In this document: piece by piece, positions 1 to 64,000 of the stretch
Layout: every line of letters begins with the position of its first letter
How positions within the stretch are numbered: position 1 is the first letter of the stretch
NCBI RefSeq assembly: GCF_019038415.1
Contig: NZ_JAFKRG010000048.1
Span: 62,001 to 126,000 of the forward strand
Reading direction: 5' to 3'
DNA: 64,000 nucleotides
From: Synechococcus sp. CCY 9618
Lineage (GTDB): Bacteria; Cyanobacteriota; Cyanobacteriia; PCC-6307; Cyanobiaceae
Notes under the pieces: model-generated
The model's input: the letters and a program-made list of their open reading frames with translations, nothing else
Databases searched by the model: none
Told to the model about the DNA's origin: nothing
Translations under genes and position numbers: made by a program

Positions 1-1
1 C

Positions 2-394
2 CCGGCCGACAAGGTGATGCAGGTGGCCAACGACTACGAGAAGGAGGTGTTCAACGGTGATGTGGGCACCGTGGAAACGATCGATGCCGATGCCAGTGAA
101 CTGACGGTGCGTTTTGACGGCCGGGAAGTGACCTACGGCTGGGGGGAACTCGACAACCTGGTGCCCGCCTACGCCTGCACGATCCACAAGAGTCAGGGCA
201 GTGAATATCCAGCCGTGGTGATCCCCCTGCTCACCCAGCACTACGCGATGCTGCAGCGCAATCTGGTGTACACCGGCATCACCAGAGGCAAGCAGCTGGT
301 GGTGCTGGTGGGCCAGAAGAAGGCCTTGGCGATGGCCATCAAAAACCACCTGGGCCGCCGGCGCTACACCAAGCTGGGGGAGTGGCTCCGCTGA
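2..394 (+). CDS. RecD-like SF1 helicase, C-terminal end (partial)
   Basis: The reading frame is open from the first bases of the window, so this is the 3' end of a longer gene. The 130 or so visible residues carry the late motifs of superfamily 1B helicases of the RecD/RecD2 type: a small barrel-like stretch (GDVGTVETID), the motif TIHKSQGSEYPAVV, and the final RNLVYTGITRGK motif that contacts nucleotide and DNA. The family unwinds DNA 5' to 3' with ATP in repair. Only family level can be given because the Walker A half lies outside the window. The gene converges on the metallothionein gene. Confidence 0.85.
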   Translation, partial: PADKVMQVANDYEKEVFNGDVGTVETIDADASELTVRFDGREVTYGWGELDNLVPAYACTIHKSQGSEYPAVVIPLLTQHYAMLQRNLVYTGITRGKQLVVLVGQKKALAMAIKNHLGRRRYTKLGEWLR

Positions 395-409
395 GCGGCA
401 GCTCCAGGG

Positions 410-440
410 GAATCGGACCCGCAGAGGGCGGAACCGATTC
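410..440. terminator. Inverted repeat between convergent genes, probable bidirectional terminator
   Basis: GAATCGG at 410-416 is complementary to CCGATTC at 434-440, with further CCGC/GCGG pairing inside. It lies between the stop of the helicase gene (394) and the stop of the metallothionein gene (439), where a shared terminator would be expected. There is no strong U tract, so the call rests on the stem and its position. Confidence 0.45.
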
Positions 441-621
441 AGCCATGGCATTCACAGCCACAGCCGGCGTGGCAGGGCTCACCGTTGGGGTGCCCTTTGG
501 CGCAGACCTCGCTGCAGAACAGCAGGGCGCCGTTGCGGAACGGGCTGTCCTCTTGCACCGTGCAGTGGCAGCCGGGGCAGGCGCACTGCAGCGTGGCTGG
601 TTTTTCCAGAGTCGTGGTCAT
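439..621 (-). CDS. Bacterial metallothionein (SmtA/BmtA family)
   Basis: A 60-residue protein with ten cysteines (residues 13, 15, 18, 20, 36, 40, 50, 54, 56, 58) plus histidines. The N-terminal CACPGCHC cluster, the central FCSEVCAKGH segment and the C-terminal GCGCECHG cluster match cyanobacterial SmtA, which binds Zn and other soft metals as a cluster with a zinc-finger-like fold. The start is the ATG at 619-621, preceded by AAGGAGA; a longer frame upstream lacks family similarity. In Synechococcus elongatus smtA is repressed by SmtB, but no smtB gene and no clear SmtB operator are visible here, so regulation is unknown. Confidence 0.92.
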   Translation of the reverse strand: MTTTLEKPATLQCACPGCHCTVQEDSPFRNGALLFCSEVCAKGHPNGEPCHAGCGCECHG

Positions 622-1021
622 GGCCTCTCCTTGCTCATGGCTGTTGGAACCATTCTGGTGCAGCCATCGATCGGGAGGATCGGCTGGCCGTACTGACGAG
701 GTACCTTGGCGGATCGAGTAATGGATCAGTGGCCACGACCAGGGCAGCGCGAGCCCAGACCCTGCAACCGACCCAAGGGCGCCCGACACGGGGCGCCCTT
801 CTCATTGGGGACCAGTGGAAGAAACAGCTGTTGGAGGGTGCCCCCCGAGGACGCTTCTGCCTGGCCTTTACCCCTTTGCATGAAGCCTTCCATCCGTTGC
901 CTGCGCCTGCCATGGCTTCCTTCGGCATGACGGCCTCGGGGGGCCGTTCCCAGGGAAGCCCACACCAAGTGATTTGCGGCTGGCGTCACCCCTGCCCATG
1001 CCGCTTCAGCAGGACCCCCCT
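622..1021. other. Intergenic stretch between metallothionein gene and IS element
   Basis: About 400 bases with no credible coding region; the open frames on both strands show no recognisable domain. It contains the perfect inverted repeat at 775-800 and should include the metallothionein promoter. Nothing else stands out. Confidence 0.5.
775..800. terminator. Perfect 10-bp inverted repeat, terminator-like
   Basis: AAGGGCGCCC at 775-784 and GGGCGCCCTT at 791-800 form a perfect 10-bp stem with a 6-base loop. On the plus strand it is followed by TTCTCATT, a weak T-rich tail. No plus-strand gene ends just before it, so it may be left from a lost gene, insulate the metallothionein promoter, or be a protein-binding site. 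Confidence 0.4.
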
Positions 1022-1043
1022 CTGCCAGGAAAGTTGACGCCTC
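1022..1043 (+). repeat. Left terminal inverted repeat of the IS
   Basis: 22 bases beginning CTGCCAGGAAAG that match the complement of 2713-2734 at 20 positions. They mark the left boundary of the element. Confidence 0.85.
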
Positions 1044-1090
1044 TCCATCCCGACCATTTCAACCACCAGGGGGCCTGATGGAACCGATCG

Positions 1091-1549
1091 ATGCGTCCTT
1101 ACAGCGAAGCCGTCAAGGCTGATGTGCGCCGGCGGATGAGCCCGCCCCACCGCCAGAGCGTGGCGGCGATCGCCCAGGAGCTGGGCATCCACGTGATCAC
1201 GCTCTACAAGTGGCGGAAGGCCTGGCGGCTGCAGGGGGAGGTGGTGCCGGCCACCCAGAAGGACCCGGAAGGATGGAGCCCTGCCGACAAGTTCACGGTG
1301 GTGCTGGAGACCGCCGGGCTGAACGCGACTGAACTGGGTGGATACTGCCGCGAGCGGGGGCTGTTCCCCGAGCAGGTGGGCCGCTGGCGCCAGGCAGCCC
1401 AGGATGCCAATGCCCAGCCGCTGCTGACGATGGCCGATCAGAAGGACCTCCAGAAGCGGCACCAGGCGGACCAGCGTGAGATCAAACGGCTCCAGCAGGA
1501 GCTGCGCCGCAAGGACAAGGCCCTGGCGGAGGCGGCGGCACTGCTGTAG
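1091..1549 (+). pseudogene. IS3-family transposase OrfA, interrupted by an in-frame stop
   Basis: 152 residues before a TAG at 1547-1549. There are two helix-turn-helix units (about residues 17-40, VAAIAQELGIHVITLYKWRK, and about 65-100) and a C-terminal coiled coil (EIKRLQQELRRKDKAL). In the same frame after the stop, the conserved OrfA tail reappears at 1577-1621 (SKKIQAYWGEDGG, then TGA), which then abuts orfB. The roughly 30 bases between, including the TAG, contain a small hairpin (GCTTC, TGC, GAAGC) and look like an insertion into a formerly intact gene. Whether the shortened protein works is unknown. Confidence 0.8.
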
Positions 1550-1617
1550 CCGCAGGCTTCTGCGAAGCAGCACGCCTCAAAAAAGATCCAGGCCTACTGG
1601 GGCGAGGACGGGGGGGA

Positions 1618-2703
1618 TTGACCGCGGCGGCCGATCGCCGCAAGGCCTTGGAGATCCTCGATGCCGCCGTGGCCGACGGGGCACGGGCCCGAGAGGTGGC
1701 CGCCTTGCTGGGCGTGGGGCTCACCACGCTGCAGCGCTGGCGGCGGCAGTTCGCAGGTGTAGGGGACGGCCTAGATGGCCGTAAAGGCAGCCATCGCCTG
1801 GTGTCTCATCGCCTGAGTGAGGAGGAACGCCAGCGGATTCTGCTCACCTGCAACCAGAGCGAGTTCGCGGCGTTGCCACCGGGTCAGATCGTGCCGATCC
1901 TTGCCGATCGGGGCCTGTATATCGGTTCTGAGCTCAGCTTCTACCGCGTGCTCCATGACCATGGCCAGGCCCATCGCCGTGGCCGTGCCCGGCCGCCCCA
2001 GGCCCCCCGCCCCGTGTCGCGGCTGGAGGCCAGAGGGCCCAATCAGGTCTGGAGCTGGGACATCACCTACCTGCCCACCAGCGTCCGTGGGGTGTGGCTG
2101 TATCTCTATCTGGTGCTCGACATCTGGAGCCGCAAGGTGGTGGCCTGGGATGTCGCCGAGCGGGAGGAGGCCCAGATCGCCGCTGATCTCGTCAGCAGGG
2201 CCTGCCTGCGGGAACGGATCAGCAAAAGCCGGCCCCAGCCTCTGATCCTCCATGCCGACAACGGCAACGCCATGAGGGCTGCCACGCTGGAGAGCCGGCT
2301 GGAGGAGCTGGGGGTGCTCAGATCCTTCTCCAGACCGAGGGGCAGTAACGACAACCCCTACTCGGAGTCGCTGTTCCGCACCGTGAAATACCGGCCGGAC
2401 TACCCCCGCAGGCCATTCCGCAGCGTGGAAGAGGCCTGTGACTGGGCGTGTGCATTCGTGAGCTGGTACAACGATCAGCACCGCCACAGCGGCATCCGGT
2501 TCGTGACACCATCTCAGCGGCACAGCGGAGCAGCCGTTGAGATCAGCCGCCACCGTGCCCGGGTCTACGAGCAGGCCCGTCAGCATCATCCGCGCCGATG
2601 GAGTCGAACCACCCGCTGTTGGCGTCAGCCGGAGGTGGTCTGGATCAATCCTCCTCCTCCAGAAAACGGCATCACTCCGATTAAGTTGGTGATGGCCGCC
2701 TGA
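1618..2703 (+). CDS. IS3-family transposase OrfB (DDE integrase core)
   Basis: 361 residues from a TTG that overlaps the stop of the ancestral orfA tail. It has an N-terminal helix-turn-helix (about residues 24-44, EVAALLGVGLTTLQRWRR), then the rve integrase domain with acidic residues at D148 (WSWDITYLP), D214 (LHADNG) and E250 (NPYSE), giving DD35E spacing. It catalyses strand transfer of the element together with OrfA. The frame is also open upstream to 1480, so an OrfA-OrfB fusion by -1 frameshifting is possible in principle, but no A-rich slippery site is visible in the overlap. The protein looks complete. Confidence 0.9.
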   Translation: MTAAADRRKALEILDAAVADGARAREVAALLGVGLTTLQRWRRQFAGVGDGLDGRKGSHRLVSHRLSEEERQRILLTCNQSEFAALPPGQIVPILADRGLYIGSELSFYRVLHDHGQAHRRGRARPPQAPRPVSRLEARGPNQVWSWDITYLPTSVRGVWLYLYLVLDIWSRKVVAWDVAEREEAQIAADLVSRACLRERISKSRPQPLILHADNGNAMRAATLESRLEELGVLRSFSRPRGSNDNPYSESLFRTVKYRPDYPRRPFRSVEEACDWACAFVSWYNDQHRHSGIRFVTPSQRHSGAAVEISRHRARVYEQARQHHPRRWSRTTRCWRQPEVVWINPPPPENGITPIKLVMAA

Positions 2704-2712
2704 TCAGCGGCA

Positions 2713-2734
2713 GGGGCGTCATCTTTCCTGGCAG
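2713..2734 (-). repeat. Right terminal inverted repeat of the IS
   Basis: Reads CTTTCCTGGCAG at its outer edge, the complement of the left end. It lies 9 bases after the orfB stop and marks the right boundary of the element. Confidence 0.85.
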
Positions 2735-2764
2735 CTACCGCAGTGGGAATCCCAGTCGCGTTGT

Positions 2765-3064
2765 TCATACATGTCCTGTGGCGCAGGTTGTAACTGTGTT
2801 CGGCGGGGGCTCCGGAACCGTTTCACGTTGGTCGAATCCCTGGAAAATCAACGGCTCTTCCGTGTTACTGACTTCTGCGTTGGCGGGAGGTGTACTGACT
2901 TCGGACTGGTTACTCAAAATCCTTTGCTGCCTTTGTTCCCACTCTGCATGTTCTTTGGCTTCTCTGTCTTGAGCGTTGCAACCTTCAAGACTGTGGGCTT
3001 CATCAAGCGTGGGGCCTGCAAGGCCTAGCAACAGTGCCAAGGCGATGACACGTAGGGAGCTCAT
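2765..3064 (-). CDS. Small secreted hypothetical protein
   Basis: 99 residues from the ATG at 3062-3064, which is preceded by a good GAGGAA site. The N-terminus (MSSLRVIALALLLGLAG) is a signal peptide; the rest is polar, Gln/Glu-rich and low-complexity, with a proline-rich C-terminus and two cysteines. No domain is recognised. It ends 30 bases from the right end of the IS, so its 3' part or terminator could have been affected by the insertion. Confidence 0.5.
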   Translation of the reverse strand: MSSLRVIALALLLGLAGPTLDEAHSLEGCNAQDREAKEHAEWEQRQQRILSNQSEVSTPPANAEVSNTEEPLIFQGFDQRETVPEPPPNTVTTCATGHV

Positions 3065-3647
3065 GAAAATTCCTCGAATTGGGGCGGGGTGATCACGAAT
3101 GGACGAAAAGCTGATGGACTGATTGACGTGTTGGCAATCAGGGCTGGCATATCTCAGGACATAAAACGTCAACTCAATGCTTGTGGGCTGAACTGCTCGA
3201 CTATTCTTTGATTCTTCTTTGATTCTTCTTTGATTCTTCGTCCTCTTCTCTCACCTGACGAGCCCAGTTCTCTGGTCAATCTAGAGGTTGGCCAATCTTG
3301 AGGTTGGAGTCACAACAGCAGATAACTCTTTAATCATCATCTTGTTCCGGCCCAGGCGCCGTCGCGTGTGCATCGTTTTCACATAATGGAACATGGGCAG
3401 ATTGGGAGTTGTTCCTCTCTGCCTCGGAGCACCCCCAGGAGAACGCTGCCGAGCGGTGTTCCGCCAGGATGCGATGGGTGGCCGGGGGAGGAGTCTTCCG
3501 GCGTATCCCCAGGTCAGTCCCGTCACCGTGGCGACCACGGGGGTGTCGGAGAACCGATCATGTTCCGCTCCCGTGAAGAACACGTCGCCGATGGCAAGGC
3601 GCGCCGAGCCACGCTGCCACGCGATGCCCATGGCGTGTGGGCGGCCC
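3065..3647. other. Low-GC intergenic stretch, no secure gene
   Basis: This holds the likely promoter region of the small secreted protein, the 11-bp tandem repeat at 3207-3239 and, on the minus strand, an open frame of about 117 codons (ATG at 3631, stop at 3281). The first 50 residues of that frame look protein-like (LAIGDVFFTGAEHD) but match no family I know. Its position directly after the cofG remnant suggests another gene fragment. Confidence 0.4.
3207..3239 (+). repeat. Three tandem copies of an 11-bp unit
   Basis: TTTGATTCTTC is repeated exactly at 3207-3217, 3218-3228 and 3229-3239, with a partial copy just upstream. It lies in AT-rich non-coding DNA. Copy number is likely to vary between strains by slippage. 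Confidence 0.85.
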
Positions 3648-3881
3648 CTAACCACCGGCAGCCAGGCCCTGAGCCATGGCCTCGGCGCGATGGCGCAGCG
3701 GGCTGGGCAGCCAGGGGATCCAGGCCGGGTGAACGCACAGGCGGGGGCGGAGCTCCCAGCCAGCTCCCGCCAGGAGCGACGCCAGAGCGTCGGGCCTGGG
3801 CTGGGGGTAGGCGGGATTGATCACATCCTCGCTATCGAGGCCGCCCAGGTCATCGATCCCGGCCTCGATCGCCTCCGGCAG
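3648..3881 (-). pseudogene. cofG: 3' fragment of cofG (FO synthase subunit 1)
   Basis: Reading the minus strand from 3881 gives about 77 residues to a TAG at 3648: LPEAIEAGIDDLGG, then LDSEDVINPAYPQPRPDAL, then a helical tail. This matches the C-terminal end of CofG, the radical SAM enzyme that helps make the deazaflavin FO (photolyase and F420 chromophore), including the GIDDLGG and NP.YPQP motifs. The catalytic N-terminal part with the CxxxCxxC cluster is absent. The fragment is joined, in another frame, to the truncated nuclease gene, as if a deletion fused two unrelated genes. Confidence 0.75.
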
Positions 3882-4200
3882 CCGTGCGGCCGTAGTGATC
3901 CAACGTCTGGGGCCTGAGGGTCACGCTTGAGCCCAGCCGCAACCGGCTCTGCAGATAGCGGCGGGCGTTGGCGCCATCGGGAGCCTGGGCCATCTCAGGG
4001 GCATCGATGCAGGCCAGCCGCACCGTCATCCGTTGCTGACCTTGAAGCACGCGGATCGTATCGCCATCGCCGATGGCGAGCACGTTGGCGCGCCCATCCG
4101 CCGACTGGCCAGGCCCCAGAAGCGAGCAGCCCAGGAGGAGGACTGCCGCCAACCCAGTTGCGAGGCCAAGGGTCCGGCCAAGGCGGAGGGATATCGGCAA
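3850..4200 (-). pseudogene. Truncated staphylococcal-nuclease-like lipoprotein gene
   Basis: From a TTG at 4200 the frame gives a lipoprotein-type signal (LAAVLLLGC), then an SNase fold start: GDGDTIRV (Ca/active-site Asp region), VRLACIDAPEMAQ (catalytic Arg strand) and LDHYGRT. Homology stops at about 3883, where the usual second half of the OB-fold nuclease domain is missing and the cofG fragment begins. Family members run about 60 residues longer. The product would be an exported but incomplete nuclease. Confidence 0.75.
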
Positions 4201-4239
4201 GGGGGGGGGACGTCATCGGCGCTCGTCAGATGCTCGTGC

Positions 4240-5076
4240 TCAAACCCTTTGGGCCATCTGATACGCCGAGGTGTAAGTCAGCGGCACAGTGTCTCCGTGG
4301 ATCTGCTGCAGGGCTCGCCTTAAGTCAGATGTCAGGGCTGCCTGCACATCCGGATCGAGGGCCAGAAAGGGCGAGTAGGTGGTCTGCAGGGTGAGGTAGT
4401 CATCGATCAAGAGGCTTCCCTCCACCAAAACCTGACCCCGATGGACAGCCTGAAACAGCGGGGAGTCCTTAAGCGGCTGCCCCAGGATTTCAAGAATCCC
4501 CGCCACCGTTCCGGCATCTTCATAGGGACGATCCAGCCGAGGGGCATGGCGACGAAGGATCGTCCGCAAGGCCTCATGGGTCTCGATCGGCGGCTGCAAC
4601 TCCTTATTCCAGAGCAGAATCAACCAGTCGTTCGGCTTGAGGGCTCGCGCCGACTTCGGGTAGCCGATCTCCGGCGGGATCCAATGAAAGGAGCTGGCCG
4701 CCACCACCGCATCGAAGCACCCCGGCTGAATGTCCCACTCCTCCAAGGAGGTGGTCAGCAGCTCAACCTTCTCGAACGCTTCACAGGCCTTCTGAGCCAG
4801 CCGGCAGAACTCCGGGTTGGGCTCGATGGCCAAGATCCTGCACCCCAGCTCCGCGAAGGCCACCGTGGCCGTACCCGGCCCACAGCCCACCTCCAACAAC
4901 GTGGAGGCAGCCGTCAGTCCGGCCTGAGCCACCACCGCCTCCACCAGTTGCTGCGGGTAGTGGGGCCGGGTGGCTGCATAGGCCTCTGCTGAAGGCGAAT
5001 ACCAGTGGCTGCGCTGCTCCACGCTTCTGGCTGCATAAGAGGCAACGGCCTCCTTGATCTCGGCCACTGGATCCAT
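4240..5076 (-). CDS. Class I SAM-dependent methyltransferase
   Basis: 278 residues with a Rossmann-fold methyltransferase domain. Motif I is LLEVGCGPGTATVAF (about residues 60-74), an acidic residue ends strand 2 (LAIEPN), and the motif near FDAVVAASSFHWI (about 118-130) resembles the trans-aconitate/UbiE-like group. The C-terminal half is helical and probably forms the substrate cap. The substrate cannot be told from the sequence. It stands alone between the nuclease remnant and a conserved hypothetical gene, and appears intact. Confidence 0.85.
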   Translation of the reverse strand: MDPVAEIKEAVASYAARSVEQRSHWYSPSAEAYAATRPHYPQQLVEAVVAQAGLTAASTLLEVGCGPGTATVAFAELGCRILAIEPNPEFCRLAQKACEAFEKVELLTTSLEEWDIQPGCFDAVVAASSFHWIPPEIGYPKSARALKPNDWLILLWNKELQPPIETHEALRTILRRHAPRLDRPYEDAGTVAGILEILGQPLKDSPLFQAVHRGQVLVEGSLLIDDYLTLQTTYSPFLALDPDVQAALTSDLRRALQQIHGDTVPLTYTSAYQMAQRV

Positions 5077-5158
5077 AGAGCCTCAGGGGTGACGCCAGAC
5101 AACCCCAGCCTCTCGCGGGAGTCCGTCATCGTGGCGGGATGACGAAATCAGAGAAGTC

Positions 5159-5551
5159 TCAAGGGGGGGATGAGTGCAATCCCTCCAGCGCTATGCGCAG
5201 CTCACCGATGAACTCCTCATCCACCTCGGTGGCGGTGAGATCCTCGCCCACCAGGTCCTGGATCAGGGGGTAGGAGCGCACCCCGAACCATTTGCGGAAC
5301 ATCGGGTAGGTGCGCTCCGCCGGCCAGGTACCGGTGTCGCGATGCCAGTAGTCGAGCTCGGCCTCGAAAATCGCCTCGTAGACCTCGTCGAGGATTTCTT
5401 CGGCCTCCTTTTGCGTGTCGTAGTCGGGGATCAGATACAGGCAGGGCTCACTTGCGTCGGCCGCATCGACATCCAGATCCAGTTGCTTGGCCCAGTCAAG
5501 TAGTTTCTCGCTGGGGTAGAGCCCCACCGCGCAGCGGTTCACCACGGCCAT
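5159..5551 (-). CDS. Conserved hypothetical protein
   Basis: 130 residues, acidic and rich in Trp and aromatic residues (ELDYWHRDTGTWP, MFRKWFGVRSYPLIQDL). It reads as a compact soluble alpha/beta domain with no signal peptide. Similar small proteins of unknown function are, to my memory, widespread in bacteria. No catalytic motif is evident and neighbours give no hint of role. The ATG at 5549-5551 fits a normal N-terminus (MAVVNRCAVGLYPSEKL). Confidence 0.7.
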   Translation of the reverse strand: MAVVNRCAVGLYPSEKLLDWAKQLDLDVDAADASEPCLYLIPDYDTQKEAEEILDEVYEAIFEAELDYWHRDTGTWPAERTYPMFRKWFGVRSYPLIQDLVGEDLTATEVDEEFIGELRIALEGLHSSPP

Positions 5552-5977
5552 GGCCCACCAGGCGGCATTGCCAAAACGCTACGCATGGCCAACGGAGCGG
5601 GCATGGTGCTGCCGGGGAAGCCAGACACCGTCCTGGAGAAGAGCCAGAGGCCTGCATCCCAGCCCAGCTGCAGGAAGGCTGAACGGGTCCCCATTGGGGA
5701 CGGGTTCGACCCCTGACAAGGGACCGGATGTCCGGCTGGTGATGGCAGAGCTGCTGGATGTCCTGGACCGCAGTAGCACCGATGGGGTCATCTGACCAAC
5801 CATTGCGGTTCGACGCGACACCACCCCTCTTTCTGAAGCTTCTTCCACTTCTCAACTGCTTGGTTCAGATGGGGATGCTGCGTAGCCCATCAGGGAGTGG
5901 GCGTTGCTCCAGCCTGACAAGGCTTCTGTCCAACCTCTGTCCAACCGGGAGTGGAAGCCAATCCCTGAAAACCCAAT
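5552..5977. other. Intergenic stretch before tRNA-Pro
   Basis: About 425 bases with only overlapping short frames and no recognisable protein. A short hairpin (GTCCCC at 5687-5692, GGGGAC at 5696-5701) is the only structure noticed. The sequence downstream of a tRNA gene is a common landing site for integrated elements, so this may be island debris. Confidence 0.4.
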
Positions 5978-6050
5978 CGGGGCGACAGGATTCGAACCTG
6001 CGACCTAGTGCTCCCAAAGCACCCGCGCTACCAAGCTGCGCCACGCCCCG
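5978..6050 (-). tRNA. tRNA-Pro (anticodon TGG)
   Basis: The complement of this stretch folds as a 73-base tRNA. The acceptor stem pairs CGGGGCG with CGCCCCG, the D arm is GCGC AGCTTGGTA GCGC, the anticodon loop is TTTGGGA (TGG at positions 34-36) and the T arm contains GGTTCGAATCC. CCA is not encoded. It reads proline codons CCA and probably others by wobble. A recombinase-like remnant lies 230 bases upstream. Confidence 0.96.
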
Positions 6051-6284
6051 TCGGGCACACCTTAGGCCACTGGAGGCTGACGAGCATTGCGGTGACAGCC
6101 AGCCAGGACCTGTGAGGCGTCTTGGAATGGTGTTGGCGAGGATGCTGGCTTGGTCCAGCCAGCTTCCATCTGCACCATGATGGCGCCTTTCTGCTCTCAC
6201 ACAGCTCTCATGCCGGGAGGTGCTCAGGCGCCAGCCATGGGCAACCCCCGCTTCCCCCGTGTCCGTCCCGATGTGGGTGCGGGG

Positions 6285-6575
6285 ATGAGGAGCGGTCTGC
6301 TCAGCAGCGTTGGTCGTGCTTGGTCAGTCTCGCCGATGCGAGGCAAAGCCAGGCTGTTCGCCCGCTTCAACGATGGAAGCCGAAAGAGTGTTGTCCTCCC
6401 CATTCCCTGGGTTCAGGTGTCCACAGTTGACATCCTGAACACCACTGTGGCCAGGCTTGCGGCAACAGGCTTGAGCGTTGAAGATGCAAGAGAACGTGTC
6501 CTCGGTGGCAGGCCCTTACACTCGCTGCCACGCTGGCTGGTGCAGGGCAGCTTCCGAGTTGATTCTTACCTGTAA
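6285..6575 (+). pseudogene. Possible N-terminal remnant of a tyrosine recombinase
   Basis: About 96 codons. The part from the ATG at 6336 (KARLFARFNDGSRKSVVLPI, then a helical stretch, then GLSVEDARERV) resembles the arm-binding N-terminal domain of cyanobacterial phage-type integrases. The catalytic domain with its Arg-His-Arg-Tyr residues is missing, and the following bases in other frames (6478-6708) show nothing convincing. Its place next to a tRNA gene is where an island integrase would sit. The similarity is from memory and weak. Confidence 0.35.
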
Positions 6576-6841
6576 GAAATATGGTGAATATACGGCATAT
6601 AGGACTGACCTGATTAAGTCAGGGACCTGGCAAAAGGACGATGTGCCGTCTTCCGTTCGTTTGGCTGATCTTACCCGGATCAGTGCCAAACGCCCGAATA
6701 CGGTTTAGCATCGATCGTCTGAGGCCGGAGTACCTTCGTCGCTCGGGTTAAGACATCAACTCAAATATCTAATTCTGGAGCAGCCCACATCGCCACAAAG
6801 TTGACATGGAATAAACTGAACCTACGCAGGAGCAATCGAGG
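6576..6841. other. AT-richer intergenic stretch
   Basis: No gene is supported. Short frames here may belong to the decayed recombinase or be chance. Base composition is clearly lower in GC than the core of the window. Confidence 0.4.
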
Positions 6842-7870
6842 CTAGGGAGTAAGTTGTTGACAAACTTTAGGGATTCTTCTTCGTGAAGACTCTGAGCCAA
6901 GGGACGCTGACTTCCTCGTATCCTCACAGGCACCCTTCCGATCGCCAGATTCTGCTCTCACCAAACCACGTTTACTCCAGATAGCCGCGTCATTTGGATT
7001 AATCCCTAGCGCCTTAGTGTAATCAACAATCGCTCCCTGCCTATCTCCTAGACTATTCTTGGCAATGCCACGATTGTAGTAAGCCATCCAATCGCGTGGG
7101 TTGACTCCAAGCGCTTTGGTAAAGTCAGCAATTGCTCCTTGCTTGTCAGCTAACTTAAATCTTACGACGCCCCGGTTGACATAAGAAGGAGACGAGCTCG
7201 GATTGATCGCCAGCGCTTTGGTGTAGTCAGCAATTGCTCCTTGATTGTCACCTAAACCTTCCTTGGCAATGGCTCGATTTTGGTAAGCTCTCCAATAGCG
7301 TGGATTGATTGCAAGCGCTTTAGTGTAATCAACTATCGCTCCTTGTTTGTCACCTAAACCAGACTTTGAACGGGCTCTGTTGTTGTAGGCAATAGCCGAG
7401 CGTGGATTGATCTCAAGCGCTTTGGCGGAGTCAGAAAGTGCACCTCGCATATCGCCTAATTCAGCTTTTACCGCCCCTCGATTAATGTATGCATTGGAAG
7501 AGCGCGGATTGATTGCCAGCGCTTTGTTAAAGTCAGATATTGCTCCTTGCTTGTCACCTAAATCAGCCTTCGCAGTGCCTCGGTGGACGTAGGCATCAGT
7601 CAAGCGTGGATTGATTGCTAGCGCTTTATTGTAGTCAGCAATCGCTTCCCGCTTGTCGCCTGATTTATCCTTTGCAAGGCCTCGCTGAAGATAAGACTCA
7701 GCATCGTTGGGAACATTTGCCTCTGCCACATTGAATAATCTTGCGTCAACGGCTTGGGCTGGTGCCTGCACATTGATCAAGGCCGCGAAGGAAATTAATA
7801 CGGCATACGCTATAGGCCGACCAGCAGGCAGCAGGAACGCGGCAACCAGAGCTGGCGGACGGATAGGCAT
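6842..7870 (-). CDS. Exported TPR-repeat protein
   Basis: 342 residues. The N-terminus has a hydrophobic signal or anchor segment (about 8-40, ending APAQA). Eight tetratricopeptide repeats follow at exact 34-residue steps, beginning near residues 57, 91, 125, 159, 193, 227, 261 and 295, each of the form AY.NRG.AK..LGD.QGAI.DY.KAL.INPR. TPR arrays bind peptides or other proteins. The near-identical repeats and lower GC suggest recent repeat expansion or transfer. The binding partner is unknown; location is probably periplasmic or thylakoid lumenal. Confidence 0.85.
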   Translation of the reverse strand: MPIRPPALVAAFLLPAGRPIAYAVLISFAALINVQAPAQAVDARLFNVAEANVPNDAESYLQRGLAKDKSGDKREAIADYNKALAINPRLTDAYVHRGTAKADLGDKQGAISDFNKALAINPRSSNAYINRGAVKAELGDMRGALSDSAKALEINPRSAIAYNNRARSKSGLGDKQGAIVDYTKALAINPRYWRAYQNRAIAKEGLGDNQGAIADYTKALAINPSSSPSYVNRGVVRFKLADKQGAIADFTKALGVNPRDWMAYYNRGIAKNSLGDRQGAIVDYTKALGINPNDAAIWSKRGLVRAESGDRKGACEDTRKSASLGSESSRRRIPKVCQQLTP

Positions 7871-7983
7871 GTGTCTTGGAGAAACTCTCTCTGATCTTAC
7901 ATGGAGCGCCTCAGGGTGCTTCCTTGCTTATTTGTTGCCGGTAGGTCTACAGCAGTGGCCTCAGTCGTCGTGGATCTCCGAAG

Positions 7984-8038
7984 CCCCCTCTGCCAAGAAC
8001 GTTGATGCCTATGCATTTTGACCGCTTCCAACCACCAG
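7984..8038 (+). mobile_element. Decayed left end of a related IS3-type element
   Basis: From TCTGCCAAGAACGTTGATGC at 7989 to ACCACCAG at 8038, this matches the left end of the IS at 1021-1069 in about 39 of 49 positions with one gap, and both are preceded by a run of C. The similarity covers the terminal repeat and the non-coding leader, then stops before any orfA sequence. It is a solo end left by deletion, or a short non-autonomous relative. Confidence 0.7.
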
Positions 8039-8313
8039 TGATCGACTCAAGCCCCACGATGTGGCAACCATCTCCATCTCCAGCTACCGTGTTTGCTTGT
8101 CATGACTGACGACTCAGGGAGCATTCCGGTGTTCACTGGCTCTCGTTTCAGCACAGACTAGTGGAGCGACCCTGATGATTCTTCCCTTGAGTAATGAAGT
8201 CAGACTCACAGGGGAACAATAGCTTCTTGTTTCGTGGGCCTTTGTCTTCCCCGCCGTGGTCCGGATTCCGTTTCATCGGTTGTACGTTAAGGGCAATGAG
8301 ATAACTTGGACCC
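8039..8313. other. Intergenic stretch after the IS remnant
   Basis: About 275 bases of moderate GC without a supported gene. It must contain whatever promoter serves the small secreted protein at 8314. Confidence 0.4.
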
Positions 8314-8616
8314 ATGGTTAGAATTGTCCAGCCTCTTCTATGGAGGTTGATATTGGTTTGTTTGTCATGGATGGCAACGCCTGAGGCCGCTCATGGCCAG
8401 TCTGCTGAGAACTGTGATGATTCTATGAACGATGTATGTCAACAGTTCATCGATACAATCCAGATTGAAATGCAGAAACAACTGCAGGTGCAGCAAGGGA
8501 AGAGCCCTGGACTGGTAAGCGACGAAACGAAGGGAAAACCAGAGCAGCTTCAGATCGAAAACTGTCCAAAACATCATTCAAAACATGACGACCTCAACAA
8601 ACTTGTCTCCCCTTGA
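8314..8616 (+). CDS. Small secreted hypothetical protein with cysteines
   Basis: 100 residues from an ATG at 8314. A signal peptide (hydrophobic 7-22, then cleavage near AHGQS) is followed by a charged, Gln-rich domain with three cysteines in the mature part (NCDDSMNDVC and ENCPKHH). Paired cysteines in an exported protein suggest a disulfide. No family is recognised and the ribosome site is weak, so this is a moderate call. Confidence 0.45.
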   Translation: MVRIVQPLLWRLILVCLSWMATPEAAHGQSAENCDDSMNDVCQQFIDTIQIEMQKQLQVQQGKSPGLVSDETKGKPEQLQIENCPKHHSKHDDLNKLVSP

Positions 8617-9245
8617 CTGACCATGTCCAGGCCTTCTCTTGGGATTTCTGACGGCAGCGTCAAAATACTGTGTCTCAACAACCAGGTAGACACCGGCGTG
8701 GTGAGAATATAAATAGGAATATCTTCTGGATGATCAATTCCTCTGAGGTGGATTCACCGTTTCGGTATGGATCGGCTCAGGTCTTTCCGGCCTTTCCGGG
8801 CGCTCCCACTCACAAGAAGCGCCAAGCCATGAGGGGCTTGCTTCTGGGGCTTTGCTCGGCCCGCCCTTTTGGTCTTTGTGCGCGATCCCTGGACGGGAAA
8901 GCGCACTCCCTGGCTTCGCGGGCCCAGCCACACTGCTCCCACCAGGATCGACAGCCTGTCGAGGCTCCCGATCCAATGGCCAGTCCCCAGGCCCGTCGGG
9001 CCGCCCAACTGGGGGAACAGCAGGGGGGGAGCAAAGCCTCCTCCCCATCTTCCTGCGCCGGCCTCGGTCTGCATGGCCGGGCCTGTTGACTCCTTGAGCT
9101 CGACTTCCATTCGTCGGGGGATCAGGGTTCGTCCTGAAGCACCGGCCGGCAGTCGTCACCTCTCAGTGGCGGTCATCGGCGATGCTTTCCCCTGTCGGTG
9201 AAGGTCCGGGCGAAAGTGGCAGCGCCGGCCTTCCCGCAGCCCCCC
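8617..9245. other. Intergenic stretch without a supported gene
   Basis: About 630 bases. Several frames are open on both strands because of high GC, but none gives a recognisable domain and none has a convincing start. It marks the transition from the lower-GC accessory stretch to the high-GC core. Confidence 0.45.
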
Positions 9246-10070
9246 ATGAAGATCGTGCGCTACCGGGATTCCCTCGGCGCCATCCATCACGCCTGCGTCC
9301 ACCCCGCTGGCCGTCTGGAGCGGCTTGAGGGCGACCTGTTCGGCGATCCGGTGCCCAGCGGGCAGACGGCTGACGTCGCCGGGATCCTGGCCCCGCTGGA
9401 CCCCCGGGCGATTCTCTGCATTGGCCTCAACTACAGGCGCCATGCCGCCGAGACCGGTGCGCCGATTCCCGAGCATCCGGTGCTGTTCATGAAGGTGCCG
9501 GGGGCGGTGCAGCACCCCGACGCCCCGATCCTGCTGCCCACCACCCTGGCCAGCCACCAGGTGGATTACGAAGGCGAGCTGGCGGTGGTGATCGGTCGCA
9601 CCTGCCGCAATGTCTCCCGTGCCGAGGCCCTGGAGGTGGTGCTCGGCTACAGCTGCGCCAACGATGTCAGCGCCCGCGACTGGCAGAAGCAGCAGCGCCT
9701 CGGCGGCGGTCAGTGGTGCCGGGGCAAGAGTTTCGACAGCTTCTGCCCTCTCGGCCCCTGCCTGGTGAGCGCCGACGAGATCCCCGACCCCCAGACACTC
9801 AGCCTGCGCACCCGTCTCAACGGCGTGACGGTGCAGGAGGCCGGCACCGCCGACATGATCTTCCCGGTGGCGGCGATCATCGAATTCCTCAGCGCCAGCA
9901 CCACCCTGCAGGCAGGCACCGTGATTCTCACCGGCACCCCCAGCGGCGTGGGCATGGCCGCCGATCCGCCCCGCTGGCTGCGCCGCGGCGATACGGTCGA
10001 GGTGGAGATCGATGCCATCGGTGTGCTGCGCAACCCGGTGATCGAGGAAGGTTCCGATTCCCCTGACTGA
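9246..10070 (+). CDS. Fumarylacetoacetate hydrolase-family protein
   Basis: 274 residues from the ATG at 9246 (MKIVRYRD). It has the FAH C-terminal fold: GLNYRRHAAETG (about 65-76), the metal-binding Glu pair in YEGELAVVIG (about 108-117), and SARDWQ (about 144-149). These Mg-dependent enzymes cleave or decarboxylate acylpyruvates and oxaloacetate; the exact substrate is unresolved. The upstream frame extension to 9198 lacks family similarity. It is followed after 21 bases by a small DUF2389-type gene, probably co-transcribed. Confidence 0.88.
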   Translation: MKIVRYRDSLGAIHHACVHPAGRLERLEGDLFGDPVPSGQTADVAGILAPLDPRAILCIGLNYRRHAAETGAPIPEHPVLFMKVPGAVQHPDAPILLPTTLASHQVDYEGELAVVIGRTCRNVSRAEALEVVLGYSCANDVSARDWQKQQRLGGGQWCRGKSFDSFCPLGPCLVSADEIPDPQTLSLRTRLNGVTVQEAGTADMIFPVAAIIEFLSASTTLQAGTVILTGTPSGVGMAADPPRWLRRGDTVEVEIDAIGVLRNPVIEEGSDSPD

Positions 10071-10091
10071 GCCCGCCCCGGCCCCTTGGCC

Positions 10092-10334
10092 ATGAAGCTG
10101 CCCGCCGCCTGGACCGCCCAACCCGCTCAGGCTGACCGCAACGGCGGCTACCGCCACTTCGCCCTTGTCGGGATCCGCGGAAAGCGAAAGGAGCGCAGCG
10201 CTGAGCTGGAGGCCGTGCTGGCGAGGGGCTTCCGGTTGCTGATTCCCCTGGACGAACTGTTCGACCGGGCCGCCTGGCTGCCCGGCTGGCAGCCGCTGCC
10301 TCCCCGGCCACCCGACGCCGAAGACCAGGCCTGA
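10092..10334 (+). CDS. TIGR02450/DUF2389-like small Trp-containing protein
   Basis: 80 residues. The pattern GYRHFALVGIRGKRKERSAE followed by LEAVL and ending with AAWLPGWQPL is that of a small cyanobacterial/proteobacterial family known only by its tryptophan-containing motif. Function is unknown. It sits directly after the FAH-family gene and converges on the kaiC-like gene with only 6 bases between stops. Confidence 0.7.
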   Translation: MKLPAAWTAQPAQADRNGGYRHFALVGIRGKRKERSAELEAVLARGFRLLIPLDELFDRAAWLPGWQPLPPRPPDAEDQA

Positions 10335-10340
10335 GCAGGA

Positions 10341-12119
10341 TCAGCCGCCAGCGCCCGACTGGCGTTCGCGGCTCGAGCGGAAGGCGGCCTCCTCGATCCG
10401 GTGGCGCTCCTCGTCGGCGACGAAGGCTTCGAAGGCGGCCCTCTCGGCCTGCAGCTGGCCCTGCAGCGCCTCGATCCGGGCTTCGGTGGCGGCCGTCTGG
10501 CGGGCCAGGGCAACGCGACGGCGCCCGATCTCCGCCTCCAGCTGGGCCGCCGCGGAAGCGAGCCGCTTCTGTTGCTGCAGACGGGCTGAACCGGTGAGCA
10601 CCCCCTGGGGGCCGACGGCCACGTCGAGCAGCTCGGCACCATGGTCAGAGAGCACGAACTCCCGCACCTGGTTGGAGTGGGCCATGCCCCGGCTCTTGAT
10701 CACGAACAGGAGCCGGTTGCGCTCCCCGTCGCTTTCCACGTTGCGCAGCAACAGCCACGTATCCGTGAGGGAGGACACCGTCAGGGAGCTGTCCTCCTGC
10801 TCCTCCCCGTGGGTGAGGGAGGTGAGCACGGCGGTGATGCCGCGGCCCTTCATCAGATCGATCTGCCGGGCCAGGGCGGCGGTCACCTCCCGCTGGGAGC
10901 CGATCTGGATCAGGCTGCCCATCGCATCGAGGGCTGCGACCCGGGGCTGGAAGTCCTCCAGCATCCGGTCGAGGCGGCCCAGATGCTCCTCCAGGCCGTG
11001 GGCGGTGGAGCGTTCGGCCCAGATCACCAGCAGGCCGGCCTCGACCCAGCGCTGCAGGTCGACGCCCACCGACGCCATGTTGCGGATCAGCTGGTCGGGC
11101 GATTCCTCATAGGACAGAAACAGGGACTTCTCGCCCCTGCGGCAGGCCGCATCCAGCAGGTGGGCCACCAGGGTGGTCTTGCCCGTGCCGGCACTGCCGC
11201 TGATCAGCACGGTGGAGCCGCGGTACAGCCCTCCGCCCAGCATCTGGTCGAGCCGTTCGATGCCGCTGGAGATCCGCTCGCTCGAGGCCGGGTAGCTGAG
11301 GGCCACGGCCGTGATCGGCAGCACCGTCAGGCCCCGGTCGGTGATCAGGAAGGGGAACTCGTTGGTGCCGTGCACTGAGCCCCGGTACTTCACGATCCGC
11401 AGCCGCCGGGTGGAGATCTCGTTGTCGACCCGCTGGTCGAGCACCAGCACGCAGTCGGAGACGTACTCCTCGATGCCGAAGCGGGTGAGCGCTCCGCCGC
11501 GGCCCCGCTCCCCCGTCACCACCGTGGTCAGGCCCCGCTGCTTCAGGCGGTGGAAGAGGCGGGCGAGCTCCCCGCGCACGATCGCTTCGTTGCCCAGGCA
11601 GCTGAGCAGCACCTCGATGGTGTCGAGGGCCACCCGTCGGGCCCCCACCCTGTCCACGGCGTGCTCCAGCCGCACGAACAGGGCCTCGAGATCGAAGGCT
11701 CCGGTGGTGATGATCTGCGCCGGGTCGATCGGCATGGGGCAGATCGCCAGGCGTTTGGCTTCCACCAGGGCATCGACATCGAAGCCCAGGGAGCGCACGT
11801 TGGCGGCAATGTCCTCGGCCGATTCCTCGAAGGTCAGCAGGACGCCGGGCTCGTCGAACTGGCGTGCCCCGCGCACCAGGAACTCCATGGCGAACATGGT
11901 CTTGCCGCTGCCGGAGGCTCCGGTGACCAGGGTGGGACGTCCCCGCGGCAGCCCCCCCCCGCTGATGGCTTCAAAGCCCCGGATGCCGGTGGGCGTCTTG
12001 GCCAGCGCCCGGGGTGCGGCGTCGGGGCCGGAACCTGAAATGGCGTCCTGCACGGTCCCGGCCCCTTTGACACAACCTAGGTCCGTGGCCTCATGGCCCT
12101 CCGCAGCCATAGATTGCAT
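10341..12119 (-). CDS. KaiC-like double RecA-domain ATPase, KaiC2 type
   Basis: 592 residues with two KaiC domains. CI has Walker A GASGSGKT at 67-74 and the Glu pair at 98-99; CII has GSAGTGKT at 308-315 and the Glu pair at 338-339. The two autophosphorylation positions of clock KaiC (Ser431/Thr432) align with Ser449-Ser450, and the Thr426 position with Ser444. The Ser-Ser pair and the long C-terminal coiled coil (about 512-575, rich in R/E/Q/A) are features I associate with KaiC2-type proteins rather than the core clock KaiC. No kaiA or kaiB lies nearby. It starts 27 bases from the divergent CHAD gene. Confidence 0.85.
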   Translation of the reverse strand: MQSMAAEGHEATDLGCVKGAGTVQDAISGSGPDAAPRALAKTPTGIRGFEAISGGGLPRGRPTLVTGASGSGKTMFAMEFLVRGARQFDEPGVLLTFEESAEDIAANVRSLGFDVDALVEAKRLAICPMPIDPAQIITTGAFDLEALFVRLEHAVDRVGARRVALDTIEVLLSCLGNEAIVRGELARLFHRLKQRGLTTVVTGERGRGGALTRFGIEEYVSDCVLVLDQRVDNEISTRRLRIVKYRGSVHGTNEFPFLITDRGLTVLPITAVALSYPASSERISSGIERLDQMLGGGLYRGSTVLISGSAGTGKTTLVAHLLDAACRRGEKSLFLSYEESPDQLIRNMASVGVDLQRWVEAGLLVIWAERSTAHGLEEHLGRLDRMLEDFQPRVAALDAMGSLIQIGSQREVTAALARQIDLMKGRGITAVLTSLTHGEEQEDSSLTVSSLTDTWLLLRNVESDGERNRLLFVIKSRGMAHSNQVREFVLSDHGAELLDVAVGPQGVLTGSARLQQQKRLASAAAQLEAEIGRRRVALARQTAATEARIEALQGQLQAERAAFEAFVADEERHRIEEAAFRSSRERQSGAGG

Positions 12120-12146
12120 GCAGAAGTGGATGGGGGCCGTGGCGCC

Positions 12147-13109
12147 ATGCCCACAACCATCGCGTTGTCCGGCCAGGAGCTTTCACCTCCCCAGGGAGAG
12201 TCCGGCCCGGGTGATCCTGCTGAGCAGCCGGCGTCTCTCACCAGCGGCAGTTTCGCGCTCAAACTGATCCAGCGGCAGACCCGCCGGCTCGGGACCCTGC
12301 AACCGAAGGTGCTTGCTGACGACGACCCGGAAGGGCTGCATCAGCTGCGTGTCAGTCTGCGGCGACTGAGGACGGCACTGAGCCAGTTCGCTCCGGCCCT
12401 GGTGCTGCCGGAGACGATCAGCGATGCCCGCATCGCCAGAATCGCCCGCCGCACCGGCCTCACCAGGGATCTTGATGTGATGGGGGAGCGACTGGCGACC
12501 CGCCTGCTCCCCCTGCTGCCCGACCGCGAGCGGGATGGGTTGCGCCCCGCTCTCAAGCGCCTGGCCCGGGACCGCCATCAGGCGTTCGAGGGGCTGGTGC
12601 AGGCCCTCACCGGTGCCGGTTATCTCAAGCTGCTGGCCCGGCTGCACAAGTGGCAACGCAAGCCCACTTACTCCCCCCTGGGGCAGGGGCAGCTCCAGGA
12701 CTGGCTTCTGGAATGGAAGCTGCCCATCGTGGCCGGCCTGTTCTTCCATACGGGCTGGGGGGCCGAGGATCCCTCCTCGGAGGATCTGCACGATCTGCGC
12801 AAACGCATCAAGGGGGTTCGCTACGCCCTGGAAAATCTGGAACCGTTCCTGGCGCCCTCCGTTCTGGCCTGGATCGCCCAGCTCAGGCAGGCCCAGGACG
12901 ATCTGGGTGAGCTGCATGACCTCCAGGTGATCCAGTCCCTCCTGCTCGACCGCCCCCGCTCCCGGCCCCATGGGGGATTCCCCGCTCTGGAGGCGGAGAT
13001 CGGGCGGCAACGCAGCGACCACTGGCACCGCTGGCGTGAGCTGTCGGCAGAGCTGTGCAACGCTTCCGGTCGCCACAACCTGCAGCGGGAGCTGTTCGCC
13101 CTGGGTTGA
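12147..13109 (+). CDS. CHAD-domain protein
   Basis: 320 residues from the ATG at 12147. The CHAD helical domain (conserved histidine alpha-helical) covers most of the protein: LHQLRVSLRRLRTALSQF, ARRTGLTRDLDVMGERL, DLHDLRKRIKGVRYALE and DLGELHDLQVIQ are its four signature helices with conserved His, Arg and Lys. CHAD domains bind inorganic polyphosphate and often accompany polyphosphate metabolism. No CYTH domain is fused here. It is divergent from the kaiC-like gene, so the two may share a control region inside their 5' ends. Confidence 0.85.
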   Translation: MPTTIALSGQELSPPQGESGPGDPAEQPASLTSGSFALKLIQRQTRRLGTLQPKVLADDDPEGLHQLRVSLRRLRTALSQFAPALVLPETISDARIARIARRTGLTRDLDVMGERLATRLLPLLPDRERDGLRPALKRLARDRHQAFEGLVQALTGAGYLKLLARLHKWQRKPTYSPLGQGQLQDWLLEWKLPIVAGLFFHTGWGAEDPSSEDLHDLRKRIKGVRYALENLEPFLAPSVLAWIAQLRQAQDDLGELHDLQVIQSLLLDRPRSRPHGGFPALEAEIGRQRSDHWHRWRELSAELCNASGRHNLQRELFALG

Positions 13110-13157
13110 ATCGGGTGGCGCTGAACCGCACCAGGTCCTGCCGGCGGAAGGGCTGTT

Positions 13158-13641
13158 TCAGTCGGCGATGGCCGATCCCCAGGTCAGTGGGCCCAGCACC
13201 CCTTCGCGGTTGCTGCTCGGCCCGGCCACCGACTGGAGACGGATCACGGCAGCTCGGGTGATGGAGCCGAAATCACCATCCACCGCGCCGGCGGCGAATC
13301 CCTGGCGGTTCAGACCCGCCTGCAGCCGGGCCACATCCGCCCCCTGATCCCCCCGGCGCAGGAATTCCCCCGTCTGGCGGGGCCAGGTGGGGAACAGCGG
13401 ATCCGGATTCGGCACCAGGGAGGCCTGCTGCTGGACCTGCTTCACGGCCCCGCTGGCGAGGAGCCCGTCGGCCCCGTCGATAACGCCGGCCTAGCCGAAG
13501 CCGGACCCAGGTGAGCGGTCCGACGATGCCATCCACGACCAGGCCGGAGGAGTGCTGGAACGCCCTCACCGCCTGGTCGGTCCTGGAGCCGAAAAGGCCG
13601 TCGAGATCGGGCGGCCCCAGTTGCTTGCTGCGTACGAACAC
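13158..13641 (-). pseudogene. Peptidoglycan-binding repeat protein, frameshifted
   Basis: Two PG_binding_1 repeats lie in different frames. The first (from about 13630: LDGLFGSRTDQAVRAFQ, ending VDGIVGPLTW) is in one frame; the second (RGDQGADVARLQAGLNRQGF, then VDGDFGSITRAAVIRLQ) is in another, with the switch at about 13490-13500, where the second frame has a TAG. Such modules anchor proteins in the cell wall. The N-terminus also looks shortened, with no signal peptide, so the gene is probably dead unless the base call is wrong. Confidence 0.7.
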
Positions 13642-13813
13642 CCGCTGCCTGGCATGGGAACGATCCCGAACCGTCTCTTCACGCTGTGGGCGTGGCCCGG
13701 CGCAGGCAGGCGCCGGAGAATTTCTTCACCCCTTGCCGCCGCTGATGCGGGATGGGCCCACAGCAGCGGGGTGCGCTGGAGAGATCCATCGTGGATCCGT
13801 CCGTCTCCGGGCC

Positions 13814-15040
13814 TCAGGCGCGGTTGGCGGGGCCGGCCCCTGCCGGTCCCATCCAGAGGGCCAGCAGGGCGGCGGCCCCGAGGGAGCAGCCGCCGGCCAG
13901 GGCGAAGGCCGTGGCCGGGCCTGCCCCCTGATAGAGCCAGCCGAACAGCAGGGAGGCGGGCAGCAGCATCAGCGCCGTGGTCATGTTGAACCAGCCGAAG
14001 GCCGTGCCCCGCAGGGCCGCCGGTGCCAGATCGGCCACCAGGGCCTTCTCCACCCCTTCGGTGGCGGCCATGAACAGGCCGTAGAAGCCGAACAGGGCGA
14101 ACAGCCAGGGGCCGCCGCTGCCAAGCCCGGCCATCAGCAGATAGAAGAGGCCATAGGCCAGGTAGCCGCACCCCAGCACCCGCCGCCGCCCCACCCGGTC
14201 GGACCAGGCCGACAGGGGCGTGGAGGCCACCATCGCCACCGCTGATACGGCGGCCCACAGCAGAGGAATTCCGGCCTCTGGCACCCCCAGTTCCCGGGCC
14301 CGAAGCAGCAGGAACAGGTTGGAGGCATTGCCGGCGCTGAACAGGGCCACCACCACCAGGTAGCGCCGCAACTGCGGCGGCAGAGGCCCCGGCCACGCTT
14401 CGGGGCGGGCCGGTGCGATGGCCGCTGCGGTGAGTTGCGGGCCCGATGGCGGCACCGGCTCCCGCAGGGCCAGGGCCAGGGCCAGGCACAGGCCCCCCGG
14501 CAGGGCCGACCAGAGCAGGATCCTCTGCAGCGGCAGGTGGGCTGCCAGCAGGCCGGCGGCCGCGAGGGGGCCGATCACGGCCCCGGCGTTGTCCATGGCC
14601 CGGTGCAGACCGAAGGCGAGCCCCCGCTGGGTCGGTGCCACCGAGGCGGCCAGCAGGGCGTCCCGCGGGGAGGTGCGCAGCCCCTTGCCGGCCCGGTCCA
14701 GCAGGCGCAGCAGCAGCAGGCCCGGCCAGCTGGTCACCAGGGCCAGCAGGGGACGGGCCAGGGCAGCCAGGCCGTAGCCGCCCAGGATCCAGGGCTTCGC
14801 CCGGCCGGTGCGGTCCAGGATCACCCCGGAGAACAGCTTCAGCAGGCTGGCGCTGGCTTCGGCCAGCCCCTCGATCAGGCCAAGGGCCCGGGGCCCCGCC
14901 GCCAGCACCGTGGTGAGCACCAGGGGCAGCAGGGGATAGATCAGTTCGCTGGCGCTGTCGTTCACCAGGCTGATCAGGCCCACCAGCCAGACGTTGCGGG
15001 GCAGCCGTCCCAGTGCTTCGCGCCAGCCCACGGACGTCAC
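13814..15040 (-). CDS. MFS transporter
   Basis: 408 residues, about 12 membrane segments. It has the family motif between helices 2 and 3 (GVILDRTGRAKPW) and a matching one in the second half (AWSDRVGRRRVL), with RAGKGLRTSPRDAL between helices 4 and 5. That last motif is typical of a bacterial MFS subgroup often annotated as drug or metal-ion exporters. The substrate is not predictable. It is divergent from the small gene at 15148. Confidence 0.85.
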   Translation of the reverse strand: MTSVGWREALGRLPRNVWLVGLISLVNDSASELIYPLLPLVLTTVLAAGPRALGLIEGLAEASASLLKLFSGVILDRTGRAKPWILGGYGLAALARPLLALVTSWPGLLLLRLLDRAGKGLRTSPRDALLAASVAPTQRGLAFGLHRAMDNAGAVIGPLAAAGLLAAHLPLQRILLWSALPGGLCLALALALREPVPPSGPQLTAAAIAPARPEAWPGPLPPQLRRYLVVVALFSAGNASNLFLLLRARELGVPEAGIPLLWAAVSAVAMVASTPLSAWSDRVGRRRVLGCGYLAYGLFYLLMAGLGSGGPWLFALFGFYGLFMAATEGVEKALVADLAPAALRGTAFGWFNMTTALMLLPASLLFGWLYQGAGPATAFALAGGCSLGAAALLALWMGPAGAGPANRA

Positions 15041-15147
15041 GATGGCGACGGCCTGCCGCTGCGTCGGAGGAGCTCCTCAAGGGTATCGGCGGTGGCCGGA
15101 ACGATCGAGCCGACGTCCCTAAACTGCGCCCAGCCGTCTGTAACCCC

Positions 15148-15378
15148 GTGCAGTTCAACGGAACCCTGGCCGACCTCCAGGCGCTGGTGCAGGGCCTGGG
15201 TTGCTCGGGCCACTGGGTGCATGAGGGGGCTTTCGAGATGCTGGTGATTGAGGACGGTGAATCCAACCTGCGGCTCAACTGGTGGCCGGGTTCCGGGGCG
15301 CTGATGCTGGTGGGGGATCCTGCCCAGAGGATGGATCTGGAGCAACGCCTTCGGGATGCCCTGGCCGCCCGCTCCTGA
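15148..15378 (+). CDS. Small conserved hypothetical protein
   Basis: 76 residues from a GTG at 15148 (MQFNGTLADLQALVQGLGC). It is a compact alpha/beta domain with LRLNWWPGSGALMLVG and a C-terminal amphipathic helix. The frame is open further upstream, but that part overlaps the 5' end of the MFS gene and lacks protein-like character, so the GTG start is preferred. I recall similar short proteins only in picocyanobacteria; function is unknown. Confidence 0.55.
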   Translation: MQFNGTLADLQALVQGLGCSGHWVHEGAFEMLVIEDGESNLRLNWWPGSGALMLVGDPAQRMDLEQRLRDALAARS

Positions 15379-15401
15379 TCCCACCTCTCTCCATCCCACC
15401 G

Positions 15402-15968
15402 TCAGTCCCTCACCAGCAGCTCCCGGGTGCCGCTGCGTCGCAGCAGATCCCCCAGCACCAGCAGGTCATTGCCGTGGATCAGGCCGATGCAGCCATCGGT
15501 GCCGCTGCTCCGCCCCCTCCCGGCACTGGGATCGTGGTGGATGCCCAGACCCTTGCGGGCGGTCGGGAATCCCGGTTCCAGGCCGATCCAGAGAAAGCGG
15601 CCGAGTTCCGCCGCGTCCGTCGGTTCGATGGGGGTGATCTCGGTGACGGCGTAACGGCCCCGCGGCAGGGGAGCCTGGCTGCCGAGCCGGTCCCTGTCCG
15701 CTCCCTGGCGTAGCACCCGTCCCACCAGGGCCTCGTAGGCCCGGGGCGGTTCTCCCGGGAGGCTCAGCTGCAGCTCCCAGATCGGATCTCCGGTGATCGG
15801 CAGTTGCCGGTCGGTCCGCACCAGCACCATCCGGCCTCCGGAGGGGAGCGGTGGCGGTGGCGAGATAGCTGGGGCGGCCATGGCGACGGACCCGCCTGCC
15901 CCCAGGCTCCAGCCCAGGGCCAGCAGGGCCACGGCGACGGGTCGCTTCAGGGTCGGGACGGGTTCCAT
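15402..15968 (-). CDS. L,D-transpeptidase (YkuD-like) family protein
   Basis: 188 residues. A signal peptide (about 10-32, ending AMAAP) precedes a catalytic domain whose signature is spread over GIHHDPSAG (about 143-151) and GTDGCIGL (about 157-164), giving the His-Ser/Gly-Cys arrangement of L,D-transpeptidases. These act in the periplasm to cross-link peptidoglycan or attach proteins to it. The catalytic Cys and upstream His are present, so it should be active. It converges on the small gene ending at 15378. Confidence 0.8.
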   Translation of the reverse strand: MEPVPTLKRPVAVALLALGWSLGAGGSVAMAAPAISPPPPLPSGGRMVLVRTDRQLPITGDPIWELQLSLPGEPPRAYEALVGRVLRQGADRDRLGSQAPLPRGRYAVTEITPIEPTDAAELGRFLWIGLEPGFPTARKGLGIHHDPSAGRGRSSGTDGCIGLIHGNDLLVLGDLLRRSGTRELLVRD

Positions 15969-16026
15969 GGCCCGTGTTACTGCCCCGCAACCGGCCCCAC
16001 AAGGGTGGGCCGCCGCGACTGCCGCC

Positions 16027-16338
16027 TCAGTCCCCCTCGTCCCCGTCGCGGCGGATCGTCACCAGTGCCGGAGCGAACAGGAACACGGTGTCGCCGAGCC
16101 GCTCGGACTGACCGTCCATGGCGAAGACCCCTCCGGAGACGAAATCGATGGTCCGCTGGGCCTCTTCCGGCGCCATGGCACTGAGGTGGAGCACCACCGT
16201 CTTGAACTGCTGCACCGCCAGCACCGCATCCACAGCTTCCTCGAAGCGGGCTGGCGTCATCACCAGGACCTCATGAAACCAGCTGCCGAAGGGGGTTTCC
16301 ATGGATACAGGTTGCCTCAGTCCGTCCTTCGCAGCCAC
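16027..16338 (-). CDS. Short SepF-like (DUF552) protein
   Basis: 103 residues, essentially only the SepF core: EVLVMTPARFEEAVDAVLAV, VVLHLSAMAPEEAQRTIDFV, GGVFAMDGQSERLGDTVFLF. SepF binds FtsZ and anchors the Z ring through an N-terminal amphipathic helix. That helix and the linker (about 80-100 residues in typical cyanobacterial SepF) are missing, so this is a second, minimal SepF-type protein rather than the main one. The start may instead be the ATG at 16302. It precedes no obvious division gene. Confidence 0.75.
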   Translation of the reverse strand: MAAKDGLRQPVSMETPFGSWFHEVLVMTPARFEEAVDAVLAVQQFKTVVLHLSAMAPEEAQRTIDFVSGGVFAMDGQSERLGDTVFLFAPALVTIRRDGDEGD

Positions 16339-16362
16339 CGGGCCGCCGGGCTGGTGCTTCCT

Positions 16363-16791
16363 TCAGCCAGTGATGGCGATGGCGTCAATCTCCACCCGGG
16401 CGCCCTTCGGCAGGGCCACCACCTGCACGCAGGCCCGGGCCGGAGCCACCCCCGCGTCGAACAGCTCGGCGTAGAGGGCGTTGACCCGGGCGAAATCGGC
16501 CAGATCGACCAGAAACACCGTGGTGCGAACCACCTGGGCAGGGGTGCAGCCGGCGGCGGCCAGCACGGCCTTCAGATTGCTCAGCACCTGGCGGGCTTCC
16601 GCCTCCACGTCGCCCCCGCCCACCATCGCCCCGCTCACCGGATCGAGGGCGATCTGGCCGGAGCAGTAGAGGACCCCACCCGCCAGCACGGCCTGGTTAT
16701 AGGGACCCACAGGGGCCGGAGCGTCCGCGGTGTTGACCGCTTGCAACACGGGGCTGTGCCTTTGGTCACCTCCTTCGGCACTGGAACTCAT
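16363..16791 (-). CDS. ridA: RidA family enamine/imine deaminase
   Basis: 142 residues from the ATG at 16791. The YjgF/YER057c/UK114 signature is clear: APVGPYNQAVLAGGVLYCSGQ near residues 28-48, the catalytic Arg in ARACVQVVALPKGARVEID near the C-terminus, and a trimer-forming core. It hydrolyses reactive 2-aminoacrylate-type intermediates from PLP enzymes. It is head-to-head with the ABC ATPase gene; the two start codons are 12 bases apart, so their ribosome sites overlap. Confidence 0.92.
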   Translation of the reverse strand: MSSSAEGGDQRHSPVLQAVNTADAPAPVGPYNQAVLAGGVLYCSGQIALDPVSGAMVGGGDVEAEARQVLSNLKAVLAAAGCTPAQVVRTTVFLVDLADFARVNALYAELFDAGVAPARACVQVVALPKGARVEIDAIAITG

Positions 16792-16802
16792 GAAGGGAGA
16801 CA

Positions 16803-18026
16803 ATGCGGGACTGGGATCCTATGGCTTCTTCCATCACCTCCACCGCTGCCGCCACCCCCCCGGGGGACGTCACCGCAGGCCCACGGCGTGATCACGTCCG
16901 GCTTCACGACCTCTGGTACCGCTATCCCGGCCGTGAACCCTCGGCCTGGACCCTGCGGGGCATCGATCTCGAACTCGCCTCCGGCGAGCTTGTCGGTCTG
17001 CTGGGTCCCTCCGGCTGCGGCAAGACCACCCTGCTGCGGTTGATCGCCGGCTTCGAGCGCCCCGGAGGGGGCACGCTCATGATCGACGGTCGGATGGTGG
17101 CCGGCGTGGATCGTCATCTGCCCGCCGAGCGCCGCGGCGTCGGCATGGTGTTCCAGGACGACGCCCTCTTCCCCCACCTGGATGCCTGGCGCAACGCCTG
17201 TTTCGGCCTGCGCCGCGGCCAGGACACCCAGCGGGTGGCCTGGCTGCTGGAGCTGCTGGGCCTGACGGGGCTGGAGCGACGCTATCCCCATGAACTCTCG
17301 GGTGGTCAGCGCCAGCGTCTCGCCCTGGCCCGGGCCCTGGCGCCGGCACCCTCGGTGGTGCTGCTCGATGAGCCGTTTTCCAATCTGGATGTGGAGGTCA
17401 GGCTGCGGCTGCGCAGTGAGCTGCCGGCCGTGCTGGCCCGCTGTGGTGCCAGTGGGCTGATGGTGACCCACGATCCGGAGGAGGCCCTGGCGATCTGCGA
17501 CCGGGTGGCGGTGCTCAACGATGGGGTTCTGCACCAGTGCGCTCCCCCCCGCCAGCTGGTGGATCACCCCGCCACCGCCTTCGTGGCCCGGTTCGTGCTG
17601 CAGGCCAATCTCCTGCCCGCCCGCTGGCGGGGACAGCGACTGCAGACGGACCTCGGTGACCTGGAGCCCGCAGCCGGCGGCGCTGCGCCCTCCCCGGTGG
17701 CCGGCGTGCCCGTGGATGACGCTCTGGCGGTGATGGCCAGCCCCCAGGCCCTGGCGTTCCTTCCCGACGAGGAGGGTCCCGCCTGGATCAGCGGCCGCGA
17801 GTTCCTGGGCAGGGAATGGCTGTATCAGATTCAGCTCGGTGATCAGAGGCTCAGGCTCAGGGCGCCCCTGGAGGACGACCATCCCCATGGCCGCCGGGGC
17901 TGGCTGCGGTTCCAGCCGGAAGCAGCGGCCCTGCTCTTTCCCGGCGGACTTCCCATGGTGGCGATGGCGGCCGAAACCCTCCACCAGGCTTCAGGGCAAC
18001 CCATGAGTCCCCTCTCCCAGAGCTGA
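16803..18026 (+). CDS. futC: ABC transporter ATP-binding protein, FutC/FbpC-like
   Basis: 407 residues. Walker A is GPSGCGKT at 68-75, the signature is LSGGQRQRLALARAL (about 164-178), Walker B is VVLLDEPF, and the switch His is in MVTHDPEEAL. After the ATPase comes a C-terminal TOBE-type regulatory domain. This layout matches ATPases of Fe3+ import (FutC); spermidine/putrescine or molybdate importers are alternatives. No permease or binding protein is adjacent, so the partners are elsewhere. ATG 16803 is supported by AAGGGAGA five bases before it. Confidence 0.75.
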   Translation: MRDWDPMASSITSTAAATPPGDVTAGPRRDHVRLHDLWYRYPGREPSAWTLRGIDLELASGELVGLLGPSGCGKTTLLRLIAGFERPGGGTLMIDGRMVAGVDRHLPAERRGVGMVFQDDALFPHLDAWRNACFGLRRGQDTQRVAWLLELLGLTGLERRYPHELSGGQRQRLALARALAPAPSVVLLDEPFSNLDVEVRLRLRSELPAVLARCGASGLMVTHDPEEALAICDRVAVLNDGVLHQCAPPRQLVDHPATAFVARFVLQANLLPARWRGQRLQTDLGDLEPAAGGAAPSPVAGVPVDDALAVMASPQALAFLPDEEGPAWISGREFLGREWLYQIQLGDQRLRLRAPLEDDHPHGRRGWLRFQPEAAALLFPGGLPMVAMAAETLHQASGQPMSPLSQS

Positions 18027-18030
18027 CGTC

Positions 18031-18789
18031 CTAGCCCTGCCAGGCGTTCTTGCTTTGGCGCAGGGCGGCGAGTTCGGCGGCGTCCGTGGCCCGGACGAAA
18101 AGATTGCTGCGCCGCTCCTCGCCGATGCTGCTGGGAATGGTGGGCCGGCCCAGGGCGCGGGTTTCCAGCACCTGCCGCAGGCGTGCGGCGATGGCCCCGT
18201 CCTGGGGCCGCTCAGCCGTCGCCCAGCGCAGGTTGGCTTCGGTGTACTCGTGGGCGCACCAGACGCGGGTGCTGGCGGGCAGGGCCGCCAGGCGCCCCAG
18301 GGAGGCCCGCATCTGGGCCGGAGTTCCCTCAAACAGGCGGCCGCAGCCGCCGCCAAATAGGGTGTCGCCGCAGAACAGCTCCCCCTGATCGGGCAGGTGG
18401 TAGGCCACATGGGTCCGGGTGTGGCCCGGCACCTCGAGCACCTCCACCGGCTGGCCCAGCAGGCTGAAGCGGTCGCCGTCGGCCACCCCCCGGGTCTGGA
18501 ACGGAATGCGGTCCCGGTCGGCCCGGGAGGCCACCACCTCCGCCCCGGGCCATTCCCGCAGCAGAGCAGGGGTGCCGCCGATGTGGTCGCTGTGGTGATG
18601 GGTCTGCAACACCGCCACCAGCTCCAGGCCTCGCTGCCGCAGCCAGGTGATCACCGGGGCGGCCACCGCCGGATCCACCACCGCTGCCCGGATGCCGTCG
18701 TGAAGCACAAAGAGGTAGTTGTCGTGCAGCACCGGCAGCAGCTCCACCTGCAGCGGGGCGCGCGGGGCGTCCGTGGCGTCATCCGGCAT
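18031..18789 (-). CDS. gloB: Hydroxyacylglutathione hydrolase (glyoxalase II)
   Basis: 252 residues with the metallo-beta-lactamase metal motif [10 protein letters not shown] (about 63-72), a further metal His in VPGHTRTHV, the Asp in FCGDTLF, and His in [10 protein letters not shown]. The C-terminal HAGH substrate domain ([10 protein letters not shown], then IGEER...NLFVR) binds glutathione. It hydrolyses S-lactoylglutathione to lactate and glutathione, the second step of methylglyoxal detoxification. It converges on the ABC ATPase gene and diverges from hisG with 29 bases between. Confidence 0.92.
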
Positions 18790-18818
18790 CGTTACAGTCC
18801 AGGTTCCTGCTTGTCTCC

Positions 18819-19487
18819 ATGATCACCGCCGGCCAGCGGTCCCCGATCACCGTCGCCCTGGCCAAGGGCGCCCTGCTGAAGGATTCGGTGCGCCGTTTCC
18901 TCGCTGCCGGGCTCGATTTCTCCGCCCTGCTGGAGGAGGACAACCGCCTGCTGATGGTGCCGAGCCGCTGCGGCACCGCCCGGGCCCTGCTCGTGCGCAA
19001 TGCCGATGTGCCGGTGTACGTGTCCTATGGCCAGGCCCAGCTCGGCGTGGTGGGGTACGACGTGCTGCGCGAGCACCAGCTGCCGGTGGCCCAGCTGGTG
19101 GACCTCGGTTTCGGCGGCTGCCGCATGGCGGTGGCCGTCAAGGCCAGCAGCGGCTATCGCCGGGCTGCGGATCTGCCGGCCCACTGCCGGGTGGCCAGCA
19201 AGTTCACCCGCTGTGCCGAAAGCTTCTTCGAGCAGCTCGACCTGCCGGTGGAGTTGATCCACCTCACCGGTTCGGTGGAGCTGGGCCCGATCACGGGCAT
19301 GTCCGAGGCGATCGTCGACCTGGTGGCCACCGGCCGCACCCTGCGGGACAACGGCCTGGTGGCGATCGAAGACCTCTTCAGCAGCACCGCCCGGCTGATC
19401 GGCCACCCCCTGGCCCTGCGGCTTGATGACGGGGCTCTCCAGTCCCTGATCGAGCGGATCGGTGCCGTGGCCGCCGTGGCGCGATGA
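18819..19487 (+). CDS. hisG: ATP phosphoribosyltransferase, short form
   Basis: 222 residues: [18 protein letters not shown] at the N-terminus, then the PBP-like core, with the PRPP-binding loop region [22 protein letters not shown]. It makes phosphoribosyl-ATP, the first step of histidine synthesis. At this length it lacks the C-terminal feedback domain of long HisG, so it needs HisZ, which is not in the window. It overlaps the next gene by 4 bases (ATGA), so the two are translated together. Confidence 0.93.
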
Positions 19488-21286
19488 GCAGCCGTCTCGA
19501 CCGCCAGCGGCTGCGCCGCCTGCTGCCCTACCTGGGCCGGGATCGCAAGCGCCTGCTGCTCACCCTGCTGCTGCTGATTCCCCTGGCCCTGGCGGCCTCG
19601 GTGCAGCCCCTGCTGGTGGGCCAGGCCATCTCCAAGCTGCGGGGCGAGCCGGTGCTCGCCTGGCTCACGCCCCTGTCGGTGCCGGTGGCCATGCGGCTGC
19701 TGGTGCTGCTGCTGCTGGGAGCGGTGCTGCTGCGCCTCTCCCTGCAGGGCACCCAGACCTACAACGTCCAGGTGGTGGGCCAGCGCCTCACCGCCCGCAT
19801 CCGCGACGACCTCTTCCGCCACGCGATGGCCCTGTCGCTGCGCTTCCACGACCGCACCCCGGTGGGCAAGCTGCTCACGCGCCTCACCAGCGATGTGGAC
19901 GCCCTTGCCGAGGTGTTCGGCAGCGGGGCCGTGGGGGTGCTGGCCGATCTGGTCACCCTGCTGGTGATCGGCGTCACCATGCTCTCCATCGAGTGGCGGC
20001 TGGGGCTGCTGCTGCTGGCCAGCCAGGTGCCGGTGACCCTGGGGGTGATCTGGCTCCAGAGTCGTTATCGCAAGGCCAACTACCGGGTGAGGGAGGAGCT
20101 GGGGCAGCTCAACGCTGATCTGCAGGAGAACCTCCAGGGCCTCGAGGTGGTGCAGATGTTCCGCCGTGAGGCCGTCAACAGCGAGCGCTTCTCCCGCACG
20201 ACCGACGCCTACCGCAAGGCGGTCACCGGCACGATCTTCTACGACAGTTCGATCTCGGCCTTCATCGAGTGGGTGGCCCTGGCCGCCGTGGCCATGGTGC
20301 TGGCCCTCGGCGGCGCCATGGTCACCGGTGGGGCCATGGGCCTGGGCACCCTCACCACGTTCATCCTCTTCTCCCAGCGGGTGTTCGATCCCCTGCGCCA
20401 GCTGGCGGAACGCTTCACCCAGATCCAGGGGGGGCTGACGGCGGTGGAGCGCATCGGCGAGCTGCTGGAGCAGCCGATCGAGATCGCCGATCTGCCCACC
20501 AGTCAGCGCAGTGCCGCCGCCCTCCGTTCGGGTGGGCAACGCTTCAGCCCGGGAGACGTGGAGTTCGAGAATGTCTCCTTCGCCTATCGCCCCGACGATC
20601 CGATCCTCACCGATCTCTCCTTTCGCATCGCCCCCGGGGAGCACGTGGCGATCGTGGGTCCCACCGGTTCCGGCAAGACCACGGTGATCCGGCTGCTGTG
20701 CCGCCTCTACGAACCCCAGCAGGGCACCATCCGCCTCGATGGGGTGGACATCCGCGAGCTGCCGATCGCCACCCTGCGCCAGCGGCTGGGGGTGGTGCTG
20801 CAGGACACGTTCCTGTTCAGCGGCAACGTGGCTGACAACCTGCGTCTCGATGCCAGCATCAGCGACGCTGACCTGGAGCGCCTCTGCGACGACCTGGGAC
20901 TCGCCCCTCTCCTGGGTCGACTGGGTGATGGCCTGGCAACCGAGCTGAGGGAGCGGGGCGGCAACCTCTCCTCCGGGGAGCGCCAGCTGCTGGCCGTGGC
21001 ACGGGTGGCGATCCGCGACCCCTCCGTGCTGGTGATGGACGAAGCCACGGCCTTCATGGATCCCTCCACCGAGGCCACCCTGCAGCGGGATCTGGACACC
21101 CTGCTGAGCGGGCGCACCGCCATCGTCATCGCCCACCGCCTCGCCACGATCGAGGCGGCCGACCGCATCCTGGTGCTGCGCCGCGGCCGCCTGATCGAGG
21201 AGGGCAACCACCGCGAACTGCGCGCCGTGGGAGGCCTCTACGCGCAGCTGGCCGAACTGCAGGAAAAGGGGCTGGCCACGCTCTGA
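19484..21286 (+). CDS. ABC exporter, fused membrane and ATPase domains
   Basis: 600 residues. Residues about 1-320 form a six-helix type IV exporter domain (coupling motif [19 protein letters not shown]). The ATPase domain has Walker A GPTGSGKT (near 390), Q-loop [12 protein letters not shown], signature [14 protein letters not shown], Walker B VLVMDEAT and the switch His in VIAHRL. It is an MsbA-like half transporter that acts as a dimer; lipid, peptide or drug export are all possible. It is coupled to hisG by a 4-base overlap, and its 3' end overlaps the convergent hydrolase gene by 49 bases. Confidence 0.9.
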
Positions 21287-22023
21287 AGACCGCTGCTCAT
21301 GGCCGTCAAGGCCAGTTCGTCCTCGAGCCAGCTATCGATCAGAACCGCCAGTTTCCGAGGCTCCTGGAGCATCGGCAGATGTCCCAGCCCATCGAGGATC
21401 GCGAGCTGGTGGGCGAAGCCGTAGCCCGCCAGATGGCGAACGTAGCGGGGCTGCATCACCTGGTCGCGGCTGCCGGCGATCCACAGGCTCGGCACCGCCA
21501 GCGCGGCGGTGAGCCTGGGCAGCTGGCGAACGGCGCCCCGATTGGTGCTGCAGGCCAGCAGTCCGCGGGCGGCTCGGCTCTCGGCCAGCAGGGGGCTGCG
21601 GATCGCATCGGTGCCAGGCAGCTGCGCCACCCAGCCGGGTCGCCAGCGCAGGAAAGCGGATCCGCCACGGCGCACCTGGGCAAAGGGGCGCGGCTGGAAG
21701 ATGCCTCCCCCAACGGCGATCTGCACCAGGCCGCGCAGCTGCTTCCCCAGCAGGGGCGCCGCATGCAGGGCCACGCTGCCCCCCAGGGAATGGCCCAGCA
21801 GCACCACCGGTCGGCCATCGGCCTCCAGCAGCGTGGCCTCCGCCAGCCAGCGGCCGTAGCTGGCCAGACTGCACTGAAGCCCCCGGGGCCGGTCGCTGCC
21901 GCCGAAGCCGGGCAGGTCGGGGCACCAGAGGGACCAGCGGGGGGCCAGTTCCCGCTGCAACGGTTGCCACAGCCGGCCCGCCAGCAGCCAGCCGTGGATC
22001 CCCACCAGCAGGGGGGGAGGCAT
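21238..22023 (-). CDS. Alpha/beta hydrolase
   Basis: 261 residues. The oxyanion HG motif (VGIHGWLLAGRLW), the nucleophile elbow GHSLGG (Ser near residue 78), a probable acid in AGSRDQVMQP and the catalytic His in DGLGHLPMLQEP complete the triad. The substrate is unknown; esterase, lipase or C-C hydrolase activity are possible. The last 16 codons overlap the end of the ABC exporter gene on the opposite strand. Confidence 0.85.
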   Translation of the reverse strand: MPPPLLVGIHGWLLAGRLWQPLQRELAPRWSLWCPDLPGFGGSDRPRGLQCSLASYGRWLAEATLLEADGRPVVLLGHSLGGSVALHAAPLLGKQLRGLVQIAVGGGIFQPRPFAQVRRGGSAFLRWRPGWVAQLPGTDAIRSPLLAESRAARGLLACSTNRGAVRQLPRLTAALAVPSLWIAGSRDQVMQPRYVRHLAGYGFAHQLAILDGLGHLPMLQEPRKLAVLIDSWLEDELALTAMSSGLQSVASPFSCSSASCA

Positions 22024-22183
22024 CGCCCCTGGATCCCGGATGTCCTGGGGCCGATCGGAACTGGCGGAGGGGACGCTCAGGGCGATCGATGGAGATCAGG
22101 AACCCACCCTGCCGCAGCCGGGCCCACATCCGTCAGGATCTTCAGAACGCGTAGTCCCGTCCGTGCCCGAGACCCTCCCGCTG

Positions 22184-22654
22184 ATGGCCGATCTGTACGG
22201 CCCGGGCCATCGCCTCTGCACCACCCCCAATCCCCAGCTGGAACTGGTGCTGAGCCAGACCAGGCCCATCGATCTGATCGAGCTGGAGGCCCTGTGCGAT
22301 GCGGTCGGCTGGAGCCGGCGCCCCCTGCGCCGGGTGCGCAAGGCGCTCCAGCACAGCCTGCTGCAGGTGGGGATGTGGCGCCACGATGCCCGCCTGCCCC
22401 GGCTGGTGGGGTTCGCCCGCTGCACCGGGGACGGCGTGGTGGAGGCCACCGTCTGGGACGTGGCGGTGCACCCCCGCTACCAGGGGGCGGGCCTGGGCAA
22501 GGAGCTGATGGACTATGTGCTGGAACAGCTGCGTTCCATGGGGGTCGACCGGGTGAGCCTGTTCGCCGACCCCGACGTGGTGGGGTTCTACGCCGCTCAG
22601 GGCTGGGAGCTGGAGCCCTCCCAGCGGCGCTGCGCCTTCTGGTATGCCCCCTGA
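22184..22654 (+). CDS. GNAT-family N-acetyltransferase
   Basis: 156 residues from the ATG at 22184. The acetyl-CoA binding motif A is VAVHPRYQGAGLGKELMDYV and the C-terminal strand is DRVSLFADPDVVGFYAAQGW, close to plastid/cyanobacterial NSI-like acetyltransferases. It probably acetylates an amine on a protein or small metabolite. An upstream extension to 22040 is open but not protein-like. Its 3' end overlaps the convergent glycosyltransferase gene by 58 bases. Confidence 0.85.
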   Translation: MADLYGPGHRLCTTPNPQLELVLSQTRPIDLIELEALCDAVGWSRRPLRRVRKALQHSLLQVGMWRHDARLPRLVGFARCTGDGVVEATVWDVAVHPRYQGAGLGKELMDYVLEQLRSMGVDRVSLFADPDVVGFYAAQGWELEPSQRRCAFWYAP

Positions 22655-23343
22655 ACGGCTGGCGGGTAGTAGCGGGCAGCCAGCTCCTCCGCCGGAGTGC
22701 CGCGGCGCCAGTCCCGGCGCAGCCGGGCATTGGCCAGCACCGTCTGCCACACCCCCAGCCGCTGCCAGCGCCGGCCGTTCACCCGCAGGGCCGGCGCCAG
22801 GCTGCGGACCCTGGCCCGAAGCCGCAGCCGCTGCATGAATTCCAGGTCTTCCATCAGCGGCAACGGGGCGATGCCTCCGGTGCCGTCATGGAGTGCTCGG
22901 GCCAGCAGCAGCCCCTGGTCGCCGTAGGGAAGCTGGCGCCAGCGGCTGCGCAGCGCCACCGCCAGTTCCACCAGGCGCAGGGCCGGATCGCCGGCGTCGA
23001 TGCGGAGCCGGAAGGCCCAGGCGCTCTCCTCGCCGGCCCTGATGGCGGCGGTCACGGCGGACGCCCACCCCGGCGGCAGGCGCACGTCGCCATGGAGCAG
23101 CAGCAGCCAGGGCGCCGTACTGCGGGCCACGCCGATGGCCAGCTGGCGGCCCCGTCCGCCGCCCATGTGAATCACTTCGGCGCCGGCCAGGGCCGCCAGG
23201 TGGGGGGTGCCGTCACTGCTGCCGCCATCCACCACCAGCACCTGCCTCACCAGGGCGGGGGCCGTGGCCAGATCCGCCAGCAGGGAGGGCAGGCATCCGG
23301 CCTCGTCGCGGGCGGCGATCACCACGCTCAGGGGCGGAGTCAT
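22597..23343 (-). CDS. Family 2 glycosyltransferase (TIGR04283 type)
   Basis: 248 residues. GT-A fold start PPLSVVIAARDEAGCLPSLL, then the DGGSSDGT sugar-nucleotide motif, LLLHGDVRLPPGWA (DxD-like) and a C-terminal helical region with basic residues. In cyanobacteria this family is found beside the TIGR04282 type, as here: the upstream gene ends by overlapping this start (ATGA at 23340-23343). They probably modify the same glycan or lipid; the substrate is unknown. Confidence 0.85.
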   Translation of the reverse strand: MTPPLSVVIAARDEAGCLPSLLADLATAPALVRQVLVVDGGSSDGTPHLAALAGAEVIHMGGGRGRQLAIGVARSTAPWLLLLHGDVRLPPGWASAVTAAIRAGEESAWAFRLRIDAGDPALRLVELAVALRSRWRQLPYGDQGLLLARALHDGTGGIAPLPLMEDLEFMQRLRLRARVRSLAPALRVNGRRWQRLGVWQTVLANARLRRDWRRGTPAEELAARYYPPAVQGAYQKAQRRWEGSSSQP

Positions 23344-23975
23344 CGCCACGGGGTCAGATCACAGGGCCGGTCGAGATCGTTGCGTTCGGCCAGCAGGGCC
23401 ATGCTCAGGCCGGCCCGCCGCGCCTGGACCAGGGTCTGCTCCAGCACCCGGGCACTGCCCCAGTCGATGCCGGAGAAGATCTGGGGGGTGGCCTGGCGGC
23501 GACCGATCAGCCAGTATCCCCCGTCGCTGGCGGGCCCCAGCACCAGGGAAGCCTGCTCGAGGGCGCCGAAGGCCGCGACCAGATCACCGGCCGTGAGCTC
23601 CGGCAGATCACTGCCGATCACCACCACCGCCGCCGCCCCCTCCCGGCAGCCGCGCAGCACCTGACGCTGCATGCGCAGTCCCAGGCTGCCGGGGCCCTGG
23701 GCCACGACCCGGTCAACGCCCAGCCCGGCGCCCCAGCGGGCCGCCGCCCTTGGCCCCAGGCCACTGGTCGCCAGCACGACAGTCAGGCCCCGGCCGGGGT
23801 CGTCGCCCGCCATGGCGAGGGATCGGCGTGCCTCGGCGGCCGCCGCCACCCCGTGTTGGGTGAGGCGGGCCTGGATGGCTGCGGCCCGGGCGCGGCCCAC
23901 GCCGGGAACCAGACGGCTCTTGCAGCGCCCCGGCGCGGGCCAGCGGGCCATCATCACCAGCTGGGGCGGCCCCAT
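23340..23975 (-). CDS. TIGR04282/DUF2064 glycosyltransferase-like protein
   Basis: 211 residues from the ATG at 23975. The start PPQLVMMARWPAPGRCKSRL is the nucleotide-sugar pyrophosphorylase-like N-terminus of DUF2064; VVVIGSDLPELTAGDL and LGPASDGGYWLIG follow in order. It is translationally coupled to the family 2 glycosyltransferase by a 4-base overlap, and starts 20 bases after the htrA stop, so htrA and these two probably form one operon. A longer merged frame exists upstream, but that part belongs to htrA in another frame. Confidence 0.85.
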   Translation of the reverse strand: MGPPQLVMMARWPAPGRCKSRLVPGVGRARAAAIQARLTQHGVAAAAEARRSLAMAGDDPGRGLTVVLATSGLGPRAAARWGAGLGVDRVVAQGPGSLGLRMQRQVLRGCREGAAAVVVIGSDLPELTAGDLVAAFGALEQASLVLGPASDGGYWLIGRRQATPQIFSGIDWGSARVLEQTLVQARRAGLSMALLAERNDLDRPCDLTPWR

Positions 23976-23995
23976 GCCTGCGGCCCTGGGCCCCG

Positions 23996-25123
23996 TCAAC
24001 CCTCCCGCGGCAGTTCGGCGGGGCGAACGGTGAGGTTCTGGGTTGCGCCATCCCGCCGCACCGTGATGGTGAGCGGCTGGCCCACCTGGCCCCGGTCCAC
24101 CGCCAGCTGGACCTCCGAGGCATTCTTCACCGCCTTGTCGCCCACTTTCTCGATCAGGTCGCAGGGCTTGAGGCCTCCGCGGGCCGCGGGGCTGTTCGTC
24201 ATCACCTCGACCACCACCACACCGTTCACCTCCGGCAGCCGGCATTCGCTGGTGGTGGCGTTGATCTCCTTGGCCAGCTGGGGGGTGAGGGCCTGGAGGC
24301 GCACGCCGATGTAGGGATGGCTGGCGTAGCCCCGCTCGAGGATCTGGGAGGCGATCAGACGGGCCGTGTTGATCGGGATCGCGAAGCTCAGGCCCGCCCC
24401 CGGCGCCTGGCGGATGGCGGTGTTGATGCCGATCACCTGGCCGCGGTCGTTGATCAGTGGCCCGCCGCTGTTGCCGGGGTTCACGGCCGCGTCGGTCTGG
24501 ATGTAGGGCACCCGCTGGCCCTCGCCCACGGCGTTGGTGCGCTGGATGGCACTGATGATCCCGGCGGTCACGGTGTTGTCGAGGCCGAGGGGGTTGCCGA
24601 TGGCGATCGCCCATTCCCCCGGCCGCACCTTGTTGGAATCCCCCAGGGTGGCGACCGGCAGCTTGGAGGCCACCACCTTCACCACCGCCACGTCAGTGAG
24701 GCGGTCGGTCCCCAGCACCTTGCCAATGAAGCTGCGGCCATCGGGCAGGGTCACGCTCACTTCGCTGGCGCCCTCGACCACATGGGCGTTGGTGAGCAGC
24801 ACCCCGTCGGAGCGGGTGATGAAGCCCGATCCCTGGCCCTGCTGCTGCTGGATGGCGGGCCCCCGGCCGAAGATCCCCCCCAGGGGGTTCACGGTCCGCT
24901 TGACCGTGTCGATCCGGACCACGGCCGGACCGGCCTTCTCGACCGCATCCACGATCACCGAGCTGCTGGGCTGCAGGGTCGGCACCGGTACCGCGTCGCT
25001 GATGCGGGGCTGCTCCGGCTGGGGCAGCCCCGGCAGGGAGAGGCGGGTGGCGGCGCAGGACGTCAGCAGGCCTGCCGCGGCCGCTGTCAGGGTGAGGCGG
25101 GACAGGAAACGGGGCTGAACCAT
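23996..25123 (-). CDS. HtrA/Deg-family serine protease, lipoprotein-type
   Basis: 375 residues. A lipobox (LLTSC, Cys23) suggests membrane anchoring after export. The trypsin-like domain has the triad His114 (TNAHVV), Asp144 (LTDVAVV) and Ser219 (NPGNSGGP). One PDZ domain follows (about 270-370), typical of cyanobacterial HhoA/HhoB/HtrA. It degrades or refolds damaged exported proteins, especially under light or heat stress. It is divergent from dnaA, leaving 91 bases for both promoters. Confidence 0.92.
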   Translation of the reverse strand: MVQPRFLSRLTLTAAAAGLLTSCAATRLSLPGLPQPEQPRISDAVPVPTLQPSSSVIVDAVEKAGPAVVRIDTVKRTVNPLGGIFGRGPAIQQQQGQGSGFITRSDGVLLTNAHVVEGASEVSVTLPDGRSFIGKVLGTDRLTDVAVVKVVASKLPVATLGDSNKVRPGEWAIAIGNPLGLDNTVTAGIISAIQRTNAVGEGQRVPYIQTDAAVNPGNSGGPLINDRGQVIGINTAIRQAPGAGLSFAIPINTARLIASQILERGYASHPYIGVRLQALTPQLAKEINATTSECRLPEVNGVVVVEVMTNSPAARGGLKPCDLIEKVGDKAVKNASEVQLAVDRGQVGQPLTITVRRDGATQNLTVRPAELPREG

Positions 25124-25184
25124 CGGAACCTGATGGGCGTCGCTGGGGGCTTCATTAAAGACGGACGGGCGGGCCCGGCATGCC

Positions 25185-25200
25185 TATATTCAGCGATCGC
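25185..25200 (+). promoter_or_regulatory. Candidate -10 element and HIP1 octamer upstream of dnaA
   Basis: TATATT at 25185-25190 could be a -10 box and is followed by the HIP1 palindrome GCGATCGC at 25193-25200, 15 bases before the dnaA start. No good -35 box is spaced correctly, and no DnaA-box cluster was noticed, so an origin here is not supported. Confidence 0.3.
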
Positions 25201-25214
25201 GTGGTGGGCTCCCG

Positions 25215-26669
25215 GTGCAGCAGGGTGATCAGCTGTGGCACCGAGTGAGCCAGGATCTGCAGGCCAGGCTCAGCAAGCCCACCTACGAAACCTGGATCCG
25301 GCCCGCCCGGTGCCGCAGCTTCGGGGGGGATCTCCTGCTCCTGGAGGCGCCCAACAGCTTCGCCTGCGGCTGGCTGCGCAAGAACTATCTGGTGATGATC
25401 GCCGCGGTGGCCAGCGAACATGCCGGCCGTCAGGTGCGGGTGGAGGTGGAGGTGGCCCCTGATGCCGAACCGCTGCCGGCCGCCCTCGAGACCGTCGCCG
25501 CCACCGGGGGTGGATCCTCTGCCGCCACCGGTGCGCCCGAGCGCCTCACCCCCGCCCCGGCGTCGGGCGCGGGGCGCTCGGGTGCAGGAGGGACCAGCGG
25601 TGGCGGCGCCCGGGCCGCGGCGAGCCTGTTCCGCCCAGGCGCCGGCCTCAACGCCCGCTATGTGTTCAACCGCTTCGTGGTGGGGGCCAACAGCCGCATG
25701 GCCCATGCCGCCTCCCTGGCGGTGGCCGAGGCCCCCGGCCGGGAGTTCAACCCCCTGTTCATCTGCGGGGGCGTGGGACTGGGGAAGACCCACCTGATGC
25801 AGGCCATCGGCCACTACCGGCTTGAGATCGATCCGGAAGCCCGGGTCTTCTACGTCTCCACCGAGACCTTCACCAACGATCTGATCCAGGCGATCCGCAA
25901 GGACGGCATGCAGGCCTTCCGCGACCGTTACCGAGCGGCCGATCTGATCCTGGTGGATGACATCCAGTTCATCGAGGGCAAGGAGTACACCCAGGAGGAG
26001 TTCTTCCACACCTTCAACGCCCTTCACGAGGCCGGACGCCAGATCGTGATCGCCAGTGACCGCCCCCCCAGCCAGATTTCCAGGCTGCAGGAGCGGCTCA
26101 TCTCCCGCTTCTCCATGGGCCTGATCGCCGACATCCAGGTTCCTGACCTGGAGACCCGCATGGCGATCCTGCACAAGAAGGCTGAAGCGGAGCAGATGGC
26201 TCTGCCCCGGGAACTGATCCAGTACATCGCCGGCCGTTTCACCTCCAACATCCGTGAACTGGAGGGCGCCCTCACCCGGGCGGTGGCCTTCGCCTCGATC
26301 ACGGGCCTGCCGATGACCGTGGAATCGGTGGCGCCGATGCTCGACCCGGTCGGCAACGAGGTGGCAGTGACCCCCCAGCAGGTGCTGGAGAAGGTGGCCG
26401 AGGTGTTCGAGGTGGGCATCGATGAGATGCTCAGCCCCAGCCGTAAGCGGGCCGTGAGCCAGTCCCGCCAGGTGGGGATGTATCTGATGCGCCAGAACAC
26501 CAGTCTTTCCCTACCGCGCATCGGTGAGGCCTTCGGGGGGAAGGATCACTCCACGGTGATGTATGCGGTGGAGCAGGTGGAGAAGAAGCTCAGCAGCGAT
26601 CCTGTGCTGGCCCGGCGGGTGCAGCAGGTCCGCGATCTGCTGCAGATCGCCTGCCGGAAACGCCGCTGA
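25215..26669 (+). CDS. dnaA: Chromosomal replication initiator DnaA
   Basis: 484 residues from a GTG. Domain I is about residues 1-75 ([20 protein letters not shown]). A Gly/Ala/Pro-rich linker (about 85-140) is domain II. Domain III is AAA+ with Walker A GGVGLGKT at 185-192, Walker B LVDDIQF and the sensor segment ASDRPPSQI. The C-terminal DNA-binding domain ends with [15 protein letters not shown]. It opens the origin, although in many cyanobacteria control is relaxed. It converges on cbbX with 3 bases between stops, placing replication next to the carbon-fixation cluster. Confidence 0.97.
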
Positions 26670-26672
26670 GCG

Positions 26673-27641
26673 TCAGCCTGCGCCGGTGAGTGGGCGGGCC
26701 GGATCCAGCCCCTCCACCTCGCCGTGGAACACGCGGCTGGCGGTGATGTCCTCCGCTTCGATCGTCATCAGGTCGGTCTTGGTGAGGGCCTGGCCCATGC
26801 CGCTGAACAGCCGGTTCGCCTGGCGCATGCGGGCCCGGTCGATGGCGTTGCGGATGGAGCGGGCATTGGCGAAGAAGGGCAGTTGCATGCGTCGCTGGAT
26901 GTATTCGGCGAAGGCGGCACCGGCCTCCTGGCTGAAGCGGTAGTTCTCCGCCGCCAGGATCAGCTGGGCGATCGCCAGCAGTTCCGGCGCGGTGTAATCG
27001 GGGAAGTCGATGTGGTTGGCCACCCGCGAGGAGAGCCCGGGGTTGCTCTGGTAGAAGATGTCCATCCGCTCCTTGTAGCCCGCGAAGATCACCACCAGAT
27101 CGTTGCGGTTGTTCTCCATCACCTGGAGCAGAATTTCGATCGCCTCGGCGCCGTAGTCCCGTTCGTTCTCGGGCCTGTAGAGGTAGTACGCCTCATCGAT
27201 GAACAGCACGCCGCCCATCGCTTTCTTCAGCATCTCCCTGGTCTTGGGGGCGGTGTGACCGATGTACTGGCCCACCAGATCGTCGCGGGTGGCCGTCACC
27301 ACGTGGCCCTTGCGCACGTAGCCAAGGCCGTGGAGGATCTTCGACATGCGCTCCGCCACCGTCGTCTTGCCCGTGCCGGGTCGGCCGGTGAACGACATGT
27401 GCAGGCTGGGGGGAGCGGTGTCGAGGCCCACCTGGGTGCGGGCCCGGTTGATCACCAGCAGCGCCGCGATCTCCCGGATCCTGGCCTTCACCGGGCGCAG
27501 GCCGATCAGCTCCCGGTCGAGTTCATCCAGCACGTCCTTGATGCCGGAGGCGTCGTAGGCCGCCCGCAGATCCACCAGCCTGTCGTCCTCCGGCCCGGCC
27601 GGGGCCCCCTGAGCGGCCGTGGCGCCGCTAGAGGAGTCCAT
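26673..27641 (-). CDS. cbbX: Red/form I Rubisco activase CbbX
   Basis: 322 residues, AAA+ ATPase. Walker A is GRPGTGKT at 86-93, Walker B is [16 protein letters not shown], and arginine-finger and sensor segments follow ([14 protein letters not shown]). CbbX rings pull on the Rubisco large subunit C-terminus to release inhibitory sugar phosphates. It is the last gene of the carbon-fixation cluster and its start overlaps the acRAF gene by 14 bases, so expression is linked. ATP, and in the family RuBP, activate it. Confidence 0.93.
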
Positions 27642-27873
27642 CGATGGCGCGGGCGAAGGTTTCCTCCGTTTCGCCGATGGGGTCCTCGTCGGCCTCGGCG
27701 CGCACGGTGAGGTTCACATAGGTGCGGCCGAAGCTGATGTCTGGAAAGCGGCCCTCCTGCTCCGAAAGACCGTTCAGCCGTTCCAGGAACGTGCGGGTGC
27801 GTTCATAGTCGTCGAACTCGATGCGGCGCTCGAGCCGATCAGGACGGGGCCGTCGGGTCCAGGGCTGATCCAT
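27628..27873 (-). CDS. Alpha-carboxysome Rubisco assembly factor (PCD-like, acRAF)
   Basis: 81 residues with a pterin-carbinolamine-dehydratase-like fold: [20 protein letters not shown], then a turn with [14 protein letters not shown], then the strand [13 protein letters not shown]. The family occurs in alpha-carboxysome loci, where it helps assemble form IA Rubisco L8S8, and it has lost the dehydratase His motif. It is 15 bases downstream of chpX and overlaps cbbX, forming an assembly/repair pair. Confidence 0.82.
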
Positions 27874-27888
27874 GGTTCCGACCCTAGA

Positions 27889-29049
27889 TCAGCCCGGATC
27901 GTCCAGGCAGTCGGTGCGGGCGACGCAGAGCCGCTCGGCCCAGGCGGCCGCGTAGGTCCGGTTCGCCTCCCGCTGGGCAGGGTCGGTGCCTGAGAGCGGG
28001 TGGGGAAAGGTGCCGGCGATGGCGGCATTGGTGACGCAGAACATCGCCTTCTGGAAACTCATGCAGATCTTCACACGCATGTCGCCTTCGCCCCGGGTGA
28101 CGCCCAGATACCACTGGCGCAGGCGCTCCGGCAGGTGTCGGTACATGTCCTGCATCAGCAGGCTGGGGGGGATCCCCGAGCCCATCGTCGGCAGGGGGTC
28201 GGCGTAAAGGGCGCCGTAGGTGAACTTGGCCAGGTCGGGGGAGATCTGCTGGGCCTGGGCGTTGAAGGAGACAGTGCCCAGGAAGGGGGTGCCGCGCAGG
28301 AACACCGCCTCCACGTAGGGCACCGCCACATCGGCCAGAAAGGAGAGCCCGGCCTCGGGTGGCAGCACCCAGAAGCGATCGCCGCCGATCTCGACCGCGT
28401 AGGTGATCGGAGCCCCCGCAGCCGCCACCAGACCGTCCTTCAGGAACGTGACCAGGGTGGGAATCGAGTTCACCTGTCCGTCCCGCTCGGCCCGGGCCAG
28501 ATCGATGAACAGGTCGCTCATCACCCGCCAGAACTGGCCGAGGGCATGGGTGGTGGCGGCCGAGCGGATCAGTTCGGCCAGGAACTGGGGGAACAGGGGG
28601 TTGAGCGCCGCCAGCAGAGGATCACGGCCGGTCTTGCGGGCCACGATCGCGGCGCAGTTCACGGCGAAGGCCTCGCTGTCGAGGTAGGCATCCAGGCCAC
28701 CGGTGCCGTGCCAGAGCATGGCCTTCTGGCAGTACTCGGCATATTCGAAGTTGATCCGGTCGTGGATCAGGTGCCTCCAGATCTTCGCCGGGCTGTGGTC
28801 GCCGTCGAGGAAGCGGAACACCGGGAAGGGATTCAGGAACTGCTTCTCGGCCTGGTAGATGAGATTGATGCTGTAGGCATCCAGCACCTCGCCATAGCTC
28901 TCCAGCACATCCACCACCTGGAGGAGATGGTCGGGTGTGTCCGCCAGCAGGGTGCGGCCCGCCAGCAGGGTCTCCACCAGGTCGTCGCGACCGGGCATGC
29001 CGCCGTTGTAGGTGAGGGGCGGTTTGGGGGAGCGCGGGGCGGCGGTCAT
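27889..29049 (-). CDS. chpX: CO2 hydration protein (ChpX/CupB type)
   Basis: 386 residues, soluble, Trp/His rich, with motifs such as WRHLIHDRINFEYAEYCQK, LWHGTGGLDAYL, and QWYLGVTRGEGDMRVKICMS. Cup proteins bind the NdhD/NdhF arm of specialised NDH-1 complexes and, with zinc, convert CO2 to bicarbonate using electron flow. Pairing with ndhD4 and ndhF4 points to the constitutive CupB-type complex. It overlaps ndhD4 by 4 bases. Confidence 0.9.
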   Translation of the reverse strand: MTAAPRSPKPPLTYNGGMPGRDDLVETLLAGRTLLADTPDHLLQVVDVLESYGEVLDAYSINLIYQAEKQFLNPFPVFRFLDGDHSPAKIWRHLIHDRINFEYAEYCQKAMLWHGTGGLDAYLDSEAFAVNCAAIVARKTGRDPLLAALNPLFPQFLAELIRSAATTHALGQFWRVMSDLFIDLARAERDGQVNSIPTLVTFLKDGLVAAAGAPITYAVEIGGDRFWVLPPEAGLSFLADVAVPYVEAVFLRGTPFLGTVSFNAQAQQISPDLAKFTYGALYADPLPTMGSGIPPSLLMQDMYRHLPERLRQWYLGVTRGEGDMRVKICMSFQKAMFCVTNAAIAGTFPHPLSGTDPAQREANRTYAAAWAERLCVARTDCLDDPG

Positions 29050-30575
29050 GGCAGCAGCCCTCCGGCCTGCAGTCCGGCCACCACGGCCGGCAGCTGGGCC
29101 ATGGCGGTGGTCGTCTGTTCACTGACGCGGCCCAGGCCCAGAGGCACCAGGCCGAGGGCGATCACCCCGGTGGCCAGGGCCATGGCGGGAAGGGTCTCGC
29201 GCAGAGCCACCCCGGGCAGCCGCACCTCCAGCCGGGCATCGGCCACGGGATCACCCGGTGGGGTGACGGCCAGGCGGCCGAAGAAGGCCCGGTTGACCAG
29301 CAGCAGGAAATAGACCGCGGTGAGACCGGAGCCCACCATGCACAGCAGGGTGGCCAGGGGGAAGGCGGCCAGGCTGCCCCGGAACACCAGGAACTCGGAG
29401 ATGAAGCCGGCCATGCCCGGCATGCCGGCACTGGCCATCACCCCGAGGATCATCAATGTGCCCGTGAAGGGCAGACCCCGCTCCGGGTTGAGCAGGCCTC
29501 GCAGCACCTCCAGGTCGCGGGTGCGGGTCTTGCGATACACCACCCCCACCAGCAGGAACAGCAGGGCGGAGATCAGCCCGTGGCTCACCATCTGGAACAC
29601 GGCTCCGAGCATGCTCACGGGGGTGGCGGCGGCCGCTGCCAGCAGGATGTACCCCATGTGCCCCACCGAGCTGTAGGCCACCATCCGCTTCATGTCCCGC
29701 TGGGCGATGGCTGCCAGGGAGCCGTAGAGCACAGACACCGCCGCCCAGCCCGCCAGCCAGGGGGACAGCAGCGCCCAGGCCTCCGGAAACAGGCCGAGAC
29801 AGAACCGCAGCAGACCGTAGGTGCCCAGTTTCAGCAGCACCCCCGCCAGCAGCACCGACACCGGCGTGGAGGCCTCTGTGTGGGCGTCGGGGAGCCAGGT
29901 GTGGAAGGGCACCAGGGGAATCTTGATCGCAAAACCGATCAGCAGCGCCCCGAGCAGCACCAGCTGGGTGCCCATGCCCAGCTGGGCGCTGGTGACCGGG
30001 GTGATGCTGAAATCGGCCTGGCCGGTGAACAGGGACAGGCCCAGGAAGGCGCCCAGGATCAGCACACCCGAGACCGCCGTGAAGATCAGGAACTTGGTGG
30101 CGGCGTAGCCCCGGTTGGCGCCTCCCCAGATGGAGATCAGCAGCCAGAGGGGAATCAGCTCCAGTTCATAGAACAGGAAGAACAGCAGCAGGTTCTCCGA
30201 CAGGAACGCTCCGTTCACCGCCCCGCTGATCCCCAGCAGCAGGGCGAAGTACAGCCGGGGTCGCTGGCTCAGGTCGCGGGTGCAGATGCCCGACACCAGG
30301 GTCAGGGCGGTGTTGACCAGCACCAGGGGCATGGCCAGGCCATCCACCCCCAGGCGGTAGTCCAGGCCGATGCTGTCGACCCAGGCAAAGGATTCCTGCA
30401 GTTGCATGCCCGCCTCCGAGGGATCGAAGGCCAGCAGGACCCGCAGGCTCCAGAGAAGTTGCAGACCCAGCAGGGCCAGGGCGGCGCGGCGGATGCGCTC
30501 GGTGGCCAGGTCCCCAGGCCAGCAGAGCAGGCCGAGGGCACCGGCGAAGGGAATCAGCAGCAGGGCGCTCAGCAT
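29046..30575 (-). CDS. ndhD4: NDH-1 subunit NdhD4 (CO2-uptake complex)
   Basis: 509 residues, about 14 membrane helices, Complex I subunit 4/M family. Key signs are DSIGLDYRLGVDGLAMPLVL, the Glu-containing ENLLLFFLFYELELIPLWLL (proton-channel Glu), LPDAHTEA and VAYSSVGHMGYI with its lysine-containing channel helices. It sits in the thylakoid membrane and pumps protons while driving CO2 hydration by the Cup protein. Assignment to D4 rests on the neighbours ndhF4 and chpX. Confidence 0.92.
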   Translation of the reverse strand: MLSALLLIPFAGALGLLCWPGDLATERIRRAALALLGLQLLWSLRVLLAFDPSEAGMQLQESFAWVDSIGLDYRLGVDGLAMPLVLVNTALTLVSGICTRDLSQRPRLYFALLLGISGAVNGAFLSENLLLFFLFYELELIPLWLLISIWGGANRGYAATKFLIFTAVSGVLILGAFLGLSLFTGQADFSITPVTSAQLGMGTQLVLLGALLIGFAIKIPLVPFHTWLPDAHTEASTPVSVLLAGVLLKLGTYGLLRFCLGLFPEAWALLSPWLAGWAAVSVLYGSLAAIAQRDMKRMVAYSSVGHMGYILLAAAAATPVSMLGAVFQMVSHGLISALLFLLVGVVYRKTRTRDLEVLRGLLNPERGLPFTGTLMILGVMASAGMPGMAGFISEFLVFRGSLAAFPLATLLCMVGSGLTAVYFLLLVNRAFFGRLAVTPPGDPVADARLEVRLPGVALRETLPAMALATGVIALGLVPLGLGRVSEQTTTAMAQLPAVVAGLQAGGLLP

Positions 30576-30582
30576 GGTTCGA

Positions 30583-32427
30583 TCAGCCCCCCAGCCAGGC
30601 GAGGCTGCCCACCAGCAGCACGATCGCCACCGCCATGGTGAACACGTAGGTCTGCAGGCGGCCGCTCACCCCCAGCTTGAGGCTCTGGGCCGATCCCATC
30701 GAGACGTCGGCGATGCGGTTGACCAGCCCGTTCACCACCAGTTGATCAAAGCCGTCGGTGATCCGGGCCATGCCGGCGACGAAGGCCACGATCGTGGCCC
30801 GGTAGATGCGGTCGGTGTAGAAGTCGAAGGCCAGCAGGTCCTGCAGGGTGCGCACGGGCTGGGGCAGGGAGCGGGACCCGAAGGCCGCGAGGGGCAGCAG
30901 GCTGCCCGCCAGCACCCCGGCCGCCCCGCTGGCCAGGAGCATCAGGGTCGTGGTGGCTGAGAAGGCGCCGATGCCGGGGACCCGGTCGATGCGGGCCATC
31001 ACCAGGGGGGTGAGCAGCACCAGCACCGAGACGCTCACCATCGGCAGGGCCATCAGCCAGTTCACCTCCGGCGCCCGGCGCGTCTTGGGGTGGGCGGAGC
31101 CCAGGAACACCTGGCGGTAGACCCGGGTGAGGTTCAGGGCGCTGAGCCCGTTGGTGAGCAGCACCACGGCGGCGAAGAACGGCGCCCTGGGGGTCAGACC
31201 CTCCACCATCAGGCCGAAGCTCCAGAAGCAGCCCAGGGGCAGCAGGCCGGTGAGGCCGGCGGCCCCGGCCAGGAAGGCCGTGGTGGTGGCGGGCATGCGC
31301 GGAGCCAGGCCGCCCAGTTCGGTGAGGTCCTGGCAGTTGGTGGTGGCGATGATGCTGCCCACGCTCATGAACAGCACGGCCTTGGCCACCGCATGGGAGA
31401 AGAGCAGCAGCAGGGCGATGAAGGGCTGCTGCAGGGCGATCGCCACGAACACCAGTCCCAGGTAGGAGGTGGTGGAGTAGGAGCAGGCCCGCTTCAGATC
31501 CACCTGGGCGATTGACACCAGGGCGCCCCCCACGGCACTGATCGTGCCCACCACCAGAAGCACATCGATCGCCACCGGGGAGATACGCAGCAGGGGCATC
31601 ACCTTCAGCAGCACCACTGCGCCGCAGGTCACCACCACTGAGTTGCGCAGGATCGACGCCGGGTTGGGGCCTTCCATGGCCTCATCCAGCCACAGGTGCA
31701 TCGGGAACTGAGCGCACTTTCCCATGGGCCCGGCGATCAGCCCCAGCCCGATCAGGGTGGCCCCCAGGCCGGGCAGGCTGTTGTTCGCCGACCAGGCGTA
31801 GAGATCGTTGAATTCCAGGGATCCGGCCCATGCCGAAAGGGCCACCACGCTCATCAGCAGCAGCACATCCCCCACCCGCTTGGTGAGGAAGGCATCGCGG
31901 GCGGCGGTGACCACCAGGGGCTGGGCGTACCAGAAGCCCACCAGCAGATAGGTGGAGAGGGTGAGCATCTCCAGCAGGAAGTAGCTCATGAACAGGTTGC
32001 TGCTCAGCACCACCCCGGCCATGGCTCCCTCGAAGAAGCCCACCAGGCCATAGAAGCGGGCCAGGGACCATTCCTTGTCGAGGTACCCGAGGGCGAACAC
32101 CTGGCCCACCAGACTCATGACGGTGACCAGCTCCAGGGCCGCCAGGTTGGTGAGGGAGAGGTCGAAGCCGATGCGCAGATCCAGATCCGCCGCGGCGAAC
32201 CAGCCGATGTCCAGATGCTGGGGACCCAGGGCCAGCACCGCCCGCAGCACCACGGTGCCGTGGATCACCGACAGCAGGGTGACCAGCAGGTTGAGGTAGG
32301 CCGCGGGCCTGGGGCCGTTGCGTTTCACCCAGCCCGCCGCCCAGGGCACCGACAGCACCATGCCGGCGAAGCCATAGAGGGGAATCAGCCAGCTGAGCTG
32401 GATCGACAGGGGAAGGGTGTCGGCCAA
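30583..32427 (-). CDS. ndhF4: NDH-1 subunit NdhF4 (CO2-uptake complex)
   Basis: 614 residues if translation starts at the TTG at 32427; upstream ATG codons in the same frame lie inside the ferritin-like gene and encode non-family sequence. It has about 15 helices of the Complex I subunit 5/L family, including LTNLAALELVTVMSLVGQVF, SYFLLEMLTLSTYLLVGF and MGKCAQFPMHLWLDEAMEGP. The C-terminal lateral helix region is present. It partners NdhD4 and ChpX. No clear Shine-Dalgarno site precedes the TTG, suggesting coupling to the gene 13 bases upstream. Confidence 0.9.
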   Translation of the reverse strand: MADTLPLSIQLSWLIPLYGFAGMVLSVPWAAGWVKRNGPRPAAYLNLLVTLLSVIHGTVVLRAVLALGPQHLDIGWFAAADLDLRIGFDLSLTNLAALELVTVMSLVGQVFALGYLDKEWSLARFYGLVGFFEGAMAGVVLSSNLFMSYFLLEMLTLSTYLLVGFWYAQPLVVTAARDAFLTKRVGDVLLLMSVVALSAWAGSLEFNDLYAWSANNSLPGLGATLIGLGLIAGPMGKCAQFPMHLWLDEAMEGPNPASILRNSVVVTCGAVVLLKVMPLLRISPVAIDVLLVVGTISAVGGALVSIAQVDLKRACSYSTTSYLGLVFVAIALQQPFIALLLLFSHAVAKAVLFMSVGSIIATTNCQDLTELGGLAPRMPATTTAFLAGAAGLTGLLPLGCFWSFGLMVEGLTPRAPFFAAVVLLTNGLSALNLTRVYRQVFLGSAHPKTRRAPEVNWLMALPMVSVSVLVLLTPLVMARIDRVPGIGAFSATTTLMLLASGAAGVLAGSLLPLAAFGSRSLPQPVRTLQDLLAFDFYTDRIYRATIVAFVAGMARITDGFDQLVVNGLVNRIADVSMGSAQSLKLGVSGRLQTYVFTMAVAIVLLVGSLAWLGG

Positions 32428-32440
32428 GGGGGGTGGGACG

Positions 32441-32908
32441 TCAGAAGGTGGCCCTTTGCAGGGACCTGGCCTGGGCGGTGCCGAGGCTGGCGAGCCAGGC
32501 ACCGAGCTCCTCCCCATGGTGCTGTTCTTCCTGCAGGAGCGCGCGGAAGAAGGATTCATTGTTGCCGTCGCCGATCAGCAGGCAGAAACGCACCGATTCG
32601 GCGTAGTGCTGGATCAGATCCTGCTCGAGAACCCCATCCAGGCGCAGCAGACCTTCCAGGTCGGGGGCATGGCCCACGGGCCGCAGCTGGGAGGCGGCTG
32701 GGGCCACCCCCAGCTGGAGCATGCGCTGGACGAGACGCTCGGCGTGCTGCATCTCCTCCACCGTTTCCCGGCGGAAGCGTTCGGCGGCGGCGGCGTCGCC
32801 CCAGAGCTCCACGAGGGAAGCCTGGGTCATGTACTGCTGCACGGCGGACAGCTCCAGGCTCAGCGCGCGGCCCAGGTAGCCGAGGACGCGCGGATGAACG
32901 GCGTCCAT
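32441..32908 (-). CDS. Ferritin-like/bacterioferritin-like protein of the carboxysome cluster
   Basis: 155 residues, a four-helix bundle with di-iron ligands: Glu in SLELSAVQQY (helix 1), Glu and His in EEMQHAE (helix 2), Glu in the EQDLIQHYAE helix (helix 3), and Glu/His in EEQHHGEE (helix 4). It resembles bacterioferritin but lacks the obvious heme Met context. Similar genes follow csoS genes in many alpha-carboxysome loci, where their role is not established. It sits 5 bases after csoS1E. Confidence 0.85.
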   Translation of the reverse strand: MDAVHPRVLGYLGRALSLELSAVQQYMTQASLVELWGDAAAAERFRRETVEEMQHAERLVQRMLQLGVAPAASQLRPVGHAPDLEGLLRLDGVLEQDLIQHYAESVRFCLLIGDGNNESFFRALLQEEQHHGEELGAWLASLGTAQARSLQRATF

Positions 32909-32913
32909 GGGCC

Positions 32914-33522
32914 TCAGCTCCGGCGGCTGACGCCCGAGGCGGCCAGGGCCGGCTCCACCTCGCTGTGGGGACGGGCGATGATGTGGGCGGCCACCAACCC
33001 GTCGCCGACCCGCTCGCAGGCATCGGCCCCGGCCCGGACGGCGGCGTTCACGGCGCCGGTTTCACCCCGCACCATCACGGTCACGTAGCCGCCGCCCACG
33101 AACTCCCGGGCGATCAGGGTGACTTCGGCGGCCTTGGTCATGGCGTCCGCGGCTTCGATGGCCGGCACCAGGCCACGGGTTTCGATCAGGCCGAGGGCGA
33201 TGCCGTGGATGGTGGGGGCCATGGAAGGGGTTCGGGGAGTGGGGTTGGGGGGTGGGGTGCCGGTGCCACCGGCGCTGCGGGCGGTGACGCCGGCGGTCCG
33301 GCCCGGCTGACGGCCCGCCGGGCTGGAGCGGGCAGCCCTGGGGGCTCGGGTGGTCCGGGCCCTGGCCGCCGGCTTGCTGTCTGCCGGTGCCGGGGGCAGG
33401 GCCGGTGGTCCGGTCCCCGCCGGCTTCTCCGCAGAGGTGTCCGCCGGTTTGTCCGGCGAGGTGGCCGCCGCTGTCGCGGGTTTGCTGGCGTCGGGACCGG
33501 TGCGAGGGGTGCGGCTGGCCAT
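32914..33522 (-). CDS. csoS1E: Carboxysome shell protein CsoS1E (BMC domain with extension)
   Basis: 202 residues. The first 100 or so are low-complexity, rich in Pro, Ala, Arg and Thr, and probably disordered. Then comes a single BMC domain (IALGLIETRGLVPAIEAADA to VAAHIIARPH) nearly identical to CsoS1. The domain forms hexamers of the shell; the basic extension could contact CsoS2, Rubisco or neighbouring tiles. DNA of the BMC part is highly similar to csoS1 7 kb away. Confidence 0.88.
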   Translation of the reverse strand: MASRTPRTGPDASKPATAAATSPDKPADTSAEKPAGTGPPALPPAPADSKPAARARTTRAPRAARSSPAGRQPGRTAGVTARSAGGTGTPPPNPTPRTPSMAPTIHGIALGLIETRGLVPAIEAADAMTKAAEVTLIAREFVGGGYVTVMVRGETGAVNAAVRAGADACERVGDGLVAAHIIARPHSEVEPALAASGVSRRS

Positions 33523-33601
33523 GGGACGGGGTTGCAGAGGAGGGGTGAAGGAACGGGTGGAATCGAAGGCTCACCGCTCAGGGGGCGGCGCCTGGCCTGG
33601 C

Positions 33602-33853
33602 CTACCCGTCCGGTTCCCAGAAGTCGATGATGCCGCCGATGGTGAGATCGGTGTGCGTCTCCGGGATGCCGCAGGCGAAGCGGGCGGCGGAACCGCTGGC
33701 GGTGAACACCCAGTTGCCGGGGGAGGCCCCCACCGGATCCACCGCGACGCTGAGCTTGCCCTTGACGCTGCGCAGCACCCGCAGGTTCCAGTGCTCGAGC
33801 CCTGGCACCCGCTGGGAGCAGATCAGGGAACCGGTGACCTGCATGATCTCCAT
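33602..33853 (-). CDS. csoS4B: Carboxysome vertex protein CsoS4B
   Basis: 83 residues of the BMV/EutN-CcmL family: MEIMQVTGSLICSQRVPGL, then VDPVGASPGNWVFTASGSAARFA, and the end IGGIIDFWEPDG. It forms pentamers that cap the icosahedral vertices of the shell and limit leakage. Its start overlaps the csoS4A stop by one base. Confidence 0.95.
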   Translation of the reverse strand: MEIMQVTGSLICSQRVPGLEHWNLRVLRSVKGKLSVAVDPVGASPGNWVFTASGSAARFACGIPETHTDLTIGGIIDFWEPDG

Positions 33854-34134
33854 CAGGCCGCTCCTCCCGGAGGCGTGGCCGGCTTGCCGGCCTCCGGATC
33901 CCAGTGGTCGATGATCCCCACGATCGTCAGGTCGCTCGGATACGACTTGCTGCCGGCCGCTTCCCGGGCGGCGGAGCTGCCGACGCAGATGACCCAGTCG
34001 CCGGGGATGCAGCCCACCGCGTCGACCGCCACCTTCTGGGTGCTGCCATCGAGCACCACCTGCAGGTGCTTGTGCTCGAAATCGGGGATGCGGTTGGTCG
34101 AGACCAGGGGCTTGACCACCTTGCAGATCAACAT
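33853..34134 (-). CDS. csoS4A: Carboxysome vertex protein CsoS4A
   Basis: 93 residues, BMV family: MLICKVVKPLVSTNRIPDFE, VDAVGCIPGDWVICVGSSAARE and VGIIDHWDPE. It is the major pentameric vertex protein. The C-terminus has a short Pro/Ala tail not seen in CsoS4B. Two bases separate it from csoSCA. Confidence 0.95.
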   Translation of the reverse strand: MLICKVVKPLVSTNRIPDFEHKHLQVVLDGSTQKVAVDAVGCIPGDWVICVGSSAAREAAGSKSYPSDLTIVGIIDHWDPEAGKPATPPGGAA

Positions 34135-34136
34135 GG

Positions 34137-35672
34137 TCAGTGCCCCCCGGGGGTGGTGAGGGTGATGGTGGAACCTACCGCCTCGGCGGGGGTGTGACGC
34201 CCCTGGTCGCGAACGGTGAGCAGGGCGTGGAGCAGGCCCTGGGCGAAGAGCTCGGGATAGCGGTTCTCGATCGCCTCCTGCACCCTCTGGGCATGGCGCA
34301 CCGCCCGCTCCCGGGCACCCGGCACCTTGCCGTTGTAGTCGAAGCGCACCACCACGGGCACGGGCAGGCCTCGCGTCACGTTGAGCCCCTTGAAGATCTT
34401 CACCCCCACGTCCATGTCCGGGGCGCCCTCCTCGACGGTGTCCATGTAGGCGAAGTACGTGAGGTTGCGCAGGTGGATCTCCTTGAAGCCGATGCCGACA
34501 CCGATGAAGCGCTCGGCATGGCCGGCATCGGTGTAGCGGCCGTCGTGGTACTCGCGGACGTAGTCGATCTGGGAGATGTTCTGCTCCAGCAGCCTGGCGA
34601 TCAGGCGCACCATGCCGGGATCGGGGGCGCTGGCCGCCGCCGCTTCCACCTGCCGCAGGATCTGGGCCCGGGCCTCTTCGGGGTGGAGGTGGCGCGTCGC
34701 CTCATAGACCGAAGCCGCATCCAGCCACTGATCCAGGCGGGTGCTGCCGTCCATGCCGGGCACGTGCACCCGGATGGCGTCGGTGTCGGTGTCGATGCCC
34801 AGCAGCAGCAGGTCGACGGAGGCGCCGCAGCAGAAGCTGTTCTCCACCGCCTGCTGGAAGTCCATCAGCCGCTGGCGGCCGCAGCTGGCCGCCAGGGCGT
34901 CATCACTGCCGTGGGCGGCGCAGCCCTCGTGGGCGGGGTCGATGGAACTGAAGTGGTAGAGCACCACCTTGAGGTAGCGGGTGTCCGCGTGGGCGGGGTT
35001 GGGAACCCCCTCCCGGTAGCGATGGTGTTCGGTCTTGACCCAGCGGTTGACGGTGTTCTCGACGTCGAACAGGGCACCGGCATGGGGACGCCGCCGCACG
35101 GAGCTGAACGGCAGGCGCAGGGCGAAGGCGATGGCGTGGGCGAGGCGACCGTCGGCGCAGGGGGTCACATCCAGCAGGTGAAAGCCGCAGGAGAGCAGGA
35201 AGGCGTTGAACTCCTCCGCCGCCGGGCTGCCGGGCTGGCCGGCCAGGGGATCGTCGCGGAAGAAGCCGTCGCTGGTCTGCTCGTAGGCCTCGAACACGCA
35301 CCAGGCGAACAGGGTGCGCATGTCGAGCTGGCTCACCCAGGCCTGCTCCAGGATCGGCACGGGCAGGCTGTAGCCCAGTTCCGCCTGGGCCAGGGCCTGG
35401 GCCCGCTCGATGAAATCATCCTCGTGCTGCAGGGCCGACAGCCGCTTCAGCACCGGCACGATCCGGTCGAAGGCGTCCTTGACGCCCCGGTCGTAGGCCT
35501 CCAGGGCGGCGTTCGCCGCCGGATCGGTGAGCGGGTGGAGGCTGGCGGCCCCGTGGCCGAGCCGCACCGCCGCCAGCCGCCGGGACAGATCGGCGCCACC
35601 GGAAGCGGTGGGCCGGCGCCGGGGAGCGCTGGGGGCGAGGGGGCGGGCCGTGGGGACCGGGCGGCGGGGCAT
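34137..35672 (-). CDS. csoSCA: Carboxysomal carbonic anhydrase CsoSCA (CsoS3)
   Basis: 511 residues. A basic, Pro/Ala-rich N-terminus (about 1-45) precedes a helical domain, then the catalytic domain with VTPCADGR (zinc Cys and the Asp-Arg dyad), the zinc His region SSIDPAHEGCAAHG and the second zinc Cys in NSFCCGASVD, then a degenerate C-terminal domain. It converts bicarbonate to CO2 inside the carboxysome next to Rubisco. The basic N-terminus is the region that binds Rubisco in model carboxysomes. Confidence 0.95.
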   Translation of the reverse strand: MPRRPVPTARPLAPSAPRRRPTASGGADLSRRLAAVRLGHGAASLHPLTDPAANAALEAYDRGVKDAFDRIVPVLKRLSALQHEDDFIERAQALAQAELGYSLPVPILEQAWVSQLDMRTLFAWCVFEAYEQTSDGFFRDDPLAGQPGSPAAEEFNAFLLSCGFHLLDVTPCADGRLAHAIAFALRLPFSSVRRRPHAGALFDVENTVNRWVKTEHHRYREGVPNPAHADTRYLKVVLYHFSSIDPAHEGCAAHGSDDALAASCGRQRLMDFQQAVENSFCCGASVDLLLLGIDTDTDAIRVHVPGMDGSTRLDQWLDAASVYEATRHLHPEEARAQILRQVEAAAASAPDPGMVRLIARLLEQNISQIDYVREYHDGRYTDAGHAERFIGVGIGFKEIHLRNLTYFAYMDTVEEGAPDMDVGVKIFKGLNVTRGLPVPVVVRFDYNGKVPGARERAVRHAQRVQEAIENRYPELFAQGLLHALLTVRDQGRHTPAEAVGSTITLTTPGGH

Positions 35673-35680
35673 CGGGGGGG

Positions 35681-38110
35681 TCAGCCGCGGGCGCCGCCGG
35701 ACACCGTGATCAGCGAACCGGAATTGGTGCTGCCACTGGAGCCGGTGATCTTGTTGGTGGGTTCGGGCAGGGTCTCGTTGCGCTTGGGCTGGAGGCCCGG
35801 CATCGCCGACATCGGGCCGCCGCGGCTGGGGTTGCGGCGACGGGCCGAGGCCCCTTCGGTGCCGGTGACGTGCTTGCCGCGATCCCAGTCGTCGCCGGTG
35901 ATGTTGAGGCCGGCGGAGATGCCCTCGCCGGTGACCCGGGAGGTGGGACGGGCGTCCTCATCCACCGTGACGGCGGGCGCCGGCGGGTGCATGCGGACCC
36001 TCTCGGGCCCGCGCCGGTCGAAGCGGAACTGCTCGGTGCCGGTCACCTTGTCGGCCGCCATGTCGAAGGGGCCGGTGATGCGGTTGCCCTGCTCGTAGCT
36101 GTTGCCGGTGACGCCGCCGGAACGCTGGTTGGCGGTCTGGGCGGCCCGGGCAGGCGACTGGACGCTGAACTGCTGCCAGGGCTGGCCGGTGAGGGGCTGG
36201 GGGAAGTCGGCGTCCTGGCTGGTGGCGGCTCCGCAGGCTTCGGCCAGCTGGTCGCCACCGATGTAGGGGGTGCCGGTGATGTCCTCGCAGGCGCCCCGCT
36301 CGGCACCGGTCATGACGCCGCCGATGCCCGGCTGGATGCCGCTGAGCCGGGGTCCCGGGGTGCCCATGCGGGCGGGAGTGCGCTGGCGGATCTCGGACAG
36401 GCGGTCGGAGGCGCACCAGGTGCCGGCCTGCTCCAGGCCGGCGTAGGGGGTGCCGGTGACGGCCTTGCAGGTGCCGGGCTCATCGCCGGTCACCTTCTCG
36501 GAGCGGCCGGTGCGGGTGCCGCTGATCACCATCGACTTGTTGGTGATGCTGAAGCCCACCTTGGGTGCCTCCGGTGCCGGCGTGGTGCCGCAGAAGCCTT
36601 CGTACTGCTGAGTTCCGATGTACTCGTCGCCGGTGACCATGCGGCAGCTGCCCGGCTCGTCGCCGGTGACGTGCTCGCTGCGGCCCACGTGGGTGCCGGT
36701 GATGCCCGTGCCCCGCAGGGTGTGCAGGCTGCTCACCTTGGTGGGGACCCGGCCGGGCACCTGGGACTGGTCGCCCACGTACTGGGTGCCGGTGAGCTGG
36801 CGGCCGGCGCCGGATTCGTTGCCGGTGACCCGCTCGGAGCGCTCCACCATCACGCCGGAGACGGGACGGCCGGCGCTGGTGCGGGTGAGTCCGACCTTGC
36901 GCGGGGAGGGGGTGGCCTCCCCGCACCAGGCGGCGCTCTGGTTGGCGGAGATGTATTCGGTGCCGGTCACGTTCTTGCAGGTGCCGGGCTCATCGCCGGT
37001 GACCTTCTCGGAACGGCCCACTTCGTTGCCCGTGACCCGGTTGCCGTGGCTGGTGGCGCTCACCCGCACCTTGGCGGGCTGGAGCGGGGGGGGCTCGTTC
37101 TGGCAGAAGGTGCGGAAGATTTCGGCGCCGAGGTAGTCGGTGCCGGTGATCGGCCGGCAGGTGCTGGCCTCGTTGCCGGTGGTCTTGGCGGAGCGGTTGG
37201 CCTGGGTGCCGGTGACCACCTGGCCCCGGACCGTTTCGCTGACGCCCACCTTCCAGTGGGCATCGGCGGCGGCGTCGATCTTGGCCTGGCCGCGGCGGGG
37301 GCCGGTGGGGCGGGTGCCGCCGCTGCGGGCGCAGCCCGCGGAACCCACCTTGCACTTGAGCTCCCGCACCTTCTGGGCCAGCTCGCGGCTGCTCATGTCC
37401 GGGTTGGCCTGGCGGGCCACCGAGGCGGCGGTGCTGCTGGTGGGTGTGCTGGCCGATTTGCCTCGCTTGGAGAGGGCTTCACGCCGGGCCATGACGATGG
37501 CCCGGCTGGGATTGTGCTGGGCGGAGCGCTTGACGCCGTTGCGGCGTTCACCGCTGCGGCCGCCGCGGCTGGCCAGGGACGCACCGAGACCGCCATCGGC
37601 GTTGCTGGTGCTGTAGGAGGTGGCCGTGGCCGCCGCTGCCTTGGCGTCCTTGCAGCCGCAGGGGCGATCGGTGCTGGCCGGGGCGGGAGTGGCGCTGGCG
37701 GCGGCTTTGCTGGCGGCGCGCAGCTGCTCCTGGCGGGTGCGATCGCTGGAGGTGTCGGCCCGCTTGCCGCGGCGCGAGAGGGCCTCACGGCGCTCCAGCA
37801 CGAGCTTGCGGCTGGGGTTGGCCAGGGGCCTGGCGTTGCTGTGGTGGCCACCGCCAGACGGCGCGGTCAGGGAGGCGGACCCACGGTGGGCGGCGGGGGC
37901 CCGACCCGGTGAGCCGCTGTTGCGGGAAGCCGGCGGCGGAGACGGAGCGGCGTCAGCCGGGGTGTCCGCTTCGGTGCGGCTGCGACGGGCGTCGGCTGCG
38001 GTGCGCACCCGACCCGGGGAGGACATGAACTTCGTGGACGCTTTCTTGCCGCCGTTGGTGAGGGCCTTGCGGCGCTCCAGCGCTGCTTCCCGACTGGTGG
38101 TTCTGGCCAT
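35681..38110 (-). CDS. csoS2: Carboxysome scaffold protein CsoS2
   Basis: 809 residues, intrinsically disordered. There are three clear N-repeats that bind Rubisco (near residues 11, 105 and 208: RR.AL..RGK). Six M-repeats run from about 287 to 626, each K-V-G...TG...RS.KVTGDEPGTC..VTGT.Y. The C-terminal part ends with ITGSSGSTNSGSLITVSGG, the conserved shell-anchoring peptide. Repeat 3 (about 405-453) has lost both of its Cys residues. CsoS2 condenses Rubisco and links it to the shell. No programmed frameshift signal was noticed, so a single long form is expected. Confidence 0.96.
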   Translation of the reverse strand: MARTTSREAALERRKALTNGGKKASTKFMSSPGRVRTAADARRSRTEADTPADAAPSPPPASRNSGSPGRAPAAHRGSASLTAPSGGGHHSNARPLANPSRKLVLERREALSRRGKRADTSSDRTRQEQLRAASKAAASATPAPASTDRPCGCKDAKAAAATATSYSTSNADGGLGASLASRGGRSGERRNGVKRSAQHNPSRAIVMARREALSKRGKSASTPTSSTAASVARQANPDMSSRELAQKVRELKCKVGSAGCARSGGTRPTGPRRGQAKIDAAADAHWKVGVSETVRGQVVTGTQANRSAKTTGNEASTCRPITGTDYLGAEIFRTFCQNEPPPLQPAKVRVSATSHGNRVTGNEVGRSEKVTGDEPGTCKNVTGTEYISANQSAAWCGEATPSPRKVGLTRTSAGRPVSGVMVERSERVTGNESGAGRQLTGTQYVGDQSQVPGRVPTKVSSLHTLRGTGITGTHVGRSEHVTGDEPGSCRMVTGDEYIGTQQYEGFCGTTPAPEAPKVGFSITNKSMVISGTRTGRSEKVTGDEPGTCKAVTGTPYAGLEQAGTWCASDRLSEIRQRTPARMGTPGPRLSGIQPGIGGVMTGAERGACEDITGTPYIGGDQLAEACGAATSQDADFPQPLTGQPWQQFSVQSPARAAQTANQRSGGVTGNSYEQGNRITGPFDMAADKVTGTEQFRFDRRGPERVRMHPPAPAVTVDEDARPTSRVTGEGISAGLNITGDDWDRGKHVTGTEGASARRRNPSRGGPMSAMPGLQPKRNETLPEPTNKITGSSGSTNSGSLITVSGGARG

Positions 38111-38180
38111 GTCCGCCCTCTGAATGGATGATCAATTGGTGGATCCCGGCCTCAGACCGGGATCCGCTGCGGTCGCTGGA

Positions 38181-38522
38181 TCAGCGACCTTCGAACACAA
38201 CGAAGCAGGCACCCTGGCTCTGGGTGTAGGCGTCGTAGCCGACGAGACGCACGTGATGGTCCGGATAGGCCCGGTGGCAGGACTCCAGCTCGTTCACGAT
38301 CACGCCGAGATCCTTCTCACCGAAGAAGGGCAGCTTCCAGTACGACCAGTAGGTGGCCATGGAGCGGCTGGGGTGGACGTGCTCGACCAGGGGGCTCCAG
38401 CCCTGGGCAATGATGTAGGCGATCTGGTCGTAGATCTCGTCCTGGGTCATCGGCGGGAGGAAGCCGAAGGTCTCCAGGGTGGCGACTGTTTGATAGTCAC
38501 CCACGGTGCTCTTGAAGGGCAT
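38181..38522 (-). CDS. cbbS: Form IA Rubisco small subunit
   Basis: 113 residues: MPFKSTVGDYQTVATLETFGF at the N-terminus, a central PSRSMATYWSYWKLPFFGE segment, and GYDAYTQSQG near the C-terminus, all typical of form IA small subunits of alpha-carboxysomes. Eight copies cap the L8 core. It lies 100 bases downstream of cbbL and 70 upstream of csoS2. Confidence 0.97.
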   Translation of the reverse strand: MPFKSTVGDYQTVATLETFGFLPPMTQDEIYDQIAYIIAQGWSPLVEHVHPSRSMATYWSYWKLPFFGEKDLGVIVNELESCHRAYPDHHVRLVGYDAYTQSQGACFVVFEGR

Positions 38523-38622
38523 GGGGATCCTTGAGGGGAATGGGATAGGGAGCCCAGGTCCGCTGACCTCAGGAGGGTGCTCCTTCGGTCAGCGGTAGCA
38601 GGGCATGGGGCCGGGGGTCAGT

Positions 38623-40038
38623 TCAGCCGAGGACGTCGAGCTTGTCGACGGTGTCGAACTCGAACTTGATTTCCTTCCAGGTCTCGAGGGCGATGGCCAG
38701 CTCGGGGCTGTGCTTGGCGGCCTCGGTGAGGATGTCGCGGCCTTCCTTCTCGATCTCGCGACCGGCGTTGCGGGCCTTGACGCAGGCTTCCAGGGCCACC
38801 CGGTTGGCGGCGGCGCCGGCGGCCGAACCCCATGGGTGGCCGTGGGTGCCACCACCGAACTGGAGCACGGAGTCGTCACCGAAGATGGCGACCAGGGCGG
38901 GCATGTGCCACACGTGGATGCCGCCGGAGGCCACGGCGAAGACGCCGGGCATCGAACCCCAGTCCTGGTCGAAGAAGTTGCCGCGGGTGCGGTCTTCGGG
39001 GATGAAGGATTCACGCAGCTGGTCGATGAAGCCCAGGGTGGTCTGACGGTCACCCTCGAGCTTGCCCACCACGGTGCCGGTGTGCAGCTGGTCGCCGCCG
39101 GAGAGGCGCAGGCACTTGGCAAGCACCCGGAAGTGGATGCCGTGCTTGGGATGGCGGTCGATCACCGCGTGCATGGCGCGGTGAATGTGCAGCAGCATGC
39201 CGTTCTTGCGGCACCACTTCGACAGACCGGTGTTGGCTGTGAAGCCGCCGGTGATGTAGTCGTGCATGATGATCGGCTGCCCGAGTTCCTTGGCGAACTC
39301 GGCCCGCTCGTACATCTCCTCGGGAGTGGCGGCGGTGCAGTTGAGGTAGTGACCCTTCTTCTCGCCGGTTTCCTCCTGGGCCAGCTGCACGGCTTCGGCG
39401 ACGAACTCGAAGCGGTTCTGCCAGCGCTGGAAGGGCTGGGAGTTGATGTTCTCGTCGTCCTTGGTGAAGTCGAGACCGCCACGGAGGCATTCGTAGACCA
39501 CCCGGCCGTAGTTCTTCCCGGACAGGCCCAGCTTCGGCTTGATGGTGCAACCCAGCAGGGGACGGCCGTACTTGTTCATCCGGTCGCGTTCGACGCAGAT
39601 GCCGTTCGGCGGGCCGGGGCAGGTCTTGATGAAGGCCATCGGGAAGCGGATGTCTTCCAGGCGCAGGTGGCGCAGGGCCTTGAAGCCGAAGACGTTGCCC
39701 ACCAGGGAGGTGAGCACGTTGGTCACCGAGCCTTCCTCGAACAGGTCGAGGGGGTAAGCGATGAAGGCATAGAACGCCTCCTTGTCACCAGGGACGTCTT
39801 CGATGCGGTAGCAGCGGCCCTTGTAGAAATCGAGATCGGTGAGGAGCTCGGACCAGACGGTGGACCAGGTGCCGGTGGAGGACTCGGCGGCCACGGCGGC
39901 TGCCACCTCCTCGTTGGGCACACCTTCCTGGCCGGTGCACTTGAAGCAGGCCAGCAGGTCGGTGTCGAGGGGGACGTAATCGGGAGTCCAGTAAGTGTCG
40001 CGGTACTCCTTGACCCCGGCGTCGTACTTCTTGCTCAT
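38623..40038 (-). CDS. cbbL: Form IA Rubisco large subunit
   Basis: 471 residues, full length. The active-site Lys that is carbamylated lies in [11 protein letters not shown], loop 6 in [11 protein letters not shown], and the N-terminal loop [14 protein letters not shown] closes over substrate. It fixes CO2 onto RuBP inside the carboxysome. It follows csoS1 by 51 bases and is probably transcribed from the same upstream promoter. Confidence 0.98.
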
Positions 40039-40089
40039 GGGATGTTTCGGATGGGAACGGGTGGGAAATCAGAGGGTCGTCGTGACCGC

Positions 40090-40401
40090 TCAGTCCTTCG
40101 AACCCAGGCCGAAGCTGCTGTTCAGGGCAGGCTCCACTTCGCGGTGGGGACGGGCGATGATGTGGGCCGCCACCAGACCGTCGCCCACCCGCTCGCAGGC
40201 GTCGGCACCGGCCCGGACGGCGGCGTTGACGGCGCCGGTTTCGCCCCGCACCAGGACGGTGACGTAGCCGCCACCGACGAATTCGCGACCGATGAGGCGC
40301 ACCTCGGCGGCTTTGGTCATGGCGTCAGCCGCTTCAATGGCGGGCACCAGACCGCGTGTCTCGATCATGCCGAGGGCGATGCCCATGGTTTCGTTTGCCA
40401 T
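40090..40401 (-). CDS. csoS1: Carboxysome shell hexamer protein CsoS1
   Basis: 103 residues from the ATG at 40401 (MANETMGIALGMIETRGLVP), preceded by GGAG. It is a single BMC domain with pore loop residues in the EFVGGGYV region; it forms the hexameric tiles of the shell facets. Only one csoS1 is present here, where proteobacterial operons often have three. The frame upstream (to 40446) is non-coding leader. Confidence 0.96.
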   Translation of the reverse strand: MANETMGIALGMIETRGLVPAIEAADAMTKAAEVRLIGREFVGGGYVTVLVRGETGAVNAAVRAGADACERVGDGLVAAHIIARPHREVEPALNSSFGLGSKD

Positions 40402-40612
40402 TACCTGCTCCTGGAGGAGGGGGGTGGAATGTTCGCCTGCAACCATGCTCCTCCGCCAAACCCTCCGTCAAGCGATTCGGAGCTCGGCGCCCATCAAGGT
40501 TTTCGGATCGGCTGATAAGGGCAGCTGATCAGTGCAACACAAAAAGCAAGCCTGGGTTGATCGTCGGGCTTCGCCCCGGGACTTTCCCCGCCCGCCGGGC
40601 TGCCGCGGCGGC
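40402..40612 (-). promoter_or_regulatory. Leader region of the cso operon
   Basis: This 211-base gap separates csoS1 from sbtB on the same strand and should hold the main cso promoter. A possible minus-strand -35 (TTGTGT, complement of 40537-40542) lies 18-19 bases from a weak -10 (TATCAG or TTATCA near 40512-40518). The match is poor, so only the location is supported. Confidence 0.3.
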
Positions 40613-40894
40613 TCAGAGGGGCTCGGCGCTGGAGACGAACCCCACGCCCCCGTAGCGCTTCAGCAGCGGCCGCACTGCGGCAGCCACCGCCCCCAGCAGG
40701 TCGTCGTCGACGAAGACGATCACATGGGCATTGGCTCCGAGGCCGCTGAAATCCATGGCTTCGGAGATCTCACCCGACGGGCTCATGCCCGTGACATGCC
40801 GCATCACCGAATAGCCCTTCGCTCCGGCCTTGGTGATGGCCTTGCAGACGCGGTTCAGTTCCCGCTCGCTGAGGATGAGGTCGATCCGCTTCAT
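40613..40894 (-). CDS. sbtB: PII-like regulator SbtB
   Basis: 93 residues with the PII fold: an N-terminal strand MKRIDLILSERELNRVC, a T-loop region GMSPSGEISEAMDF and the strand ANAHVIVFVDD. SbtB binds adenine nucleotides such as cAMP and AMP, and controls the bicarbonate transporter SbtA. The C-terminal Cys-Gly-Pro-x-Gly-Cys motif of some SbtB proteins is absent; the protein ends SSAEPL. It is 37 bases downstream of sbtA. Confidence 0.9.
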   Translation of the reverse strand: MKRIDLILSERELNRVCKAITKAGAKGYSVMRHVTGMSPSGEISEAMDFSGLGANAHVIVFVDDDLLGAVAAAVRPLLKRYGGVGFVSSAEPL

Positions 40895-40931
40895 AACTGC
40901 ATGGCGAAGGGTTGACGCGGCGGCAGAAGGC

Positions 40932-41948
40932 TCAGCCGGCAGGAATGAACTGCCGGGTCAGCACCATGTACAGGGGGATTCCGATCACCACATTGAACGG
41001 GAAGGTGAGGCCGAGGGCGGTGGAGATGTAGAGGCTCGGATTGGCCTGGGGAACGGTCATGCGCATGGCCGCCGGCACGGCGATGTAGGAGGCGCTGGCG
41101 CAGAGCACCATGAACAGCAGGGTGTTTCCCTGGGACAGCCCCAGCAGGACGCTCACCAGCAGGCCGGCCAGGGCATGCACCGGTGGCGCCAGCAGGGAGA
41201 AGCCGATCAGGAAGGCGCCGGCCTTCTGCAGGTCCCGCAGCCGCTGGGCCGCCACGATGCCCATGTCGAGGAGGAAGAAGCAGAGGGCGCCGTAGAAGAG
41301 CTTCTCGGTGAAGGGATCCATCTTCTCCAGGCCCGCCGGGCTGAAAGCCGCCACCACATAGCCGATCACCAGGCTGCCGATCAGCAGGTAGACGGAGCCG
41401 TTGAGGAAGGCCTCCTGCAGCACCTCCCGCCAGCGCAGGCCGCCGTTGCCGTTCTCCTGTTCCCCGGAGACCTCCCGATCCTCCGCGGGGGCCGTGATCT
41501 TGGCGAGCACCACGCCCACCACGATCGCCGGTGATTCCATCAGAGCGAGGGCGGCCACCATGAAGCCGTCGAAGTTCACCTCCAGCACGTTGAGGAAGCT
41601 TTCGGCGGTGATGAAGGTGACGGCGCTGATGGAGCCGTAGGAGGCGGCGATGGCGGCGGCGTTGTAGCCGTCGAGGCGCAGGCGCAGCAGCAGGAAGCTG
41701 GACAGGGGCACCAGCAGGGACATGGCCACGGCCGCGCCGATGGTGAGCAGCACCTGGGGACCGAGGCCGCTCTGGGCCAGTTCCATGCCCCCCTTGAAGC
41801 CGATCGCCAGCAGCAGGTAGAGGGAGAACAGCTTGGGCAGCGGCGAGGGGATCTCCAGGTCGGAGCCCACCAGCACGCCGAGGATCCCGAGGAAGAAGAA
41901 CAGAACCGGCGCGGAGAGCAGGTTCTGCAGGACCAGACTCGACTGCAT
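40932..41948 (-). CDS. sbtA: Sodium-dependent bicarbonate transporter SbtA
   Basis: 338 residues from the ATG at 41948, about 10 helices in two inverted halves. Family signs are APVLFFFLGILGVLVGSDLE, YGSISAVTFITAE (substrate-binding loop of half 1), a cytoplasmic hydrophilic loop (EDREVSGEQENG) and CASASYIAVPAAMRM (half 2). It imports bicarbonate with sodium at high affinity and is blocked by SbtB at low demand. The leading MPTPVGRRRT of the longer frame is unlikely to be translated. Confidence 0.95.
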   Translation of the reverse strand: MQSSLVLQNLLSAPVLFFFLGILGVLVGSDLEIPSPLPKLFSLYLLLAIGFKGGMELAQSGLGPQVLLTIGAAVAMSLLVPLSSFLLLRLRLDGYNAAAIAASYGSISAVTFITAESFLNVLEVNFDGFMVAALALMESPAIVVGVVLAKITAPAEDREVSGEQENGNGGLRWREVLQEAFLNGSVYLLIGSLVIGYVVAAFSPAGLEKMDPFTEKLFYGALCFFLLDMGIVAAQRLRDLQKAGAFLIGFSLLAPPVHALAGLLVSVLLGLSQGNTLLFMVLCASASYIAVPAAMRMTVPQANPSLYISTALGLTFPFNVVIGIPLYMVLTRQFIPAG

Positions 41949-42187
41949 CGTCCTCCGGCGCCCCACGGGTGTGGGCAACCTAGGGGCGAAACCGGGTGCC
42001 GACCGTCAGTGGTCGCGCAACGTTGCCGCCCCGGCCCGTCCGACGCTCTTCAGGTTCCCTATTCTCCGCCCGGGGCAGGAACCCTGGAGTCTTCCGGGGG
42101 TGGAATGTTCAACCCGTCCTGCCCCACCTCTTCCCGCACCCCTCTCTCAACCCTCTGCACCACAATGGGGCCCTCTGCGGGTCCGGC

Positions 42188-42793
42188 TTGTCCCTCCCCC
42201 CCCGCCGGTCGTCGGCACCGGTGCTGGTGATCGCCAGCGGCAACCCCCACAAGGTGGCCGAGATCACGGCCATGCTCGAGGCCGCCGGGCTGGAAGTGCG
42301 GCAGCAGCCGAAGGGACTGGAGATCGAGGAGACCGGCAGCACCTATGCCGAGAACGCCTCTCTCAAGGCCTCGACCGTGGCGGGCCTCACGGGCTGCTGG
42401 TCCCTGGCCGACGATTCCGGCCTGGAGGTGGATGCCCTCGATGGCCGTCCGGGCCTCTATTCCGCCCGCTATGCCCCCACCGACCACGAGCGGATCCACC
42501 GCCTCCTGCAGGAGCTGGGGGACTCCCTCTACCGCGGCGGCACCTTCGTGAGTGCCATGGCCCTGGCCGATCCCTCCGGTGCAGTGGTGCTCGAGTCGGA
42601 AGGGCTCTGCCGGGGACGGATCCTGAGGGAGCCCTCCGGCCACGGCGGCGGCTTCGACCCGATCTTCCATGTGCGGGAAGCGGGCTGCAGCTACGCCGAG
42701 ATGGGCGAGCACCTCAGGAGCCGCCTGGGCAGCCGCGGCAAGGCCGCCCGGGCGATGGCACCGGGTCTGAAGCGGTTGCTGGGCCTCGTGTGA
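42188..42793 (+). CDS. rdgB: XTP/dITP diphosphatase (RdgB/HAM1)
   Basis: About 201 residues from a TTG at 42188; a GTG at 42221 is the other option. The signature VIASGNPHKVAEI opens the fold, DDSGLEVDALDGRPGLYSAR carries the catalytic acids, and GHGGGFDPIF is the substrate loop. It removes deaminated purine nucleotides (ITP, XTP) from the pool. The open frame runs upstream to 41996 without family similarity. It is divergent from sbtA and interrupts the otherwise carbon-related cluster. Confidence 0.92.
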   Translation: MSLPPRRSSAPVLVIASGNPHKVAEITAMLEAAGLEVRQQPKGLEIEETGSTYAENASLKASTVAGLTGCWSLADDSGLEVDALDGRPGLYSARYAPTDHERIHRLLQELGDSLYRGGTFVSAMALADPSGAVVLESEGLCRGRILREPSGHGGGFDPIFHVREAGCSYAEMGEHLRSRLGSRGKAARAMAPGLKRLLGLV

Positions 42794-42823
42794 GCCAGGC
42801 TCCGGGGAGCGGCGTGGCGATGA

Positions 42824-43624
42824 TCAGCCCTTGGCACCGGCGTTGATCTGGGCCACGGCCCGCATGGCGGCGGCGGCCGCCTCCTCCACGTCGCCCTCCT
42901 TGCCGGCCAGGGTGAGGCGACCGAAGGCCCCCACGGCCTTGACGTCCACCACGGTGATGTTGGAGCTCTTCTCGGCCTCGTTGGCGGCGATCAGCACATA
43001 ACCCGCCGGTTCGGTCTCGAGGATGAACATGCTCATGCCGGCCTGGATCATCGAACCGCGGCGGTTCTGGCGGTTGATCAGCACCGCATGATCAGGGGTG
43101 ATCGCCCGGATGATCTCGGTCCAGGTGACCTCGCAGCGGCTGCGAAGCTCCACCCGGCTGCCGATGGCCTCCAGCACCACGTCGCCGGAGTGGAGCACAT
43201 TGCTCTGGTCGCGGTGGTAGAGGGCCAGGGAGCCGAAGGCCCGCTCCACCACCATCTGGCCGAGCCGCACCGTGCTGGCCTTGAGGGCGATGTCCGTGAC
43301 CCGGTGCACGGCCATGCCCGGCGACACCTCCAGCCAGAGGCAGGCATCGCCGGGAATGGGCAGGAAGCCATGGGACACCGTGCCCATGTACGAGGCCAGC
43401 TGGGGCTGGAGGGAATCGAGGAAGACGTAGGTGCGCAGCTCGATCGACTGAACCTGGCTGGACTGGCGGGCCAGGCGGCGTCCTTCGCTGTCGGTGGTGA
43501 TGACGCAGCTGGCGCCGGAACTCTCACCACTCACGTCGGTGCCGGTGATGCGCAGGCCCGCAGCCCTCCGGCGCGCGTCCGACCGGTCGTCGCGAAGGAA
43601 AGAGCGGGTGGGCTGCGAATCCAT
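42824..43624 (-). CDS. csoS1D: Carboxysome tandem-BMC shell protein CsoS1D
   Basis: 266 residues from the ATG at 43624. About 55 N-terminal residues are flexible. Two BMC domains follow (about 57-155 and 160-260), with the conserved pore Glu-Arg in VVERAFG. It forms double-stacked trimers whose large pore can open or close, probably to gate RuBP and other metabolites. It is apart from the main operon, separated by sbtAB and the divergent rdgB. A much longer frame upstream is an artefact of high GC. Confidence 0.94.
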
Positions 43625-43832
43625 CACGGCGTCGTGCGCCACCTCCGGGAACGGACGATTCGTTGGATCACCGGTTGCGTGGGTTCCGCGGCGATCCCGA
43701 TCCACCGACGCCTGGGGCGGGGCAGAAACGGAGGGTACTCCCAACGGGGGCGGGCGGAGCGGCATGGTCCGCGGGCACTTGCGAGCTGGAAGCCAGCCGG
43801 TACCTTCCAGCTCAACCCTCGCAGGCGCGTTC

Positions 43833-44378
43833 ATGGCCACCCGGCGCACCGCCACAGCACCCTCCGCCAATGGATCCCCGGTCCCCGGATCCCCGGCCCA
43901 CGGATCTGGCTCCGAAGGTTCTTCCTCTGCGGGCAGCACGGCCGAAACCCAGCCCCTGCGCAACGCCCTCGACCAGGACACCTTTTCGGAGTGGATCGCC
44001 CGGGCGATCGACCAGGGTGTACGGCCGGAGCAGGCCCTCGCCTTCATCGGCCTCGGCCTGATGCGGAGGATGGGCAGTGTCGGCCTCGAGGATCTCAGGG
44101 ACGGGCAGGACGGTGGTGAGGCCGACAGCCCGGTTGATCTGGCCGGACTGCGCCAGCGGCTTGAGATCACCGATCTGGCCATCCGCACCAGTGCCCCCCT
44201 GAGCACCGCCGAGGTGACCCAGCTGATGGGGGCCCGGCCGGGCGCCCCGGTGGTGGAGCGCGGCGGGCTCACGGCCCGACGCCTGGCCCGCAACGTCTGG
44301 AAGCTCAGCCGCAGCTCCGACGAGGACCGCTCCGACCGCGGCCTGGGCTTCAGTGAGGGCTTCCGTCGCCGCCTCTGA
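43833..44378 (+). CDS. Uncharacterised protein with disordered N-terminus and helix-turn-helix-like C-terminus
   Basis: 181 residues from the ATG at 43833. Residues 1-42 are Ser/Gly/Pro/Thr-rich and probably disordered. A helical block (about 43-80, [20 protein letters not shown]) follows. Residues about 125-165 ([35 protein letters not shown]) look like a small winged helix-turn-helix of the excisionase/MerR kind. The start is divergent from csoS1D (208 bases) and 70 bases upstream of chlN on the same strand. A regulator or a carboxysome-associated factor would both fit; I know no characterised homologue. Confidence 0.65.
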
Positions 44379-44445
44379 GCCACCGGGCCTCGTGATCCCG
44401 AAAAGATGTAACGCAGACGGGCGCAGGCCCCACCGGCCCCGCTAA

Positions 44446-45771
<1,326 letters not shown>

Positions 45772-45778
45772 GAACCCC

Positions 45779-47455
45779 ATGGAACTGACCCTCTGGACCT
45801 ACGAAGGCCCGCCCCACGTGGGCGCCATGCGCATCGCCACCTCGATGGAGGGGGTGCACTACGTGCTGCATGCCCCCCAGGGCGACACCTATGCCGATCT
45901 GCTGTTCACGATGATCGAGCGGCGCGGCCGGCGTCCGCCCGTCACCTACACCACCTTCCAGGCCAGGGATCTGGGCGGTGACACGGCCGATCTGGTGATC
46001 CGCACGATCCGCCAAGCGGTGGATCGCTTCCAGCCCGAGGCCCTGCTGGTGGGCGAGAGCTGCACCGCCGAACTGATCCAGGACCAGCCCGGCGCCCTGG
46101 CCGGCGGCATGGACCTGGGGGTGCCGATGGTGAACCTGGAGCTGCCCGCCTACTCCAAGAAGGAGAACTGGGGCGCCGCCGAAACCTTTTACCAGCTGGT
46201 CCGCACTCTGCTCAAGGCCCAGCTGCCGGCCCCGGGCACACCGAAGCCCTCCCCCAGCCGCTGGCGCGAGGAGGGCCGCCGGCCCCGGGTCAACCTGCTG
46301 GGCCCCAGCCTGCTGGGCTTCCGCTGCCGCGACGACGTGCTGGAGATCACCCGCCTGCTGGGGGAGCACGGCATCGACGTGGCGGTGGTGGCACCCCTGG
46401 GGGCCCGGCCCGCCGACCTGCTGCGCATTCCCACGGCCGATGCCAACGTCTGCCTCTATCCGGAGGTGGCCGGTCCGGTGTGCAGCTGGCTGGAGCGCAG
46501 CTTCGGCACCCCGGTGGTGCGCTCCGTGCCGATCGGCATCGGCGCCACCGCCGACTTCCTGCGGGAGCTGCACGCCGTGCTCGATCTCGCGCTCCCGGCC
46601 GATCTGGAGACGGTCGAGGGGCAACCGAGCGAGGCCGAGCGCCGTTCCCGGCTGCCGTGGTACTCCAAGTCGGTGGATTCCACCTACCTCACCGGCAAGC
46701 GGGTGTTCATCTTCGCCGACGCCACCCATGCCATCGCCGCCGCCCGGATCGCCTCCCGCGAGCTGGGCTTCCAGGTGGTGGGGCTGGGCAGCTACAGCCG
46801 CGAGCAGGCCCGGGAGGTGCGGGCCGCCGCCGCCGAACTGGGCCTGGAAGCCCTGATCACCGACGACTACCTGGTGGTGGAGAAGGCCATGGCCGAGGCG
46901 GCGGCGGAGCTGGTGCTCGGCACCCAGATGGAGCGCCACAGCGCCAAGCGTCTGGGGCTGCCCTGTGCCGTGATCAGCGCCCCCCTGCACGTCCAGGACG
47001 TGCCGGCCCGGTACTCCCCCCAGATGGGCTGGGAGGGGGCCAATGTGATCTTCGATTCCTGGGTGCACCCGCTGATGATGGGCCTGGAGGAGCACCTGAT
47101 CGGCATGTTCCGCCACGACTTCGAGTTCGTGGACGGCCACCGCAGCCACCTGGGCGACGGCGCCCCTGCCTCCGCCTCCGCCTCCACGGCCCCTTCCCCG
47201 GAGGAGGCTTCCGCCACCTCCACCGCAGTTGCCACCGCAGCGGCTCCGGCCGCCGGCACCATCACCGCCGCGGTGGCTGTCCGGGAGGCCCTCGAGAGCC
47301 TCTGGACGGCGGACGGGGAGGCCGAGCTGGCCAAGATCCCCTTCTTCGTGCGCGGCAAGGTGCGCAAGAACACCGAGGCCTTCGCCCGCGAAAGGGGTCT
47401 CGAGCGCATCGATGCCGAGGCCCTCTACGACGCCAAGGCCCACTTCAGCCGTTGA
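45779..47455 (+). CDS. chlB: Light-independent protochlorophyllide reductase subunit B
   Basis: 558 residues from the ATG at 45779 ([19 protein letters not shown]). It contributes the Asp cluster ligand ([10 protein letters not shown] region), has [11 protein letters not shown], and near residues 390-415 reads [19 protein letters not shown]. The last 50 residues form the ChlB C-terminal domain after an Ala/Ser/Thr-rich linker (about 460-500), which is longer than usual. It works with ChlN and receives electrons from ChlL. Confidence 0.96.
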
Positions 47456-47537
47456 GGGCTCGTGCGTTGATGTTTCGGTTTGCGTGATCCACCGACAACG
47501 GGGATCGGACCTGATCAGGCTGTTTCCTTACGTGTGA

Positions 47538-48482
<945 letters not shown>

Positions 48483-48538
48483 GGTTACGGCCTCGCGGCG
48501 AATCACTCCTTCCAGGACCCCAGCCTGGGCCAGTACCC

Positions 48539-48561
48539 TGATCAAACCATGATCACCTTTT
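48539..48561 (+). terminator. Weak hairpin with T-run after chlL
   Basis: TGATCA at 48539-48544 and TGATCA at 48550-48555 can pair across AACCA, followed by CCTTTT. The stem is short and AT-rich, but the position 57 bases after the chlL stop fits a terminator of the chlNBL unit. Confidence 0.4.
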
Positions 48562-48597
48562 AAGGGGGTTCTAGGCTCATGGCATAAGCGTCTGCAG

Positions 48598-49060
48598 AAC
48601 GATCCTTGAGCTGCTGCTGTTCATGGCGGTGCTGTGTGTGGATTCGTTCTCATCGGCGCGTGCCCTGGGATTCCGGCACTTCTCCTGGCGATGGATGACG
48701 ACCACTGGGTGGCCTTTGGGCTGCTGGTGGCGGCGGGGGAACAAAGGTGCTCGGCGACCTACGTGGAACAGCGCGATGGAGGGTGCCTAGAAGAAGAGGT
48801 GAGGGCATGAGCCCATCCGAATACTGTTTGTTTCTGCCATCACCAGCATCGATCCTCTGGGGGTTGGCGTATCGATCGGGATTGTGAACAAGCCCATCGG
48901 CATTGACTCCGCTGCCATCGGTCTGGGGGCCTTCGTCTCCCCCTGTCTGGGCCTCTTTCTGAGACGCCGTATTTCCGGTAAACTGGGCAGCAAGGTGGAA
49001 CTCCTGGCTGCTGGATTTACTGATCGCGCCAGGGATCAAGATGCTTCCGATCGAGGTCGT
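48598..49060 (+). pseudogene. Decayed manganese efflux pump gene (MntP-like)
   Basis: Pieces of the MntP/YebN family are readable in three shifting frames: LELLLFMAVLCVDSF at about 48605, DDHWVAFGLLVAAG at about 48694, AITSIDPLGVGVSIG at about 48836, GLFLRRRISGKLGSKVELL at about 48950, and LLDLLIAPGIKML at about 49008. The conserved Asp-containing helix motifs (MDAF and SIDAL in the family) survive as VDSF and SIDPL. Two or more frameshifts and a missing middle segment rule out a functional gene. Confidence 0.7.
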
Positions 49061-49134
49061 CCTGGCCTGTGGTCTAGCAGCCCTGTTCCCCTCGGCAGGC
49101 CCCAACTCCACGACCCGCAACCGGTCTGGGACGT

Positions 49135-50019
49135 TCAGATCTCTGCGGCGGCCCGCTCCACCAGTCGGCGGGCCACGGCCTGCACCCCCGTGTGCTGGTA
49201 AGTGTCGGTGAAGGCATCTAGGAAGGTGGCCATCTGCTTGAAGCCTCCTTGCCAGGGGCCCAGGGTGCTCTCCAGGGCCTGCACGGCCTTCTGGCCGGTG
49301 AGACCCAGCTGGTGGCTGAACGCTCCAGCCCAGCCCAGCCACTGGTCCACCCCCCGGCGCAGGAAGGTCAGGTGGGCCTCATCGCCCCGTCCAGGAAGCA
49401 TGGAGGCCAGGCCGGCATAGGCGGGCAGCTGGTGCAGGTCCCGCTTGCCGACCCCTCCCAGCAGGCCATCCAACCGCTGCAGCGCCTGATCGCCCAGGGG
49501 CAGCAGGGCGTCGAAGCAGATCAGGGCGGCCATCCGGACGCGGGCCTCACCGGCGTAGTCGTTCAAGGCGGCGGCGAAGTCGCCGAAGCTGTCACCTGGC
49601 AGACCGTTCACCTGTGTGAAGGCCAGCATTTCGGCGGCCACCTTGAGGCTCAGATCCGCCGCCTGCAGGGTTTCGCTGGTGGGGGTGAGGTTGGCGACTC
49701 GCTTCACCAGGGGCAGGGCGCCACCGATGTTGGCCAGCAGCCGCAGGCCACCGGCGGCCTTCTGGGAGCGGTTGACGGCGTCGTACAGGCTCAGGGCGCG
49801 GCCGTAACCTTCGTGGCGGGCCTGGCTCAAGGCGTCGGCCCGGGCTCGCACCTGGCGGATGAGGTCCGGATCCTTGCTGCCCAGCACGTCGCCGATCAGT
49901 TCGTCGGCGCTGGTGATGTTGTGCCAGCCGCCGGGCACCAGGGTGCTGAGGCCTTTGATGGCGAGCACCGTCAGGTTGCGGCGGGGCAGGCGGTCGAGGC
50001 GCTCAAGAACGGTGCTCAT
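49135..50019 (-). CDS. Conserved hypothetical helical protein
   Basis: 294 residues, largely alpha-helical, no signal peptide or membrane segment apart from one moderately hydrophobic stretch near 15-30. It has GGWHNITSADELIGDVLGS near residue 30 and LLPLGDQALQRLDGLLGG near 175. I recall similar proteins only in picocyanobacteria and know no function. It overlaps the end of the next upstream gene by 4 bases, so the two are co-translated. It lies between the mntP remnant and por. Confidence 0.65.
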   Translation of the reverse strand: MSTVLERLDRLPRRNLTVLAIKGLSTLVPGGWHNITSADELIGDVLGSKDPDLIRQVRARADALSQARHEGYGRALSLYDAVNRSQKAAGGLRLLANIGGALPLVKRVANLTPTSETLQAADLSLKVAAEMLAFTQVNGLPGDSFGDFAAALNDYAGEARVRMAALICFDALLPLGDQALQRLDGLLGGVGKRDLHQLPAYAGLASMLPGRGDEAHLTFLRRGVDQWLGWAGAFSHQLGLTGQKAVQALESTLGPWQGGFKQMATFLDAFTDTYQHTGVQAVARRLVERAAAEI

Positions 50020-50582
50020 GGGGCGGGCTCCATGGCGGAAAGGTTTCCGGTGGGTTGCTCGCCAGTGGGAAGAGCTGCCCTGGAGGCGCTTTCCCCCTTC
50101 AGAGCCGCCAGGCCCCTGAGGTTGAACTGTCCGATGAGGGCCTGACGCTGCTCGGCCTCCAACCCATCGCCCTGGCCGATCACCTTGACCTGGAAGCGGT
50201 CGGCCACCAGCACGGCAGTCGCTTGCTGACCCTGCTCCACCAGCGGCCAGCCCTGCAGCCGGCGCTCACTGGCCTCGAACTTGCTGCGGGCCTCCGGTGT
50301 GGTGGTGACATCGGAGATGGCGAGCAGGGCCTTGACCTGGCCGCCATGCTTGAGCCTGGCCTCACTGAAGCCGCGCTTTTCCTGGGTGAACACCAGTTGG
50401 TCCCCTTTCTCCGGTTCAGGAAACAGACGGTTGAAGGCCGTGCCGTTCACCACCTGGCTGAGGGGAATATCGGCCACCGTTCCCCCGGGTAGCCAGGCGC
50501 GGAAAGGCAACAGGAGGAACGCACCGATGGACAGGCTGACGATCAGCAGCAGCCCAACTCCCCAGCGCAGCGTGCGGGCCAT
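50016..50582 (-). CDS. Membrane-anchored hypothetical protein
   Basis: 188 residues. One N-terminal membrane helix (about 8-26, WGVGLLLIVSLSIGAFLLL) is followed by an extracytoplasmic domain of about 155 residues with no recognised fold, containing GTAFNRLFPEPEKGDQLVF and QGWPLVEQGQQATAVLVADR. It is the first gene of a two-gene unit with the helical protein (ATGA overlap). Function is unknown. Confidence 0.65.
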   Translation of the reverse strand: MARTLRWGVGLLLIVSLSIGAFLLLPFRAWLPGGTVADIPLSQVVNGTAFNRLFPEPEKGDQLVFTQEKRGFSEARLKHGGQVKALLAISDVTTTPEARSKFEASERRLQGWPLVEQGQQATAVLVADRFQVKVIGQGDGLEAEQRQALIGQFNLRGLAALKGESASRAALPTGEQPTGNLSAMEPAP

Positions 50583-50681
50583 GGACTCCGGGGGCGGTAC
50601 TGCATGACAACTAGCGACTCCAGCCTGGACTGCGTATGTATCTGTAGATTTCGAAGCATTGCCGCCCGCACGGCGATGGCT

Positions 50682-52369
<1,688 letters not shown>

Positions 52370-52443
52370 CGGAGGGAAGGCTGCAAGACCCCCCGCTTGT
52401 AGCAGCCTGCCCGCCCCTTGCCAAGGGAGCGAGGGGCGAGGCT

Positions 52444-52548
52444 TCAGGCTTTGTAGAGGCTGAAGCAGAGACGCACGGCCAGCACGCCGGCATGGGCGGC
52501 CACGACGAGGGCGATCAGCACTTCAGCCTGATTGATCGGAGTGACCAT
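52444..52548 (-). CDS. psaM: Photosystem I subunit PsaM
   Basis: 34 residues starting MVTPINQAEVLIALVVAAHA and ending LCFSLYKA. It is a single membrane helix with the PsaM pattern of an Asx/Glu near the start, a central LIALVVAA and a terminal LY. PsaM stabilises the trimeric PSI core near the lipid interface. It was found by translating the minus strand directly because it is very short. An AAGGA is present just before the ATG, although spacing is tight. Confidence 0.85.
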   Translation of the reverse strand: MVTPINQAEVLIALVVAAHAGVLAVRLCFSLYKA

Positions 52549-52639
52549 GTCCTTGGCGGGGAGGGGGGATTGACCGACCCATTCTTCGGCCATCGCCCGC
52601 TACGGTCCAGCCAGCGGCCCTGCCCTGTCACAGCTCTTG

Positions 52640-53125
52640 ATGGCGCCTCCCTCCTGCTCCGAGCCCGTGAAGGTCTCCGCCGCCCAGGTGGGTGGGCTTG
52701 ACCTGTCCCCCCTCGACCCTCTGGCGGGGCTGGCACCCGCCGAGCTGCTGAGCGCCGCCAGCGGCCTGGAGATCAGCTTCGACTGGGCCCGTCCGGCGGA
52801 GGATCCCCGCGAGCTGTCTGAGATTCCCGAGCTGCGTCTCTGGAGCCTGAGGGCCGATGCCCTTCACCCCTGGCTGCCCCTGGTGCTGGAGCGCAGCGGC
52901 GGTCAGCTCACCCGCCATGTGGCGATGCTGCTGCCCCACGGCTTCAGCCGCACGGAGGGGATCCGCTTCGCGCCGGAGAGCCTGGAGCTCTGGATCACCC
53001 ATCGCCTCTTCCTCCTCGACCACTGGGCCGCTGCCGCCGGCATCGAATGTCGCGCCAACCTGGGGCAGATGGCCGCCGTGCTGGGTTATGAGCTTGATCC
53101 GGGCTTCTGGAGCGGCATGGCCTGA
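52640..53125 (+). CDS. CRR6-like NDH-1 assembly factor (DUF1817)
   Basis: 161 residues. A conserved block FDWARPAEDPRELSEIPELR, then LRADALHPWLPLVLERSGGQ and ELWITHRLFLLDHWA identify the family of chloroplast CRR6, which is needed to mature NdhI and assemble the NDH-1 complex. Its 3' end overlaps the convergent permease gene by 40 bases. The presence of ndhD4/F4 in the same window fits functionally but is not adjacent. Confidence 0.82.
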   Translation: MAPPSCSEPVKVSAAQVGGLDLSPLDPLAGLAPAELLSAASGLEISFDWARPAEDPRELSEIPELRLWSLRADALHPWLPLVLERSGGQLTRHVAMLLPHGFSRTEGIRFAPESLELWITHRLFLLDHWAAAAGIECRANLGQMAAVLGYELDPGFWSGMA

Positions 53126-53898
53126 GCGTCGAGCCACAGGCCCAGGGCGCGGCGACCGCTGTCCAGGGCCAGCACCAGGGTGACGGTCCGCAGCATCCAC
53201 ACCAGCCGTGCCTCCGGGACCCGCTCCAGCCTGGCCGCGGACCACTGGGCCGCCACGGCAGCGGTGCCGCCCAGCACCAGCCCGATCAGGCCATTCGCCC
53301 GGCCGTCAGCCAGGAAGGCCACCGAGGCGCTGCAGGAGGAGGCCAGCACGGCCAGGGTGCTGTAGCGGATCGCCCCGTGGACCGGCATCCCCAGCACCCG
53401 CACCAGCACGGGAACCAGCACCAGACCCCCTCCCACCCCCAGCAGCCCGGCGGCGATCCCGGCCAGCGCCCCCACCAGGCCCAGGGCGACGGCGGGGGGC
53501 TCCCTGTCGGCTGCCTCCCGGTCCAGGGTTCTGCCGGGTCTGATCAATCCGGTGAGCAGGGCATAGAGCAGGGCCTGCAGGCCCAGCAGCTGCCAGCCGG
53601 CCAGACCCTGGCCCAGACGGCTGAACAGACCGGCTGTGAGGGCGGCGCCGGCGCTGATCGCCACGCCGCCCGACCAGGTCAGCCGGCCGCTGCGGACATG
53701 GGCGATCGTGCCCCCGAGGGTGGTGGGCACGATCGCCAGGGTGCTGGTGGCCAGGGCCTGGTGGGGCGCCAGACCCAGCAGCAGCAGCAGGGGGGAGAAA
53801 ATCAGCCCGCCGCCGATCCCGAGCAGTCCGGAGAGGAGACCGGCCAGCAGCCCAAGGGGCAGCAGGGGCAGCAGACTCCAGATCAGGGTCGATGCCAT
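53086..53898 (-). CDS. TauE/SafE-family sulfite/organosulfur exporter-like permease
   Basis: 270 residues from the ATG at 53898, about 8 helices in two homologous halves. Each half has the family motif (GLLSGLLGIGGGLIFSPLLL and AGIAAGLLGVGGGLVLVPVL). Members export sulfite, sulfoacetate or related anions, but substrates are diverse. The frame upstream of 53898 overlaps the divergent ligase gene and is not protein-like. Confidence 0.88.
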   Translation of the reverse strand: MASTLIWSLLPLLPLGLLAGLLSGLLGIGGGLIFSPLLLLLGLAPHQALATSTLAIVPTTLGGTIAHVRSGRLTWSGGVAISAGAALTAGLFSRLGQGLAGWQLLGLQALLYALLTGLIRPGRTLDREAADREPPAVALGLVGALAGIAAGLLGVGGGLVLVPVLVRVLGMPVHGAIRYSTLAVLASSCSASVAFLADGRANGLIGLVLGGTAAVAAQWSAARLERVPEARLVWMLRTVTLVLALDSGRRALGLWLDAQAMPLQKPGSSS

Positions 53899-53960
53899 CG
53901 ACTGGCCCGGCAGGACCCATGACAGCGCCAGCCTCCCCATCCGTCCAGCCAGCGGCACCG

Positions 53961-54815
53961 ATGCGCTGGATCCCCTCCTGCTGCCTCGGTGGTGCCTGGC
54001 AGATGGCCATCGATGCCTGGTTGCTGGAACGGCTGGCGGCCGCCGCTGACCCTGCGGCCTCGATCGTGCCGGCCGCCGCTTTCCGCCTCTACCGCTGGTC
54101 ACGGCCCACCCTCTCCCTGGGCTGGCACCAGCAGCGGCTGGAGCCCCACTGGTGGGATCTGGTCCGGCAGGGACGGATCGACCTGGTGCGCCGGCCCAGC
54201 GGAGGCCGGGCCGTGCTCCACGGCGCTGACCTCACCTATGCCCTCGTCCTGCCCGGGCTGGGCGGACGCCGTTCCGAGATCTATGACCGCGCCCTCCGCT
54301 GGTTGGTTGAGGCGTTCGCGGCCCTAGGTCAGCCCCTGCGCAGCGGCCGTCAGGCCGCCAGCCCGCAGCGCAGCAGCTGCTTCGCCACCGGCACCGTCGC
54401 CGACCTGGTGCACGAGGGTGGTGCCAAGCGGGTGGGCAGCGCCCAGCTCTGGCGCGCAGGGCACCTGCTGCAGCACGGATCGATCCAGCTGGACCCCAGC
54501 CCCGACCTCTGGCGGGAGGTCTTCGATGCCGATCCCCCGACGCTCGAGCCCCTGCCCCTGGCCGGGGCGGAACTGGAGGCCCATCTGCGCCGCTCGGCCC
54601 TCCGCTGGCTGGCGCCGCTCGCCGGTGTCAATCCCGGCCCTGCACGGCTCTCCCAGATCCGGCCTGGCGAAGACCGGCGGGAGGGATGGTTCCAGGAACT
54701 GCCCCTGAGCGCCGCCGAACTGGCGGGGATCGCCCCCACCCTGGCCCGCTACCGGCCTGCCGGGTCGGTGAGTGCGGTCACGTCGCCGGAGCTGACCATG
54801 CCGCGGGCCACCTGA
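53961..54815 (+). CDS. Lipoate-protein ligase A-like protein
   Basis: 284 residues from the ATG at 53961; an earlier ATG at 53919 is possible. The BPL/LplA signature RRPSGGRAVLHGADLTYALV lies at about 75-95, and GGAKRVGSAQLWR carries the lysine of the ligase active site. It attaches lipoate or octanoate to dehydrogenase subunits or transfers it between proteins. The 3' end overlaps the convergent protease gene by 67 bases. Confidence 0.85.
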   Translation: MRWIPSCCLGGAWQMAIDAWLLERLAAAADPAASIVPAAAFRLYRWSRPTLSLGWHQQRLEPHWWDLVRQGRIDLVRRPSGGRAVLHGADLTYALVLPGLGGRRSEIYDRALRWLVEAFAALGQPLRSGRQAASPQRSSCFATGTVADLVHEGGAKRVGSAQLWRAGHLLQHGSIQLDPSPDLWREVFDADPPTLEPLPLAGAELEAHLRRSALRWLAPLAGVNPGPARLSQIRPGEDRREGWFQELPLSAAELAGIAPTLARYRPAGSVSAVTSPELTMPRAT

Positions 54816-56149
54816 CCGAGGGCCATCCCCAGGGGGTAACCGTTCTGACGGCGGGCAGCCGTGAGCAGATTGGCGGGGAGCTTCAGCCCCAGCTTCTTGA
54901 GAACGGCATCGCCCAGCTCGGGCCGTTCGACCGTGCCGCAGGGCAGCCCTGCGGCACTCAGCACCAGCAGCCGCTGATGGTTGCCGTCGTCGAGCTGAAG
55001 GGCCGCCTGCCACAGCGGCGCGCTTTCGCGGATGGTGGGCAGGCTGGCCAGGGGCTGGAGGTGGTCACCCACCGTTTCCCGGTCCCAGCACTGGACCGGC
55101 AGAGCCTGGAGGGGGCTGTCATCGATGACACCCTGCCAGCGACCCCGGTCGCAGACCAGCAGCCAGTCGGGGAGGGCATTGCCGTCAGCCTCGGAGGGGG
55201 GCGCTCCGTCAGCGCCTTCCCCGATCGGAGGGGCGGTGCCGAGGCGAAGACGGCTGAGCTGGCGCAGGCTGGTGTCGGCCTCCAGGACCCGGAAGCGCCT
55301 CTGGGCCACGTCCCTGACCTTGAGATCCTTGAGAGCCTGCTGAACGATCAGCATCTGCTTCTGGTTGCGTGCTGCCCCCAGGCCGAACCAGCCCAGCAGG
55401 ATCAGCCAGGCGCCGCCGATGCCGCCACCCCGCAGCAGCAGCACCGTCCCCAGGCCCACGGCCAGCAGGGAGAGGAAGCGACCGGAGGCGTTGGCCACCT
55501 CCACGCCGCGGCGCTGGCTGCCGGAGAACTGCCACACCAGGGCCTTCACGATCAGGCCTCCATCCAGGGGCAGGCCGGGCAGCAGGTTGAACAGTCCCAG
55601 GACCATGTTCAGGGCACCCAGCTGCTCCACCACCTGGCCCAGGATGGGGGTGGCATGGCTGGCGGCGTGACTGGAGGCCAGCAGGCTGACACCCAGCACC
55701 AGGCTCACCGCCGGACCTGCCGCCGCCACCATCAGGGCGCCGCGGGCGGTGTCGCATTCCCGCTCCACGCTGGCCACTCCCCCCAGCAGGAACAGGGTGA
55801 TGCTCTTCACCTTCACCCCCTGGCTGAGGGCCACCAGGGAGTGGCCCAGCTCATGCAGCAGGACGGAGACGAACAGGGCCAGGGCGGTGACCAGGGCCAC
55901 GGCCCAAAGCCCCGCCGGCGCAAGCTGGTTGCCGAGCGTGAGGGCGTACTGCTGCTGAAAGGCCAGGGTGGCCACCAGCAGGATCACGAACCAGCTGGGA
56001 TGAATGCGCAGGGGAATGCCGCGGATCGTCAGCAGTTGCCAGCCTTCTCCCACGGCCACCGTCCCAGCAGGTTTCCGGCCCAGGGCCGGAACGTTCCCTC
56101 CCATCCTAGAAAGGTGACCCTGCGGTCCCGGTTCTGGATTCCCCTCCAT
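54749..56149 (-). CDS. Site-2 protease family (M50) with C-terminal CBS-like region
   Basis: About 451-466 residues; the start could be ATG 56149 or ATG 56104. The zinc motif HELGH is near residue 100 and the third ligand is in LPGLPLDGG, both within membrane helices. After about residue 280 a soluble CBS-domain pair follows. Such intramembrane proteases cut transmembrane segments of anti-sigma factors or signal peptides. If ATG 56149 is used, the start shares a base with the divergent trpF start. Confidence 0.88.
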   Translation of the reverse strand: MEGNPEPGPQGHLSRMGGNVPALGRKPAGTVAVGEGWQLLTIRGIPLRIHPSWFVILLVATLAFQQQYALTLGNQLAPAGLWAVALVTALALFVSVLLHELGHSLVALSQGVKVKSITLFLLGGVASVERECDTARGALMVAAAGPAVSLVLGVSLLASSHAASHATPILGQVVEQLGALNMVLGLFNLLPGLPLDGGLIVKALVWQFSGSQRRGVEVANASGRFLSLLAVGLGTVLLLRGGGIGGAWLILLGWFGLGAARNQKQMLIVQQALKDLKVRDVAQRRFRVLEADTSLRQLSRLRLGTAPPIGEGADGAPPSEADGNALPDWLLVCDRGRWQGVIDDSPLQALPVQCWDRETVGDHLQPLASLPTIRESAPLWQAALQLDDGNHQRLLVLSAAGLPCGTVERPELGDAVLKKLGLKLPANLLTAARRQNGYPLGMALGQVARGMVSSGDVTALTDPAGR

Positions 56150-56796
56150 TGCTCAAGATCTGCGGTCTGAGGGAGCCGGACCAGGCCGCCGCGATCGCGG
56201 CCCTTGGGGTCGATGCCATCGGCGTGATCGCCGTGCCCGCCTCTCCGCGCTTCCTGTCGCCGCCCCAGCGGCCCGAGCTGTTCGCTGCGATGGCGGCGGC
56301 AGGGTCTGGCTGCTCCGGCGTGCTGGTGGTGGCCGATCCCACCGACGCGCAACTTGAGGAGCTGGACGGTGCGAGGGGCCACGCGGTAGTGCAGCTCCAT
56401 GGCGATGAGAGCGTGGAGCGTTGCCGCGAGCTGGGTCAGCGGCTCGACGTCCGCCTCTGGAAGGCCCTGCGGGTGCGCAGCCCCGCGGATCTGGAGCAGG
56501 CGGCCGCCTACGCCGGAGTGGTGGAGGCCCTGCTGCTCGATGCCTGGGTGCCCGGTCAGCTGGGGGGCACGGGCCACCGGATCCCGACGGAGTGGCTCGT
56601 GGGCTTCCGCCCGCCGATCCCCTGGTGGCTGGCCGGAGGGGTGGGTCCTGAGACGGCGGGCGACCTGCTGGCCCTGCTTCGCCCCGATGGCCTCGATGCC
56701 TCCAGTGCGGTGGAGCGGAGTCCGGGCTTCAAGGATCTGGCGCGGGTCGCGGCCCTGGTGGCGACGGTGCGTGGATCGATCTGCGCCGCCGGTTGA
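56149..56796 (+). CDS. trpF: Phosphoribosylanthranilate isomerase
   Basis: 215 residues from a TTG at 56149 (MLKICGLREPDQAAAI). The N-terminal KICG catalytic Cys motif, GVDAIGVI, VQLHGDE and the C-terminal phosphate-binding LAGGVGPE and GLDASSAVE complete the TIM barrel. It converts PRA to CdRP in tryptophan synthesis. It overlaps by start codon with the protease gene on the other strand. Confidence 0.93.
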   Translation: MLKICGLREPDQAAAIAALGVDAIGVIAVPASPRFLSPPQRPELFAAMAAAGSGCSGVLVVADPTDAQLEELDGARGHAVVQLHGDESVERCRELGQRLDVRLWKALRVRSPADLEQAAAYAGVVEALLLDAWVPGQLGGTGHRIPTEWLVGFRPPIPWWLAGGVGPETAGDLLALLRPDGLDASSAVERSPGFKDLARVAALVATVRGSICAAG

Positions 56797-56852
56797 TTGG
56801 CGTTTGGCCCTGGCGGGGCCAGGATCGGTGCGCTCACCGTCATCTTCCCCCC

Positions 56853-57377
56853 TTGGCCTTTCTCCCTCGCGTCCCAGGCCTTCCCCTGGCTCTGACCCTG
56901 CTGCTGGCCGGGACAGGAGCTGGAGGCCTGCGGGCCCAGGATCTGGTGGGCTGTCAGCTGGTAGGGGCCACGTTGCAGTGCGTTCCTGGGGTCACGGCGG
57001 ATCCCCAGCAGCAGATCCGCATCCTGCGTCAGGAGATCGCCGGGGATCAACAGCTGGAGGGCGCGGTGGAGCAGGGGGTGGAGGGACTCGACAACCTGGT
57101 GCTGAAGGGGGAAGCGCGCCAGGGTGCTCTGCTGGAGGCGACCGCCTCCGCCGAGGGTCTGGCGGCCCTGCCCCCCGGTGCCTTCCACTGGTACCGCCTG
57201 GCTCCGGGCCGGCGCCACTGGCAGCTGATCCAGGGGGCCAGCGGACCCAGCTACCCCCTCACATCCGCCGACGTGGCCTACAAGCTGATGGTGGTGGTGG
57301 CCGTGCCGACCGGCGCCGGCAGCCAGCGCAGCGCCTCCCAGGTGGTGGGGCCGATCATGGCCACACCGGGCCTCTGA
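56853..57377 (+). CDS. Secreted hypothetical protein
   Basis: 174 residues from a TTG at 56853. A signal peptide (about 8-28, GLPLALTLLLAGTGAGGLRAQ) is followed by a mature domain with two Cys close together (GCQLVGATLQC), a helical middle and a beta-rich end (FHWYRLAPGRRHW). I recall similar proteins in picocyanobacteria, function unknown. A longer frame to 56793 is open but unlikely. It converges on folE. Confidence 0.55.
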   Translation: MAFLPRVPGLPLALTLLLAGTGAGGLRAQDLVGCQLVGATLQCVPGVTADPQQQIRILRQEIAGDQQLEGAVEQGVEGLDNLVLKGEARQGALLEATASAEGLAALPPGAFHWYRLAPGRRHWQLIQGASGPSYPLTSADVAYKLMVVVAVPTGAGSQRSASQVVGPIMATPGL

Positions 57378-57396
57378 TCGGCGCGGGGGCAATGCC

Positions 57397-58140
57397 TCAG
57401 GTGCTCAGCACGGACTCCTGCTGGCGGACCAGCTCGAAGAACTCCTGCTTCAGGCTGGGGTCGTGGCGGAAATCGCCGCGCACCACTGAGTTGACCATGC
57501 TGGTCTGGGGCTCTTTCACCCCGCGCCATTTCATGCAGTAGTGCTGGGCTTTGACCAGGATGGCCAGGCCGAGGGGCTGGCAGAGCCGCTCGATCTCGTC
57601 GGCCAGGATGATCACGGCTTCTTCCTGGATGTGGGGACGGGAGAAGACCCAGTCGGCTACACGGGAGAATTTGGAGAGACCGATGACCCGCTCGCCGGGT
57701 TTGATCCCGATCCAGCAGTTGCCGAGGATCGGAACCAGGTGGTGAGAGCAGGCGGAGCGGATGGAAATGGGCCCCACGGTATAGATCTCATCCAACTGCT
57801 TCACGTTGGGGAAGCTGGCGATCTTGGGCTGCTCGTGATAGCGGCCCTTGAACACCTCATGGAGGTACATCTTGGCGACCCGCTCGGCCGTCTCTTCGGT
57901 GTTGTGATCATTTTCGATATCGATCACCAGGCTTCTCAGAAGCTCGCGGACCTTGCCGGCCACCTCGATCTCCAGCTGGTCGAGCTCCCCGTCGCGCAGG
58001 TGATCGGAGATGTTGTCGTTGGCCAGGAACGGAACTCCCTCCTTCTGCAGGCGCTCGCGAATCCGCACGCTGATGGGAAGGGGCGTCGTGACGGGCGCGG
58101 CCTGTCGGGCGCTGAGCCCATGGGGGAGGGTGGATGTCAT
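57397..58140 (-). CDS. folE: GTP cyclohydrolase I
   Basis: 247 residues. The zinc ligands are in SACSHHLVPI (Cys and His) and KAQHYCMKWRG (second Cys), with GERVIGLSKF and QTSMVNSVVRG binding GTP. It makes dihydroneopterin triphosphate for folate and, in cyanobacteria, pterin glycosides. The N-terminus has about 40 extra residues. It follows the SDR gene by 8 bases. Confidence 0.95.
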   Translation of the reverse strand: MTSTLPHGLSARQAAPVTTPLPISVRIRERLQKEGVPFLANDNISDHLRDGELDQLEIEVAGKVRELLRSLVIDIENDHNTEETAERVAKMYLHEVFKGRYHEQPKIASFPNVKQLDEIYTVGPISIRSACSHHLVPILGNCWIGIKPGERVIGLSKFSRVADWVFSRPHIQEEAVIILADEIERLCQPLGLAILVKAQHYCMKWRGVKEPQTSMVNSVVRGDFRHDPSLKQEFFELVRQQESVLST

Positions 58141-58148
58141 AGGGGGGT

Positions 58149-58859
58149 TCAGAAAGCTCCGGCGGCCGGCATCAGGGTCAGGTCTTCGACCGTCTGTGTG
58201 GTGGGTTGGCGCGCGAGGTAAAGCAGGGTTTCAGCCACCTGCTCGGCTGAAAGCATGGCATGTCGGTCGAAGGAACTGTGGACGGTTTCACTGTCCCAGA
58301 GTGGCGTATTCACCGCACCCAGGGTGAGGGTGCTCACCCGTATGCCGGCGGCCCGCTCCTCTGCCTCGAGGCAGCGGCTGAAGGAGGCCAGGGCGGCCTT
58401 GCTGACGCAGTAGGCCCCCCAGTCGGGAAAGGCATGGCGGGCGGCATGGCTGCTGACATTGATGATCCTTCCGCCGCCCGCCTGCCGCAGCCGGGGCAGC
58501 ACCGCGGCGCAGACCTGAAAGACACTGGTGAGGTTCAGCTGCAGCAGCCACTGCCAGCGTTCGAGGGGCATCTCCGCCAGGGGACCGGTCCAGGCGGCGC
58601 CGGCGTTGTTGATCACCACCCCGGGGACCGGCCCCCGGCTCAGCAGATCCTCCAGTCCGGGGCCGATGAGGTCGGGACGGGTCAGATCGAGCCCCAGGGT
58701 CTCCACGCGTCGGCCGGTGGCCCGGAGCTCTGTGGCGAGTCCGTCGAGATCCTGGCTGGGGCGGGCCACCAGCAGCAGGTCAAGGCCTTCGGCGGCAAAC
58801 CGGCGGGAGGTGGCGGCACCGATGCCTCTGGAGGCGCCGGTGATCAGGGCGGCGGGCAA
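58149..58859 (-). CDS. Short-chain dehydrogenase/reductase
   Basis: 236 residues, classical SDR. The NAD(P) motif is TGASRGIGAAT (about 7-17), NNAG is near residue 85, the catalytic Ser is in INVSSHAA, and Tyr/Lys are in YCVSK. The substrate is unknown; a 3-oxoacyl, pteridine or polyol reductase are possible. It is 26 bases downstream of accA and may be in that operon. Confidence 0.88.
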   Translation of the reverse strand: MPAALITGASRGIGAATSRRFAAEGLDLLLVARPSQDLDGLATELRATGRRVETLGLDLTRPDLIGPGLEDLLSRGPVPGVVINNAGAAWTGPLAEMPLERWQWLLQLNLTSVFQVCAAVLPRLRQAGGGRIINVSSHAARHAFPDWGAYCVSKAALASFSRCLEAEERAAGIRVSTLTLGAVNTPLWDSETVHSSFDRHAMLSAEQVAETLLYLARQPTTQTVEDLTLMPAAGAF

Positions 58860-58885
58860 CGGCTGATGCGGCAGGGGGCCAAACC

Positions 58886-59875
58886 CTACGGCGCTAGAGC
58901 GTGATCCGCTGCCGCCCCCTCCAGGACCTGGCCCATGCTTCGGAACTTGGCGTAGCGGGCCTCGATCCGTTCGCTCTCGGTGAGGGTCTGCAGTTCGTCC
59001 AGGTGGCTCAGCAGGGCCTGGCGAAGCGTTTCTGCAGCCTGGATCGGAGCCCAGTGGTTGCCCCCGGAGGGTTCCTTCAGCAGGGCATCCACCAGGCCAA
59101 GCTGCAGCAGATCGGCCCCTGTGATGCGGAGGGCCTCCGCAGCGGCGGGGGCCTTGGCGGCGTCGCGCCAGAGGATCGAGGCACAGGCTTCCGGGCTGGC
59201 CACGGTGTAGACGCTGTGCTCGAACATGAGCAGCCGGTCGGCAACGCCGATGCCCAGGGCGCCACCGGATCCCCCTTCACCGATGACCACGGCGATGATG
59301 GGCACCCGCAGCCGGAACATCTCGCGCAGATTCACGGCGATCGCCTCCCCCTGGCCCTGCTCCTCCGCCGCGACCCCGGCATAGGCGCCGGGGGTGTCGA
59401 TGAAACTGAGGATCGGCAGGCGGAAGCGATCGGCGTGCTCCATCAGCCGCAGGGCCTTGCGGTAGCCGCCGGGGGAGGCCATGCCGAAGTTGCGGGCCAC
59501 GTTCTCCTTCATGTCCCGCCCTTTCTGGTGGCCGAGCAGCAGCACGGGCTGGTCACCGATGCGCCCGACACCGCCCACCAGGGCACGGTCGTCGTTGCCG
59601 CGGCGGTCGCCGTGGAGTTCGATCCATTCGTCGCTGATCACCTGGATGTAATCCAGGGTGCTGGGCCGCTGGGGGTGGCGGGCCACCTGAATTTTCTGGG
59701 CCGGTGTGAGGGAGCTGAAGATCTCCTCGCGGCGGCGGGTGGCGAGGGTTTCCAGCTGCAGCAACTGCTGACTGACGTCCACCTCGGAATCACGGGCCAG
59801 CTGGCGGATCTGCTCGATCTGCTCCTCGAGTTCCACGAGGGGTTTCTCGAAATCCAGGAGGGCGCGTCTGGCCAT
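58886..59875 (-). CDS. accA: Acetyl-CoA carboxylase carboxyltransferase subunit alpha
   Basis: 329 residues. Signature segments are the N-terminal [57 protein letters not shown] and [14 protein letters not shown]. With AccD it transfers CO2 from biotin to acetyl-CoA to make malonyl-CoA for fatty acids. It follows aar by 22 bases; the ado-aar-accA order links alkane-forming genes to fatty acid supply. Confidence 0.96.
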
Positions 59876-59897
59876 GGTCTTTCGGTCGTGGGAGGAC

Positions 59898-60947
59898 TCA
59901 GGCGGAGGTGAGGCTGGGAATCGGGGCCGGACTCTCCAGGCCCAGGGCCCGGAACCCGTGGCGCAACGAAGCGGCGCCGATCAGGTCCATCTTCTCCAGG
60001 GTGATGTTGTTGCGACCCCAGCTGAAATTGGTGTGCAGGCCTTCGAACTCCAGGAGCATGGCTTCGGCGAAGCAGGCGAACATCTGACGCTGGGGATTGG
60101 CCATCTCGGCCGCTTCCATCATCTGCCAGCCGATGTCGGAGGCGAACTCCACGATGCCACCTTTCAACACATGGATGCCCTCGCCGGCCGCCCTGGTGTC
60201 CAGGTTCTTGGGATAGCCGCCATCGATCATCAGGCAGGGGCGGTGCAGCCGCTGGGGATCGATCGTGCTGGCCTGGGCCAGACTGGCCACCCACACCACC
60301 ACATCCGCTTCCTCCAGCGCCTCTTCCAGGGAGAGGATGCGGCCGCCGCCCAGGTCGGCCTGCAGATCGGTCAGGGGTTGGGGACGGCGGGCCACCAGAA
60401 GCAGTTCCGCCACGCCGGTGCGCTGGGAGAGCCAGCGGCAGACGGCGCTGCCGATATCGCCGGTGGCGCCCACCACAGCCACCCGGGCCCGGCGCAGATC
60501 GACGCCGAGCCGGGGGGCGTTCTCCTCCACCTGGCGGCAGATCACCCAGGCCGTGTGGGTGTTGCCGGTGGTGAAGCGCTGCCACTCCAGGGTGGTGGCG
60601 CGCACCTGCTGTTCCCTGAGCAGCTTGAAATCCTCGAAGATGATCGAGGTGAAGCCCCCGAGGGCGGTGATGTCAATGCCGTTCTTCTGCGCCAGTTCCA
60701 TGGCGTTGAGCACTTTGCGCTTGGCCGTCTTGAAGCGACTCAGCATTTCGGGCACGAACACCGAATCGATGTAGGCCCCTTCGATGCGCTTACCCGTGGG
60801 GCTGGTGAGGCTGATCCTCTCCACCAGCTGGGGAGGAGCACTGCACCACATGGCCAGATCGCCTTCCGCATAGTCCTCGAAACCGAGGCTCCGGGCCAGC
60901 TGACGGGCCGACTCGAAGCTGGTGGAATGACCGATCAGGCCGAACAT
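59898..60947 (-). CDS. aar: Long-chain acyl-ACP reductase
   Basis: 349 residues. A Rossmann NADPH motif ([16 protein letters not shown]), the catalytic Cys region [13 protein letters not shown] and an N-terminal acyl-binding domain ([18 protein letters not shown]) match AAR. It reduces fatty acyl-ACP to fatty aldehyde, the substrate of ADO. It is 83 bases downstream of ado. Confidence 0.95.
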
Positions 60948-61030
60948 GCAGGAAGAAGAACGCGGCGGCGAGGGGGGAGAGCCGGATGTCGCCGACGCTA
61001 CATCCTCCCAGGGTGGACGTCAGGAGAGGG

Positions 61031-61771
61031 TCAGCCGATCAGGGCCGCAGCCGCCATACGGGCGATTTCCCTCGGGGTGAAGCCGATGTCGGTGAGGGCG
61101 TCCTGGTAGGCGATCAGGAAATCCTCGATCAGATCCTCCTTCTCCATGTGAAGCACGGCAGCGTCGGCGGCCACCCGATCCAGCATGCGGCGCACGTGGG
61201 GAAGGTTCTCCCGGTTGGCCTGTTCCAGCTCGGCGCGGGATTCCTCCAGATGGGCCTTGAGCCATACCTGACCGTAGTTGAGGTGGGTGTATTCGTCTTT
61301 CACCACCCCTTCGGTGATCCTGCGGGCGAAGGGATCCGCCACGGGAATGTAGATGTGGTAGGCCGAGATGGCGAAGGCTTCGATCAGCAGGGCCTGGATC
61401 AGCAGGCAGGTGACCACCTTGCCCTCCGTCAGAGCGGCCTGAAAGTTGTTGCGGAGGGGGGAGAAGAACTCCTGGGCGAACGGCATGTCGGCGACGACAC
61501 CGAGGTTGTTGCCGCAGGCGGTGAATCCCTTCATGTGCTTGATCTCCATCCGGGCCAGGCGAGCCAGCTCCTCGGCCTGGTCGGGAAGCAGGGTCCCCAG
61601 CGACATGTAGTTGTCATGGGCCTCCTGCTCGCCCTCGATCACGATCGCGTTGATGCGGCTGTAGGCGTCCTTGTAGGCGTCCGTGGTGAAGTCGGGCAGG
61701 TCGCTTCCCTCGACCGGGCCCGTGGGATCCAGCGATGAATCGGCGGACTTGGTGGTTTCGAGGGTGGGCAT
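61031..61771 (-). CDS. ado: Aldehyde-deformylating oxygenase
   Basis: 246 residues from the ATG at 61771. Ferritin-like di-iron ligands are in [37 protein letters not shown] and [12 protein letters not shown]. It converts fatty aldehyde to alkane and formate using oxygen and electrons from ferredoxin. The first 13 residues of the longer frame lack similarity, so the later ATG is used. Confidence 0.95.
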
Positions 61772-61812
61772 GGGAACCACGTCGGTGTTGATTCGAGGAA
61801 CTCTAGTCACGG

Positions 61813-62643
61813 TCAGCCACCCGTCGATGGCCAGGCGCTGCGCATCAGGGCGTCCAGACGTCGCTCCCAGCCGCCCACCAGCCGCTGGAACAGCTGGCGG
61901 CCCAGCTCGGCGCTGGCCCCGGTGGGATCGCCGATCACGCCGCTGGCGCTCAGCTCGCCGGTGAGCCAGCTGCAGGGGCAGGCCCCCTCCAGGCTCCAGC
62001 CTTCGGGCGGGATCCCGGACGCAGCCTCAGCGTGGCCCCCATGACCCCCGGCGCCGGGACCATCGGGGCCGGGCAGGGCACCGGCCATGGTGGGCTCGAG
62101 AAACAGCATCAGACTCGTCTCGGCCAGGCCGGCGTGGAGCCCCTCACTGCGTTCCGGTTCGGGGATCAGGGCTCCGAGGTCGTCGGCGCCGCGCCAGAGG
62201 AAGCAGGGCAGCACGGCCAGGCGGGGTTCGAACAGCCGCAGTTCCCGCGCCGCGGCCTCCAGCAGGCCGATCTGGCCGCCGTGGGCGTTGAGAAGCACCA
62301 GTCGTTGGAACCCCGCCGCCGCGATCCCCCTGCCGACGGAACGCACCAGGTCGATCAGCAGGTCGGCGGGCAGGCTGAGCGTGCCGGGGAAGCCCAGATG
62401 CTCGGGGGAGAAGCCGATGCTCTGCACCGGCAGGCGCCAGATCGGCAGGTCGGGGTCGAGCTGCGCCAGCACGGCGTCCGCCACCCGGTCGGCGAACAGG
62501 GCATCGGTCTCCAGGGGCAGCAGGGGGCCGTGCTGCTCGATGGCGCCCAGGGGCCACAGCACCGTGCTCCCCGGCCGGGAGGCCTGATCACGCAGCTCGG
62601 GCCAGCTGAGGCTGGCGAGGTGGCGGTCGCGGCGGAGGGCCAT
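61813..62643 (-). CDS. Creatininase-family amidohydrolase
   Basis: 276 residues. The metal motif [20 protein letters not shown] and [10 protein letters not shown] are diagnostic of the creatininase family, and the Glu near [10 protein letters not shown] completes the site. Members include mycofactocin protease MftE and formamide hydrolases such as ArfB, so the substrate is not creatinine by default. No related pathway genes are adjacent. Confidence 0.85.
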
Positions 62644-62714
62644 CGGCTGGGGGAGGCCGGGCCTCCGGGGGGGATTCGTACAGTGTGGAGCCCCGTGCTT
62701 CGCTGAGGACCTCG

Positions 62715-63980
62715 ATGGCAGGAACCGGCAACTCCGCGCCGCGCCAGCCCAGGAACCCCGCCCAGCGCCCGGTGTCGCCGGCGACGGGTTCCGGGACGGC
62801 CCCTGCGCCCCTGCGCAAGCCCCCCCAGGTGCTGATGATCAAGAAGGAGGAGGAGGTGGCTGCCGAGACACTCCCCGCTCCCGCCGCTTCGAGCTCCGCT
62901 GGTGCTGCCGCCCCCCCCGAGCGCCCCGCGCCTGTTCCAGCGGACGGGGACCGCTTCGATCCGGATGGGCTGGAGGGCCTCACCATGGCCGACCTGCTCG
63001 GCCCTGCTCCAGGGCGGGGCGGCCGCACGTCAGGCGCCCCGTCCGCCGCCGCCGGAACGGCCTCGGCCGCTGCCTCCGCCCGCACCGTCGACGACTTCGA
63101 TTTCGATGAGGAGGCCTTCCTCGCCGCCCTCGACGAGAACGCCCCGGTCGGCACCACCGGAGAGGTGGTGCAGGGGGTGGTGATCGGTCTGGAGAGCGAC
63201 GGCGTCTACGTGGACATCGGCGGCAAGGCCCCCGGTTTCATGCCCAAGAGCGAATGCGGCCTGGGGGTCATCACCAACCTCAAGGAGCGTTTCCCCAAGG
63301 GGCTGCCCATTGAGGTGCTCGTCACCCGGGAGCAGAACGCCGACGGCATGGTCACCATCAGCGCCCGGGCCCTGGCTCTGCGCCAGAGCTGGGAGAAGGT
63401 GCGCCAGCTGGAGAAGGACGGCAAGGCGGTGCAGGTCAGGGTGAACGGGTTCAACCGTGGCGGTGTCACCTGCGATCTGGAGGGACTGCGGGGGTTCATC
63501 CCCCGTTCCCAGCTCAACGAGGGCGAGAACCATGAGGCCCTGGTCGGCCAGACCCTGGGGGTCGCCTTCCTGGAGGTGAATCCCGAAACCCGCAAACTGG
63601 TGCTCTCCGAGAAACGGGCCGCCACCGCCGCCCGCTTCGCCACCCTGGAGGTGGGCCAGCTGGTGGAGGGCCAGGTGGTGTCGATCAAGCCCTATGGCTT
63701 CTTCGTCGACCTGGGCGGCGTCAGCGGTCTGCTGCATCACTCCTGCATCACCGGCGGCGCCCTGCGCGATCTGCGCGAGGCCTTCCAGCAGGGCGAGCAC
63801 CTCAAGGCCCTGATCACCTCCATCGATCCCGCCCGCGGGCGCATCGCCCTCAACACCGCCCTGCTGGAGGGGCCTCCCGGTGAACTGCTGATCGCCAAGG
63901 AGACCGTGATGGCCGAAGCCGCCGACCGGGCCCACCGGGCCCGCGCGCTCCTGCGTCAGCAGGAACAGGACGCGGGATGA
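62715..63980 (+). CDS. S1 RNA-binding domain protein (Rps1b/Nbp1-like)
   Basis: 421 residues from the ATG at 62715. About 140 residues at the N-terminus are Pro/Ala-rich and disordered. Three S1 domains follow (about 150-215, 235-305, 320-390), including GVYVDIGGKAPGFMPKSE and YGFFVDLGGVSGLLHHS. Cyanobacteria have a second S1-like protein with this layout that binds RNA without being the main ribosomal S1. The long disordered N-terminus is unusual. It overlaps the next gene by 4 bases. Confidence 0.85.
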   Translation: MAGTGNSAPRQPRNPAQRPVSPATGSGTAPAPLRKPPQVLMIKKEEEVAAETLPAPAASSSAGAAAPPERPAPVPADGDRFDPDGLEGLTMADLLGPAPGRGGRTSGAPSAAAGTASAAASARTVDDFDFDEEAFLAALDENAPVGTTGEVVQGVVIGLESDGVYVDIGGKAPGFMPKSECGLGVITNLKERFPKGLPIEVLVTREQNADGMVTISARALALRQSWEKVRQLEKDGKAVQVRVNGFNRGGVTCDLEGLRGFIPRSQLNEGENHEALVGQTLGVAFLEVNPETRKLVLSEKRAATAARFATLEVGQLVEGQVVSIKPYGFFVDLGGVSGLLHHSCITGGALRDLREAFQQGEHLKALITSIDPARGRIALNTALLEGPPGELLIAKETVMAEAADRAHRARALLRQQEQDAG

Positions 63981-64000
63981 GCGCAGCGATGCAGGTGGCG
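63977..64000 (+). CDS. Start of an unidentified gene, cut by the window edge
   Basis: An ATG at 63977 overlaps the stop of the S1-domain gene in an ATGA pattern and stays open for the eight codons left (MSAAMQVA). Translational coupling suggests a real co-transcribed gene, but nothing about its product can be told. Confidence 0.4.

What the first reader, a model, noticed from the sequence alone, without database searches (positions are those of the whole stretch)
43833..44378. Uncharacterised protein between carboxysome gene csoS1D and chlN
The protein has a disordered N-terminus, a helical middle and a C-terminal segment that reads like a winged helix-turn-helix ([23 protein letters not shown]). 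It sits at the divergent junction between carboxysome and chlorophyll genes, where a regulator of either set, or a carboxysome placement or assembly factor, could sit. I know of no described function.
Basis: inference. Interest (0 to 1): 0.6.

Follow-up and report, generated by a model that had tools for sequence, protein, structure and literature searches.

The report
Carboxysome-linked degenerate winged-helix protein
Almost every picocyanobacterium that makes alpha-carboxysomes carries this small uncharacterised protein, always beside and back-to-back with the carboxysome shell gene csoS1D; it has a modified DNA-binding fold and a uniquely conserved promoter, so it is probably a local switch for carboxysome genes in a group with few known carbon regulators.

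Summary
The ORF is real: 43833-44378 (+), 181 aa, with a start supported by orthologues. Orthologues occur in 342 of 400 Cyanobiaceae genomes (235 of 251 good-quality ones), including small Prochlorococcus-like genomes. No hit below E = 1e-3 appeared in about 255 other cyanobacterial genomes. It lies divergent from csoS1D in 104 of 104 loci where the contig reaches. chlN is adjacent in only about 60% and has moved away in all 14 such genomes tested, so the link is to the carboxysome gene.

No Pfam or NCBIfam model matches. The strongly basic core (residues 103-160) is homologous (hhalign probability 94-95%; reversed and shuffled controls below 1%) to the C-terminal winged-helix-like domain of a two-domain regulator-like family of beta-cyanobacteria. 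AlphaFold2 gives those relatives a recognition helix. In the picocyanobacterial family that helix is replaced by a short RPG-containing turn and strand.

Upstream is CTTGC-N15-CCGRTAMCKTCC with a fixed spacer (52 of 55 loci), 21-27 nt from ATG in most. Exact matches are almost unique per genome and missing where the gene is missing.

Best explanation (inferred): an autoregulated local transcription factor for csoS1D/cso genes. Main rival: a carboxysome-associated adaptor. DNA binding and function are not shown.

The parts
43833..44378 (+). the uncharacterised gene (181 aa plus stop)
43833..43973 (+). residues 1-47, low-complexity disordered N-tail, variable in length between orthologues
   Evidence: AlphaFold2 pLDDT about 43-56; alignment gaps
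43974..44081 (+). residues 48-83, two helices including the conserved amphipathic helix [16 protein letters not shown] (residues 65-80)
44082..44138 (+). residues 84-102, acidic linker (family mean charge -4)
44139..44312 (+). residues 103-160, basic core (family mean charge +6, pI 11.7): winged-helix derivative with the order helix-helix-strand-strand-strand
44358..44375 (+). conserved C-terminal motif GFRRRL (YWRN in Prochlorococcus-like members)
43778..43808 (+). conserved promoter/operator-like element CTTGC-N15-CGGTACCTTCC, about 25 nt upstream of the ATG
   Evidence: 52 of 55 loci, fixed spacer; nearly unique per genome
43625..43832 (.). 208-bp intergenic region between the divergent start codons of csoS1D and the gene
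42824..43624 (-). csoS1D, the constant divergent neighbour (266 aa)
44449..45771 (+). chlN, the frequent but not constant downstream neighbour

Best explanation
A small, alpha-cyanobacteria-specific DNA-binding protein built on a modified winged helix, acting as a local transcription factor. It would bind the short csoS1D-ORF intergenic region, control its own promoter and adjust expression of csoS1D, perhaps with the rest of the cso cluster. The basic sheet/wing would contact DNA. The conserved amphipathic helix and C-terminal tail would mediate dimerisation or binding of RNA polymerase or a sensor. Shown here: the gene, its distribution, the invariant divergent pairing with csoS1D, the remote homology, the basic core and the conserved promoter. 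Inferred: DNA binding, autoregulation and csoS1D as the target.
For: Divergent pairing with csoS1D in 104/104 loci across about 30 genera, intergenic median 134 bp in the genus-diverse set. Conserved divergent pairs typically join a regulator with its target (general knowledge, not tested here). Core homologous to the C-terminal wHTH-like domain of a family that also carries an N-terminal HTH_17-like domain (probability 94.3, E 1.1e-7; reversed/shuffled controls 0.2-0.5; HTH_17 link of the relatives). Invariant basic residues R109, R143, R153 and R/K at 150; core charge +4 to +8 in all 55 members. Fixed-spacing upstream element with 82% pairwise identity against 29% in the flank; the exact element is close to single-copy per genome and absent where the gene is absent. 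Gene loss with csoS1D kept in several lineages fits a regulator better than an essential structural part.
Against: AlphaFold2 predicts no recognition helix; the segment is GARPG plus a strand. No Pfam/NCBIfam HTH model matches members of this family with significance, and Foldseek found no significant fold match. The conserved element could simply be a sigma-70-type core promoter (TTG ... TAnnnT, spacing 16). No inverted repeat typical of a dimer's operator is conserved. In about a dozen close relatives a 1.7-1.8-kb gene, or its decayed remnant, separates csoS1D from the gene, so one shared operator is not always possible.
Confidence: 0.47

Rival explanations
1. A carboxysome-associated adaptor or assembly factor: the winged-helix core has lost DNA binding and become a protein-binding module, while the amphipathic helix and the C-terminal FRRRL/YWRN motif dock onto shell or cargo proteins such as CsoS1D.
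For: Missing recognition helix; conserved short motifs separated by disordered linkers; linkage to csoS1D only; restricted to the alpha-carboxysome-bearing family.
Against: Strongly basic core; homologues are HTH proteins unlinked to carboxysomes; lost in lineages that keep csoS1D; no paper passage read here reports such a component (PMC4499774, PMC12918739).
Confidence: 0.25
2. A nucleic-acid-binding protein with another target: an RNA-binding or global nucleoid-type protein whose place beside csoS1D reflects history only.
For: Basic core; no strong operator symmetry; the exact upstream element is not found at cso or other promoters.
Against: The pairing with csoS1D survived in every lineage that keeps the gene while chlN moved.
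Confidence: 0.15
3. A regulator of the downstream DPOR genes (chlN-chlB-chlL).
For: Co-directional with chlN and adjacent to it in 65 of 106 loci.
Against: All 14 genomes tested where the two are separated keep chlN elsewhere, in several cases hundreds of kb away, while the gene stays beside csoS1D.
Confidence: 0.07

Closest known systems
Two-domain HTH family of beta-cyanobacteria (about 190 aa, N-terminal HTH_17-like plus C-terminal winged-helix-like domain; alignment A3), no established name found
   Same: C-terminal domain homologous over 58 columns, hhalign probability 94-95
   Different: The family here lacks the N-terminal HTH, has a shortened recognition segment and wing, has an amphipathic helix and tail motif instead, and is linked to csoS1D; the relatives are unlinked to carboxysome genes
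Mobile-element-borne paralogues in Cyanobium-type genomes (L168, L169)
   Same: Same core with the RPG/KPG turn
   Different: L169 has a different N-terminal region; both lie near tyrosine-recombinase-like genes (family call from sequence reading)
HTH_17 / excisionase / MerR-type HTH (PF12728, TIGR01764)
   Same: An L-T-x-x-E-x-x-x-L-L-G helix resembles HTH_17
   Different: Profile match covers only 12 columns, probability 9%
Ci regulators CmpR, NdhR (CcmR), RbcR, CyAbrB2
   Same: Comparable proposed role, control of carbon-fixation genes
   Different: Larger LysR-type or AbrB-type proteins (general knowledge); CmpR and CyAbrB2 are reported absent from alpha-cyanobacteria (PMC9477826)
McdB carboxysome-positioning protein
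   Same: Disordered regions and a conserved C-terminal motif, by general resemblance only
   Different: No McdA-like partner is adjacent; McdAB is reported absent from alpha-cyanobacteria (PMC8262871)

Membership tests
Winged helix-turn-helix superfamily | Significant sequence or profile homology to wHTH-type proteins | tested here: met
   hhalign with the beta-cyanobacterial C-terminal domain, probability 94-95, controls below 1; that domain is predicted as helix-strand-helix-helix-strand-strand-strand and hits many HTH models weakly
Winged helix-turn-helix superfamily | Recognition helix (third helix) present | tested here: not met
   Window-protein model has helices 103-119 and 125-132, then strands only
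Winged helix-turn-helix superfamily | Significant fold match to solved wHTH structures | tested here: inconclusive
   Foldseek: nothing significant for the window protein; for the relative's domain, wHTH regulators (Rex, MarR-type, HsmR, PapI) make up much of the top list, best E of any hit 0.3
DNA-binding transcription factor | Specific DNA binding and an effect on transcription | not testable with these tools
   needs EMSA/DAP-seq and expression data
HTH_17 / excisionase / MerR | Match to the family profile | tested here: not met
   hmmscan none for the window protein; best NCBIfam excise E 0.64 in one member; hhalign probability 9
McdB (carboxysome positioning) | Encoded next to a ParA-type McdA ATPase | tested here: not met
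   Immediate neighbours are csoS1D and chlN; no ParA-like gene adjacent
Carboxysome shell protein (BMC or pentamer family) | BMC domain | tested here: not met
   No significant Pfam match in any of 55 members

The most novel reading that the evidence does not exclude
A dedicated alpha-carboxysome regulator (or shell-coupled regulator) found only in picocyanobacteria, built on a winged helix that has replaced its recognition helix by a basic turn and sheet, reading DNA (or CsoS1D) in an undescribed way and controlling the shell-gate gene csoS1D through a promoter element used almost nowhere else in the genome.
Probability: 0.3. Interest if true: 0.78.

Novelty: new variant of a known kind. Interest (0 to 1): 0.55.

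Why it matters
Prochlorococcus and its relatives carry out a large share of ocean carbon fixation with alpha-carboxysomes. They are reported to lack the carbon regulators CmpR and CyAbrB2 (PMC9477826) and the McdAB positioning system (PMC8262871), and the co-location of carboxysome and protochlorophyllide reductase genes is described as unexplained (PMC4207490). A near-universal, lineage-restricted protein invariably paired with csoS1D, with its own conserved promoter, is a specific and testable candidate for the missing local control or a missing carboxysome-associated factor.

Tried and rejected
Direct family searches found nothing usable: Pfam, NCBIfam and PHROGs scans, PDB sequence search and Foldseek on the whole model. 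HTH_17/excisionase membership was tested and not supported. Linkage to chlN as the defining context was rejected. A known structured RNA upstream was rejected. A genome-wide regulon sharing the upstream element was not found; one-mismatch hits occur at about the rate of the reversed-pattern control. The csoS1D side of the intergenic region carries a related GGTAnnnTCC element in marine and some Cyanobium loci, but the window's own csoS1D side has no match, so it was not used as main evidence. Searches for locus tags guessed from memory gave no papers.

Full report
The gene. Window 43833-44378 (+) encodes 181 aa. The start codon is supported by about 30 orthologues from the same genus. csoS1D lies upstream on the other strand with its start codon at 43624. 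chlN follows on the same strand.

Distribution. A profile of 16 orthologues finds the family in 342 of 400 Cyanobiaceae genomes, 235 of 251 good-quality ones and 49 of 59 genera, including 1.6-1.8-Mb genomes of Prochlorococcus type. In about 255 genomes from other families of the class nothing passes E = 1e-3. A scan of 84,980 species genomes returned only Cyanobium/Synechococcus-type and uncultured cyanobacterial records, although that scan relied on two peptide patterns and would miss distant relatives.

Context. In 43 of 43 loci drawn from about 30 genera, and in 61 of 63 further loci (the other two end at a contig edge), the gene is the divergent neighbour of csoS1D. The median intergenic distance is 134 bp in the first set. 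chlN is adjacent and co-directional in 31 of 43 and 34 of 63. Fourteen good-quality genomes without adjacent chlN all keep chlN elsewhere, from about 5 kb to hundreds of kb away or on another contig. The stable partner is therefore csoS1D. In a few lineages (genomes of genera g31, g46, g48, g82) csoS1D remains but the gene is gone; in g46 and g82 csoS1D and chlN are then direct neighbours. So the protein is not strictly required where csoS1D is used.

Anatomy. AlphaFold2 with 55 sequences gives a disordered N-tail, helices 48-60 and 65-83, a disordered acidic linker, and a confident core with helices 103-119 and 125-132 and strands 140-143, 146-152 and 155-160. Invariant residues cluster in the core and in the helix PEQALxxIGLGLM. 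The C-terminus ends FRRRL, or YWRN in Prochlorococcus-like members. The core carries +4 to +8 net charge in every member, with R109, R143 and R153 invariant and position 150 always R or K.

Remote homology. No Pfam or NCBIfam model fits. Weak extra hits led to mobile-element-borne paralogues and to a 190-aa beta-cyanobacterial protein. The latter belongs to a family found in 36 of 145 cyanobacterial genomes, none of the listed hits in Cyanobiaceae. Its N-terminal domain is HTH_17-like. Its C-terminal domain aligns with the core here at probability 94-95 and E about 1e-7 to 3e-8, whereas reversed and shuffled versions give 0.2-0.5. AlphaFold2 models that C-terminal domain as a canonical winged helix with a recognition helix. 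Foldseek lists many wHTH regulators near the top, but none significantly. In the family here the recognition-helix segment is shortened to GARPGxxxxxRGG. The core is best described as a degenerate or modified winged helix: 'works like a wHTH' is plausible, but standard wHTH membership fails on the recognition helix. The 16 relatives whose surroundings were examined show no carboxysome genes nearby.

Upstream element. In 52 of 55 loci the sequence TTGC followed by a spacer of 15 (16 in one) and then CGRTA-like bases occurs, usually 21-27 nt before the ATG. The conserved positions show 82% mean pairwise identity, against 29% in the flank and in the spacer. In 30 genomes the full 30-nt pattern without mismatch occurs at this promoter and at one other place (in G082); one-mismatch hits are at the level of the reversed-pattern control. 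Three genomes without the gene have no exact copy. In the window it is 43778-43807. It can be read as a sigma-70-type promoter (TTG, 16 nt, TAnnnT) with extra conserved bases (CCGR before and CC after), which is what an autoregulatory operator overlapping a promoter would look like; a plain but unusually conserved promoter is not excluded. Rfam has no match.

Interpretation. Constant divergent pairing, HTH ancestry, a basic core and a private conserved promoter together favour an autoregulated local transcription factor for csoS1D and perhaps the cso cluster (confidence 0.47). The missing recognition helix and the short conserved motifs in disordered linkers keep a carboxysome-associated adaptor alive (0.25). 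Literature context: alpha-cyanobacteria are reported to lack CmpR and CyAbrB2 (PMC9477826) and McdAB (PMC8262871); the link of cso and chl genes is described as unexplained (PMC4207490). I found no paper describing this protein, within an open-access library only.

Noticed in passing
L054:4164-6002 (-), L056:4127-5836 (-), L059:4129-5913 (-): In close relatives of the window genome a 570-613-aa gene, read as a metallo-beta-lactamase-like domain plus GGDEF diguanylate cyclase (by eye, not scanned), sits between csoS1D and the gene; L058 and L061 hold apparently decayed remnants and the window lacks it.
   Followed up: partly
L168 around 3600-3800 (-), L169:1033-1584 (-), L175: Second, divergent copies of the core domain; those in L168 and L169 lie near tyrosine-recombinase-like genes, suggesting that the domain also travels on mobile elements.
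   Followed up: partly
L124-L159, upstream of csoS1D: In marine lineages the csoS1D start codon is only about 8-11 nt from a conserved CCGGTAnnATCC element that resembles the GGTAnnnTCC part of the gene's own promoter, suggesting a very short or absent 5' leader.
   Followed up: partly
L208-L237: A widespread beta-cyanobacterial family with an N-terminal HTH_17-like and a C-terminal winged-helix-like domain, with no significant Pfam or NCBIfam assignment for most members.
   Followed up: partly
L160, L161 (genus g46), L162: Natural loss: csoS1D and chlN are direct divergent neighbours about 300-620 bp apart without the gene between them.
   Followed up: yes
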